Source of the DNA: an uncultured SAR116 cluster alpha proteobacterium
GTDB lineage: Bacteria > Pseudomonadota > Alphaproteobacteria > Puniceispirillales > Marisalimonadaceae
Direction: 5' to 3'
Length of the DNA stretch: 43,082 nt
NCBI GenBank assembly: GCA_902595515.1
Contig: CACJQK010000012.1
Location: forward strand, 1 to 43,082
This document shows, in pieces, positions 1-43,082 of the stretch; the first letter of the stretch is position 1; each line of letters begins with the position of its first letter. Under the pieces are notes generated by a model that saw only the letters and a list, made by a program, of their open reading frames with translations, searched no databases and was not told where the DNA came from. Position numbers and translations under genes: made by a program.

Positions 1-242
1 ATATCAATTTTAAATTTTCTTAATTTATCTGCTAACGATTTAATTTCAGAAATAGATGAAAGATCGCATTGTATGAAACTAATATTGTTGTTTGATGTCT
101 CTTTTATTAAATTTCTGACTGATGTTTCACCTTTTTGTTTATTACTACCTATTAAAATTATTTTGTTTTTAATCTCTTTACCTAAAACCTCAGCTGCTCT
201 ATAGCCAAGCCCACTCGTACCACCTGTAAGAACTATATTCAT
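1..242 (-). CDS. Short-chain dehydrogenase/reductase, N-terminal part (runs off the window)
   Basis: Reading the minus strand from the ATG at 242 gives about 80 residues, open to the window edge. The N-terminus MNIVLTGGTSGLG carries the TGxxxGxG dinucleotide-binding motif of classical SDRs. Further on, FIQCDLSS matches the usual C-D-L(V/S) strand that binds the adenine ring. The catalytic YxxxK lies outside the window, so the substrate cannot be judged. The start overlaps the thiE stop by four bases (ATGA), so it is probably translated from the riboswitch-controlled thi mRNA. A link to thiamine metabolism is inference from position only. Confidence 0.75.
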   Translation of the reverse strand, partial: MNIVLTGGTSGLGYRAAEVLGKEIKNKIILIGSNKQKGETSVRNLIKETSNNNISFIQCDLSSISEIKSLADKLRKFKID

Positions 243-904
243 TTATCTAAGCCTTTTATTATATTTTTTTTCAATTTATAAAAATTTTCTATTGGATTAT
301 ATTCATTCAATATTGCCGATATTACTGCTACACCAGAAACTCCTAGTTTAAACAAATCGTCAATATCATCTAAAGAAATACCACCTATTGCAACAACAGG
401 AAGTTCTGTCTTATTAATGATTTCTCTTAATGTATTAGAGCCCATTGGCAAAGATGCGTCATTTTTTGAACCGGTAGGGAATATTGGTCCAACACCGAGA
501 TAATTTACACAATTAGGTATATTATATAATTGATTTTTATTTGTAATAGATAATCCAATTTCAATATTTTGATCTATCATTTTTTTTGCTTCATTTGGTT
601 TCATATCAGACTGTCCAAGATGAAGTATATCAATTAAACCTTTGCACTTAGAAGCAACATTGACATTATCATTAATACAAAGCTTCATTTTAGTATTATA
701 TGTTGCTGAACTAAGATCTCTTATAAGATCTATGATCTCGTTATCATTTATTGATTTAGCTCTCAATTGAAAAACATCAAGACCATTTTCTGCTAGCTCA
801 CCAACTATTCTAACAAGTGCTTTATTTGGATTTTCACTTTTGTATATATGATTAGGAAGTAAATTTTCAGGACCTGCAATAAAATAAGATTGAAGATTAG
901 ACAT
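239..904 (-). CDS. thiE: Thiamine-phosphate synthase
   Basis: ThiE joins hydroxymethylpyrimidine diphosphate to hydroxyethylthiazole phosphate to give thiamine phosphate in the cytosol. The 221-residue length is normal for this TIM-barrel family. Visible family signatures are VFQLRAKS (residues ~44-51), INDNVNVA (~78-85), LHLGQSDM (~94-101), YLGVGPIFPTGSK (~134-146) and PVVAIGGIS near residue 170, which bind pyrimidine-PP, Mg and phosphate. It overlaps thiM by eight bases upstream and the SDR start by four bases downstream. This is a tight operon under the TPP riboswitch at 1779-1865. No thiD is present in the window, so the pyrimidine must be phosphorylated by a gene elsewhere. Confidence 0.93.
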   Translation of the reverse strand: MSNLQSYFIAGPENLLPNHIYKSENPNKALVRIVGELAENGLDVFQLRAKSINDNEIIDLIRDLSSATYNTKMKLCINDNVNVASKCKGLIDILHLGQSDMKPNEAKKMIDQNIEIGLSITNKNQLYNIPNCVNYLGVGPIFPTGSKNDASLPMGSNTLREIINKTELPVVAIGGISLDDIDDLFKLGVSGVAVISAILNEYNPIENFYKLKKNIIKGLDK

Positions 905-1715
905 TTTTAATTTTTACATTACTTATGATTTCGTCTGAAGATATATTATATAATTTGTCTAATAAGTTCATTCTTAGACTCCCTGGCCCTCTAGAAACTT
1001 TGCTTGCCATTTCTCCTGCCAAATCATAAATTCCAATTATTGATGCCGTTGAAAGTAATTTATTATTTCCAACTGCTATTGCCGCTCCAATTAAACAAGT
1101 TAATGCGCAACCGGTTGCAGTAACTTTGGTCATCATCTCATTTCCACCCTCAACAGCATAGGTAACATGACCATCAGTTACATAATCTATAGCTCCGGTA
1201 ACAGCTACTATAATTTTATTTTTTTTAGCTATTGAAATTGCAGAATCTACTGCGTCATTAGAGGTTGAAGTTGAGTCCACTCCTTTACCTCCCCCAGATA
1301 GTCCTGCCACAGCCATTATTTCTGATCCATTACCCCTTAGTATTGTTGGTTTAAATTTAATAAGTTGCTCAACATTTTTATTTCTAAAGCCACTAGCACC
1401 AGCACCAACCGGATCTAAAACCCAAGGAATATTATTTTCGTTTGCGTGCTTTGCTGCTTCCAATGCACATTCTTGCCAGTATGGATCAAAGGTTCCTATA
1501 TTGATTGTTAACGCACCGTTAATCGTTTTGCAAATTTGACTAAAATCTTTTGCTTCTTCTTTTGCATGTGCCATTGCAGGAGATGCGCCAATTGAAAGTA
1601 AAGCATTAGCAGCAATATCCATAGAGACAAAATTTGAAAAATTCCATACTAATGGACCTTTATCCCTTATATTTGTCAAAAGTTCTGAAGCATTTTTGGA
1701 GAATTCATTAGACAT
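897..1715 (-). CDS. thiM: Hydroxyethylthiazole kinase
   Basis: ThiM phosphorylates 4-methyl-5-(2-hydroxyethyl)thiazole, the thiazole salvage step of thiamine synthesis. At 272 residues it is full length. Family landmarks in order are VWNFSNFVSMDIAANALL near the N-terminus (substrate site), WVLDPVGAGAS (~100-110), ILRGNGSEIMAVAG (~124-137), VAVTGAIDYVTDG and the anion-hole/catalytic loop KVTATGCALT with its conserved Cys. The ATG at 1715 follows AAGGAAATAAT, a good ribosome-binding site. It is the first gene of the operon behind the TPP riboswitch. Having thiM suggests the cell uses external or recycled thiazole rather than relying only on de novo synthesis (inference). Confidence 0.93.
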   Translation of the reverse strand: MSNEFSKNASELLTNIRDKGPLVWNFSNFVSMDIAANALLSIGASPAMAHAKEEAKDFSQICKTINGALTINIGTFDPYWQECALEAAKHANENNIPWVLDPVGAGASGFRNKNVEQLIKFKPTILRGNGSEIMAVAGLSGGGKGVDSTSTSNDAVDSAISIAKKNKIIVAVTGAIDYVTDGHVTYAVEGGNEMMTKVTATGCALTCLIGAAIAVGNNKLLSTASIIGIYDLAGEMASKVSRGPGSLRMNLLDKLYNISSDEIISNVKIKNV

Positions 1716-1778
1716 ATTATTTCCTTATTTTAAAATTACTAGTTCACATTTTTACAGGGAATATGTTTTAAATTTTAA

Positions 1779-1865
1779 TTAGCAACTCCCTCCGCTGGTC
1801 TTAACCAGATCAGGTTTTAAGGGTTAATCTCTCAGCAAAAATTTTGCACCCCTGGCATTGGCAGC
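1779..1865 (-). promoter_or_regulatory. TPP riboswitch (THI element)
   Basis: On the minus strand the segment reads, in order, the THI-box landmarks CCAGGGGTGC, GCTGAGAG, ACCCTT, CCTGATCTGG, TTAAGACCAG and CGGAGGGAG. These are the conserved pyrimidine- and pyrophosphate-sensing parts of the TPP aptamer. It lies about 65 bases upstream of the thiM start, so it should turn down thiM-thiE-SDR when TPP is plentiful. I see no GC-rich hairpin followed by a U-run between it and thiM, which favours control of translation rather than termination (inference). Confidence 0.95.
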
Positions 1866-1873
1866 TTAACATA

Positions 1874-1879
1874 ATTATA
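1874..1879 (-). promoter_or_regulatory. Likely -10 element of the thiME promoter
   Basis: The minus strand reads TATAAT here, a perfect -10 hexamer. It sits about seven bases before the first bases of the TPP aptamer, so transcription would begin near 1867 with almost no leader before the riboswitch. No convincing -35 box is visible at the matching distance; the region is an A-rich run. Because the surroundings are very AT-rich, chance matches are common and the call rests mainly on position. Confidence 0.45.
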
Positions 1880-1982
1880 CAAATTTTTTAATTTTTTTGT
1901 TTTTATTTTCTTATAAATTTAAATACATTTAGACAATATATGGAAATAGCGAAAGCATTTAAAATTCTGCATGAGGGGTGTT

Positions 1983-3374
1983 ATGGAAAGAAAATTATTA
2001 GCAGTCGTTGCTGCAGACATGGTAGGATTTTCAAGATTAATTGAAGATGATGAAATTAATTTACTCTCAAGACAAAAAAATCAATTAAATACAATAATTA
2101 AACCAGAAATAGAAAATTTTAATGGTGAAATTATTAAAACAACTGGAGATGGCTTCTTAGCTATTTTCCCAAGTGCATTAGATGCTGTACAAAGTAGCAT
2201 ATCCATACAAAATGGAATTTATGAAAATGAATTAGACAATGCTAATGACAAAAGAATAAGTTTCAGAATTGGAATCCACGTTGGTGATGTAGTTCTAGAT
2301 GATGGAGACATTTTTGGTAACACTGTAAATATTGCAAGTAGATTAGAGTCAATAGCTGATGCAGGACATATTTGCATTACAAATGATGTTTATCAAAGTA
2401 TCAAAAATTTGAAACCATTAGACATTGAAAATATAGGTGAGCAATTTTTAAAAAATATTTCCCAAAAAGTTCAAGTATATAAAATAAATATATTCGAAGG
2501 TGATACAAAGAAAATTCAAGATAATCATTTACTAACAGAGGCTAACCAAGAAACAAGATTTTGCAGTTCATTTGATGGTACTATCATAGCCTATGCAAGT
2601 ATTGGAAAAGGAACACCCTTTTTAAAAGCACCTAATTTTGTTAGTAGCTTAGAGCATGATTGGAGAAATCCGATGTGGACACATATGTATAGATTTTTAG
2701 CTAAAGAATATACTTTGTACCGATTTGATCAAAGAGGAAATGGTTTGTCAGACCTTGATCCAGAAAATATAAACTTTGAAAGTTTTGTTAAAGACATGGA
2801 AGCTGTGGTAAATAACTCGCAAATTAATAAATTTCCAATTTTTGGTATCTCACAAGGATGCTCAGTTTCAATAGCTTATGCACATAAATACCCAGAAAAA
2901 GTAACTCATTTAATATTAGTTGGGGGTTATGCTAGAGGAAGAGCAAAACGAGGAAACGCTGATTATAAAGAAAAATTTGAACTAGAAAAGAATATGATAT
3001 TAAACGGATGGGAAAATGAAAATCCAGCTTTTAGGCAATTTTTTTCATCAACAATGATCCCTGATGGAACAAAGGAACAAATGAACTCATTTAACAATGT
3101 TATGAAAGTATCTACATCTGCAAAAAACGCTGTAAAAATTATTTCAGCCAATGATCAAATAGATGTCTCAGGATTATTACCTAAACTTAATATTCCCACA
3201 ATAATTTTTCATATTAAAAATGATTCGAGGGTACCAATTTCTGAGAGTAAATTTATGGCAGCAAATATAAAAAATTCTAAATTTGTGCCATTAAATGGAA
3301 ACAATCATGTGATTCTCGAAAATGATGAAGGTTGGCCTATATTTCAAAAGGAGTTAAAAAATTTTCTTAAATAA
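1983..3374 (+). CDS. Class III adenylyl cyclase fused to an alpha/beta hydrolase
   Basis: Residues ~1-165 form a class III cyclase catalytic domain. It has metal-binding Asp12 (AADMVGFS) and Asp56 (KTTGDGF), adenine-selecting Lys52 and Asp109, and the transition-state pair Asn116/Arg120 in NTVNIASRLES, so it should make cAMP. Residues ~185-463 form an alpha/beta hydrolase with nucleophile Ser290 (FGISQGC), Asp414 and His442 (NNHVIL). No membrane segment is visible. I place the start at the ATG at 1983 because GAGGGG lies just upstream; an in-frame ATG at 1971 has no ribosome-binding site. Related fusions are known, for example mycobacterial Rv1900c, but there the hydrolase comes first. It precedes an acyl-CoA gene pair, perhaps in one operon. 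The hydrolase substrate is unknown. Confidence 0.88.
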   Translation: MERKLLAVVAADMVGFSRLIEDDEINLLSRQKNQLNTIIKPEIENFNGEIIKTTGDGFLAIFPSALDAVQSSISIQNGIYENELDNANDKRISFRIGIHVGDVVLDDGDIFGNTVNIASRLESIADAGHICITNDVYQSIKNLKPLDIENIGEQFLKNISQKVQVYKINIFEGDTKKIQDNHLLTEANQETRFCSSFDGTIIAYASIGKGTPFLKAPNFVSSLEHDWRNPMWTHMYRFLAKEYTLYRFDQRGNGLSDLDPENINFESFVKDMEAVVNNSQINKFPIFGISQGCSVSIAYAHKYPEKVTHLILVGGYARGRAKRGNADYKEKFELEKNMILNGWENENPAFRQFFSSTMIPDGTKEQMNSFNNVMKVSTSAKNAVKIISANDQIDVSGLLPKLNIPTIIFHIKNDSRVPISESKFMAANIKNSKFVPLNGNNHVILENDEGWPIFQKELKNFLK

Positions 3375-3406
3375 TAAATTTAAATTTTTTCACAATAGGA
3401 ATAAAA

Positions 3407-4558
3407 ATGGACTTTAATTTAACAGAAGAACAAATAACATTTCAAAATTCAGTAAGAAATCTGGCGGATAAATATTTAAAAAAGGATAATCTTAGACGTG
3501 CCCATGACCCTTTATTTCCTAAAGATATTGCAAAGTTATTTTCTAACAATGGTTTAATGGGAATTACACTTTCTGAAAAAGATGGGGGGCAGGGAGGTAA
3601 TTTAATGGATGCTGTTCTTGCAATAGAGCAAGTTGCCTTAATTTGTCCAAGAAGTGCAGATGTGATACAAGCAGGAAGCTTTGGTCCAATAAGGACCTTC
3701 GCAGAGTACGCAACTGATTATCAAAAAGAAAAATATTTAAAAAAATTGTTAAACGGAGAAATGGTAATTGGTTTAGGTATGACTGAGCCTAATGCTGGTT
3801 CAGCAGTAACTGATTTGACAACCAAAGCTGTTCAAGACGGCAAAGGGTTTAGAGTATCCGGAAGTAAAGTCTTTACTAGTAACTCACCAGATGCGGATAT
3901 CTTTTTGATTTATGTAAGATATCATGAAGGAATTAATGGAATTGGATCAGTTATAATGGATACATCAATGCCAGGTTTTTCGAAAGGAAAATCATCAAAA
4001 TATACTAATGGTGAAGAATGGTGTGCATTATATTTTGATAATGTTTATATTGCTGAAGAAAATGTTTTGTTAGGACCTGGTGGATTTAAAAAACAAATTT
4101 CAGGATTTAATGCAGAAAGAATTGGAAACTCTGCGAGATCACTTGCCCTTGGTGAGTTTGCTTTTAATGTTGCTAAAGAATATGCTTTAACAAGAGAGCA
4201 ATTTGGAAAGAAAATTTGTGAATTCCAAGGTATTCAATGGAAGTTTTCAGATATGAAAATTCAAATTGAAGCTGGCAGATTACTATTATACAGAGCCGCT
4301 ATAAATGCAGATAGAGGTTTTCCTTCTTCAAAAGAAACTTCAATTGCTAAAGCATTTTGTAATAAAGCAGGATTCGAAATTAGTAATGAGGCAATGCAAG
4401 TTATGGGCGGTACAGGATATTCACAGGAGTCACTTGTTGAATATTGCTTCAGAAAATCTAGAGGATGGCAAATTGCAGGTGGATCAACTGAAATGATGAA
4501 AAATAGAATAGCCGAAGACATCTTTGAAAGGAGATTTTTACAAAGGCCAAATGAATGA
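3407..4558 (+). CDS. Acyl-CoA dehydrogenase family protein
   Basis: A flavoenzyme of 383 residues, the normal family length. It would introduce an alpha-beta double bond into an acyl-CoA and pass electrons to ETF. FAD/substrate motifs seen are GLGMTEPNAGSAVTD (~124-138), the middle beta domain with FRVSGSKVFTSN, ALTREQFGKKI and the C-terminal QVMGGTGYSQES. The usual MCAD catalytic Glu near the C-terminus is replaced (IAGGSTEM). Glu237 in NAERIG aligns with the alternative base position known from isovaleryl-CoA dehydrogenases, suggesting a branched or short-chain substrate (inference). AGGAATAAAA supports the start. It is followed after nine bases by an acyl-CoA synthetase, with which it probably shares a pathway. 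Confidence 0.9.
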   Translation: MDFNLTEEQITFQNSVRNLADKYLKKDNLRRAHDPLFPKDIAKLFSNNGLMGITLSEKDGGQGGNLMDAVLAIEQVALICPRSADVIQAGSFGPIRTFAEYATDYQKEKYLKKLLNGEMVIGLGMTEPNAGSAVTDLTTKAVQDGKGFRVSGSKVFTSNSPDADIFLIYVRYHEGINGIGSVIMDTSMPGFSKGKSSKYTNGEEWCALYFDNVYIAEENVLLGPGGFKKQISGFNAERIGNSARSLALGEFAFNVAKEYALTREQFGKKICEFQGIQWKFSDMKIQIEAGRLLLYRAAINADRGFPSSKETSIAKAFCNKAGFEISNEAMQVMGGTGYSQESLVEYCFRKSRGWQIAGGSTEMMKNRIAEDIFERRFLQRPNE

Positions 4559-4567
4559 TTTTTAATT

Positions 4568-6652
4568 ATGATAGATGTTTCTTTATCCCAATCTTTTTTA
4601 AACCCAAAATCAGTTGCAATAATAGGCGCTTCTGCTGACCCAAAAAAGACTAGTTCACGAGCACAAAGGTTTCTGGTATCGCATGGTTATAAAGGAAAAA
4701 TATTTCCTGTAAATCCAAACAGAGAAGAAATTTTTGGATTAAAATGTTATCCAAATTTAAAATCAATAAATGAACATATTGATCATATCTTTATTGCTGT
4801 TGATAGTAATAAAATTATTGAAGCAATTAAAGATGCTATATCAAAAAAAGTTAGATGCGCCACAATTTTATCTGGAGGATTCACTGAGTCTGGATCTGAA
4901 GGTAATGATTTAGAAAAACAAGTTTTTAAAATAGCAAAAAAAGGTGATTTGAGAATATTGGGACCAAATAGTATTGGTCTTATAAATATCTCAGATAATG
5001 TCATTTTAAGTGCAAATGCCATGCTTGAATTACAAGATTTAAAGAAAGGAAGTCTTAGTGTAATTTCCCATAGCGGGAGTCTTATTGGAGCCTTATTGGC
5101 TCATGGCCACTCTCGAGGCATAGGTTTTTCTAAGTTGGTTTCTGTTGGAAATGAGTCGGATCTCTCCGTTGGAGAAATTGGTAAAATGCTAGTTAATGAT
5201 CCAAACACTGAATGCATAATATTATTTTTAGAAACATTAAGAAACAGTGATGAAGTAGCACAGATGTCCAGAATGGCTCACGTAGCAGGAAAACAAATTA
5301 TCTGTTACAAACTTGGAAAATCTGAATTAAGTCAAGAATTAGCTAAATCACATACAGGAGCAATAGCAGGAAATGATGATGCGTTTAATGCATTCATAAA
5401 TTATCATGGTATTGCTAGAGTAGAAATCTTTGAAACATTAATTGAAATTCCTAATTTATTTAAAAACAAGAAAAGATCTGAATCTAAACGAGTAGGTATA
5501 GTTACCACAACTGGTGGGGGCGGTGCTATGGTTGTAGAGAGCTTGTCAGGCAGTGATATTGAAATAATTGATTTTGGTCTTTCAATAAAGAAAATTATGC
5601 AAGACAATAATATTGCATTTAACAATAATAAACTAGTTGATTTAACCATTGCTGGAACAAAACCAGAAATTGTTAATGACGTAATTAGTCAGATGATGAA
5701 AAATGAAAATTGCGATTTAGTTGTGATGGTAGTTGGTTCCTCTGCTAAATTTAGACCAGAGCAAGCAGTTGAGCCTCTATTAAAATGGGCAAATTACCCA
5801 AAACCGTTAGCTGTGTACGTTGCACCTGATGCTCCAGAAGCACTAAATTTATTACATCAAAATAATATTGCTTGTTTTAGAACACCCGAGTCTTGTGCGG
5901 AGAGTGTGAAGACTTTTTTAAATACTAAAAATCCAGTTAAACCAATAATTTTAAAAAATGACTTAAGTGACATTTCAAAAAAACTAAAGAAAAACATTTT
6001 CAAGAATTTATCTGAAGAAGAAGCATTAGAAATATTTAAAGATATAGGGATTGAAATTGTAGAATACAAAGTAAGCTCCAATGAAAAACAAGCAATAGAA
6101 TATAGTTCCCAAATAGGATTTCCTTTAGCAATGAAAGTTTTATCAAGTGAGATAATGCATAAAACAGAAACTGGAGGTGTTGAATTAAATATAAAAAATT
6201 TAGAAGAGGTGAAAATTAGTTTTAAAAAGTTATCAGATGTATTTCAGAAATTAAAAATAATTAGTAGTGAAAAAAAAATTATTATTCAAAAAATGGAAAA
6301 AGGAATTGCTGAAATAATTTTAGGTTATAGAGTTGACGAATTAGTTGGACCAATTGTTGTAATAGGTTCAGGTGGTATTTTATCAGAGATATATAATGAC
6401 AAATCAATAAGGATGGCACCAGTTGATGTCACAGAGGCAAAAAAAATGATTAAGGAAGTTAAAAGTCTTGTGACTATAACTGGATATAGAGGACTTCCCG
6501 AAGTTGATATAAATATTATTGCTACTGCAATAGTGAATATATCTAAATTTGCTTTAGTCAAAGAAATTAAAGAGGCTGAGATTAATCCAGTTATAGTAAA
6601 AAAAAATAATGAAGGAATTGTAGCAGTAGACGGTCTAATTACTTTAAAATGA
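4568..6652 (+). CDS. ADP-forming acyl-CoA synthetase (acetate-CoA ligase family)
   Basis: A single 694-residue chain combining the alpha and beta parts of NDP-forming acyl-CoA synthetases. The N-terminal CoA-binding Rossmann domain has SVAIIGASADPKK (~13-25) and RILGPNSIGLIN. The ligase domain has VISHSGSLIGALL and the putative phospho-His segment SHTGAIAGND. The C-terminal ATP-grasp domain (~480-694) includes AMKVLSSEIMHKTETGGVEL and EINPVIV. Such enzymes interconvert acyl-CoA + ADP + Pi and acid + CoA + ATP. It lies nine bases after the acyl-CoA dehydrogenase without a strong ribosome-binding site of its own, so translation may be coupled. The acid is not identifiable from sequence; acetate is only the best-known member. 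Confidence 0.88.
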   Translation: MIDVSLSQSFLNPKSVAIIGASADPKKTSSRAQRFLVSHGYKGKIFPVNPNREEIFGLKCYPNLKSINEHIDHIFIAVDSNKIIEAIKDAISKKVRCATILSGGFTESGSEGNDLEKQVFKIAKKGDLRILGPNSIGLINISDNVILSANAMLELQDLKKGSLSVISHSGSLIGALLAHGHSRGIGFSKLVSVGNESDLSVGEIGKMLVNDPNTECIILFLETLRNSDEVAQMSRMAHVAGKQIICYKLGKSELSQELAKSHTGAIAGNDDAFNAFINYHGIARVEIFETLIEIPNLFKNKKRSESKRVGIVTTTGGGGAMVVESLSGSDIEIIDFGLSIKKIMQDNNIAFNNNKLVDLTIAGTKPEIVNDVISQMMKNENCDLVVMVVGSSAKFRPEQAVEPLLKWANYPKPLAVYVAPDAPEALNLLHQNNIACFRTPESCAESVKTFLNTKNPVKPIILKNDLSDISKKLKKNIFKNLSEEEALEIFKDIGIEIVEYKVSSNEKQAIEYSSQIGFPLAMKVLSSEIMHKTETGGVELNIKNLEEVKISFKKLSDVFQKLKIISSEKKIIIQKMEKGIAEIILGYRVDELVGPIVVIGSGGILSEIYNDKSIRMAPVDVTEAKKMIKEVKSLVTITGYRGLPEVDINIIATAIVNISKFALVKEIKEAEINPVIVKKNNEGIVAVDGLITLK

Positions 6653-6741
6653 TATTTTTTTAAGCAATTACATCTAAAATCAAAAATATATTTACATGTT
6701 AAAGAATTTTTTTATCATAAATTTATGAAAATGAGTTTTGA

Positions 6742-7524
6742 ATGATTATAAATCATGGGGTAAGAGGATCAACACCAAATCCAAGTCAAAATTTTTTATT
6801 TTTTGGCGGTAATACTCCTTGTGTAGAAATTAAAACTCAAAAATATCAACTGATTTTCGATTGCGGTTCAGGGTTTTCAAAAGTTAATTTTTCTAACGAT
6901 CTTGAAACTATATTATTTATTTCACATTTCCATCATGATCACATCCAAGGATTACCTTTTAACAATTATGATACTAATCTAAATAAAAAAATTACATTAA
7001 CATCAGCTCATTCTGATAAAAATAATACTTACAAAAAATTAAGTACATATTATAGTAATCCTTATTTTCCCGTAAATTTTATTGATATTCTAGATAAATT
7101 TAAATTTTTAGATTTTGATCAAGTAGTAAATAATTTTGAAGATTTAAATATAAATTCTATTGATTTAAATCATCCTGGAAATTGTTCTGGGTATAGTATC
7201 ACAAGTGATAAAAAAAAATTTTGTTATTTATTAGATAATGAATATGAAGAAGAACAAGAACAAAAATTGATAGATTTTTGTAATCTATCAGACACGGTTA
7301 TATGGGATGGAATGTTTTTAGATCATGAATTGTTAGAAAAAAAAGGCTGGGGTCATTCAAGCATTGAACAAGGTGTAACATTAGCAAATAAGATAGAAGT
7401 GAAAAATTTTCTTATATCTCATCACGCACCAACAAGAGAAGATAAAGAAATAAAAAGTTTAGAAAAAATATTATTTAATAAAAAAGTGAAATTTGCGTCT
7501 GAAAATGAGGTTATAGAGTTCTAA
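6742..7524 (+). CDS. Metallo-beta-lactamase-fold hydrolase, phosphodiesterase-like
   Basis: A 260-residue protein with the two-metal signature His62-x-His64-His65-Asp66-His67 (SHFHHDHIQG), preceded by an N-terminal VRGSTPNP...GGNTPC region and LIFDCGSGF. A later Asp (CYLLDNEYE) and ISHHAPTRED supply the distal ligands. This N-terminal style occurs in RNase Z/PhnP-like and class II cyclic-nucleotide phosphodiesterase-like members. It is translationally coupled to a cyclic-nucleotide-binding protein (stop and start share one base) and heads an operon ending in a cyclase. Hydrolysis of a cyclic nucleotide is therefore an attractive but unproven role. No signal peptide, so probably cytosolic. Confidence 0.82.
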   Translation: MIINHGVRGSTPNPSQNFLFFGGNTPCVEIKTQKYQLIFDCGSGFSKVNFSNDLETILFISHFHHDHIQGLPFNNYDTNLNKKITLTSAHSDKNNTYKKLSTYYSNPYFPVNFIDILDKFKFLDFDQVVNNFEDLNINSIDLNHPGNCSGYSITSDKKKFCYLLDNEYEEEQEQKLIDFCNLSDTVIWDGMFLDHELLEKKGWGHSSIEQGVTLANKIEVKNFLISHHAPTREDKEIKSLEKILFNKKVKFASENEVIEF

Positions 7525-7862
7525 TGGAAAAAACTAAATATAATGAAAATCAAAGTGTTTTTAAAGTTGGAGAATTACCTGACAAAATGTATTTATTAGT
7601 TAAAGGTTCTGTAGGCATTTTTCTTCCAACAAACGAAACTAAAAAACCTAATTTTATCATTCAAGAAAACGAACTTTTTGGTGAGATGGGTGTTATAGAA
7701 AATGAACTTAGAATGGCTACAGCAAGATGTCTGGCAGATAGTGAAATTATTTCTATTACCAAAGATGAGTTTGATAAACGTGTAAATAATTCAGATGTTT
7801 TTGTTAAAGGTTGCTTAAAGGCTTTATCATATAGATTAAGATCAGTAGAGAAAAAGATGTAA
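7524..7862 (+). CDS. Stand-alone cyclic nucleotide-binding domain protein
   Basis: A small 112-residue protein that is almost only a CAP/PKA-type cNMP-binding beta barrel. The phosphate-binding cassette FGEMGVIENELRMATARC (~53-70) keeps the Gly-Glu that contacts the ribose and the Arg that contacts the cyclic phosphate. YLLVKGSVGIFL and IISITKDEFD are the typical flanking strands. There is no DNA-binding helix-turn-helix and no membrane part, so it probably works by binding a partner. Its start overlaps the stop of the MBL hydrolase by one base, and the giant kinase begins directly after it. It is a likely second-messenger reader for this operon (inference). Confidence 0.87.
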   Translation: MEKTKYNENQSVFKVGELPDKMYLLVKGSVGIFLPTNETKKPNFIIQENELFGEMGVIENELRMATARCLADSEIISITKDEFDKRVNNSDVFVKGCLKALSYRLRSVEKKM

Positions 7863-7880
7863 ATGAAAGAAGGTTTAAAT

Positions 7881-10800
7881 ATGCTTAAAGATTTGGATGT
7901 TGCGAAGGTTTTAATAGAAGCTTTTGATAATGATGAAACTGGTATCTTGTTATATGACAAAAAAGATAAATTGTGTTTTGCAAACAAACCCATGTTTACA
8001 AGGTTTAATAGGCTCAAAGTTAATTATGAAATAGGTGAGAGTGTTTATGAAAGAATGGGAAAATTCAAAAAATTAAAAATCATACCTGTAGAAGAAATTA
8101 ATCAAAGAATAGATAATTATAACAAAGTAAAAAAAACAAAAATTGCCTCTCAGTACGTCATAAAAGGCCCTACAGGTAGGTGGATACAGATAAGAGACAA
8201 TCTTACTCCTTCTGGCTATATTTTAACTGTAATGACTAATGTTACAGATATTATTGAACAAGATCTTGAAAGAAAACGTTTGTCTGAAGCTATTGAGAAC
8301 TTTCCGGGTGGAGTTATGTTTTGGGATGAAAATGATCAACTAATTGTATCTAACAAACGTAACCAGGAAATAATGAAACAAGCTGGAATTGATTTCATTT
8401 TAGAAAAAGGTATCAAATATGAACAAATGTTAAAAAAGCAAGTTAACAGTAATTTGTATATTTTACCTAAGGGTATTTCAAAATCAAAATATATTAAAAA
8501 AAGACTTCAAGAGCGAGCAGATTTAAAATCAAGGACAAGAGAAATTAATTTACAAACAGGAACTACAATCATTGCAAATGAGACGAGGTTTGAAGATGGT
8601 TCTCTCCTAAGTGTATACACTGATATTACGGACCTTAAAAAACAGCAAATAGAGTTAAAACAGCTTGCAGATGCTATTGAATTTACCCCCAGTAATCTAA
8701 TGCTATGGGATAAAGATAATAAACTCATTATGGCTAATAAAAAAGCAAGAGATGAAAATGCTAAAAGAGGTTTTAGTCTGAAAAAAGGATCTTCAAGAAT
8801 CGAAATGGTTAAGAATGCTCTAAAAAAAGGTTTGATGGAACCTCCAAAAGGGATAACGATTAATAAATTTTTAGAGGGGAGAAAAAAACAATTTGATAAT
8901 TTAAAAGATCAAGAAACTTACGAAGTCATAGTTAATAAACAACATTTTCTTGCCTCTTCCTATAGGTTGCCTGACCAATCAACTTTACAATTTGTAACCA
9001 ATATTACTGAAAATAAAAAACAAGAAACTGAACTTTTAAGGTTAAAAAATGGTATTGAAACTCTCCCAAACGGTCTGATGTTTTGGGATGAAAATGATAA
9101 TTTGATTGCATTTAATGAAAGTTCACAAAATTTAACTGAATATTATGGTTTAACACTAAAAATTGGTATGAATTTTAGCGATTTGAGAAAACATATGGTT
9201 TTAAATCACCAAAAACCACCAAAAGGAATAACCATTAAACAACATTTTAAAAATAGAGAAAAAGCGTGGAAAAATCTTAAAGGTCAAAATACTAGAGAAT
9301 CAAATTTTACAGATCATACTCTTCACTTTACAGATACAAGATTACAAGATGGAAGTACAATTTGTTTATGGACTGACATAACAGATATAAAAAAACAAGA
9401 AAACGAATTGATAAGATTAAGAGATGGTATTGAAACTTTACCTAATGGATTAATGTTTTGGGATAAAAATGATAAATTAATTGCTAGTAATAAGGCGGCT
9501 ATTGATTTTGTAAAAGATTTTGGTTTTGACCTTAAACTTGGTGTCAATAGATTTGATCATGTTCACTACATGTATGAAAACGATGTCATTATCATCAAAA
9601 AGGGCATGACTAAAAATCAACAAATTAATCATACTATTGATAATTGGAGAAAATTCAAAGGCACTAGAACTCGAGAATCTGAATTTACAAATGGTAGATC
9701 TTTTTTATTCACTGAAACTAGATTAAATGATGGAAGTACTATTTCTTTATGGACTGATATAACTGCGACAAAAAAACAAGAAAAAGAGTTATTACGTTTC
9801 AAGGATGGAATTGAGACCTTACCAAACGGCCTAATGTTTTGGGACCAGAATGATAAATTAATAGCTAACAATAAAAGTTCTGTTTCATTCTTTAAAAAAT
9901 TTGGTTTTAATTTAGATATTGGAATTACAAGAAATCAATTGCTGGAATACATGATACTCAAAGAAAAAGTGTTAATTCCTAAGGAAGAAAATAAAAAACA
10001 ATATTTAAAAAAAATAATTAAAGAATGGAAATTATTTAAAGGCAAAAAGCTTAGGGAAAATAATTTCTCAAATGGTAAGACAATTTTAACTACTGATACT
10101 AGGTTAGAAGATGGTAGTACAATATCCCTTTATGTAGATGTAACAGACATAAAGACTGTTGAAAAAAATCAAAAACAACTTATCGACGCTATAGATGTTA
10201 TGCCTAATAGTATTTCTTTGTGGGATAAAGAAAATAAACTGATAATGGCAAATCAAACCTCAATAGCAGACATGAAAAAATTAAACTTTGAATTGAAACC
10301 GGGAGTGCCAAGAATTTCCATGGTGAGAAACGTAGTAAATCATGGCCTGGTTCCTATTCCAAAAGGAATGACAAAAAAACAATTTTATGAATCAAAATTA
10401 AAAGAATATGAAAGTTTAAAAAATGAACAGAGAGACGAAATAGAATTAAACAATGGTAATTTTGTTTTAAATATCGCTAAAAGATTGCCAGATGGTGGAA
10501 CACTGCAAAACTCCATAAACATTACTGAGATTAAAAAAGGAGAAAAATCATTAAAATTGCTTAGTGATGCCATTGAAATTATACCAAATATGTTAATGTT
10601 GTGGGATAAAGACAACAGATTAATTATGGCAAATCGTCGCGCGAGAGATATTCAAAGTAAGATGGGAATGATATTAAAACCAGGTGTTTCTAGGTTTGAA
10701 ATGCTTGAAGCTGGATTAAAATCAGGGTCTTTACTGGATAGTGAAGGTTTGCCAGCAAAACAATGGGTGGAAAAGAGAAAAAAAGGAATTATTAATCTTA

Positions 10801-13748
10801 AGGGCAGAGAAATAGTTGAGACCCGGATAAAAGTAGAAAATGTTATTTATGATATTTTAGGTTCATTTACTCGTTTGAATGACGGAGGTACTTTGCAGAT
10901 TTGGACTGACATTACAGAAATCAGACAAAAAGAAAGAGAAGTTGCAGAAAGTCAGAGAAAAGTAAGGGAAGCTGAAGAAAAAATTTCAAATGCAATAAAC
11001 AGTATGCCCCATGGAATTACCATGTGGGATGAGAATATGAAATTAGTAATGTTTAACAACTATGCAAATGAAGTGTGGACAAAAGGTAACGTTAAAATAA
11101 AAGTTGGAACCTCATATGCTGAATATATGAAACAATCCAAGAAAAATAAATTTTTAATCTTCGATAAAAAGTCTGATGAAATTGAATATTATAAAAACGC
11201 AGTAGAAAATAGAAAAAAATTTAAGGGAGTTTTTACTATAGAGACACCTCCATTTTATGATGGATCAATTTGGCAATCAACATCAACCAGGTTGCCTGAT
11301 GGAGGTGTGTTTTCAATCTTGTCTAATATAACAGATTTGAAAAGAAGAGAAGCTTCATTGAAACAGTTGAGTGATTCGATTGAGGCTACACCAAATGCAA
11401 TTTTACTTTGGGATAAGAATCATAAACTTGTTGTGGGTAATAAAAAAGCCAGAGATGTTCAAAAAGAACTTGATTTTGATTTAAAGCCAGGAATCTTAAG
11501 AAAAGATATGATTGATAATGTTGAAAAAAAAGGTTTAGTTGCTATTCCAGAAGGAATGACAACTGAAGAATTTTATATTCAGAGGAGAGTTGCAACAAAA
11601 TCGTCTAAAAATCATATGTATGAGTTAGCATTTACAAACGGCACTACATGGTTAGTAAGTGATACAAAGTTACCTGATGGAGGTTTTTTGCAGGTTTATT
11701 CTGATATTTCAGAAATGAAAGAAAAAGATAAAGAAATAAAACTAGCACAAGAACAAGTCAGAAAAACAGAAAAAAGAATGACTGACGCATTAAATAGTAT
11801 GCCTCATGGTATTTCCTTATGGAATAAAGATGACACATTGGCAATGAGAAATACGCTGGCTTTTGATATTCATAAAGGAGCTGGTATAGATACCTATCAA
11901 CCAGGTATTACATATAAAGAACAAACAGAGGCATGGGAAAAGTATGATTTTTTTGATTTTGATAATGTAGAACAAAAAAAGAAGTTTTTTAAATCAATTA
12001 AAGATAGCCGAAAAGATTTGAAAGGATCAATGACGGTTGAAACCCCCAGATTTTATAATGGAACTTATTGGCAAGCTACTTATAGACGTTTAAATGATGG
12101 TGGAGTTTTTACAATATTTTCTGATATAACTGAACTCAAAAAACGTGAAGAAGAATTAAATAAAACGATTAAGGAATTAGATGTAGCAAGGGAAAAAGCA
12201 GATGCTGCCAACCAGACTAAAAGTCAATTTCTTGCAAATATGAGTCATGAATTAAGAACACCTTTAAATGCCATAATAGGTTTAACAGAGATGTTAAAAG
12301 AAGATGCAGCAGATGATGGCTTGGACGATTTTGAAGAGCCACTTGATAGAGTTTTTAATGCAGGCAAACATCTCTTAACACTTATAAACGACGTATTAGA
12401 TTTATCTAAAATTGAAGCAGGAAGAGTGGAATTATTTAATGAAACATTTGAGCTAACACAAATTTTGGATGATGTCATGAAAACTTCATTACCTTTAGCT
12501 CAAAAGAATGATAACGAATTAATTATTGATTATAAGACAGAGATTGATTTTGTTACTGCTGACCAAACTAGGGTTAAACAGGTTGTTTTGAATTTAATTT
12601 CTAATGCTTGTAAATTTACTGAAAAAGGTAAAATAACTGTTGGAGTAAATAAAATTTTACGTGAAGGTGGTGACCTAATTTCTATAGATGTAAGCGATAC
12701 TGGTATTGGTATGTCAGACGAGCAGATGTCTAGATTGTTTAATTCATTTGTCCAAGCTGATAGTTCAACAACGAGAAAATATGGTGGAACAGGTTTAGGA
12801 CTTACTATTTCAAAACAGCTTGCAATATTAATGGGTGGCGATGTCGTGGTAAATAGTGTGTTAGGAAAAGGTACGACTTTTACAGCAACATTTCTAGCAG
12901 ATTTCATTGGCGCATCTGAAAGTTTAAAAAATTTACAACAAAAAACTGGTTCTTTAATTGAAAATGTTATTACTTTAGAAAACAATACGGGAAAGACAAT
13001 TTTAATAATTGACGATGATCCAACTGTTAGCGAACTAATGAAACGTCAATTGTTGAAAGAAGGTTATAAAGTAGTTATTGCACCAAATGGGAAAGAGGGA
13101 ATTAGTTTAGCACGTGATCTTAAACCTGATGTTATTACTCTAGATATTTTGATGCCCGAAATGGATGGGTGGTCAGTACTGCGTACCTTAAAGGCTGATC
13201 CTGAAGTTTCAAATATCCCCGTTATTATGGCTTCGATATTAGATGAGAAAAATAAAGGATTTTCGCTAGGTGCAGCAGATTTTTTATCAAAACCTATCCA
13301 AAAAGAATACCTAATGAAATCAATTAGAAATTTAATAGGTGATAAAGAAAATCTTAAAATTTGCCTTATTGAAGATGATGAAAGTTTAAGGTTTACAATT
13401 AAAGAAATTTTAGAAAAACAAAATGTTCAAATTATGGAAGCAGAAAATGGCAAAGTTGGAATGAATATTTTACAGAATGAAGAAATTAAACCTGATTTAA
13501 TTTTGTTAGATTTGATGATGCCAGTAATGAATGGTTTTGAATTTTTAAAAGCTATAAGAGAAACTGAATTAAATTCTATTCCAATTTTAGTTTTGACTGG
13601 AGCAGAATTAAGTGGAGATGAAAAGACATTTTTGTTAGGTGAAACACAAAGAATACTTGAAAAAAGTGAAGATACAATGTCTACAATCGTTAATGAGGTA
13701 AGTAATGTTATTAAGGCTTCTTCATTTAAAAATGGAGATAGTAAATGA
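7881..13748 (+). CDS. Giant soluble hybrid histidine kinase with eleven PAS-like units and two receivers
   Basis: About 1955 residues with no transmembrane segment. Eleven PAS-like units of ~125-135 residues begin near residues 5, 135, 264, 390, 515, 641, 769, 895, 1037, 1164 and 1302. Each has a core like PNGLMFWDxNDKLIA followed by RLxDG and a closing DITxxKK. Then come HisKA with phospho-acceptor His1456 (NMSHELRTPLNAI), a HATPase with N box (NLISNACKF), DTGIGMS and GGTGLGL, and two receivers with Asp1755 (LDILMPEMDG) and Asp1877 (LDLMMPVMNG). The ATG at 7881 has GAAGG seven bases upstream; an in-frame ATG at 7863, directly after the preceding stop, is the alternative. It would pass phosphate to the two receivers encoded next. 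No heme- or flavin-binding signature is recognisable in the PAS units, so the signal is unknown. Confidence 0.92.
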   Translation: MLKDLDVAKVLIEAFDNDETGILLYDKKDKLCFANKPMFTRFNRLKVNYEIGESVYERMGKFKKLKIIPVEEINQRIDNYNKVKKTKIASQYVIKGPTGRWIQIRDNLTPSGYILTVMTNVTDIIEQDLERKRLSEAIENFPGGVMFWDENDQLIVSNKRNQEIMKQAGIDFILEKGIKYEQMLKKQVNSNLYILPKGISKSKYIKKRLQERADLKSRTREINLQTGTTIIANETRFEDGSLLSVYTDITDLKKQQIELKQLADAIEFTPSNLMLWDKDNKLIMANKKARDENAKRGFSLKKGSSRIEMVKNALKKGLMEPPKGITINKFLEGRKKQFDNLKDQETYEVIVNKQHFLASSYRLPDQSTLQFVTNITENKKQETELLRLKNGIETLPNGLMFWDENDNLIAFNESSQNLTEYYGLTLKIGMNFSDLRKHMVLNHQKPPKGITIKQHFKNREKAWKNLKGQNTRESNFTDHTLHFTDTRLQDGSTICLWTDITDIKKQENELIRLRDGIETLPNGLMFWDKNDKLIASNKAAIDFVKDFGFDLKLGVNRFDHVHYMYENDVIIIKKGMTKNQQINHTIDNWRKFKGTRTRESEFTNGRSFLFTETRLNDGSTISLWTDITATKKQEKELLRFKDGIETLPNGLMFWDQNDKLIANNKSSVSFFKKFGFNLDIGITRNQLLEYMILKEKVLIPKEENKKQYLKKIIKEWKLFKGKKLRENNFSNGKTILTTDTRLEDGSTISLYVDVTDIKTVEKNQKQLIDAIDVMPNSISLWDKENKLIMANQTSIADMKKLNFELKPGVPRISMVRNVVNHGLVPIPKGMTKKQFYESKLKEYESLKNEQRDEIELNNGNFVLNIAKRLPDGGTLQNSINITEIKKGEKSLKLLSDAIEIIPNMLMLWDKDNRLIMANRRARDIQSKMGMILKPGVSRFEMLEAGLKSGSLLDSEGLPAKQWVEKRKKGIINLKGREIVETRIKVENVIYDILGSFTRLNDGGTLQIWTDITEIRQKEREVAESQRKVREAEEKISNAINSMPHGITMWDENMKLVMFNNYANEVWTKGNVKIKVGTSYAEYMKQSKKNKFLIFDKKSDEIEYYKNAVENRKKFKGVFTIETPPFYDGSIWQSTSTRLPDGGVFSILSNITDLKRREASLKQLSDSIEATPNAILLWDKNHKLVVGNKKARDVQKELDFDLKPGILRKDMIDNVEKKGLVAIPEGMTTEEFYIQRRVATKSSKNHMYELAFTNGTTWLVSDTKLPDGGFLQVYSDISEMKEKDKEIKLAQEQVRKTEKRMTDALNSMPHGISLWNKDDTLAMRNTLAFDIHKGAGIDTYQPGITYKEQTEAWEKYDFFDFDNVEQKKKFFKSIKDSRKDLKGSMTVETPRFYNGTYWQATYRRLNDGGVFTIFSDITELKKREEELNKTIKELDVAREKADAANQTKSQFLANMSHELRTPLNAIIGLTEMLKEDAADDGLDDFEEPLDRVFNAGKHLLTLINDVLDLSKIEAGRVELFNETFELTQILDDVMKTSLPLAQKNDNELIIDYKTEIDFVTADQTRVKQVVLNLISNACKFTEKGKITVGVNKILREGGDLISIDVSDTGIGMSDEQMSRLFNSFVQADSSTTRKYGGTGLGLTISKQLAILMGGDVVVNSVLGKGTTFTATFLADFIGASESLKNLQQKTGSLIENVITLENNTGKTILIIDDDPTVSELMKRQLLKEGYKVVIAPNGKEGISLARDLKPDVITLDILMPEMDGWSVLRTLKADPEVSNIPVIMASILDEKNKGFSLGAADFLSKPIQKEYLMKSIRNLIGDKENLKICLIEDDESLRFTIKEILEKQNVQIMEAENGKVGMNILQNEEIKPDLILLDLMMPVMNGFEFLKAIRETELNSIPILVLTGAELSGDEKTFLLGETQRILEKSEDTMSTIVNEVSNVIKASSFKNGDSK

Positions 13749-14119
13749 CAAAGATATTATATGTAGAAGACAACGAAGACAATGTTTATATGTTATCAAG
13801 ACGTTTAAAAAGGAAAGGTTTTGAAATAGTTATTGCTGTTGACGGAGAGCAGGGTGTTGAGATGGCGTCTTCAGAGAAACCAGATCTTATTTTAATGGAT
13901 TTGAGTTTACCAAAAATGGATGGATGGACTGCAACTAAACACATCAAAAGTAAAGATGAGCTTAAATCAATTCCAATAATTGCTCTATCAGCACATGCAA
14001 TGGAAGAACATAAACAAAGAGCACTTGATAGTGGTTGTAATGATTATGATACTAAACCAGTAGATATCAAAAGGCTATTATCTAAAATATCAGAGCAATT
14101 AGGTACTAAAAATGATTAA
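13745..14119 (+). CDS. Single-domain response regulator (DivK-like)
   Basis: A 124-residue receiver with no output domain. It has the acidic pair YVEDNEDN at the N-terminus, phospho-acceptor Asp in ILMDLSLPKMDG (~49-60), the Ser of ALSAHAM in the conserved Thr/Ser place, and Lys in DTKPVD. It overlaps the kinase stop by four bases (ATGA) and the next gene by eight, so the three are made together. Receivers of this kind act as phosphorelay shuttles or protein-binding switches. Resemblance to DivK is at fold level only; the partner is not evident. Confidence 0.92.
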   Translation: MTKILYVEDNEDNVYMLSRRLKRKGFEIVIAVDGEQGVEMASSEKPDLILMDLSLPKMDGWTATKHIKSKDELKSIPIIALSAHAMEEHKQRALDSGCNDYDTKPVDIKRLLSKISEQLGTKND

Positions 14120-15152
14120 CAAAGAGGATGCAAATATACTAATTGTTGATGATATTGAAGATAATAGATATACGCTTGAAAGAAGATTAAAAAGAGATGG
14201 TTATAAAAATATCTTCCTAGCTGAGGGCGGTAAAACAGCTCTTGATATGGCTACGAAAAACAAATTTGATTTAATACTTTTAGATCTTATGATGCCAGAT
14301 ATGAGTGGTCTTGAGGTTCTTAAATATCTAAAAGGTGATCCTCTACAAAGATCTATTCCTGTCATTATGGTTACAGCTTCTGATGAAGTAGAAACAGCTG
14401 CAGAATGCATCATAAATGGCGCCGATGATTTCATTACTAAACCTTTCAATGGAACTTTGCTCAAAGCAAGAGTTGGAGCAAGTCTAGAGAAAAAAAGATT
14501 AAGAGACACTGAAGAAAGTTATTTAGATAGAGTTGAAACAGACAAAAAACGATCACAACAAATATTGAAAACTGTTATGCCTACCTCTGTAGCTAATGAA
14601 CTTCAGTCATCTGGAAAAGTTAGGTCTAGAAGATATGATGACGTGGCAATTTTAATATGTGATTTAGTTGGCTTTACATCATTTTGTGAAAAAAATGACC
14701 CAGAATTAGTTGTTGAAACATTGCAGGGTCTTGTAGAAAATTTTGAAAAAGCCTTTGAAGATTTTGGCTTAGAGAAAATTAAAACAGTTGGAGATGCTAT
14801 TGTTGCAGTTGCAGGGTTATCTTCACACGCCATTTCTCCTGTTAAATCTTGTGTAGATTGTTCTTACAAATTAAGGGAGATTGCAAATACGTCATCAATG
14901 CCTTGGAATCTCCACCTTGGGATACACTCTGGTTCTCTTGTTGCTGGAACAGTTGGGACAAAAACAGTGCAATTTGATATTTTGGGAAAAACAGTAAATA
15001 TGGCATTTAATATATGTGATATGTCTGAGTCAAATCAAATTCTTATTTCTAGCGATGCTTGGATGACAGCAAGAAATGAAATTAAAGTAAAATCGATTGG
15101 ATTAAAAAGATTAAAGAGTGGCCAAGACATTGAAATGTTAGAATGCGTTTAG
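14112..15152 (+). CDS. Response regulator with a class III cyclase output domain; catalytic Arg missing
   Basis: Residues ~1-125 form a receiver with Asp58 (LILLDLMMPDMSG) and Lys in TKPFN. A charged helical linker (~125-165) leads to a class III cyclase domain (~170-346). Metal-binding Asp184 (CDLVGFTSF) and Asp228 (TVGDA) are present, as are adenine-selecting Lys224 and Asp289 and the transition-state Asn296. The Arg normally four residues after that Asn is Asn300 (VNMAFNICD), so activity may be low, altered or lost. The start overlaps the single-domain receiver by eight bases. As the terminal gene of the operon it is the natural output of the upstream kinase. Confidence 0.9.
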   Translation: MINKEDANILIVDDIEDNRYTLERRLKRDGYKNIFLAEGGKTALDMATKNKFDLILLDLMMPDMSGLEVLKYLKGDPLQRSIPVIMVTASDEVETAAECIINGADDFITKPFNGTLLKARVGASLEKKRLRDTEESYLDRVETDKKRSQQILKTVMPTSVANELQSSGKVRSRRYDDVAILICDLVGFTSFCEKNDPELVVETLQGLVENFEKAFEDFGLEKIKTVGDAIVAVAGLSSHAISPVKSCVDCSYKLREIANTSSMPWNLHLGIHSGSLVAGTVGTKTVQFDILGKTVNMAFNICDMSESNQILISSDAWMTARNEIKVKSIGLKRLKSGQDIEMLECV

Positions 15153-15154
15153 GT

Positions 15155-15970
15155 TCACCACTCGTTTTCAAATTCTTGTGAAAATGAAAACATTTTTAGA
15201 GGAGTGGCTTCTCCTCTAGGAATTTTGGCAATGGGATTTAACTTAAATTCATCAATACCTCTAGCAAGCTGTGTTTCAAAAAAGGGCCAAATTTTTAAAT
15301 CACCTTTAACATTAGTTGGTGAGAATCTCATGGTTACTCCGCATCTTCTTCTATCAGAGTTATTCGCTTCCGATCCATGTAAAAGAGCATCATTGTGGAG
15401 TGATATTTGTCCAGCTTTCAAATTAAGTGAAACTATCTTTGTTTCATCTAATTGATCAAATGATACTTCTTGGTCAAGAACTAAATTTTTGGCAGGATTT
15501 TTTTTGTGAATAAATCGTCCCATTTTATGACTTCCAGAAACTACTTTCATTGCACCATTTTCTTCATCTGTATCAAAAACTGCAAGCCACACTGTGACTG
15601 CATTTGATGGATTTAACGGCCAATATTGAGCGTCTTGGTGCCATGGTACAACTGATCCATCTTTAGGCTCTTTACTAAAAAATTGGCCTCCCCATTGAAC
15701 AAAATTAGGACCTAATAAATCTTCAACATAATCTAAAATAGCTGGTGTTCTACATAGATCATGAAATTTTTTACTAGCTTTGTGCCACATGTTAGTCTTA
15801 TTAATATCAATATCTTGAGGTAATTTAGAACTTAGTTCATCATACCAATTATGTAAGTCATTAATTGCATTTTCTGAGAACACTGGGAGACCTGTTATGT
15901 ATCCTTCTTTTATATATTGTTCTTTTTCTTCATCTGAAAGTCTTCTAGCTTTCTGATCAATTTCAAACAA
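15155..15970 (-). CDS. Phytanoyl-CoA dioxygenase family oxygenase (TTG start)
   Basis: A 271-residue Fe(II)/2-oxoglutarate-dependent oxygenase. The metal triad is His and Asp in PWHQDAQYW (~133-141) and the distal His in LLHGSEANNS (~218). The Arg in VTMRFSP would hold 2-oxoglutarate. The start is TTG: GGGAGGG lies eight bases upstream, and the nearby ATG is in another frame that stops at once. Only three bases separate it from the RraA-like gene upstream, so the two form an operon. Members of this family hydroxylate varied small molecules, and the name does not imply phytanoyl-CoA as substrate. The stop lies two bases from the convergent cyclase stop. Confidence 0.88.
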   Translation of the reverse strand: MFEIDQKARRLSDEEKEQYIKEGYITGLPVFSENAINDLHNWYDELSSKLPQDIDINKTNMWHKASKKFHDLCRTPAILDYVEDLLGPNFVQWGGQFFSKEPKDGSVVPWHQDAQYWPLNPSNAVTVWLAVFDTDEENGAMKVVSGSHKMGRFIHKKNPAKNLVLDQEVSFDQLDETKIVSLNLKAGQISLHNDALLHGSEANNSDRRRCGVTMRFSPTNVKGDLKIWPFFETQLARGIDEFKLNPIAKIPRGEATPLKMFSFSQEFENEW

Positions 15971-15973
15971 AAT

Positions 15974-16693
15974 TCATCCCTCCCATTGTTCATTTGAAGC
16001 TTTTGACCATGCCTCTTTGAGTTTTTCAATATTAAAGTTCTCTTCTTTTGCTGCTTCGATTAGGTGTTTCTCTTTTTTTGTCATGTGATTAATAGCTTTT
16101 TTGATAATTGAAAGTGCTTTGTCTGGTATAACAACCGCTCCATGCTGATCTGCATGAATTATTTCACCATCATTCACGTTAAGACCGTGGATATTAACTG
16201 ATGATGCAAATTCTACAACGTGAACATAAGCATGACTTGGCCCAATCCCATTAGCTAAAACCTGATAATTTTTATCTATCGCGTCTAGATCTCTAAGTAA
16301 CCCACTCGTTATTGTTCCTGCTAGTCCCAAGCCTTTATGTAATGCTACATTAACCTCACCCCAAAATGATCCTGTAGGATTTGGCCAATCAAGATCCTCG
16401 ATTACACAGACAGGAGAAGCATCAGGATATTCTTTAAATTTTTTACTTATATATTCATAATATTTTAATCGAATTGAAGTAGTTTCCTCAGGTGATAAAA
16501 TAGGAGGATTAGAAGCCCTTATTTTTGCTGTTCTTGCTATTCCAACAATAGGCTCTAGTTTATTATTGGCTGAAATGAAGGGATATTTTGTATAACCATC
16601 TGCAGATCTAGATCCTCTATATATATCAAGTGCATTTGAGATTGTAGGTGTATCAAACTTCTTTAAAAAATCTATTAACTCATTACTTAACAT
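15974..16693 (-). CDS. RraA-like / 4-hydroxy-4-methyl-2-oxoglutarate aldolase family protein
   Basis: A 239-residue protein of the RraA/HMG-aldolase fold. Visible core motifs are FWGEVNVALHKGLGLAG and GLLRDLDAI, with the Gly-Arg-Asp region that binds metal and pyruvate-like substrates, and the later DGEIIHADQHGAVVIP. True RraA proteins are about 160 residues. This one has extra N- and C-terminal parts, as in the aldolase/decarboxylase-like members, so an enzymatic role is more likely than RNase E inhibition. I choose the ATG at 16693 because GGGAG lies eight bases upstream; an in-frame ATG at 16708 sits ahead of that site. It is cotranscribed with the downstream dioxygenase. Confidence 0.82.
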   Translation of the reverse strand: MLSNELIDFLKKFDTPTISNALDIYRGSRSADGYTKYPFISANNKLEPIVGIARTAKIRASNPPILSPEETTSIRLKYYEYISKKFKEYPDASPVCVIEDLDWPNPTGSFWGEVNVALHKGLGLAGTITSGLLRDLDAIDKNYQVLANGIGPSHAYVHVVEFASSVNIHGLNVNDGEIIHADQHGAVVIPDKALSIIKKAINHMTKKEKHLIEAAKEENFNIEKLKEAWSKASNEQWEG

Positions 16694-16751
16694 AAATTTC
16701 ACTCCCATTAATAATGTTAACTATCGAAAATATTTTTAAAAGAAAAATTTA

Positions 16752-17765
16752 TTAATTGGACAAAATTTTCGACATGTAATGTGGATTGACTATCGCCTTT
16801 GACGCTCCTATTAGGCCATTATTATTATTTTCTGTTAGCCATATAGGTACAGTCTTAACATAGTCATATCTTCTACCTTTATTTAAAAGATTCAATTCAA
16901 AATCACTTTTATTAAGAATAGTCTGTAATTTGGGAGTTATTCCACCAGCTATTACAACACCACTTTGTGCACCATTGATTAAAATAACACTAGAGATGAT
17001 TGTGCCAAAAATACTAAAAAATAATTTTATGGTCTCATAAGCTTTATGTTCACCCCTTATAGCATTTTCACCAATAATTGGAGCTTTTAAATTTTCAGAA
17101 GGACTATTATTTTTAAAACAAATAAATTCGTATATTTCTTCAATACCAGAACCACTTACAATTCGCTCATTAGATACATGATCATATTTTTTTCTTAAAT
17201 GTTGAAGCAGTTCTATTTCAAGATCAGAATTTGGGGCAAAAGAAGAATGCCCACCTTCGCCTTCAATAGCTAAAGGATAATTATTAATATTTAAAAGAGT
17301 ACAAACACCTAATCCAGTGCCAGGACCAGTAACAAGAAGTGGAGCGTTTTTAATTGGAGTTCCACTTTTAATAGTTTTTAGATCATAATCATTTAGTAAT
17401 TTATCGTTTATGTTTCTGTTTTCAGATATGTCTTTATAAAAAGATGCTAAGCTTAGACACTGAGCAACAAAATCATTAACAAAAATTAGCTTATTCAAAT
17501 TAAAATATTTTAAAAAGTCTGATTGCTTAAAATTCCAGTGGTTATTTGTAAATTTTATATCATTTTTCTTTGTAGTACTAGCAACTGCAATTGACATATT
17601 TTCGATGTCTAAATTATTTTTTTGTTGATAATGGTCTATAGCGTCATATATGTTTTCATAATCAGAACATTTTAAATAAGCAAAATTATTAAGATCGCTA
17701 TTATTTTTTTCTTGGTAAGCAAATCTTGCATTTGTTCCACCTATATCTGCGACTAATAATTTCAT
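16752..17765 (-). CDS. glk: Glucokinase
   Basis: A 337-residue ATP-dependent glucokinase of the bacterial Glk family (not ROK), which phosphorylates glucose to glucose-6-phosphate. Motifs in order are LVADIGGTNARFA at the N-terminus (phosphate 1 loop), LIFVNDFVAQC with the catalytic Asp (~94-104), VTGPGTGLGVC (~146-156), EGEGGHSSFAP (~170-180) and ERIVSGSGIEEIY. It is divergently placed from the sugar dehydrogenase at 17856, with about 90 bases between them for two promoters. Together they suggest two routes for glucose or another aldose: phosphorylation inside and oxidation outside the cell. Confidence 0.9.
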   Translation of the reverse strand: MKLLVADIGGTNARFAYQEKNNSDLNNFAYLKCSDYENIYDAIDHYQQKNNLDIENMSIAVASTTKKNDIKFTNNHWNFKQSDFLKYFNLNKLIFVNDFVAQCLSLASFYKDISENRNINDKLLNDYDLKTIKSGTPIKNAPLLVTGPGTGLGVCTLLNINNYPLAIEGEGGHSSFAPNSDLEIELLQHLRKKYDHVSNERIVSGSGIEEIYEFICFKNNSPSENLKAPIIGENAIRGEHKAYETIKLFFSIFGTIISSVILINGAQSGVVIAGGITPKLQTILNKSDFELNLLNKGRRYDYVKTVPIWLTENNNNGLIGASKAIVNPHYMSKILSN

Positions 17766-17855
17766 GATATACTCAAAATATATTGTTCAACAATTTAAAA
17801 TAGTCTGTAAATATAATTTTATAAACTATTTTTCATTATCAAAAGGTTTAATTAA

Positions 17856-18926
17856 ATGAATTTTATTTTCTATGTTTTACTATTTACTTTATATCCATTT
17901 ATAGTCCAATCCCAAATTAAACTAGAAAAAGTTACCCCTAAAATTTCAAATTTATGGGGTATAGCTACAATAAATAAAGATGAAATACTGGTAACACAAC
18001 GTTCTGGCAATGTTTACAAATTAAATGTTTTTAATAAAAACATAATAAAAATTGAAGGCGCTCCAAAAGTCTATAATTCGGGTCAAGGTGGATTACTTGA
18101 TATAGCTTTTGAAAAAGAGAACAAAGTTCAAAGAGTTTATTTATGTCTTAGCAAAGTTACACCTAGCAATAAATCATCGACAGCTATTTATAGTTATAAC
18201 TTAAATAATAATAAACTAACTAATGAAAAAGTTATGTTTATATCAAATAAAATATCATCAAGTGGAAGACATTTTGGGTGCAGGCTTGCAATTAAAAATG
18301 AATTTATTTTTGCTACCTTAGGTGATAGGGGCACTAGAGAGGACAGTCAAAATAGTAAAAATCATTCTGGTTCAATCATTAAAATATTAAAAAATGGAAA
18401 CAAGTATAATAATAAAGCATTTACTAATTCACTTCCTGAAATTTATTCTTTAGGACACCGAAACCCTCAAGGATTAAGCTTTGATTTGAAAAAAAATATC
18501 TTGTGGGCTCATGAACATGGACCACAAGGAGGAGATGAATTAAATATAGTATTAAAAGGAAAAAACTATGGTTGGCCAAAAGTCACTTTTGGTAAGGAAT
18601 ATGGTTCAGGTAGAAAGATTGGAATTGGAACTTCACTTCCAGGTTATGAAGATCCTAAATATGTTTGGGTGCCTTCAATTGCTCCATCTGGGATGATTTT
18701 TTACGCAGGAAATATGTTTCCAGAATTTAAAAATAAAATTATTTTAGGATCTTTAAAATATAAAAGATTACACATTTTATCTTTGAAAGATGATAAAATT
18801 GTTAATGAACAAATTTTTTTAGAAAATAAGATTGGAAGAATTCGTGATATAGAAGAAATATCAGATGGATCTTTAATAATTATAAACGATGAATATGATG
18901 GTGGTGTTTACAGGCTTTATAAATAA
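17856..18926 (+). CDS. Secreted PQQ-type aldose sugar dehydrogenase (YliI/Asd-like)
   Basis: A 356-residue six-bladed beta-propeller of the glucose/sorbosone dehydrogenase family. The first ~19 residues are a hydrophobic signal peptide ending VQS, so it acts in the periplasm. Characteristic motifs are GRHFGCRLAI with the likely catalytic His, TLGDRGTRED, SLGHRNPQGLSFD and HEHGPQGGDELN, followed by NYGWP. Relatives oxidise aldoses to lactones using pyrroloquinoline quinone. No PQQ synthesis genes are in the window, so the cofactor must be made elsewhere or taken up. A lactone product would suit the SMP-30-like lactonase at 22081-23067, though that protein shows no signal peptide. Confidence 0.88.
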   Translation: MNFIFYVLLFTLYPFIVQSQIKLEKVTPKISNLWGIATINKDEILVTQRSGNVYKLNVFNKNIIKIEGAPKVYNSGQGGLLDIAFEKENKVQRVYLCLSKVTPSNKSSTAIYSYNLNNNKLTNEKVMFISNKISSSGRHFGCRLAIKNEFIFATLGDRGTREDSQNSKNHSGSIIKILKNGNKYNNKAFTNSLPEIYSLGHRNPQGLSFDLKKNILWAHEHGPQGGDELNIVLKGKNYGWPKVTFGKEYGSGRKIGIGTSLPGYEDPKYVWVPSIAPSGMIFYAGNMFPEFKNKIILGSLKYKRLHILSLKDDKIVNEQIFLENKIGRIRDIEEISDGSLIIINDEYDGGVYRLYK

Positions 18927-18982
18927 ATAATAAATATATTTTAGTTAACCAAAAAGCATAGTCATAACAAATGGAGAATTAG

Positions 18983-19675
18983 ATGATTAAATTTTATTAC
19001 AATACAAGTCCAAATCCTATGAAAATAGCTTTGTGTTTAGAAGAGATGAATCTGCCATATGAAGCAATTCCAATAGATACTAGAAAAGGCGACCAACATT
19101 CAGATTCTTTCAAAGCCATTAATCCAAATGCTAAAGCGCCAGCAATTAAAGATGATGGGAATATTATTTTTGACAGTAATGCTATATTACTATATCTGGC
19201 GGAAAAATCTGGAAAATTTATAACTAAAAATACTCCTAAAAATAGAGCAGATCTTTTATCTTGGTTAATGTTTGTTGCTACAGGTATTGGTCCTTATTCA
19301 GGTCAATCAGTTCATTTTCAACACATGGCACCACAAAAATTAGACTATGCAATCAATAGATATCTTTTTGAAGCTGAGAGACATTATAATATTCTGGATG
19401 ATCGTTTATCCAATAATCAATATATGTTGGGTGACACTTATACCATAGTTGATATGTGTGTTTGGGGTTGGGCACGTATGCTACCTAAAGTTATAGGTGA
19501 GGGTGAGTTAGAAAAAAGAACAAATTTAAATAGATTGATGACAGAGATTAATAATAGAGAGGCTACAAAAAGAGCACTGAATATTACAAATACAAACAAT
19601 CATAGTTTTAAGGTTGAAATAGATGCAGAAGCAAGAAAACATCTATTTCCTTCAAATGAAAGGCTTAAAAACTGA
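18983..19675 (+). CDS. Glutathione S-transferase
   Basis: A 230-residue protein with an N-terminal thioredoxin-like domain, MIKFYYNTSPNPMKIALCLEE, and the glutathione-binding IFDSNAILLYLAEK (cis-Pro region AKAPAI before it). The helical C-terminal domain begins near residue 90 and includes YTIVDMCVWGWARML, the N-capping box of GSTs. The Ser of TSPNP is the likely catalytic residue, as in beta/Ure2p-like bacterial GSTs. GGAG sits a few bases before the ATG. The stop touches the convergent methyltransferase stop with no gap. The substrate cannot be told. Confidence 0.88.
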   Translation: MIKFYYNTSPNPMKIALCLEEMNLPYEAIPIDTRKGDQHSDSFKAINPNAKAPAIKDDGNIIFDSNAILLYLAEKSGKFITKNTPKNRADLLSWLMFVATGIGPYSGQSVHFQHMAPQKLDYAINRYLFEAERHYNILDDRLSNNQYMLGDTYTIVDMCVWGWARMLPKVIGEGELEKRTNLNRLMTEINNREATKRALNITNTNNHSFKVEIDAEARKHLFPSNERLKN

Positions 19676-20740
19676 TTAAGGTCTGATTTCAAAAACAGAA
19701 TTCAGAGGATGATCAGTTTCAATTCTCTTTACTGTTTTGAAACCAACTAAATCACAATATTCTTTAACTTTTGCTTCTGGCAAGCCAACAGTTCCAAGAC
19801 CAGCGCCATTGTTTGCAAGTGAAGTAGTCATACAAAAATGCAAACTCATAGCGTACATGAAAGGCACCATTGGTCCTTCGTTGTCAGCAGGATCATCTTC
19901 GCACTTAATGTCCATGAGAACAAATATACCGTCATCCTTAACAGCTTTTCTGATTGTTTTCATTCCCTCTAGTGGATCAATCATATCATGAATAAGATCA
20001 AAACAGGCAACAAAATCAAATTTTTCAGTTAATGGATTAGATACATCCCACTGCATAAATTTTAAATTATTCTTAACCCCAGCATCTAAAGCAATTTTTT
20101 TAGCTCTTTCAATATTCGGCTCAAATAAATCAAAACCAAAAAACTGACTTTTTGGAAACTTCTTCGCCATCTCTACTGTTGATCTTCCTGAACCACAACC
20201 AAAGTCAGCAAATGTTACAGAACCTGTATCTAATCTTGATTTCAGCTCTGGCATTTTATCAACCCAATCTGTTACCAGAAAATGCCTATATCTAGTACAT
20301 CCTGTTTGATCGATACCGTTCCAAAAACCTTTGTCAATTTTATCATAATTAATACCACCCCCATTTTTAAAAGAATTTAAAAGTTCGTGGTAGGGTAATA
20401 ATGAGCTATTTAATATTTCAATAAGACCTTTTTGTGAAAATTTTCCTCCCTCTTCAACAAGTACTGGGATAAATTCTTTATTTAAGGATATCTTTCTGCT
20501 TACTTTATCAAAATCAAGGTATCCTAGTGAAAACATTCCTAGACCCCATTCTCTAAGATATCTCTCATCGAGGTTCATCCTGTCAGCTAATTCCTGGCTA
20601 GTAGCTGGTCCGTTTTTGGCAAGATCCTCAAAAATTCCTAAATCAACACCTATAGCACAAAGGCGAATTCCTACAGCGCCTCTTGCATCTCCAACTATTT
20701 TTTTTATTAAGTCTTTTTGAGGTAAGTTATTGTTATCCAT
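19676..20740 (-). CDS. Class I SAM-dependent methyltransferase with winged-helix N-domain (Rv2258c-like)
   Basis: A 354-residue protein. Residues ~15-80 (LGIFEDLAKNGPATSQELAD and following) are the winged-helix dimerisation domain found in O-methyltransferase-like proteins. The Rossmann methyltransferase domain follows with SAM motif I FADFGCGSGRST (~178-189), the acidic FGFDLFE loop, FMQWDVSN and FDFVACFDLIHDM. It resembles the Rv2258c type of uncharacterised methyltransferase; no substrate can be named. AAGGAG eight bases before the ATG supports the start. It stands alone on the minus strand and is not obviously in an operon. Confidence 0.85.
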   Translation of the reverse strand: MDNNNLPQKDLIKKIVGDARGAVGIRLCAIGVDLGIFEDLAKNGPATSQELADRMNLDERYLREWGLGMFSLGYLDFDKVSRKISLNKEFIPVLVEEGGKFSQKGLIEILNSSLLPYHELLNSFKNGGGINYDKIDKGFWNGIDQTGCTRYRHFLVTDWVDKMPELKSRLDTGSVTFADFGCGSGRSTVEMAKKFPKSQFFGFDLFEPNIERAKKIALDAGVKNNLKFMQWDVSNPLTEKFDFVACFDLIHDMIDPLEGMKTIRKAVKDDGIFVLMDIKCEDDPADNEGPMVPFMYAMSLHFCMTTSLANNGAGLGTVGLPEAKVKEYCDLVGFKTVKRIETDHPLNSVFEIRP

Positions 20741-20898
20741 TAATTTTCTCCTTAATTCAAAGATTATATAAATTAAATAAAATTTGTAAATTTAGATATT
20801 TGGTACGTTTTTTGAAATGAATATAGATCTTTAAATAATTTGTATTTTAAAAATATCTAATTACTATTTTAGGATAATATTAATATTAGGAAAAGCTA

Positions 20899-21597
20899 AT
20901 GCGAGATTGGGATACAAGAATAAATACTCTTAAATCTGATATTCAAGCAGCTCGTGAAAAATATGTTATTCCTTTCATGAAAGCTCAGTCTAAATCTGCT
21001 CCACCACAAAAAGAAGTGTCTCAAACTCCTTCTGTAAATGCTGAAGAAAATAAAGTTGAAACTAAAGTTGAAGCTACAACTGAAAAACTATATGAGAATA
21101 AGGACCCAATATCTTCATTAGATTTAATAGAAAAGACCAACGAAGCTAAGACTGAAACTAACTTGGGCTTAACAGAAGAGATAACAAATAAAATTGATAA
21201 TGCTTTGGAACAAAAGAAATCTGATGCTGAAGAGGCTCCAACTATAAATGTTGAAGAAGCAGTTGTATCAGCTGAAGAGGCTCCAACTATAAATGTTGAA
21301 GAAGCAGTTGCATCAGCTGTAGTATCTCAAATTGAGAATAAAGAAGAAGATGTTGATACTAATCAAACTAAAAAAACTGAACTTGAACTTCTTGAGGAAC
21401 GAGACGAAGATAGTCTCACCGAAGAAGAAGAAGACAGAATGTATGAGTTGAGAAGATTAAGAGCACAAAAAAGAATTAACGACGAAGTTAGAGCAGAAGA
21501 ACAAGCTGAATTCAAAAAAGCTGATGAAGAAATCGCTCATTTAAAAACATTGTTAAAACCTAAGAAAAAAAAGTTACCAAAAGGATACGTAGAATAA
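20899..21597 (+). CDS. Acidic, probably disordered protein with internal tandem duplication
   Basis: I do not recognise this 232-residue protein. The first ~25 residues are an amphipathic helix (MRDWDTRINTLKSDIQAARE). Residues ~30-170 are rich in Glu, Ala, Val and Thr with almost no aromatics and look disordered, including two 15-residue copies AEEAPTINVEEAV(V/A)S. The last ~60 residues are strongly charged and probably a long helix or coiled coil, ending in the basic PKKKKLPKGY. AGGAAAA precedes the ATG. There is no signal peptide or membrane segment. A scaffold, cell-pole or nucleic-acid-associated role would fit such a make-up, but nothing in the sequence proves it. Confidence 0.75.
   Translation: MRDWDTRINTLKSDIQAAREKYVIPFMKAQSKSAPPQKEVSQTPSVNAEENKVETKVEATTEKLYENKDPISSLDLIEKTNEAKTETNLGLTEEITNKIDNALEQKKSDAEEAPTINVEEAVVSAEEAPTINVEEAVASAVVSQIENKEEDVDTNQTKKTELELLEERDEDSLTEEEEDRMYELRRLRAQKRINDEVRAEEQAEFKKADEEIAHLKTLLKPKKKKLPKGYVE
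21226..21315 (+). repeat. 45-bp tandem direct duplication inside the acidic protein gene
   Basis: Two adjacent 45-base copies, 21226-21270 and 21271-21315, differ at one base (T in the first copy, C in the second, within the GTATCA/GCATCA end). Each encodes 15 residues, so the frame is kept. Near identity at the DNA level indicates a recent slippage duplication. Confidence 0.93.
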
Positions 21598-21605
21598 TAT
21601 TAGAT

Positions 21606-22088
21606 CTATCTAACTTTTCTATTCTTCATTCTCCGCCATTTCCAAGGTGCTATAAATTTTCCTGACCACATACCAGCATTATTTAATTTGGCTATTGCTT
21701 CGTCCTTTACATATTTTTTTGAATATTTTCTGTAAGCTAGTGCCCATCCACTTTTTACCATTAATGAATTAATATCATTTTTATCTGCATAACATATTGA
21801 AATAGATCTTTTGTATCTGTCTTTTGTTTTTTTAATACATGATACTTTTCTTGAGCCAATTATTTTTTCAAGTTCTAACTTTGCTTTAACTCCACATAAA
21901 TATGTATGTCCATAATTGTCTGTACAGGTTTGATTTATTTCTGGTGTATCAATACCGTAAAATCTTATTTTTTCAGAGTTGAGTATTATTGTATCGCCAT
22001 CAATTATTTTTAACGATGAGCTTGCATTTAAAACTTTTGAAAACGCTAATGTATTTATTAATAAAACTAAAAAAAATATTTTAAACAT
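21606..22088 (-). CDS. Secreted thermonuclease (SNase) family nuclease
   Basis: A 160-residue protein with an N-terminal signal peptide (MFKIFFLVLLINTLAFS), so exported. The staphylococcal-nuclease fold is shown by KIIDGDTI, RFYGIDTPEIN (catalytic Arg and Glu region, ~42-52), DRYKRSI (second catalytic Arg, ~85-91) and LMVKSGWALAYRKYSK. The enzyme cuts DNA or RNA with Ca2+, perhaps to use environmental nucleic acid as a phosphorus or nitrogen source (inference). Its start overlaps the end of the SMP-30-like gene by eight bases, making it last in a three-gene minus-strand operon. Confidence 0.88.
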   Translation of the reverse strand: MFKIFFLVLLINTLAFSKVLNASSSLKIIDGDTIILNSEKIRFYGIDTPEINQTCTDNYGHTYLCGVKAKLELEKIIGSRKVSCIKKTKDRYKRSISICYADKNDINSLMVKSGWALAYRKYSKKYVKDEAIAKLNNAGMWSGKFIAPWKWRRMKNRKVR

Positions 22089-23067
22089 TTAAATATTCTT
22101 TATTTAAAATTGTTTTTGTTATCCAATGTGAAGGCTCTAATCCCCGAATCTTTGATTTAAAAGTAGCTACTTGCTTACCTAATAAACATCCAAGGTAAAT
22201 ATTTTTAAGATCAGAACCACCAAAGGCAACGCTTGAAATATTTTTAAGCTTTGTACTAACTATATTATCAAGGTGTTTTCTTTCTAAAATTCCTTTTTGA
22301 TATGCTTTTTCGACATATGATATATGTTTTGCGTTACTATCGTCTAAAATAGTCTTCTTTTTTCCATTTTTATCAATATGAATTAATTTATTACTAACTA
22401 TACATGTCACCAAAATTCCTTCATCAATATCAAAAGCAAAACCGTCAGGAAACTCTCCTATATCAAATTCAGCAACTATTTGTTGATTAATTAAATTTCC
22501 ATCAGATGTAATGTCAAATTTTGACATACAACGTGAAAAGGTCTCATTTACATATAATTGGTTTGACAAAGGATGGACGATACATTCATTTGTAAATCCT
22601 AAATTATCAGCTACAACCCTAGGTTTTTTTTCGTCAATAAGTATAATAAATCCATCTTTCCAATTTGGTTTACATCCTAAAATCCGTGGAATTAGCCTTG
22701 TACTTACAGTAATCCAAATTCTTCCAGTATGATCTATATGAACGTAATTTGTAGGTGGCAGAGGTTCATTGTCTATTTCTAATAAAAATGGAACGAGTTC
22801 ACCATTATTATAAAGTCTATATACACCACCAATATCGTCACCTAGATGTGTTAAAAGCCATCCCCCATTTGGATGAATTGCTATACCATTTGGTTTTGGT
22901 TGAAAATTACCTTTTGCTAAAATTGTTTGTTGATCTCCATTTTTATTAATTAAGGTTACACCACCTCTCCAATCTGCAATGTGTAAAGTTTCATTTTTGT
23001 CAACTAGTACACATTCTGGTCTTACTAGATCATTACCTATAAATTGTACTTTTTCTAAAAGATTCAT
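22081..23067 (-). CDS. SMP-30/gluconolactonase family beta-propeller
   Basis: A 328-residue beta-propeller. The metal-binding positions of SMP-30 lactonases appear as the Glu of RPECVLVD (~17-24), the Asn in the FTNECIVH segment and the Asp of FPDGFAFD (~205-212). Relatives hydrolyse sugar lactones or act as other calcium-dependent esterases. No signal peptide is seen, so it is probably cytosolic. It lies four bases after the SnoaL-like gene and overlaps the nuclease gene by eight, so the three are cotranscribed. The substrate is unknown; the sugar dehydrogenase 4 kb away makes a sugar lactone a reasonable guess. Confidence 0.82.
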   Translation of the reverse strand: MNLLEKVQFIGNDLVRPECVLVDKNETLHIADWRGGVTLINKNGDQQTILAKGNFQPKPNGIAIHPNGGWLLTHLGDDIGGVYRLYNNGELVPFLLEIDNEPLPPTNYVHIDHTGRIWITVSTRLIPRILGCKPNWKDGFIILIDEKKPRVVADNLGFTNECIVHPLSNQLYVNETFSRCMSKFDITSDGNLINQQIVAEFDIGEFPDGFAFDIDEGILVTCIVSNKLIHIDKNGKKKTILDDSNAKHISYVEKAYQKGILERKHLDNIVSTKLKNISSVAFGGSDLKNIYLGCLLGKQVATFKSKIRGLEPSHWITKTILNKEYLNV

Positions 23068-23071
23068 ATGC

Positions 23072-23506
23072 TCAACTATAATTCATGTTTGTTCCTGCCA
23101 ACGAGCTTATAGTTCCAGATACAGGTATCATAGATCGTATTTGTAATGCCCAAATTCCGTCTATAAAGGTAGATATCCAAATTCCTTTGGCAGAGCCATA
23201 ACTTTTTTTATTAATTAATCTTCTATTAAACTCTACTTCACATTGAAGTGTTTTATCTGTTTTATTTATAATTTTACATTTGTCCAAAGTTGAAAAACTC
23301 CAATTTTCAACTTTTTTCATTGTATCAAGTTGTACACTTAATGATTTCCAAAAATCTTCGCCATTTTTATATATTATTGGTTCATTTCCATTTGAGTGAA
23401 CGTAATGAGGGAAATGTAAGTTTGTTATAATGTTATTTTTTTCTGCTGTATTAAAAGCATCAATAAATTTATAAAGACATGAAACCCCTGGATGCTTGTT
23501 TTTCAT
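23072..23506 (-). CDS. SnoaL/NTF2-like protein
   Basis: A 144-residue protein. An N-terminal helix with FIDAFNTAEKNNI, the His/aromatic-rich LHFPHYVHSNG, and a C-terminal run of strands (CEVEFNRRLINKKS, GIWISTFIDGIWALQIRSM) fit the cone-shaped NTF2/SnoaL fold. Bacterial members are small cyclases, isomerases or unknowns. No catalytic residues can be assigned with confidence. AAAGGAAATG precedes the start. It leads the operon with the SMP-30-like gene, so both may act on the same small molecule (inference). Confidence 0.6.
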   Translation of the reverse strand: MKNKHPGVSCLYKFIDAFNTAEKNNIITNLHFPHYVHSNGNEPIIYKNGEDFWKSLSVQLDTMKKVENWSFSTLDKCKIINKTDKTLQCEVEFNRRLINKKSYGSAKGIWISTFIDGIWALQIRSMIPVSGTISSLAGTNMNYS

Positions 23507-23556
23507 TTTTCATTTCCTTTGGCTATATGTTAGTAAATTTAATTTTAAATATAAAA

Positions 23557-24504
23557 TCATCTTCTAAGTGGAGTGTCTAAATTAACCTCTTGATCTCTTT
23601 TTTGTTCTCTTAAAAAAATATAAACACCTGCGCTCATAACAATTATTACACCTGCAATGGTTCTAATAGTTGGTATATCGTCAAATAGAAAATACCCTAT
23701 AATTATAGACCAAATTATCAATGAATATTCAAATATGGATGTAATTGAAGTAGAATAATTACTGTATGCTTTAAAAACACAAGTGAATGCAATTGAAGCT
23801 AAAATTCCCATTAAAACAATATACTGCCATGTATAATCAAAGTTACTAAACCATTCTCTAAAAATAAATTTGACTGTGGGGTCACTAAAATTATCAAATT
23901 GACCCGAACCAAGTAAAAAATACATAAGCATACATAAAATAATAGTTATAGAATAAAAGTAAAATAACTGAGTATAAGTATCATCTTTATCTGATGTAAT
24001 TTTAGTAATAGTCATAGATAAAGCATAAAAAAATGCACATAATAGCGGTAATAAATTTTTAAAATCAAAATTTGAAAAATTTGGATTTAAGATAATATAA
24101 ACCCCTATAAATCCAAAAAAAATTGCTAGCCACCTTCTGTAGCCGATATTTTCTCTTAAGAGAGTTTTAGCAAAAATTGACATAAAAAAAGGAGTTGAAA
24201 AATATAAAGCTGTTGCCACAGCAAGAGACAAATACGTTAGTGATATAAAAAACATGCTAAAAGCTAAGAAATGAAGAATTACCCTAATTAATGATAAAAT
24301 AGGGTAGTGCGTAATTAAAGTTAATCTTTTTTTATAAATAAGTAGGAATATCCCAGACAATATTGCCGCTATGAAGATTCTGCCAAAGTAAATTTCATAT
24401 AATGAGGCTTTTTGAAATATAAATTTTAATATGGAATCATGAACAGAAAATGTTGCCATTGCAACTAAGATATAAATTATTCCTATAGTGTTATTAGAAC
24501 TCAT
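23557..24504 (-). CDS. DMT-superfamily (EamA) transporter
   Basis: A 315-residue inner-membrane protein with about ten hydrophobic helices in two EamA repeats. Typical features are VAMATFSVHDSILKFIF at the start, AVATALYFSTPFFMSIFAK in the first half and SIFEYSLIIWSIIIGYFLFDD with AGVIIVMSAGVYIF in the second. Members export or import amino acids and other metabolites; the substrate cannot be predicted. I choose the ATG at 24504, right before the first helix. An in-frame TTG at 24546 would add 14 residues and overlap ung. It follows ung on the same strand and may be cotranscribed. Confidence 0.87.
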   Translation of the reverse strand: MSSNNTIGIIYILVAMATFSVHDSILKFIFQKASLYEIYFGRIFIAAILSGIFLLIYKKRLTLITHYPILSLIRVILHFLAFSMFFISLTYLSLAVATALYFSTPFFMSIFAKTLLRENIGYRRWLAIFFGFIGVYIILNPNFSNFDFKNLLPLLCAFFYALSMTITKITSDKDDTYTQLFYFYSITIILCMLMYFLLGSGQFDNFSDPTVKFIFREWFSNFDYTWQYIVLMGILASIAFTCVFKAYSNYSTSITSIFEYSLIIWSIIIGYFLFDDIPTIRTIAGVIIVMSAGVYIFLREQKRDQEVNLDTPLRR

Positions 24505-24533
24505 AAAATAGTAACCATTTAAATTATAAAAGT

Positions 24534-25208
24534 TTATAACTGCCAATCTATAGGTTCAATATTTTTTTGCGTGAGATAATTGTTTGTTTTCGAAAAAGGT
24601 TTAGAACCAAAAAAACCATTGTTAGCTGAAAATGGTGACGGGTGAGCACTTTCAAGAAGTAAGTGATTGTTTTTATCAATAAAATTACACTTTTCTTGAG
24701 CTTTTCTTCCCCATAAGATGAATACGACATTATTTCTTTTTTCATTAATCACTTTTAAAACTGTATCTGTAAAATTTTCCCATCCCTTACCTTGGTGTGA
24801 GCCAGGCATGCCTTTTTCAACAGTTAAACTATTGTTAAGCATCAAAACGCCCTGATGAGCCCAATTTTGTAAATCACCATTTTGTGGAGAAGTTATTCGA
24901 AGGTCATCAAATAATTCTTTAAAAATATTTTGAAGAGAGGGTGGAATTTTTTTAAATTTTTCTACTGAAAAGCTTAACCCATTTGCTTGACCTTCTCCGT
25001 GATAAGGATCTTGTCCAACAATTACAACTTTAACTTTATTAAGAGGGGTTAAATTGAAAGCGTTGAAAATTTTATTCATAGGTGGATAGATTTTTTTACC
25101 TAACAAAATTTGTTGCTTAAGAAATGATCTAAGATCTAACATATATTGAGCAGTGAATTCCTCGTTCAGTTCAATTTTCCAACTTTCATGTATTTTTGCG
25201 TTAGACAA
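24534..25208 (-). CDS. ung: Uracil-DNA glycosylase, family 1 (TTG start)
   Basis: Removes uracil from DNA to begin base-excision repair. The 224 residues are normal for the family. The water-activating motif VIVGQDPYHGEG (~64-75) holds the catalytic Asp. Other landmarks are GLSFSV, VLMLNNSLTV, FILWGRKAQ and the minor-groove loop SAHPSPFSANNGFFG with the catalytic His. The start appears to be TTG: the conserved N-terminal SWKIELNEEF lies upstream of the first in-frame ATG, so starting at that ATG would truncate the protein. Confidence 0.95.
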   Translation of the reverse strand: MSNAKIHESWKIELNEEFTAQYMLDLRSFLKQQILLGKKIYPPMNKIFNAFNLTPLNKVKVVIVGQDPYHGEGQANGLSFSVEKFKKIPPSLQNIFKELFDDLRITSPQNGDLQNWAHQGVLMLNNSLTVEKGMPGSHQGKGWENFTDTVLKVINEKRNNVVFILWGRKAQEKCNFIDKNNHLLLESAHPSPFSANNGFFGSKPFSKTNNYLTQKNIEPIDWQL

Positions 25209-25251
25209 TTTGTAGTGCTATCCAATTTTAAATTTTGCTTATTTTTATATG

Positions 25252-26154
25252 TTATCTTATATGCCAATCTTCATTAAGTGGTCTAGCGCTATTAAGTTCG
25301 CCATAGCCAGCTCCAGTAGTCCCAGTTGGTTTTGGTCCAAAATATCTAGGATCTCTCAATTCATTATGAGGTTGAAATCGAATATCACAAGTTAAGCGTA
25401 TTTTTTTATCATTAGCATAATTTTCAAAAGTGCCATGAACAGTATACATCCCAAAAATAAGTACGTCTCCTGGATGAAATTGAGTAGTTAAAATTTTTGT
25501 ATTTCTCTCTTTAGCAAAAGTTATGGGGTTAGTCTCTATTGTAGCTTTCATATGTTTGTGAATGTCTACGTCAAATCCTTTATATTTGGTTTTAATATCT
25601 GAAAATTTGTGAGACCCTTCAATAATAAACAAAGGACCTTTATCCATAGTTATATCTGTGAAAACAAGCCAACATGTGAGTACCTTTTGAGTTTTTCTTG
25701 TGAAAAAACCTGCATCACAATGCATATGGGTGAATTTTCCTCCTGATACTGCTCTTAAAAATATAAAATCAAAGCCAATTGAAGAAATGCCAAATATTCT
25801 GGAAAAAACACTTTTTAAATTATTTCCATTTGTAATTTTTCTTAATGATTTTGTATTACTTACATTTTCCCAAAAAACTCCTCTGTTTTTATGTAATTCA
25901 TCTCTTCTTGATCTGCCTGACCAAATGCCTTCAGTAAATGGATCCTCTAGCTCATCTACATTTTTTAATTTTTCAAAAATATCATTTCGAGCTTTAGTAA
26001 TATCATTTTTTTCAATAACTTTTCTTAAAAAGAGATAACCATTATCATTTAGTAATTGTCTTAATTTTTCATCATTTGCATTTTTAAGATTAGTGTCTTT
26101 TAATTCACCTAAAAGTGAATTAGGTACATTTACCCCATTAATTAGAGCGTCCAT
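25252..26154 (-). CDS. Phytanoyl-CoA dioxygenase family oxygenase
   Basis: A 300-residue Fe(II)/2-oxoglutarate oxygenase. The HxD pair lies in THMHCDAGFF (~145-154) and the distal His in YTVHGTFENYAND (~245), with the Arg of CDIRFQP as the 2-oxoglutarate anchor. It is a distant paralog of the PhyH protein at 15155-15970. I use the ATG at 26154 because AAGG lies nine bases before it; an in-frame TTG at 26163 has no room for a ribosome-binding site. It is divergent from the enolase-superfamily gene at 26299, sharing a 145-base control region. Substrate unknown. Confidence 0.87.
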   Translation of the reverse strand: MDALINGVNVPNSLLGELKDTNLKNANDEKLRQLLNDNGYLFLRKVIEKNDITKARNDIFEKLKNVDELEDPFTEGIWSGRSRRDELHKNRGVFWENVSNTKSLRKITNGNNLKSVFSRIFGISSIGFDFIFLRAVSGGKFTHMHCDAGFFTRKTQKVLTCWLVFTDITMDKGPLFIIEGSHKFSDIKTKYKGFDVDIHKHMKATIETNPITFAKERNTKILTTQFHPGDVLIFGMYTVHGTFENYANDKKIRLTCDIRFQPHNELRDPRYFGPKPTGTTGAGYGELNSARPLNEDWHIR

Positions 26155-26298
26155 TGAAATCAACCTTACATAAGCAACTATTTTTCTGATTTAATCTATC
26201 AACTAAATATTACTGTGTCATTGATATTAGTTATTTTTACCTTGAGTTTTTAATTTTAATAAAGCTATCATTATAATAAAATTATATTAGAGAAATCA

Positions 26299-27369
26299 TT
26301 GATAGTAAGTTCTATAAAAACAAAATTAATATCTGTACCATTTTCTGACCCTCCTCAAACAGGCTTTTTAACACTTGAAAAGATAGATCTCTTAATTGTT
26401 CAGGTGGAAACAAAAGACGGGGTTATTGGAACTGGTCATCTTCATCCTTTAGCAGGCGGGTTAAAAACTTTGGAAATGTGTATAAATGAAATGTTAAAAC
26501 CACTTATTATCGGTGAAAGTATAGATAATATTGAAGCCTTATGGAATAAAATGTGGAATGCTACTTTCATACAAGGAAGGATGGGAATAACTGTAATGGC
26601 AATGTCAGCACTAGATATTGCTTTATGGGATTGTTATGGAAGAACAAAAGAAATGCCTCTCTGGAAAATATGGAAAGGAAATCAAAAACCTTTGCCGGTT
26701 TATGGATCAGGTTGTTACAGAGGCCTAGGTCATGATGGTATGATACAAAAAGCAAAAAAATATGTTGGGCAAGGATTTAAGTCTATAAAAATGCAGGTTG
26801 CACATTGTTTTACTAATGACGAAGACATTGTCAATGTAAGGGATATGAGAGACGAACTGGGTAAAGATATTGGAATTATGATTGATGTTAATCAAGGTTG
26901 GACGGTAGAAGAAACTATTAAAGTATGCCCCAAGATTGAAAGTTATGAACCTGAGTGGCTTGAGGAACCAATTATGGCAGACGATTTTGATGGTTATGAT
27001 GAAGTATGTAATTCAACAGCAATTCCAATAGTAACTGGTGAAAATAATTTTACTCATCATGATTTATTACCATTAATGAGAGGGAAAAAAATACCAATTT
27101 TACAACCAGACATAATGCGAGGAGGTTATACAAATTTGATTTATAGCTCAAAACTAGCAAATAAATTTGGAATTACAATTGCACCGCATATGTTTCCAGA
27201 ACTTTCAATACATATTGTTGCCTCTATTCAAAACCCTTCATGGCTTGAGTATATGGGCTGGTATGATCATCTTTGGAAAGAGCCACTTCTTCCGAAAAAT
27301 GGAACATTGACACCGACGTCACGTCATGGCCATGGTATGGATTTTAAAACAGAAATTGGTATTTCTTAA
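26299..27369 (+). CDS. Mandelate racemase/muconate lactonising enzyme family protein (enolase superfamily; TTG start)
   Basis: A 356-residue enolase-superfamily enzyme, a class that removes a proton next to a carboxylate, for example to dehydrate sugar acids. Metal ligands are Asp in IMIDVNQGW (~195), Glu in EWLEEPI (~221) and Glu in VTGENNF (~247). The His/Asp dyad is seen in QPDIMRGG and APHMFPEL. The KxK base motif reads K-M-Q (SIKMQVAH), so the second Lys is Gln and chemistry probably relies on the His. The start is TTG; the typical N-terminal strand IKTKLISVPF begins at once and the next in-frame ATG is far inside. It is probably in an operon with the cupin and MmgE/PrpD genes. Confidence 0.87.
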   Translation: MIVSSIKTKLISVPFSDPPQTGFLTLEKIDLLIVQVETKDGVIGTGHLHPLAGGLKTLEMCINEMLKPLIIGESIDNIEALWNKMWNATFIQGRMGITVMAMSALDIALWDCYGRTKEMPLWKIWKGNQKPLPVYGSGCYRGLGHDGMIQKAKKYVGQGFKSIKMQVAHCFTNDEDIVNVRDMRDELGKDIGIMIDVNQGWTVEETIKVCPKIESYEPEWLEEPIMADDFDGYDEVCNSTAIPIVTGENNFTHHDLLPLMRGKKIPILQPDIMRGGYTNLIYSSKLANKFGITIAPHMFPELSIHIVASIQNPSWLEYMGWYDHLWKEPLLPKNGTLTPTSRHGHGMDFKTEIGIS

Positions 27370-27439
27370 TTAAAGTAATTTTTTGATATATTATAGAAAT
27401 TGAAGTTTAATAAAAATTATTTATTTGAGAGAGGCAAGA

Positions 27440-27817
27440 ATGAAATTTAAAATTACAAGGGCTAAAGAAAACAAATTTGAATCTGGATTACGTGGTTTTT
27501 TTTCATATAAGAATTTAGGTATTGAAGAAGCGACCTCAGGTGATTTTGGAGCCAATGTTATTAAAGCTATAGAAGGTAAACATGCTAATGGGGAATGGCA
27601 TTATCATAAATTGAAATTTCAGATGGTTTATATTTTAAAAGGCAGTGTAGAGTTTGAATATGAAGGTGAGGGAATATTCACTTTGAACGAGGGTGATGTA
27701 GTTTATCAGCCGCCAGAGATTCATCATAGAGAAATCAAGCACTCTGATGACCTTGAATTAATAGAAATAACAAGTCCTGCTGAGTTTGAAACTATCTCTT
27801 TATCCAAAAATAATTAA
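27440..27817 (+). CDS. Small cupin-domain protein
   Basis: A 125-residue single cupin barrel. Motif 1 is WHYHKLKFQMVYILKG (~49-64): the two His ligands are present but the usual Glu is Gln. Motif 2 is GDVVYQPPEIHHREI (~80-94), with the third His. Such proteins bind a metal and serve as isomerases, dioxygenases or sensors. I use the ATG at 27440, which has GAGAGG a few bases upstream, over an in-frame TTG at 27425. It lies between the enolase-superfamily gene (about 70 bases before) and the MmgE/PrpD gene (15 bases after), suggesting one catabolic operon. Confidence 0.8.
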   Translation: MKFKITRAKENKFESGLRGFFSYKNLGIEEATSGDFGANVIKAIEGKHANGEWHYHKLKFQMVYILKGSVEFEYEGEGIFTLNEGDVVYQPPEIHHREIKHSDDLELIEITSPAEFETISLSKNN

Positions 27818-27832
27818 TTGATTGAATCAACA

Positions 27833-29209
27833 ATGGCTGAAGAGGTTGCAGAAATTTTCTCTAAACATATTTTTTCGTCAAAATATGAAGATTTAAGTGA
27901 AAAAACAATTAAACAATTAAAGGTTTTTTTATTAGATACTATTGGTGTTGGAATTGCTGGAAGTACAGGTTCAAAATTAAACGAACTTAAGAAAATTGCA
28001 CACACATGGTCTAAGGGTAAAAATTGTACAGTGCTTGGAACATGGGATAAGTATTCAAGAGACGCCTCAACACTTATTAATGCATATCAAATACACTGTC
28101 TTGAATTTGACTGTATTCATGAAGGAGCAGTTGTTCACCCTATGGCAGCTATTTTAAGTTCTTTACTCGCTCATTGTGAAGAAATTAATAATTTAGGGCG
28201 TCACACAAATGGGAAAGAATTTTTAATATCTTTAGCATTAGGTGTTGATATTGCTTCATTTTTAGGTATTTGCGCTCGGGGGGAATTAAAATTTTTTAGA
28301 CCTGCCACAGCAAGTGGTTTTGGTGCTGTTGCTGCTTTATCAAAAATACAAAAATTTTCTATGGAGGAAATTCATAATGCTTTGGGTATTATGTATTCTC
28401 AAACATGTGGAAATATGCAATCCCATGTTGAGGGTGTACCAATTCTAGGACTTCAAGTTGGTTTTAATGCAAAAGCAGCTTTAGCTTCTATGGATCTTAC
28501 AAAAGCAGGTTTTCCAGGACCTAAAAGAGTTTTTAATGGAGAACATGGTTACTTTAAATTAATAGAAAATGATGACTATGATATTTTATATCTCCAAGAG
28601 AATATCGGAAAACTTTGGATGGTTAATCAATTAGCTCATAAACCATTCCCAAGCGGAAGACTAACTCATGGGTTAGTTCACGTTATAAAAGATTTAAAAT
28701 TAAAACATGGGTTAAATAAAGACGACATTGAATCAATTGAATGTTTTGTTCCGCCTGGAGTTTACAAATTAGTAGCAAGACCAATAATTGATAATCTTAC
28801 AACGAATTATTCAAAGTTATGTGCTAAATTTGTTGGTGCTAGTTTCATGATAAATGATCATTTGAATATTGAAACTTTTACAGAAAAAAAATATCTAAAT
28901 AATAAAGATACATTAAATTTTGCTAAAAAAATTACAATGATTAAGAATGACAAACTAGATCAAAAAGTCCTTACACCACAAAAATTTATCATTACACGTG
29001 TAAATAACAGCAAATTTGAAATTAATATTGACCACGTTTATGGTCACCCAAAAGCACCATTATCCGAGAAAGAATATTTAGAAAAATTTTCAAAATGTTG
29101 TTTTTCCTCAACCAATAAGGTTGATCAAAATCAAGTAAATAGAATGCTAGATTTTATATTTGATTTAGAAAATAAAGACAATGTCATAGATTTTTTTAAA
29201 ACAATTTAA
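27833..29209 (+). CDS. MmgE/PrpD family protein
   Basis: A 458-residue protein of the 2-methylcitrate dehydratase-like fold. The N-terminal LLDTIGVGIAGSTGSK (~33-48) is the family hallmark, followed by the helical domain with HCLEFDCIHEGAVVHP and the central TASGFGAVAALSKI. Members include methylcitrate, iminodisuccinate and cis-aconitate enzymes, so the substrate is open. The ATG at 27833 and an in-frame TTG at 27818, right after the cupin stop, are both possible; neither has a strong ribosome-binding site. No prpB or prpC homolog is nearby, so a methylcitrate role is unlikely. Its stop overlaps the convergent M20 amidase stop. Confidence 0.85.
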   Translation: MAEEVAEIFSKHIFSSKYEDLSEKTIKQLKVFLLDTIGVGIAGSTGSKLNELKKIAHTWSKGKNCTVLGTWDKYSRDASTLINAYQIHCLEFDCIHEGAVVHPMAAILSSLLAHCEEINNLGRHTNGKEFLISLALGVDIASFLGICARGELKFFRPATASGFGAVAALSKIQKFSMEEIHNALGIMYSQTCGNMQSHVEGVPILGLQVGFNAKAALASMDLTKAGFPGPKRVFNGEHGYFKLIENDDYDILYLQENIGKLWMVNQLAHKPFPSGRLTHGLVHVIKDLKLKHGLNKDDIESIECFVPPGVYKLVARPIIDNLTTNYSKLCAKFVGASFMINDHLNIETFTEKKYLNNKDTLNFAKKITMIKNDKLDQKVLTPQKFIITRVNNSKFEINIDHVYGHPKAPLSEKEYLEKFSKCCFSSTNKVDQNQVNRMLDFIFDLENKDNVIDFFKTI

Positions 29210-30468
29210 TTTTTATTTAAACTAGCTAATTTTTCTACCATTTTAAATAGTACGGAAGTACCTTTGGAAATATCTGAAATTTCCGCATATTCCTCGGGAC
29301 AATGACTTAAACCGTCCATACATTGTACAAAAATCATAGAGGCAGGTGCAACTCTTGATAAATGAGCTGTGTCATGACCAGCGCCACTATCCATTATAAT
29401 ATTAGAGAAGCCATATTCATCAGAAGATATTTTAAATAACTTTACTAATTCTTTATCCATTTCCACATAAGGTGCAAAAGCAATATTTCTCATTTTAATT
29501 TTACAAGGACCGCTTTTGTTCATTGTTTCAATTTGTTTTTCTAATTCCTTAATATATTGATCTCTTGAGCTTTTACTGGAAGCCCTTAGATCAATAGTCA
29601 TTTCAACTTTACCTGGAATAATTGCTGCAGCATTTGGGTGAACATTAATTTTACCAATAGTTGAAACAAAATGTTGATTACTTTCTTTTGCTAACCTTGA
29701 AGCTAACTTATTCACAAATGTTATTATTTCTGAAGAAGTAACAAGAGCATCAGCTCTTTGATCCATTAAAATAGTTCCACTATGACCAGCTTGACCATTT
29801 ACTTCTACACTAAACCTAGAAATGCTCGGAATAGATCTTACAATGCCTATATCTATGTTTTTTTGCTCTAAAACTTTACCTTGTTCAATATGTAATTCTA
29901 AACATGCAACAATATTTTCAATAATTGAAAATGGTTTTGTAAGTAAATTAGATTTTCCACCAATCTTATCTATTTCGTCTTTTAAAATTTTTCCCGACTC
30001 ATTGCTTCTAGACAAGATTTCTTGATTTAAAGCACCTATCATACCTCGTGTTCCAATGCATGATATACTCCAATCATTTAATTCTTCCCCAAGGTAATCA
30101 TATACTGCAAGATTAAAAGGTAAGTTAATATCATTTTCTTTAATATGTTTAACTACACATAATGCAGCTACAACCCCAGCAATCCCATCAAACCTTCCCC
30201 CTGAGGGTACTGTGTCAATATGTGATCCTATAATAACCACTTTCTCAGTATTAGTTTTTGATTTTAAAAGTCCAATCAAGTTTCCAGCGTCATCTGTAGA
30301 CACTATCAATCCAAGTTTCTGATATTCATTTTTTAACCATGATCTTGCTTCATAAAACTTTTTACTAAAGACAATTCTTGTATATGGATTTTCTTGATCA
30401 GTTATTTTTTCTAAATCATCAATTTTCTGCTTAATGAATGAAATGTTAGATTGAGTACTAAAGTCCAT
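29206..30468 (-). CDS. M20-family amidase: N-carbamoyl-amino-acid hydrolase / beta-ureidopropionase / allantoate amidohydrolase type
   Basis: A 420-residue Zn-dependent amidase of the HyuC/AmaB/AllC group. Metal and catalytic residues appear in order: GSHIDTVPSGGRFDG (~81-95, His and bridging Asp), LGEELND (Glu pair), LELHIEQG (~190, His), VNGQAGHSG (dimer-domain His) and GLSHCPEEYAE (last His). All expected positions are filled, so it should be active. It would split a carbamoyl or ureido group from an amino acid. AGGAATAAATAATA precedes the ATG. The aldehyde dehydrogenase lies 57 bases upstream on the same strand. Confidence 0.88.
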   Translation of the reverse strand: MDFSTQSNISFIKQKIDDLEKITDQENPYTRIVFSKKFYEARSWLKNEYQKLGLIVSTDDAGNLIGLLKSKTNTEKVVIIGSHIDTVPSGGRFDGIAGVVAALCVVKHIKENDINLPFNLAVYDYLGEELNDWSISCIGTRGMIGALNQEILSRSNESGKILKDEIDKIGGKSNLLTKPFSIIENIVACLELHIEQGKVLEQKNIDIGIVRSIPSISRFSVEVNGQAGHSGTILMDQRADALVTSSEIITFVNKLASRLAKESNQHFVSTIGKINVHPNAAAIIPGKVEMTIDLRASSKSSRDQYIKELEKQIETMNKSGPCKIKMRNIAFAPYVEMDKELVKLFKISSDEYGFSNIIMDSGAGHDTAHLSRVAPASMIFVQCMDGLSHCPEEYAEISDISKGTSVLFKMVEKLASLNKN

Positions 30469-30525
30469 TATTATTTATTCCTGTTGAGCAAATATTAAAT
30501 TATCAAAATATTTAAAAATTTAAAT

Positions 30526-32001
30526 TTATCTAATAATAAATGGATTTGAAACTGAAGTTTTTTCTGCAATCCATATTGATTTTGTTTGTAAAAATTCTTT
30601 AATGGACTCTTGCCCACTTTCTCTTCCTCTGCCTGATCTTTTATAACCACCAAACGGAGACATAAAACTAACAGCTCTATAAGTATTTACCCACACTGTA
30701 CCTGCTCTTAAGGCATCTGACATTCTAAGAGCTCTTCCTATGTCATTAGTCCACACTCCGGCAGCTAACCCGAATATTACGTCATTTCCAATTTTTGTAG
30801 CCTCTTCTTCGTCTTTAAAACGAATTATAGATAATACCGGTCCAAAAACTTCTTCTTGTGCTATTCTCATATCATTATTAACGTCGGTAAAAATTGTTGG
30901 TTCTACAAATCTATTACCTTTTACATCTGTGCCAGAATATGCTTTACCACCTAAAAGACACTTTGCTCCCTCAGATTTTGCAATATCAATGTAGCTCATT
31001 ATTTTTTCAAATTGCGGTTTAGTTGTTACAGGGCCAACATGAGTGTCTAAAGACATAGGGTCTCCAATTTTTGCCTCACTCGCAACCTTTACAAGTCTTT
31101 CAACAAACTTCTCATATATTGAATCTTGAACTAAAAGTCGAGATCCAGCTATACATGTTTGGCCTGTTGCAGCAAATATTCCTGAAATTACACCCATAAT
31201 AGCTGCCTCAAAATCAGCATCCTCAAAAACAATATTAGGTGATTTTCCACCTAATTCTAAAGATACAGGCATTATTTTTTTTGCGGCAGTTTCATAAATT
31301 TTCTGTCCAGAAATATCTGATCCAGTAAATGCAATTTTTGAAATATTTTTATGTTCGACAAGTGGTTGTCCGACTTCAACACCCATGCCTGTAACGCAAT
31401 TAACAACACCGTCAGGAAAACCTGCTTCTGATATTAATTTCATAAACTCTAAAGTAGAAGCTGATGTAAATTCGGAAGGTTTAACCACAGCAGTATTGCC
31501 AGCTGCAAGTGCAGGAGCAAGTTTCCAAGATAAAAGTAATAAAGGTGAATTCCATGCCGTTATCATACCAACAACACCAAACGGCTCATATTTTGTAAAG
31601 TTGAAAATACCAGGTTTGTCTGACGGTAACACTGCTCCTTCAACTTTATCAGCTAGTCCGCCAAAATATCTATACCATTCTGCAAGATATTTAGTTTGTG
31701 CTCCCATTTCTGCTATAAGTTTTCCGTTATCTTGAACTTCAATTTCTCCTAATTTCTGAGCATCTCTCTCTACAAGTTCTGCTAATCGAACTAATAATTT
31801 ACCTCTTTCAGTTGGTTTTGTTTTAGACCAATTGTTTTCAAATACCTCTTTTGCTACATTCACAGCAGCATCAACATCATAGGCATCACCTTTTGCAACC
31901 TCAGCCCATTTTTCACAAGTGTATGGATTCTCAGTTTCAAAATATTCACCACCATTTGGCAACATTTCTTTTCCATTAACAAAATGGTTGTATTTTTTCA
32001 T
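30526..32001 (-). CDS. NAD(P)-dependent aldehyde dehydrogenase
   Basis: A 491-residue ALDH-superfamily enzyme oxidising an aldehyde to a carboxylate. The fold is clear from ITAWNSPLLLLSWKLAPALA (~145-165), AAGNTAVVKPSEF, IAFTGSDISGQ, LELGGKSPNIVF with the general-base Glu, GQTCIAGSR with the nucleophile Cys, and EEVFGPVLSI. The closest broad match is the betaine/benzaldehyde dehydrogenase-like group, but the substrate is not fixed by sequence. I use the ATG at 32001 with AGAGGT upstream; an in-frame TTG at 32007 is less likely. It sits in the catabolic block upstream of the M20 amidase, probably in one transcript. Confidence 0.9.
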   Translation of the reverse strand: MKKYNHFVNGKEMLPNGGEYFETENPYTCEKWAEVAKGDAYDVDAAVNVAKEVFENNWSKTKPTERGKLLVRLAELVERDAQKLGEIEVQDNGKLIAEMGAQTKYLAEWYRYFGGLADKVEGAVLPSDKPGIFNFTKYEPFGVVGMITAWNSPLLLLSWKLAPALAAGNTAVVKPSEFTSASTLEFMKLISEAGFPDGVVNCVTGMGVEVGQPLVEHKNISKIAFTGSDISGQKIYETAAKKIMPVSLELGGKSPNIVFEDADFEAAIMGVISGIFAATGQTCIAGSRLLVQDSIYEKFVERLVKVASEAKIGDPMSLDTHVGPVTTKPQFEKIMSYIDIAKSEGAKCLLGGKAYSGTDVKGNRFVEPTIFTDVNNDMRIAQEEVFGPVLSIIRFKDEEEATKIGNDVIFGLAAGVWTNDIGRALRMSDALRAGTVWVNTYRAVSFMSPFGGYKRSGRGRESGQESIKEFLQTKSIWIAEKTSVSNPFIIR

Positions 32002-32165
32002 ATGCAATACCTCTGTTTAGTTTCTTTAAGTTATATATTTCAAAATTTATTTAAACACTTTTGAAGACGTAGTTGAATATATAATTATACAATTTTGAAA
32101 TAAATAATCATAGATACATACTAATTCGATAATATAAATTAAAAATTAATATATTTATCTATTGT

Positions 32166-33299
32166 TTAAAACTTGAGTAGAAAATTCTCTAACAAGTAAA
32201 AACAATCAATTAAATCTTTATTAATAATTTTCTCATTCGACTTATGACCTTCTGAACCTGAACCAGGACCAATGTTTATAATATTAATATTATCATCTGC
32301 AAAATATCTTCCATCACTTACTCCAATAGAAGATAAAAACTCAAGTTTTTTGCCTGTGATCAAGCGCTTTGATTTTGATAGTTCTTTTAGATAGATATTA
32401 GATTTGTTTGACTTGAATGGATTTGTACCTGTTATAAATTTTATTTTAGCTGATTTATCTATTTTGAGTATAAAGCTTTTAATTTCATTAAATGCTTTTT
32501 TTACATTCTCTTTGTGCGTAATTCTTCTATCTATAACAACTTTAGTCTTATAGGGTACTACGTTCACATTTTCTCCACCCGTTACAATACCTACATTTAG
32601 CGTTGATATTTGATTTCCAACATTATATTTTTTCAAAATTTTTTTAAATTCATTATTTAATTTGTTGATAATTCTCGCTGATTTATCAATTGCATTAATC
32701 CCTTTGTGTGGTTCACCTGCATGTGCGGTTTTACCAAAAACTTCAATTTCTAACCAAAAAACACCTCTTTCTTCTATAATCACATTATTATTAGTTGGGG
32801 CTCCTAATATTAATGTATGGGGTTTTATAGCTTTAATTTTTCTTAAATACTTTGTTCCGTCAGGTCCAAGATTTTCTTCATCTGTCACAAAAGTAAAATC
32901 AACATTCTCTTTTATGTTTGGGAAAAGTCTTTTAAAATTTTTGGCTAAATATAAATGAACTGCAGCACTTCCTTTACAATTAACAGCTCCAAGTCCATAT
33001 GAATAATTTTTTTCTATTTTGAGTTCAAAAGGATTACTTTTCCATTCACTTATAATGGGTCTGACAGTATCTATATGCGAATTAAAAACGATTGATCTAT
33101 TTGAACCTGTATGTGCTGATGCCACAACATTTATTTTTTCATTGTTAATACCAAAAGTTTTAATATTTAAACCACTATTTTTTAAATAAGAAACAATAAA
33201 TTCTGCAAATTTTTTACTATTTCCAGGAGGGAAACATGTATCAATCTTAACAATATTTTTTAATAAATTTAGCAATTCTAATTTTATTTTTTTTTTCAT
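32166..33299 (-). CDS. M20 peptidase family protein (ArgE/DapE-like) with altered metal site
   Basis: A 377-residue member of the ArgE/DapE deacetylase group. The first metal-binding motif FNSHIDTV (~73-80) and the catalytic Glu pair VTDEENLG are normal, as are GKTAHAGEPHKGINAID in the dimer domain and the last His in EGHKSNEK. Two ligand positions differ: the bridging Asp of the GxGAxDxKG motif is Asn (GLGAVNCKG), and the Glu of the usual GEPT is Ala (LGAPTN). It may bind one metal, use a different substrate, or be inactive. AGG lies a few bases before the ATG. It lies upstream of the aldehyde dehydrogenase with 164 bases between. Confidence 0.83.
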   Translation of the reverse strand: MKKKIKLELLNLLKNIVKIDTCFPPGNSKKFAEFIVSYLKNSGLNIKTFGINNEKINVVASAHTGSNRSIVFNSHIDTVRPIISEWKSNPFELKIEKNYSYGLGAVNCKGSAAVHLYLAKNFKRLFPNIKENVDFTFVTDEENLGPDGTKYLRKIKAIKPHTLILGAPTNNNVIIEERGVFWLEIEVFGKTAHAGEPHKGINAIDKSARIINKLNNEFKKILKKYNVGNQISTLNVGIVTGGENVNVVPYKTKVVIDRRITHKENVKKAFNEIKSFILKIDKSAKIKFITGTNPFKSNKSNIYLKELSKSKRLITGKKLEFLSSIGVSDGRYFADDNINIINIGPGSGSEGHKSNEKIINKDLIDCFYLLENFLLKF

Positions 33300-33564
33300 T
33301 ATTCTTACCTGTCAAATAAAAATTTAGTCTTCAATATAAATTTCGTCTTTTACATTTATTAATTAAATTTTAAATTTTGTTAAGTTTATTGTTGATCTTG
33401 GTTGAATTCTACCCTTTATTTTATTAAATATCATATATGAATTTTATCTAACAAGAAGTTATTAAACCTTTCATCAAGTCACAGATCAAATTATATTTAT
33501 TTCTTAGCTTTTTTTAGGTTTTTACCATTTGTTTTAATAATTGATATAACCATAAGGAACCATA

Positions 33565-34104
33565 GTGAATAGTATAATTCAAGCTCAAGGAATACACCAT
33601 ATAACATTAAATGGAGCTGATAAAAAAACTTCCATTGATTTCTGGCAAAATATACTTGGTATGAAATTTATTTTTGAACAGCCAAATTTAGATGACTTAA
33701 ATACAAATCATTTATACTTTGATTGTGGAGACGGAACTACTGTAACAGTTTTTACTAATGAAAATTTAACACCAGATAAAAATAAATTAAAAAATGAATG
33801 TGGAGGGGTTCATCACGTTGCATTCTGGGTAAGTCAAAGCACTATTCGAATTGCTGAAAAAAACTTAAATGATAATGGTTTTGCAAATACTGGCATCAAA
33901 GATAGAGGATTTATGGATTCACTTTATTTCAGGGAACCACTAGGTTTACTTATTGAATTAGCTAGTTATAAATTCGATCCACCGATAGGATTTACTCATG
34001 CAAATGTTTTAGAAGAAGCGCATAAATTAAGAATTAAAAGAAAAGCCCTAAATATTCAAGATGAAGACATAGCAAGTGCAATAAAAAAACTAAGACAAAA
34101 ATAA
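33565..34104 (+). CDS. VOC-family (glyoxalase/dioxygenase-like) protein (GTG start)
   Basis: A 179-residue protein with two paired beta-alpha-beta-beta-beta modules of the vicinal oxygen chelate fold. Metal-ligand candidates are His in GIHHITLN (~9-16), a residue in LYFDCGDGTT (~50), His in GGVHHVAFWV (~87) and Glu in LLIELASY (~131). The DSLYFREPLGLLIEL segment is typical of extradiol-dioxygenase and glyoxalase-like members. The start is GTG, with AAGGA eight bases upstream. A C-terminal helical tail (~145-179) is extra. The reaction is not identifiable. Confidence 0.83.
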   Translation: MNSIIQAQGIHHITLNGADKKTSIDFWQNILGMKFIFEQPNLDDLNTNHLYFDCGDGTTVTVFTNENLTPDKNKLKNECGGVHHVAFWVSQSTIRIAEKNLNDNGFANTGIKDRGFMDSLYFREPLGLLIELASYKFDPPIGFTHANVLEEAHKLRIKRKALNIQDEDIASAIKKLRQK

Positions 34105-34126
34105 TTTTATTTATGAAAATTGAAAG

Positions 34127-34342
34127 ATGTTGAGTAATCTATTAAAATTTTTTGATGATTTTTCTAAGAATAGAAAAACAAGGGAAAAAGTTATAATAAA
34201 AACTTTTGCAAAAGATAATGTTGATCTAGATTATGCAAATAGATGGAATGCTCCACTTTTCAAAAAAAAAGTTAAAACTAAGAATATGTTAAGAATAAAT
34301 TCTTTTTTGATTTGCTTAATAATATTTTTAATTTTCAAATAA
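34127..34342 (+). CDS. Small hypothetical membrane-anchored protein
   Basis: I do not recognise this 71-residue protein. It is basic and hydrophilic for ~50 residues (many Lys/Arg and the segment DYANRWNAPLFKKK). It ends in one hydrophobic helix, SFLICLIIFLIF, a tail-type membrane anchor. The ribosome-binding site is poor, with GAAAG directly against the ATG. It lies 22 bases after the VOC gene and two bases before the DUF2905-like gene, so a shared transcript is likely. Confidence 0.5.
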   Translation: MLSNLLKFFDDFSKNRKTREKVIIKTFAKDNVDLDYANRWNAPLFKKKVKTKNMLRINSFLICLIIFLIFK

Positions 34343-34344
34343 AC

Positions 34345-34541
34345 ATGCAAAAAATTTTAATTATAATTGGAATAATTTTATTAATAATAGGTCTGTTATA
34401 TCCTTACATTAAAAAACTAGGCTTAGGACAACTACCAGGTGATATATTATTTAAAACTGGTAATTCTACTTTTTTTTTCCTGTGATGACCTGTTTAATAA
34501 TTAGTATTATTTTAACAATAATTTTTAATCTGTTTAAATAA
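34345..34541 (+). pseudogene. DUF2905-family small membrane protein, interrupted by a one-base frameshift in a T run
   Basis: From the ATG at 34345 the frame encodes MQKILIIIGIILLIIGLLYP, then KLGLGQLPGDILF and GNSTFFF, the hallmark of the DUF2905 family (two membrane helices joined by LGxLPGDI). The frame then stops at 34485 after 46 residues. If the T run at 34471-34478 had nine T rather than eight, reading would continue as FPVMTCLIISIILTIIFNLF to a stop at 34541, giving 65 residues, the normal family length. The second helix is intact in that frame. This is therefore a recent slippage mutation, a sequencing or assembly error, or frameshifting at a slippery run. Confidence 0.82.
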
Positions 34542-34551
34542 TTAAAATAAT

Positions 34552-34965
34552 CTAATATCTAGGTTTAACGGTTTTTAGTTTTTTATCAATCCACGAGGTA
34601 ATTCCGCCTTTTGCGTTATATATAACATTATCAAATTTTTTATCCATCATCTCAGCAATTATCTTAGTTCTTCTACCGGTTCGGCAAATTAAAATAATAG
34701 GTTCCCCTTCATTTATTTTTAAACGTAATTGTTTATACCACTCATCTAGATTATAATTTCCCTTTTTATCAAAAAAAGTTAACAAAATACTGTTAGGAAC
34801 AACTCCAGTTTGATCCCATTCAGAACTTCTTCTTATATCCACAATTGGTATATTGTTTTTAGATAACTCCTTAATTTGTTCATTATTAACATTAACAATT
34901 TCAGCAAATGCAGTTTTGATAGTTAACAAAAAACAGATACAACCTAAGCAAATTCTAACTAACAT
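34552..34965 (-). CDS. Exported rhodanese-like sulfurtransferase
   Basis: A 137-residue single rhodanese domain with an N-terminal signal peptide (ICFLLTIKTAFA, cleavage about residue 21), so periplasmic. The active-site loop ILICRTGRRT (~91-100) has the nucleophile Cys that carries persulfide, and IVDIRRSSEWDQTG is the CH2A motif. The loop's basic residues fit a thiosulfate- or polysulfide-type enzyme rather than a phosphatase. It converges on the DUF2905-like gene with about ten bases between. Its physiological donor is unknown. Confidence 0.87.
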   Translation of the reverse strand: MLVRICLGCICFLLTIKTAFAEIVNVNNEQIKELSKNNIPIVDIRRSSEWDQTGVVPNSILLTFFDKKGNYNLDEWYKQLRLKINEGEPIILICRTGRRTKIIAEMMDKKFDNVIYNAKGGITSWIDKKLKTVKPRY

Positions 34966-35011
34966 CCTTCTTCACTTTCCATAATAAATAATACTTAACT
35001 AACACATCCAA

Positions 35012-35344
35012 TTAATAATTAAAATCAAGCATATTGATTGATCTACTAGAGGTTCTTTTCATATTGACTTTATTAAAATAATTTTCGTGCTCTTTTTGAA
35101 AATTTTTTATTTCTTCAATACTTTTTTCAAAAGCTTTTTGGTCCCTATATTCAAAAATTGAAGATAAGGCAAAGCCTCCAGCTTTATTCCATATTTGGTT
35201 AACCCTCCAGCGAATTAATCCATGTTTTTTTAATTTCTTATAGAATTCATCTCCATGTTTTTCCATAAGGTGAAGAAAAGACTCCATTTCAATTTCCGTA
35301 GAAAAATCATTAATTGTATAACTAATTAATTTTGCATCAGTCAT
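35012..35344 (-). CDS. Small alpha+beta protein, paralog of the one at 41005-41349
   Basis: A 110-residue protein without an assigned function. Its pattern of strand, helix, strand (LISYTINDF, then RWRVNQIWNKAGGFALSSIFEYRDQKAF in two pieces) suggests a ferredoxin-like dimeric alpha+beta barrel, as in NIPSNAP or muconolactone-isomerase-like proteins. It is clearly related to the 41005-41349 product: LI(S/N)YT, the (I/L)WNK turn and FEYRD(Q/E)KAF are shared at matching positions. AGAGGAG lies upstream of the ATG. No catalytic residues can be named. Confidence 0.7.
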   Translation of the reverse strand: MTDAKLISYTINDFSTEIEMESFLHLMEKHGDEFYKKLKKHGLIRWRVNQIWNKAGGFALSSIFEYRDQKAFEKSIEEIKNFQKEHENYFNKVNMKRTSSRSINMLDFNY

Positions 35345-35404
35345 ATTTATAAAGTCTCCTCTAATAAAGATTTAATTTTTTAATAAAATTAAATTTTTTT
35401 ATTT

Positions 35405-35689
35405 TTATCCTGATGCAAATGTTTCACCAGCATGACTGCTAATCATAACATTATCAAATTCTTCAGATGCTTGTTCTCTAACACTTGCAATTTTTTCTGC
35501 AGCTTCTTTTGCTACTGCTCCATTTGGCCATTCTGTTATAACCATAAATTTTAACTCTTCAGTTTTACACATTTTTACTGAATTCGCGCCTAGTGATAAT
35601 ATCATAGGGACATATTTTTCTGTTGCTTTTGCTTCATCTTCTTTGTTCCAAGTTTTTGCTTCCCAATGGGATACTGTGAAAAATGACAT
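35405..35689 (-). CDS. Small alpha+beta-barrel-like protein
   Basis: A 94-residue unrecognised protein. The order MSFFTVSHWEAK (strand), EAKATEKYVPMILSLGANSVKM (helix-strand) and FMVITEWPNGAVAKEAAEKI (strand-helix) fits the dimeric alpha+beta-barrel (antibiotic-monooxygenase-like) fold. I use the ATG at 35689, which has AAAGG seven bases upstream; an in-frame TTG at 35704 is unlikely. It lies 60 bases upstream of the gene at 35012-35344 on the same strand, so the two are probably coexpressed. Confidence 0.68.
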   Translation of the reverse strand: MSFFTVSHWEAKTWNKEDEAKATEKYVPMILSLGANSVKMCKTEELKFMVITEWPNGAVAKEAAEKIASVREQASEEFDNVMISSHAGETFASG

Positions 35690-35765
35690 TTTATAACCTT
35701 TCAAGTCTAATCATACTTATTATTTCAGATTAGATATGTGAATTTGAAAAATAAAGTCAATAATC

Positions 35766-36575
35766 TTATTTATTCAATTCTTTTAAAAAATGCTTAATTT
35801 TATCAAAAATTTTAAATTCATAGAGATTGTTGTGCCCTGCGTCACTTACAAATATAGCTTTTTTAGGTTCTGGTGCAGATTTAAAAACTTTTTTACCAAA
35901 ATTGATACTAATTACATCATCCTTTTCACCATGAATAACTAGTAATGGTGATTTAATTTTTTTTACTATACTTAATATATCAAAGCGATCTAATACAAGT
36001 AATTTAGTAGGAAGATACCAATAATGACGAGATGCAACATCAGCAATTGATGTGTATGGAGCCTCTAGAATTGTTGCTTCAAATGTGTCTTGAGTAGAAA
36101 ATTTTACAGCCAAGCCACATCCTAAAGATTCTCCATATAATATAGTTTTATTTTTAGGTATGTTTTGTTCAGATAAGAAATTTATAGCTGCTTGTCCATC
36201 TTTATAAAAACCACTCTCTGACGGTTTTCCAGAATTTTCACCATAACCACGATACTCAACTAAAAATAATCCATGTCCTTCTTCTAGAAATGGTATGAAT
36301 TTTTCAACTCTGTGTCCAATATGACCTGCATTACCATGAAATACCATTATGATGCTTTTTTCTTTACTAGATGGTCTTTTAAATAAAGACTTAAGTAACA
36401 ATCCATCAGAAGTTATAAATTCAATTTTTTTTAGTTCTGTTTCAGCATAATAAGATTTATCTATTTTCCCCTTGGAAGGGAGATATAATAAAGATCTTTG
36501 AAAAATAAACATTATCAAAATGATAACTAAATAAAAACATATAGCATAAATTATGAATGTTTTTATATTTGTCAT
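35766..36575 (-). CDS. Membrane-anchored alpha/beta hydrolase (ABHD13/Bem46-like)
   Basis: A 269-residue protein. Residues ~7-27 form one N-terminal hydrophobic helix that anchors it in the inner membrane. The hydrolase domain has the oxyanion loop VFHGNAGHIGHR (~78-89), the nucleophile elbow LYGESLGCG (Ser near 150), the acid Asp in HGEKDDVIS (~218) and the catalytic His in DAGHNNLYEF (~247). The closest family is the Bem46/ABHD13 group, whose bacterial substrates are not established. It follows the lipoprotein-like gene with about 33 bases between, on the same strand. Confidence 0.85.
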   Translation of the reverse strand: MTNIKTFIIYAICFYLVIILIMFIFQRSLLYLPSKGKIDKSYYAETELKKIEFITSDGLLLKSLFKRPSSKEKSIIMVFHGNAGHIGHRVEKFIPFLEEGHGLFLVEYRGYGENSGKPSESGFYKDGQAAINFLSEQNIPKNKTILYGESLGCGLAVKFSTQDTFEATILEAPYTSIADVASRHYWYLPTKLLVLDRFDILSIVKKIKSPLLVIHGEKDDVISINFGKKVFKSAPEPKKAIFVSDAGHNNLYEFKIFDKIKHFLKELNK

Positions 36576-36608
36576 TTATTTTCTTCACTAGAATTTACAT
36601 TTAAGAAT

Positions 36609-37205
36609 TTAATCTAAATTAAAACCATATTTGTTAAAAATATTTTTAAAACTATTGGTGTATTTTTGAAACTCTTCTTTTTCTAAATTAAAAGTTTCTT
36701 TTTTGCATTTGAGAGTTTGTTGTGATTCTCTTATTTCGTCTTTCTTCGCGTTGCTAAAATCATAATAATAAGCTGTATTATCTGGTTTTATAACTATCTT
36801 GTAATTATTTAATTTTCTGCCACCCCACATAAATGAATTTTCAATGCCATTTACTTCATGGAATGCTGGGAACATTTCTTCATTAGATTCTAAGGTTAAT
36901 GCCCCTACGGAAATATCACCAGATTTGTAATTTGGAAAATAACCTACATTCAAAACTGGTTTTAAAAGAAAAAAAGTTCCACATTCCCATTCTACAAATT
37001 TAATAAGATGATTATTCAAGTAAGACTTTATTTTACTTTTTCTAAAATTTTGACTACTTGAGGATATTTTTGATTTTTCTGATTTGATTATGCTTACAAC
37101 CTTATTTGAAGCATTTGTAACTCTATCTGAAATCGATGATATATTTTCATTAGCCTTGCAAGCAAACAATGTGAAAAATAAGAATATTACAACGTAAATT
37201 TTCAT
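36609..37205 (-). CDS. Putative lipoprotein of unknown function
   Basis: A 198-residue protein with a short lipoprotein signal: IFLFFTLFAC, where Cys16 after Leu-Phe-Ala fits a lipobox. Mature residues ~20-60 are Ser/Lys-rich and probably unstructured. The remainder (WECGTFFLLKPVLNVGYFPN and later FMWGGRKLNNYKIVIKPD) looks like a small beta-rich domain. I recognise no family. The final helix is charged. It lies just upstream of the membrane-anchored hydrolase, and both would face the membrane. Confidence 0.62.
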   Translation of the reverse strand: MKIYVVIFLFFTLFACKANENISSISDRVTNASNKVVSIIKSEKSKISSSSQNFRKSKIKSYLNNHLIKFVEWECGTFFLLKPVLNVGYFPNYKSGDISVGALTLESNEEMFPAFHEVNGIENSFMWGGRKLNNYKIVIKPDNTAYYYDFSNAKKDEIRESQQTLKCKKETFNLEKEEFQKYTNSFKNIFNKYGFNLD

Positions 37206-37251
37206 TTTTTTAAATTATCATTTTAGTCAGATTTCTCAAAATTTTATTTCA

Positions 37252-37647
37252 TCAATTTCCTTTTCCGATATGGGCAATACCTTCAATTTCTACATATATA
37301 TCAGGTGTTGCTAGTTTTGAAACTTCTACTAATGAACATGCTGGAAAATTACCTCTAAAAAATTCTGATCTTGCCTTCCAGACCTGTTTGTTGTTTTCAA
37401 TCCGAGTAACAAAAATTGTTAGTTTGGTAAAGTCTGCCATCTTGCCTCCCGCTGCCTCTATCAAAGCTTTATGTTTCTGGAAAATAATTTTAGTTTGTTC
37501 ATACTCATTTTTCCCATCAATTGTTACACCATTAGGGTTTCGCGACGTCAACCCCGCGATATATGCAATACCATCGGAAACTATACAGTTTGACCAAAGG
37601 TTGGGTGCCGGTTCTTTTACCTTTGGACTTATATAACGTGTAATCAT
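37252..37647 (-). CDS. RidA/YjgF-family protein lacking the deaminase Arg
   Basis: A 131-residue RidA-fold protein: YIAGLTS, YEQTKIIFQKHKALIEAAGG, DFTKLTIFV and the C-terminal YVEIEGIAHI. Canonical RidA enzymes, which destroy reactive enamines or imines, have an Arg in a P-A-R-S motif. Here the sequence is FPACSLVEV, with Cys instead. It therefore probably belongs to a RidA subgroup without 2-aminoacrylate deaminase activity, often tied to specific catabolic pathways. AAAGGA supports the ATG. The AhpD-like gene ends 12 bases upstream, so the two are an operon. Confidence 0.85.
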   Translation of the reverse strand: MITRYISPKVKEPAPNLWSNCIVSDGIAYIAGLTSRNPNGVTIDGKNEYEQTKIIFQKHKALIEAAGGKMADFTKLTIFVTRIENNKQVWKARSEFFRGNFPACSLVEVSKLATPDIYVEIEGIAHIGKGN

Positions 37648-37659
37648 TTTAAAATCCTT

Positions 37660-38091
37660 TCACTTTGGAGAATAATTGTTTAATCTTCTACTTTCATGAT
37701 TGAATTGTTTGTCTACAGGTACTTTTAGTCCATTTAGTAAATGGTTTGTTTTTCCTGCAAGTGATACGATTGATAAGAACTCAGCATATTGTTTATCAGT
37801 CATACCTTTGGATCTTGCTGCAGCAGTGTGAGAATGTATACAATATTCACAGCTGTTAGCGATAGATACAGCCGCATAGATTAGTTCTTTTGTTAGAGGA
37901 TCAAGATGACTTGGTTTTGTCATTACTTCTTTAACGTCACGCCATGTAGCTTCAAGTAGTTCAGTATCAAATGCAAGATAATACCATAAATTATTTATAA
38001 AATCGCTTTTACGTGTGGCACGAATATCATCAAAAATAGCTTTAATTCGGGGATTAGTCTCTGGATCCTGAGGTGATGTTATAGTGGACAT
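37660..38091 (-). CDS. Carboxymuconolactone decarboxylase family (AhpD-like) protein
   Basis: A 143-residue all-helical protein. The redox motif CEYCIHSHT (~70-78) with CxxC plus a following His is the AhpD-type peroxidase-reductase signature; DPLTKELIYAAVSIAN leads into it. Such proteins act in peroxide defence or as general CMD-fold enzymes. True PcaC decarboxylases usually lack the CxxC, so the AhpD side is favoured. AAAGG lies eight bases before the ATG. It is the first gene of a pair with the RidA-like protein and diverges from the Gfo/Idh gene at 38174. Confidence 0.85.
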   Translation of the reverse strand: MSTITSPQDPETNPRIKAIFDDIRATRKSDFINNLWYYLAFDTELLEATWRDVKEVMTKPSHLDPLTKELIYAAVSIANSCEYCIHSHTAAARSKGMTDKQYAEFLSIVSLAGKTNHLLNGLKVPVDKQFNHESRRLNNYSPK

Positions 38092-38173
38092 AAGTTGACC
38101 TTTCTTTGAAAAATTTCAATTGTAGATTACAATAGATTAATATCGATTTAATTTAAATTTCAATAGGAATAAA

Positions 38174-39133
38174 ATGACTACGAATGTTGCAATTATTGGC
38201 TTAGGTATAATGGGAACTCGAATGCTTCAACATATGAGAAAACATAAAGAATTTAATCCTAATTATTTATGGGACCCTAGCCCAATTGCATGTGAAAAAG
38301 CTATAAAACAAGATAGTGAAAGTAAAATAATGAAAAATGCTGATGAAGCTATAGAAAAGGCTGATTTGGTTTATTTAGCTTGTCCTCCTACTGTAAGAAA
38401 GACATATGCCCTGAAAACAGTAGAGATGGGTAAAGCTCTTTTTATAGAAAAACCCTTCGGTGTAAATATCCAAGATAGCAAAAACTTTATAGAAAAACTT
38501 CAAAATTATGATGTTCCCATAGCAGTTAATTTCACACAAGCAGGAGGTATAGTGTTAGAAGATTTGTTAGATAGCAAAAACAATGGCGATATGGGTGAAA
38601 TGCTTGGCGTTGACATTATAGTTACATATTCTTCTTGGCCACGTAAGTGGCAAAAAGAAGCCGATTGGCTTAGGTTTAAAAAAGAGGGTGGTATGACAAG
38701 AGAAGTAATATCTCATTTTCTTTTTTTTACTGAACGTGTAGTAGGGCCTCTTAGTGTAAAATGGGCCCATACTTCTTATCCAACAGATCCACTCTTATGT
38801 GAAACAGCTGTTCTAGCTAAACTAGAAAATAAGGATGGTTTGCTAGTAAATATACTCGCAAGTATTGGTGGAGTTCAACCTGATCGTCAAGAATTTACTA
38901 TTAAAGGATCAAAAAAAAGTAGAAAAGTAGCAGAATTTTATAAAGATTCAGTATCGGTGGGTGACAACTTTATTCCTCTTAGGGAAGAACCCAAAGATCC
39001 ACGAGCCGTGAGTTTAAAATCACAACTTGATCATTTAGAACTTAAAATAAATAATAAACCAAATAGTTTAGCTACAATTGATGAGGCGTTTAGGGTACAA
39101 AAATTAGTAGAAGAAATATTGTCAAAAACATAA
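38174..39133 (+). CDS. Gfo/Idh/MocA-family oxidoreductase
   Basis: A 319-residue NAD(P)-dependent dehydrogenase. The Rossmann start VAIIGLGIMGTRM (~5-17) binds the dinucleotide, and the family hallmark EKPFG (Lys of the EKP motif) appears in ALFIEKPFGVN (~94-104). The C-terminal domain has the long sheet with GGMTREVISHFLFF, where Glu/His stand in the substrate site. Members oxidise sugars, inositols or related alcohols; the substrate is not deducible. AGGAATAAA precedes the ATG. Confidence 0.87.
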   Translation: MTTNVAIIGLGIMGTRMLQHMRKHKEFNPNYLWDPSPIACEKAIKQDSESKIMKNADEAIEKADLVYLACPPTVRKTYALKTVEMGKALFIEKPFGVNIQDSKNFIEKLQNYDVPIAVNFTQAGGIVLEDLLDSKNNGDMGEMLGVDIIVTYSSWPRKWQKEADWLRFKKEGGMTREVISHFLFFTERVVGPLSVKWAHTSYPTDPLLCETAVLAKLENKDGLLVNILASIGGVQPDRQEFTIKGSKKSRKVAEFYKDSVSVGDNFIPLREEPKDPRAVSLKSQLDHLELKINNKPNSLATIDEAFRVQKLVEEILSKT

Positions 39134-39149
39134 ATCAAATAAAAACTTT

Positions 39150-39602
39150 ATGGGGCTTAACGTGAAAAATATTTTAATTTTAATTTTTTTTATTTGCATA
39201 AGTTTTGGTACAAAAGCAAATATTAGAACATTAGAAATTGGTTCACTTTATTATCAATGTAAACCATACCAGGATGTGGATTTTAATTTTGAAAAACTTT
39301 CTCAATCTGATCAAGTTAAAGCAATGATATGTAGAACTACGTTAATTGGTATAGTCAATACTGGATATAACTTGTGTCAATCATTAAGGTGGTATTATAA
39401 AAATGCTAATAATGACTCAAAAAAAATTTTGACAGGCTTATCATCTTGGTATGCTAATGAATTAGTGGAAAGTGAAAATAAACTAATAATTGGCTTTAAT
39501 AATTGGGCTGAAAGAAATCAACATCTTTGGAAAGAATTCGTAACCGGGGTTCCTTTTAAAAGAGATTATATGGCAAAAAATTATTATTGTAATTTGCAAT
39601 AA
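39150..39602 (+). CDS. Small secreted protein, possibly Rap1a/Tai-like
   Basis: A 150-residue protein with a signal peptide of ~23 residues (ILILIFFICISFGTKA), so periplasmic. Four Cys remain in the mature part: YYQCKPY, MICRTTL, LCQSLRW and the near-terminal YYCNL. The spacing LYYQC...CRTTLIGIV...W...C recalls the Rap1a/Tai fold, a small helical family that includes type VI effector-immunity proteins and many unrelated housekeeping members. The match is weak, and no effector gene is adjacent. An alternative GTG start at 39162 has GGGG seven bases before it; the ATG at 39150 lacks a ribosome-binding site. Confidence 0.6.
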   Translation: MGLNVKNILILIFFICISFGTKANIRTLEIGSLYYQCKPYQDVDFNFEKLSQSDQVKAMICRTTLIGIVNTGYNLCQSLRWYYKNANNDSKKILTGLSSWYANELVESENKLIIGFNNWAERNQHLWKEFVTGVPFKRDYMAKNYYCNLQ

Positions 39603-39627
39603 AACTTATCCAAAATGAGGTTGATGA

Positions 39628-39852
39628 ATGAAACATGAAATGAATGAAGGTCGTCCTAAGTCGTGGGATAAGACAAAACGTGTTTATGAGATATTATACC
39701 CAAATGGTAAAAAGGAAATATGGAAAGATATTACGGCTCGTGAGTGTCTTACAAAATATGAAAATATGGACCCACATGGCAAAGAACTTAAATTAAGAGA
39801 AATAGAAGGAAAAGAATTACAATTACTTAAGCTTATGGAGAACAACAAATAA
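39628..39852 (+). CDS. Small charged hypothetical protein
   Basis: A 74-residue soluble protein I do not recognise. It begins with basic MNEGRPKSWDKTKRVYEILYPNG and ends in a Lys/Glu-rich helix (HGKELKLREIEGKELQLL). GAGG seven bases before the ATG and the ordered composition support it as a real gene. It lies 25 bases after the small secreted protein gene on the same strand. No function can be proposed. Confidence 0.6.
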   Translation: MKHEMNEGRPKSWDKTKRVYEILYPNGKKEIWKDITARECLTKYENMDPHGKELKLREIEGKELQLLKLMENNK

Positions 39853-39915
39853 ATAAACTTTACATTGAATTAATAAATACGTGTTTTAAACTTACATTTA
39901 AAATTACTTACAATT

Positions 39916-39996
39916 TTAAAAATAATCTTTTAAAATAAACAATCCCCAACACAATATAGCACACCAAATTAGAACTCTTTTTTGTTTATCTGACAT
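39916..39996 (-). CDS. Possible 26-residue membrane peptide
   Basis: The minus strand carries ATG at 39996 with AAGGA six bases upstream, followed by 26 codons and TAA. The product starts MSDKQKRVLIWCAILCWGLF and ends ILKDYF: a short basic head, then one hydrophobic Trp/Cys-containing helix, the usual shape of bacterial small membrane proteins. It fills the gap between 39853 and 40041. It could be chance, since short open frames are common, but the ribosome-binding site and amphipathic layout argue for coding. Confidence 0.42.
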   Translation of the reverse strand: MSDKQKRVLIWCAILCWGLFILKDYF

Positions 39997-40041
39997 GTGA
40001 TATCCTTGATATATTAGACGCTATTTTTCTATGAAGCATAC

Positions 40042-40461
40042 ATGAAAAAGTTTATTATAATAATTTTAATTTTATTTTGGACACCTGCATTGAGTTATGA
40101 CGCTATTACACTTAATTGCTCTTCAAAAGTTGGATTAGGTCTCGACTTACTAGACAATTTATACTCATACAAAGGTCAAGGAATAAAAGAAGATTTCAAA
40201 ATCAAACTAAGTAACAAAGAAATTATTTACCAGTCTGGTGATATTAAAAGAATATATGAAATAGTTGATAAAAGAAAAAATCTTAATGGTGCTCTGACAA
40301 TAGTATCATATTATATCAATAAAGATTATTATGGTGGATACATGCTAACTTTATCACTTAATGATGAAATCAAGGAATACTTATATTCATCTGCTATGAT
40401 GGGTGCAGGTGAAATTCTTGAAGGGCCAGTTGGTAGTCGTGGCAAATGTAAAAAATTATAA
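40042..40461 (+). CDS. Small exported hypothetical protein
   Basis: A 139-residue protein with a clear signal peptide (MKKFIIIILILFWTPALS, cleavage near residue 19), so periplasmic or secreted. The mature part has two Cys (LNCSSKVG and RGKCKKL), likely joined, and alternating strands such as FKIKLSNKEIIYQSGDIKRIY and YYGGYMLTLSL, suggesting a small beta-sandwich or barrel. I know no family with this pattern. GAAG before the ATG is a modest ribosome-binding site. Confidence 0.65.
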   Translation: MKKFIIIILILFWTPALSYDAITLNCSSKVGLGLDLLDNLYSYKGQGIKEDFKIKLSNKEIIYQSGDIKRIYEIVDKRKNLNGALTIVSYYINKDYYGGYMLTLSLNDEIKEYLYSSAMMGAGEILEGPVGSRGKCKKL

Positions 40462-40503
40462 AAATTTAAAATTATTTAATTATTTTTTTAACAATCGGAA
40501 AAC

Positions 40504-40827
40504 TTAGTTGATGTAAAAATTATTTAAATCTAAATCTTTAGAAAAATTCATTTCATTTATCGGACCTCTGGAAATTTCAACTCTTGCTCCAGTTTCTCTT
40601 AATTTCTTTAAAACTCCTTCACCAAACAATTTCCAAGATTTTTGTTCAGAAGTTTTGTCTGGCCAAACTGTCATTGAATATCTTTGAGTATCTGAAATAT
40701 CTACAGACAACCTAAAAAGCATACCAGCAGCAAATCCTTTTGTTTTACCTAATTCAACCAAAAGGCTTGATGCGGCTTCTTTTGAAAAATCATTCATAAA
40801 TGTTAATTTAACAATCCTTGCAAACAT
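40504..40827 (-). CDS. Small alpha+beta-barrel-like protein
   Basis: A 107-residue unrecognised protein. It begins with a strand FARIVKLTFM, then a helix (SKEAASSLLVELGKTKGFAAG), then the strand RLSVDISDTQRYSMTVWPD, the order of ferredoxin-like ABM folds. The C-terminal ~25 residues are an extra tail. GGAG lies ten bases before the ATG. It is divergent from the two similar-sized genes at 41005 and 41375, sharing a 177-base control region. Confidence 0.65.
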   Translation of the reverse strand: MFARIVKLTFMNDFSKEAASSLLVELGKTKGFAAGMLFRLSVDISDTQRYSMTVWPDKTSEQKSWKLFGEGVLKKLRETGARVEISRGPINEMNFSKDLDLNNFYIN

Positions 40828-41004
40828 AACTTAATGTAACTCCAAATTTCTTCAAAGACTATTAAAGTTTATACTACAATATTTAAAATTTTGATAAACA
40901 ACTTACGACTTTAAAGCTAGCTTTACATCAGATAGGGTGTTTACAATATTTATACATTTAAATACTCTTAAGTTAAAAATCAAATATTTGAAATAGGAAA
41001 TTTT

Positions 41005-41349
41005 ATGACATTTTCAAAATTAATAAATTATACTACAAGAGAATTTATGTCAGACCACGAACTTGAACAATATATTGTTAAGCAAAATGATATTTTTACA
41101 ACTAAAGTTGTAGAAGAATTCACTAAGGCTGGAATGTTAAGAAGAGTTTTAACAAAACTGTGGAATAAAGAAGGTGTTCATAGAGTAGGAATTCTATTTG
41201 AATATAGAGACGAAAAAGCATTTTCTGAGTGTCAAAGTTTGTTAGAAAAACATTACATACCTATGGTTAAAACATTCATAACTAAAGTAGTAGGAAGTCG
41301 TGGTATAGTAGTTCATGAATTTGACTCTGAAGAATTTAAAAAATCATAA
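41005..41349 (+). CDS. Small alpha+beta protein, paralog of the one at 35012-35344
   Basis: A 114-residue protein. LINYTTREFMSD, then MLRRVLTKLWNKEG and GILFEYRDEKAFSECQ match the 35012-35344 product along its length. The fold is probably a dimeric alpha+beta barrel. AGGAAATTTT precedes the ATG. It is followed after 25 bases by a YdhR-like monooxygenase-fold gene, so the two are probably coexpressed. No enzymatic residues are identifiable. Confidence 0.72.
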   Translation: MTFSKLINYTTREFMSDHELEQYIVKQNDIFTTKVVEEFTKAGMLRRVLTKLWNKEGVHRVGILFEYRDEKAFSECQSLLEKHYIPMVKTFITKVVGSRGIVVHEFDSEEFKKS

Positions 41350-41374
41350 TATAAATTAATCGTAAAGGATATTT

Positions 41375-41683
41375 ATGATGATAATTGCAGTTGTTACATT
41401 TAAGATAGATAAAGGATTAACTGATTTCGTTTTAAAAGAAAAGTTTTTAGAAACATCCACCATATACAAAGATACTCCAGGTTTAATTAGAAAAAATTAC
41501 ATCTGTGATACTTCTAAAAATTTAGCAGGAGGAGTTTATTGCTTCAACAACATAGAAAATGCAAAAAGTTGGTTTGATGAAGATAGAGTAAAATGGATTA
41601 CAGAAAGGTTTTCAGCACCTGATATAAAATTTTATGAAAATCCTGTAGTAGTAGACAATAATACTGACGAAATAATTTCATAA
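41375..41683 (+). CDS. YdhR-like (ABM fold) putative monooxygenase
   Basis: A 102-residue protein. TSTIYKDTPGLIRKNYICD (~28-46), with KNLAGGVYCFNN and AKSWFDEDRV after it, is the pattern of YdhR-type small monooxygenase-fold proteins, where pGLirKyy and aGGvY are conserved. Such proteins act on aromatic or quinone-like compounds without a cofactor, or have no known substrate. AAAGGA lies six bases before the ATG. It is next to a second small ABM-like gene upstream. Confidence 0.78.
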   Translation: MMIIAVVTFKIDKGLTDFVLKEKFLETSTIYKDTPGLIRKNYICDTSKNLAGGVYCFNNIENAKSWFDEDRVKWITERFSAPDIKFYENPVVVDNNTDEIIS

Positions 41684-41865
41684 AATACTACATTTAGGAT
41701 AAGAAAACCTTCTCATAATTTAATATTAATCATCTAACTTTACTATATTTCATATATACTTTTTCAGTCAGACTTTAGTCAACAGAATTGTACATAAATT
41801 AGATTTTAGTTAAAAGTTTTAAGTTGCTACATCTGAACAATTATCAAAATTAATTATAAATTGTA

Positions 41866-42294
41866 TTAATTTTTATTTTTTAATTTATTAAAAGTATCCT
41901 CGTCCTCAGATTGGTATATATAAGTATTTAACGGTTTAAACCTAATTGCTAAACAAGCCAATGCTATAATAAGTATAGCACCAGCTTCATAAAGAAGTAT
42001 TATTGGGTCCATACCTTTTCCTTGAAGTATTATTAACCTAGCTATAGCTGTCATAGCGATAAATAATGGCAAAGTAATTGGAATTTTATTACTAACATAA
42101 AATATTCCAATCATTCCTAAAACCTCTGTGTATATGAAAAGTAATAGTAAGTCAGCAAGTTGTACTTTACCAACGACATATATAGAATACATTTCTTGCA
42201 AAACTGCAATTACAGTTAAAAAAGCTATTATTCCAAGTAAAATCTTTTCTATATTTTTTATAATAAGAGCGGGTTTAATTTTAGGTTCTTTCAT
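41866..42294 (-). CDS. PsiE-family membrane protein
   Basis: A 142-residue inner-membrane protein with four hydrophobic helices (roughly 15-35, 45-65, 70-90 and 98-116). The central segment ADLLLLFIYTEVLGMIGIF, followed by ITLPLFIAMTAIARLIIL, matches the phosphate-starvation-inducible PsiE family. The family's biochemical role is unknown. In E. coli, psiE responds to phosphate and cAMP levels, but no regulatory box can be identified here. The C-terminal tail is charged and cytosolic. Confidence 0.85.
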   Translation of the reverse strand: MKEPKIKPALIIKNIEKILLGIIAFLTVIAVLQEMYSIYVVGKVQLADLLLLFIYTEVLGMIGIFYVSNKIPITLPLFIAMTAIARLIILQGKGMDPIILLYEAGAILIIALACLAIRFKPLNTYIYQSEDEDTFNKLKNKN

Positions 42295-42390
42295 AACTAT
42301 TAATCCATCTTGATTTGTAATAAGTAATAAAAACTTTAAATATATTGATTATACTATCTTATGAAGAAATATTGAAATTAAATTCTATTG

Positions 42391-43082
42391 ATGTTTAGAA
42401 AAAATAATAAAATTATATTTGGTATTTTTTTTATGTTAGCAGCATCTGCATTTATTGGTGGAACTGCAGTTGTTGCTAAAATATTAGGAAAAGATTATTT
42501 TGGAGAACCATTGAGCCCATTCCAAATAAGCCAATCAAGATTTTTATATGGGTTTGTTTTTGTATTAATATTTTCTATATTTTATAAAATTAAAATTGTT
42601 TCACCAAATCCTAAACTGCATCTAGCAAGAACATCCTTGGGATGGATAGGTGCAACAATCTTTTTTGGATCATCTAGTCTTATTCCAGTAAACGATGCAG
42701 TTGCCCTTAACTTTTCAAATCCCGTCTTTGCAACGATATTTTCTATAATTATTTTAAAAGAAAAATATTTTCCATATAGATGGGTCGCAATCATCATTAC
42801 ATTTTCAGGAGCTTTAATTTTAATTAGACCTGATTTTTCAATTCTCCACGTTGAACCAGTAGCATTAATTTCAATTTTTGGAGCAATATGTTTGGGTTTA
42901 GAAGCAATTTTTATTAAACTTTTAACTAAATACGAAAAGAATACACAAATATTATTAATAAATAATTTCATTGGACTAATTTTATCATCATTAATAGTAA
43001 TTTTTTTCTGGCAAACACCCACTTTTTTACAACTACTATTTTGCATACTTATTGGATTTCTTATGATTTGCGCACAAATCTG
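42391..43082 (+). CDS. DMT-superfamily (EamA) transporter, N-terminal part (runs off the window)
   Basis: From the ATG at 42391 an open frame of about 230 residues continues past the window end. It has successive hydrophobic helices and the EamA landmarks ASAFIGGTAVVAKIL, PVNDAVALNFSNPVFATIFS and IIITFSGALILIRPDF, with the second repeat starting at AICLGLEAIFIKLL. It would be an inner-membrane metabolite transporter of ~300 residues. It is only distantly similar to the DMT protein at 23557-24504. The substrate is unknown. Confidence 0.85.
   Translation, partial: MFRKNNKIIFGIFFMLAASAFIGGTAVVAKILGKDYFGEPLSPFQISQSRFLYGFVFVLIFSIFYKIKIVSPNPKLHLARTSLGWIGATIFFGSSSLIPVNDAVALNFSNPVFATIFSIIILKEKYFPYRWVAIIITFSGALILIRPDFSILHVEPVALISIFGAICLGLEAIFIKLLTKYEKNTQILLINNFIGLILSSLIVIFFWQTPTFLQLLFCILIGFLMICAQI

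Follow-up and report, generated by a model that had tools for sequence, protein, structure and literature searches.

The MBL-type phosphodiesterases described so far include GbpA and GbpB of Dictyostelium, class IIb enzymes that are activated by cNMP binding and in which an MBL hydrolase is followed by two cNMP-binding domains within one eukaryotic polypeptide (PMC11988041). Compared by domain layout, the first half of the operon analyzed here, a putative phosphodiesterase module, is similar, except that it consists of two genes with one cNMP domain. The accessible portion of PMC9293780 gives the PF12706 domain and a [T/S]HXHXDH motif as the marks of atypical class-II phosphodiesterases, and both marks are common to Rv1339, B. 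subtilis YhfI, C. glutamicum CpdA and the operon MBL; that portion mentions no paired cNMP protein for the first three, whereas the operon MBL has one adjoining. Apyc1 anti-Pycsar enzymes score below YhfI and RNase Z as fold matches for the operon MBL which, unlike them, sits in a two-component operon. For the small cNMP protein, the nearest bacterial relative in the PDB is Bd1971, a cAMP-sensing EAL phosphodiesterase and thus another case of a cNMP domain serving a phosphodiesterase (PMC6717892). While Bd1971 is a c-di-GMP enzyme in a single chain, the operon encodes a separate cNMP protein beside an MBL enzyme, and when the two phosphate-binding cassettes are set against each other (FGEMGVIENELRMA in the operon, FGEMALIDNQNRSA in Bd1971, the latter as given in the available part of PMC6717892), a Ser is replaced by Met in the operon protein. 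The receiver of the operon's receiver-cyclase fusion (REC-cyclase) is closest in the PDB to PleD (E 8e-29), whose output domain is a GGDEF rather than a class III cyclase.

The operon lies in a window of 43,082 nt, the whole stretch of DNA that was analyzed, from an uncultured SAR116-cluster alphaproteobacterium with a genome of 1.87 Mb that is 80% complete. GC content is 30% for the window as well as for the locus, and the nearest named relatives are SAR116-cluster isolates, those with AG- and SCGC names presumably being single-cell genomes. As can be seen in Table 1, the five open reading frames sit on one strand at exactly the coordinates proposed by the initial annotation, the MBL and cNMP genes sharing one base while the kinase and receiver genes overlap by four bases and the receiver and REC-cyclase genes by eight. 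Every domain that had been claimed for the products was matched by Pfam: Lactamase_B_2 in the MBL, cNMP_binding in the small protein, PAS_7 (10 stretches), HisKA, HATPase_c and two Response_reg in the kinase, Response_reg in the single receiver, and Response_reg plus Guanylate_cyc in the cyclase. As a hybrid histidine kinase should, the kinase combines HisKA and HATPase_c with receivers and carries the acceptor His and Asp; our purpose-built PAS profile counts 11 PAS domains in it, as annotated, and its supposed solubility agrees with a hydropathy scan in which none of the five proteins has an evident membrane-spanning stretch (the 19-residue Kyte-Doolittle mean peaks at 1.42). The HxHHDH site attributed to the MBL can likewise be read in its sequence.

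Table 1. Features of the operon and of a second cyclase gene, with positions in the window.
Feature	Position	Strand	Remarks
MBL-fold hydrolase, 260 aa, candidate cNMP phosphodiesterase	6742..7524	+	PF12706, SHFHHDH motif
Stand-alone cNMP-binding domain protein, 112 aa	7524..7862	+	phosphate-binding cassette FGEMGVIENELRMA
Soluble hybrid histidine kinase, 1961 aa	7863..13748	+	11 PAS, HisKA, HATPase_c, two receivers
PAS array (11 domains), a mosaic when relatives are compared	7941..12146	+	P1 7941-8261 ... P11 11802-12146
PAS 2-8 of kinase	8304..10931	+	similarity to L112 at level of extra-operon genes
HisKA (SHELRTP) and HATPase_c of kinase	12219..12893	+	
Kinase receiver 1 (LDILMP)	12999..13325	+	
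Kinase receiver 2 (LDLMMP)	13356..13697	+	ends estimated from motif
Single-domain response regulator, 124 aa	13745..14119	+	
Receiver and class III nucleotide cyclase (REC-cyclase), 346 aa	14112..15152	+	transition-state Arg replaced by Asn300
Second class III cyclase fused to alpha/beta hydrolase, 467 aa	1971..3374	+	Arg kept, VNIASR; outside five-gene set

Synteny, the check that had been suggested for this gene set, is conserved in related genomes. All 14 loci of the genus that are uncut by contig ends keep the order MBL-cNMP-kinase-receiver-REC-cyclase, and in each of them a convergent PhyH gene follows. Among the 25 genus genomes, our own included, the REC-cyclase is found at 94-100% identity in 18 and the MBL at 72% identity or more in 16, while G003, G023 and G010 have partial operons truncated at contig ends. 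Identity to the window within the genus is 94-100% for the REC-cyclase, 92-99% for the receiver, 88-100% for the cNMP protein, 72-86% for the MBL and 51-98% for the kinase. The order is also retained in L120, L121, L123 and L124, with an MBL 51-54% identical.

Beyond the genus, the operon is seen to be a merger of two separable modules, an MBL-cNMP pair and a kinase-receiver-REC-cyclase cassette. For the first module, we used 80 named loci, which ranked highest among 133 relatives retrieved by two peptide patterns and are therefore weighted towards this clade. The cNMP gene lies directly downstream of the MBL on the same strand in 68 of them, adjacency being counted from domain coordinates and the gap-0 loci L121, L122 and L124 being taken as adjacent. 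This arrangement occurs in all 29 loci from this SAR116 lineage (L096-L124; contigs of L061-L076 recur in many of L096-L118) and in 39 of the 51 loci L125-L175, a set with Rhodobacteraceae members, e.g., HIMB11 (L172) and SB2 (L148). Six of the twelve non-adjacent loci (L136, L137, L140, L143, L145, L174) have a cNMP gene within about 2 kb; it is absent from the available stretch in L142, L160, L163, L167, L170 and L171, that of L160 being devoid of downstream sequence. By comparison, among 40 outgroup MBL loci from elsewhere in the class (9 taken because their open frames are long and 31 from high ranks in the score list, out of 182 genomes with a match), a cNMP gene is directly downstream in none and within 3 kb in three. 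A class III cyclase domain lies within 3 kb of the MBL in 24/51 of L125-L175 versus 2/40 outgroup loci, and in 2/29 of L096-L124, where the kinase intervenes. The cyclases include frames of 426-430 aa, a TPR-bearing protein of 578 aa (L137) and a ferredoxin-type protein of 557 aa (L079), with the lengths of others ranging from 271 to 776 aa. In a tree of 58 MBLs with an arbitrary root, 34 clade rows are set apart from the other 24 (SH-aLRT 100), and a cNMP gene or cyclase is nearby in 32 of these 34 rows versus 3 of the 24. No MBL-cNMP fusion was seen in the 40 class-level loci. This association with cNMP and cyclase genes suggests that the pair may form a cNMP phosphodiesterase whose allosteric subunit is a separate protein, analogous to GbpA/GbpB but split. 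The pair stands without the cassette in L113 and L125-L128, where PhyH follows it directly, and no relative of the kinase was labelled near the L125-L175 pairs; in L115, the cassette stands in front of the pair.

As for the second module, a REC-cyclase relative is present at E 1e-45 in 18 of the 385 class genomes, our own included. Eight of their loci were examined, four of which (L263, L264, L265 and L268) display kinase, receiver and REC-cyclase in the same order, with neither an MBL nor a cNMP gene over the 9-16 kb read. Their receivers are 57-67% and their REC-cyclases 43-46% identical to those of the operon, the kinases have at least one PAS domain (four in L265, a minimum since the profile was built from this lineage), and unlike the operon these cassettes retain the catalytic Arg and lack the MBL-cNMP pair. 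In L266 and L267, the cyclase is accompanied by a kinase and by weaker receiver matches; the L269 locus is truncated, and no receiver gene adjoins the cyclase of L270. A paralogous kinase-receiver-REC-cyclase set, with a cyclase of 591 aa and a HisKA match, exists in G006, G015 and G013. The word "phosphorelay" in the initial annotation finds no counterpart in a PF01627-type Hpt protein: PF01627, for which the control was positive in 8 of 14, has no match in any of the 25 genomes. The kinase therefore probably signals directly to the receivers, in the way that DivJ and PleC signal directly to DivK and PleD.

Our best explanation for the operon as a whole, held tentatively and with confidence just short of even, is that a self-limiting, cNMP-sensitive phosphodiesterase pair is combined with a kinase-controlled cyclase cassette. 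The small protein would bind a cNMP and, presumably in complex with the MBL enzyme, switch it on, and such activation by its own messenger would make the messenger limit itself. The PAS-array kinase would phosphorylate both the single receiver and that of the REC-cyclase, thereby setting the output of a cyclase that may still be active. Co-transcription would put synthesis and breakdown of one messenger under common expression.

The catalytic site of the REC-cyclase bears on the last part of this explanation. In an alignment to adenylyl cyclase 8, its VNMAFN is opposite VNLASR, which places an Asn where the catalytic Arg is expected. This replacement is found in 18 of 18 genus sequences and in all 24 distinct REC-cyclases (41 records), including those of L114, L115, L120, L121, L123 and L124, the L119 record, cut before this column, being left out of the count. 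The Arg is kept by all 54 other distinct cyclases (58 records) of loci L061-L175 and by the eight REC-cyclase homologues read outside the order, and this distribution indicates that it was most likely lost in this lineage. All 41 REC-cyclase records retain both metal Asp, the Lys and Asp for the substrate, and the Asn (we take metal Asp, substrate Lys and Asp/Thr, Asn and transition-state Arg to have these roles in class III cyclases). When the window is compared with L108, L109 or L112, four-fold sites of the REC-cyclase are 36-52% identical while the protein is 94-95% identical, which argues that selection keeps the protein. The structural model is weak (pLDDT 79.7, pTM 0.50, 14 sequences). 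It is possible, although we would sooner expect otherwise, that the REC-cyclase is a pseudo-cyclase which, under the control of phosphorylation, partners or regulates a canonical cyclase, for instance the cyclase-hydrolase upstream of the operon in the window. A cyclase of 464-468 aa is found upstream in 19 of the 23 loci L096-L118. Both the lineage-wide Asn and the strong constraint on the protein point to a pseudo-cyclase; however, a pure pseudo-enzyme need not keep its metal and substrate residues, and L120-L124 are without a labelled cyclase upstream of the MBL-cNMP pair. This reading is compatible with the phosphodiesterase explanation of the pair.

Class tests on the MBL leave room for a different substrate. 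PF12706 is matched with 43.5 bits (cut-off 27) and the [T/S]HXHXDH motif is present, SHxHxDH occurring in 24 of 25 aligned MBLs (GHYHFDH in the distant L088), although this motif is unspecific since outgroup MBLs carry it too. The curated cyclic-nucleotide phosphodiesterase model NF041851, an equivalog model narrower than the class, gives 33.8 bits against a cut-off of 400, and PF02112, the mark of typical class-II phosphodiesterases, shows no match up to E 0.01. The RNase Z model TIGR02651 gives 71.2 bits and does not reach its cut-off of 292.95, which is indecisive here because it is reached in none of the 25 genomes of the order; this weighs slightly against the phosphodiesterase explanation and in favor of its competitor. 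According to this competitor, the MBL is another hydrolase, RNase Z- or PhnP-like, gated by cNMP through the small protein and serving as the terminal effector of the pathway. The best fold matches are indeed RNase Z and related enzymes (YhfI is also high), there are five possible REC-MBL fusions (L207-L211, read by eye), and the wider class family is scarcely linked to cNMP genes, so that the ancestral substrate was probably something else. Nevertheless, we find a gated hydrolase rather unlikely, since the recurring neighborhood with many cyclase types is what would be expected of a messenger-degrading enzyme and since C29, another MBL of the same genome, scores better with the RNase Z model than the operon MBL (55.6 versus 47.5 bits), both staying below the cut-off.

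The small cNMP protein could also be read apart from its neighbor. The host genome, of which about 20% is missing, has seven cyclase domains and four cNMP domains, so that the "self-contained" of the initial annotation is unsupported, as is its "phosphorelay"; its overall interpretation is supported in part. No HTH_Crp_2 match is in frame with any of the four cNMP domains, nor does the 99%-complete G014 have a cNMP domain with HTH_Crp_2 in one frame. Stand-alone cNMP proteins of this kind must act somehow, and in the window the start of the kinase gene follows immediately on the cNMP gene, so that the protein might be an independent messenger reader acting on the kinase or another target, with the MBL as an unregulated phosphodiesterase. 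We judge this unlikely, since the cNMP gene follows the MBL in most of L125-L175 with no kinase relative labelled nearby and is part of none of the four clear distant kinase cassettes in the stretch read. Chance clustering of signalling genes that share no pathway is highly improbable: every one of these families is common and the full set was seen in SAR116-type records, the few exceptions being records without SAR116 in their titles (e.g., L114, L115 and L119), but an order kept in all uncut genus loci is beyond chance, and it persists in L120, L121, L123 and L124.

The most variable part of the operon is its PAS array, which is a mosaic. Complete kinases have 6 to 12 PAS domains, and clustering of 252 PAS units from 27 kinases at 80% identity yields 43 shared types and 42 singletons, in combinations that vary between kinases and with no type occurring twice in one protein. 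We compared 105 pairs drawn from the window and those of L096-L118 whose kinases were usable and for which two or more flanking genes were present, the yardstick being the four-fold identity of up to three flanking genes outside the operon. A separate comparison of PAS unit pairs omitted the kinases L077, L103, L106 and L116, which are split or cut, and another PAS comparison omitted L119 as well. Twelve pairs are close relatives (flanks 80-94%), and in 11 of them at least one PAS unit finds nothing beyond 65% protein identity in the partner kinase. L110 and L111 (flanks 92%), for example, have nine and eight PAS domains, six of the nine being at most 54% alike. Between the window and L117 (flanks 91%), PAS 4-8 are identical at 94-100% of four-fold sites and PAS 9-11 at 38-57%, with 95% for the receiver and 99% for the cyclase. 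Among the 93 distant pairs, four PAS unit matches are well above the flanks, such as P10 and P11 of L100 against P11 and P12 of L101 (95 and 92%, flanks 71%), which suggests transfer of PAS units between lineages.

The comparison with L112 (flanks 89%) extends the mosaic to other parts of the operon. PAS 2-8 are near flank level (74-96% of four-fold sites), whereas the MBL, PAS 1, PAS 9-11, kinase core, receiver and cyclase are at 30-55% and the cNMP gene at 73%, with abrupt borders of similarity near 8240 and 10990. Recent transfer of PAS 2-8, which are 94-98% identical in nucleotides against 40-52% of four-fold sites for the MBL, receiver, cyclase and kinase core, was considered and rejected: most extra-operon genes share 85-91% (the direct neighbors, a ligase-like gene and PhyH, 68-77%), so that PAS 2-8 are at genome level and the unusual divergence belongs to the remainder of the operon. 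Of the 28 PAS unit pairs in the separate comparison mentioned above, 25 are with L112 and are to be read in this light. The mosaic stands for this pair, and a direction of exchange does not follow from it. The simplest interpretation is that recombination replaced PAS units, although very rapid divergence of individual units is formally admissible.

Among open-access titles and abstract beginnings retrieved for the gene set or its parts, for SAR116 cNMP signalling and for mosaic PAS arrays, no title describes this gene set; for SAR116 cNMP signalling, the top-ranked titles did not feature SAR116, so that this search is little informative. The operon is a recurrent combination of known domains for which these searches found no description, and what is new here is the exchange-like difference of whole PAS modules and the Arg-less REC-cyclase. 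In a broader scenario, which taken in its entirety we consider doubtful, the SAR116/Rhodobacteraceae MBL-cNMP pair would be an undescribed family of two-subunit cNMP-gated phosphodiesterases that one SAR116 lineage joined to the cassette; the cyclase would then have become Arg-less and the kinase a combinatorial sensor, its PAS domains swapped by recombination, with variable input and a near-invariant output. If true, marine alphaproteobacteria would degrade cyclic nucleotides by a self-sensing two-gene enzyme made of two small soluble proteins, and would do so in genomes that yielded no CRP-type regulator. The PAS mosaic is a natural series of sensor arrays on one near-constant chain, which helps to find the ligands or inputs of PAS_7 domains, and the near-invariant Arg-less cyclase, apparently maintained by selection, is well suited to deciding cleanly whether signalling by a class III "pseudo-cyclase" occurs.

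A set of genes paralogous to the operon's kinase, receiver and REC-cyclase is found at three loci (L091, L092 and L093), in each of which the 591-aa cyclase retains the catalytic Arg of class III enzymes, replaced by Asn in the operon's own REC-cyclase. In L091, this cyclase also displays a HisKA match N-terminal to its receiver. Frames that carry a stand-alone cNMP domain, with lengths of roughly 115-270 aa, are recurrent across the genus, and no frame combining a cNMP domain with HTH_Crp_2 was found in either the source genome or its 99% complete genus relative G014. Since the kinase frames of several relatives open about 20-26 bases past the cNMP stop, the true start of the kinase may lie six codons downstream, at the ATG at 7881. 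Ahead of the operon, on the same strand, are a cyclase-alpha/beta-hydrolase fusion, an acyl-CoA dehydrogenase and an acyl-CoA-ligase-like gene.

Coordinates of the features discussed
Record	Coordinates	Feature
Window	1971-6652	Three genes upstream of operon
Window	6742-7524	MBL gene
Window	7863-7881	Present to possible later kinase start
L091	4521-9609	Paralogous kinase-receiver-REC-cyclase set
L079	4248-9087	Side by side: MBL, 594-aa cyclase (opposite strand), cNMP protein, additional cyclase (2Fe-2S type)

The MBL family of the operon also occurs in a distinct cNMP cluster, that of L079, and a similar arrangement is present in L136, L140 and L143. Nucleotide identity between the window's MBL gene and its homologs in L097, L100 and L117 drops from 93-95% at the start to 77-78% at the end, which suggests that the window's copy may be recombinant. 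In the wider family, five loci from other alphaproteobacteria (L207-L211) encode apparent REC-MBL fusions of 404-416 aa, their receiver portion identified by eye, which are possibly hydrolases under phosphorylation control.
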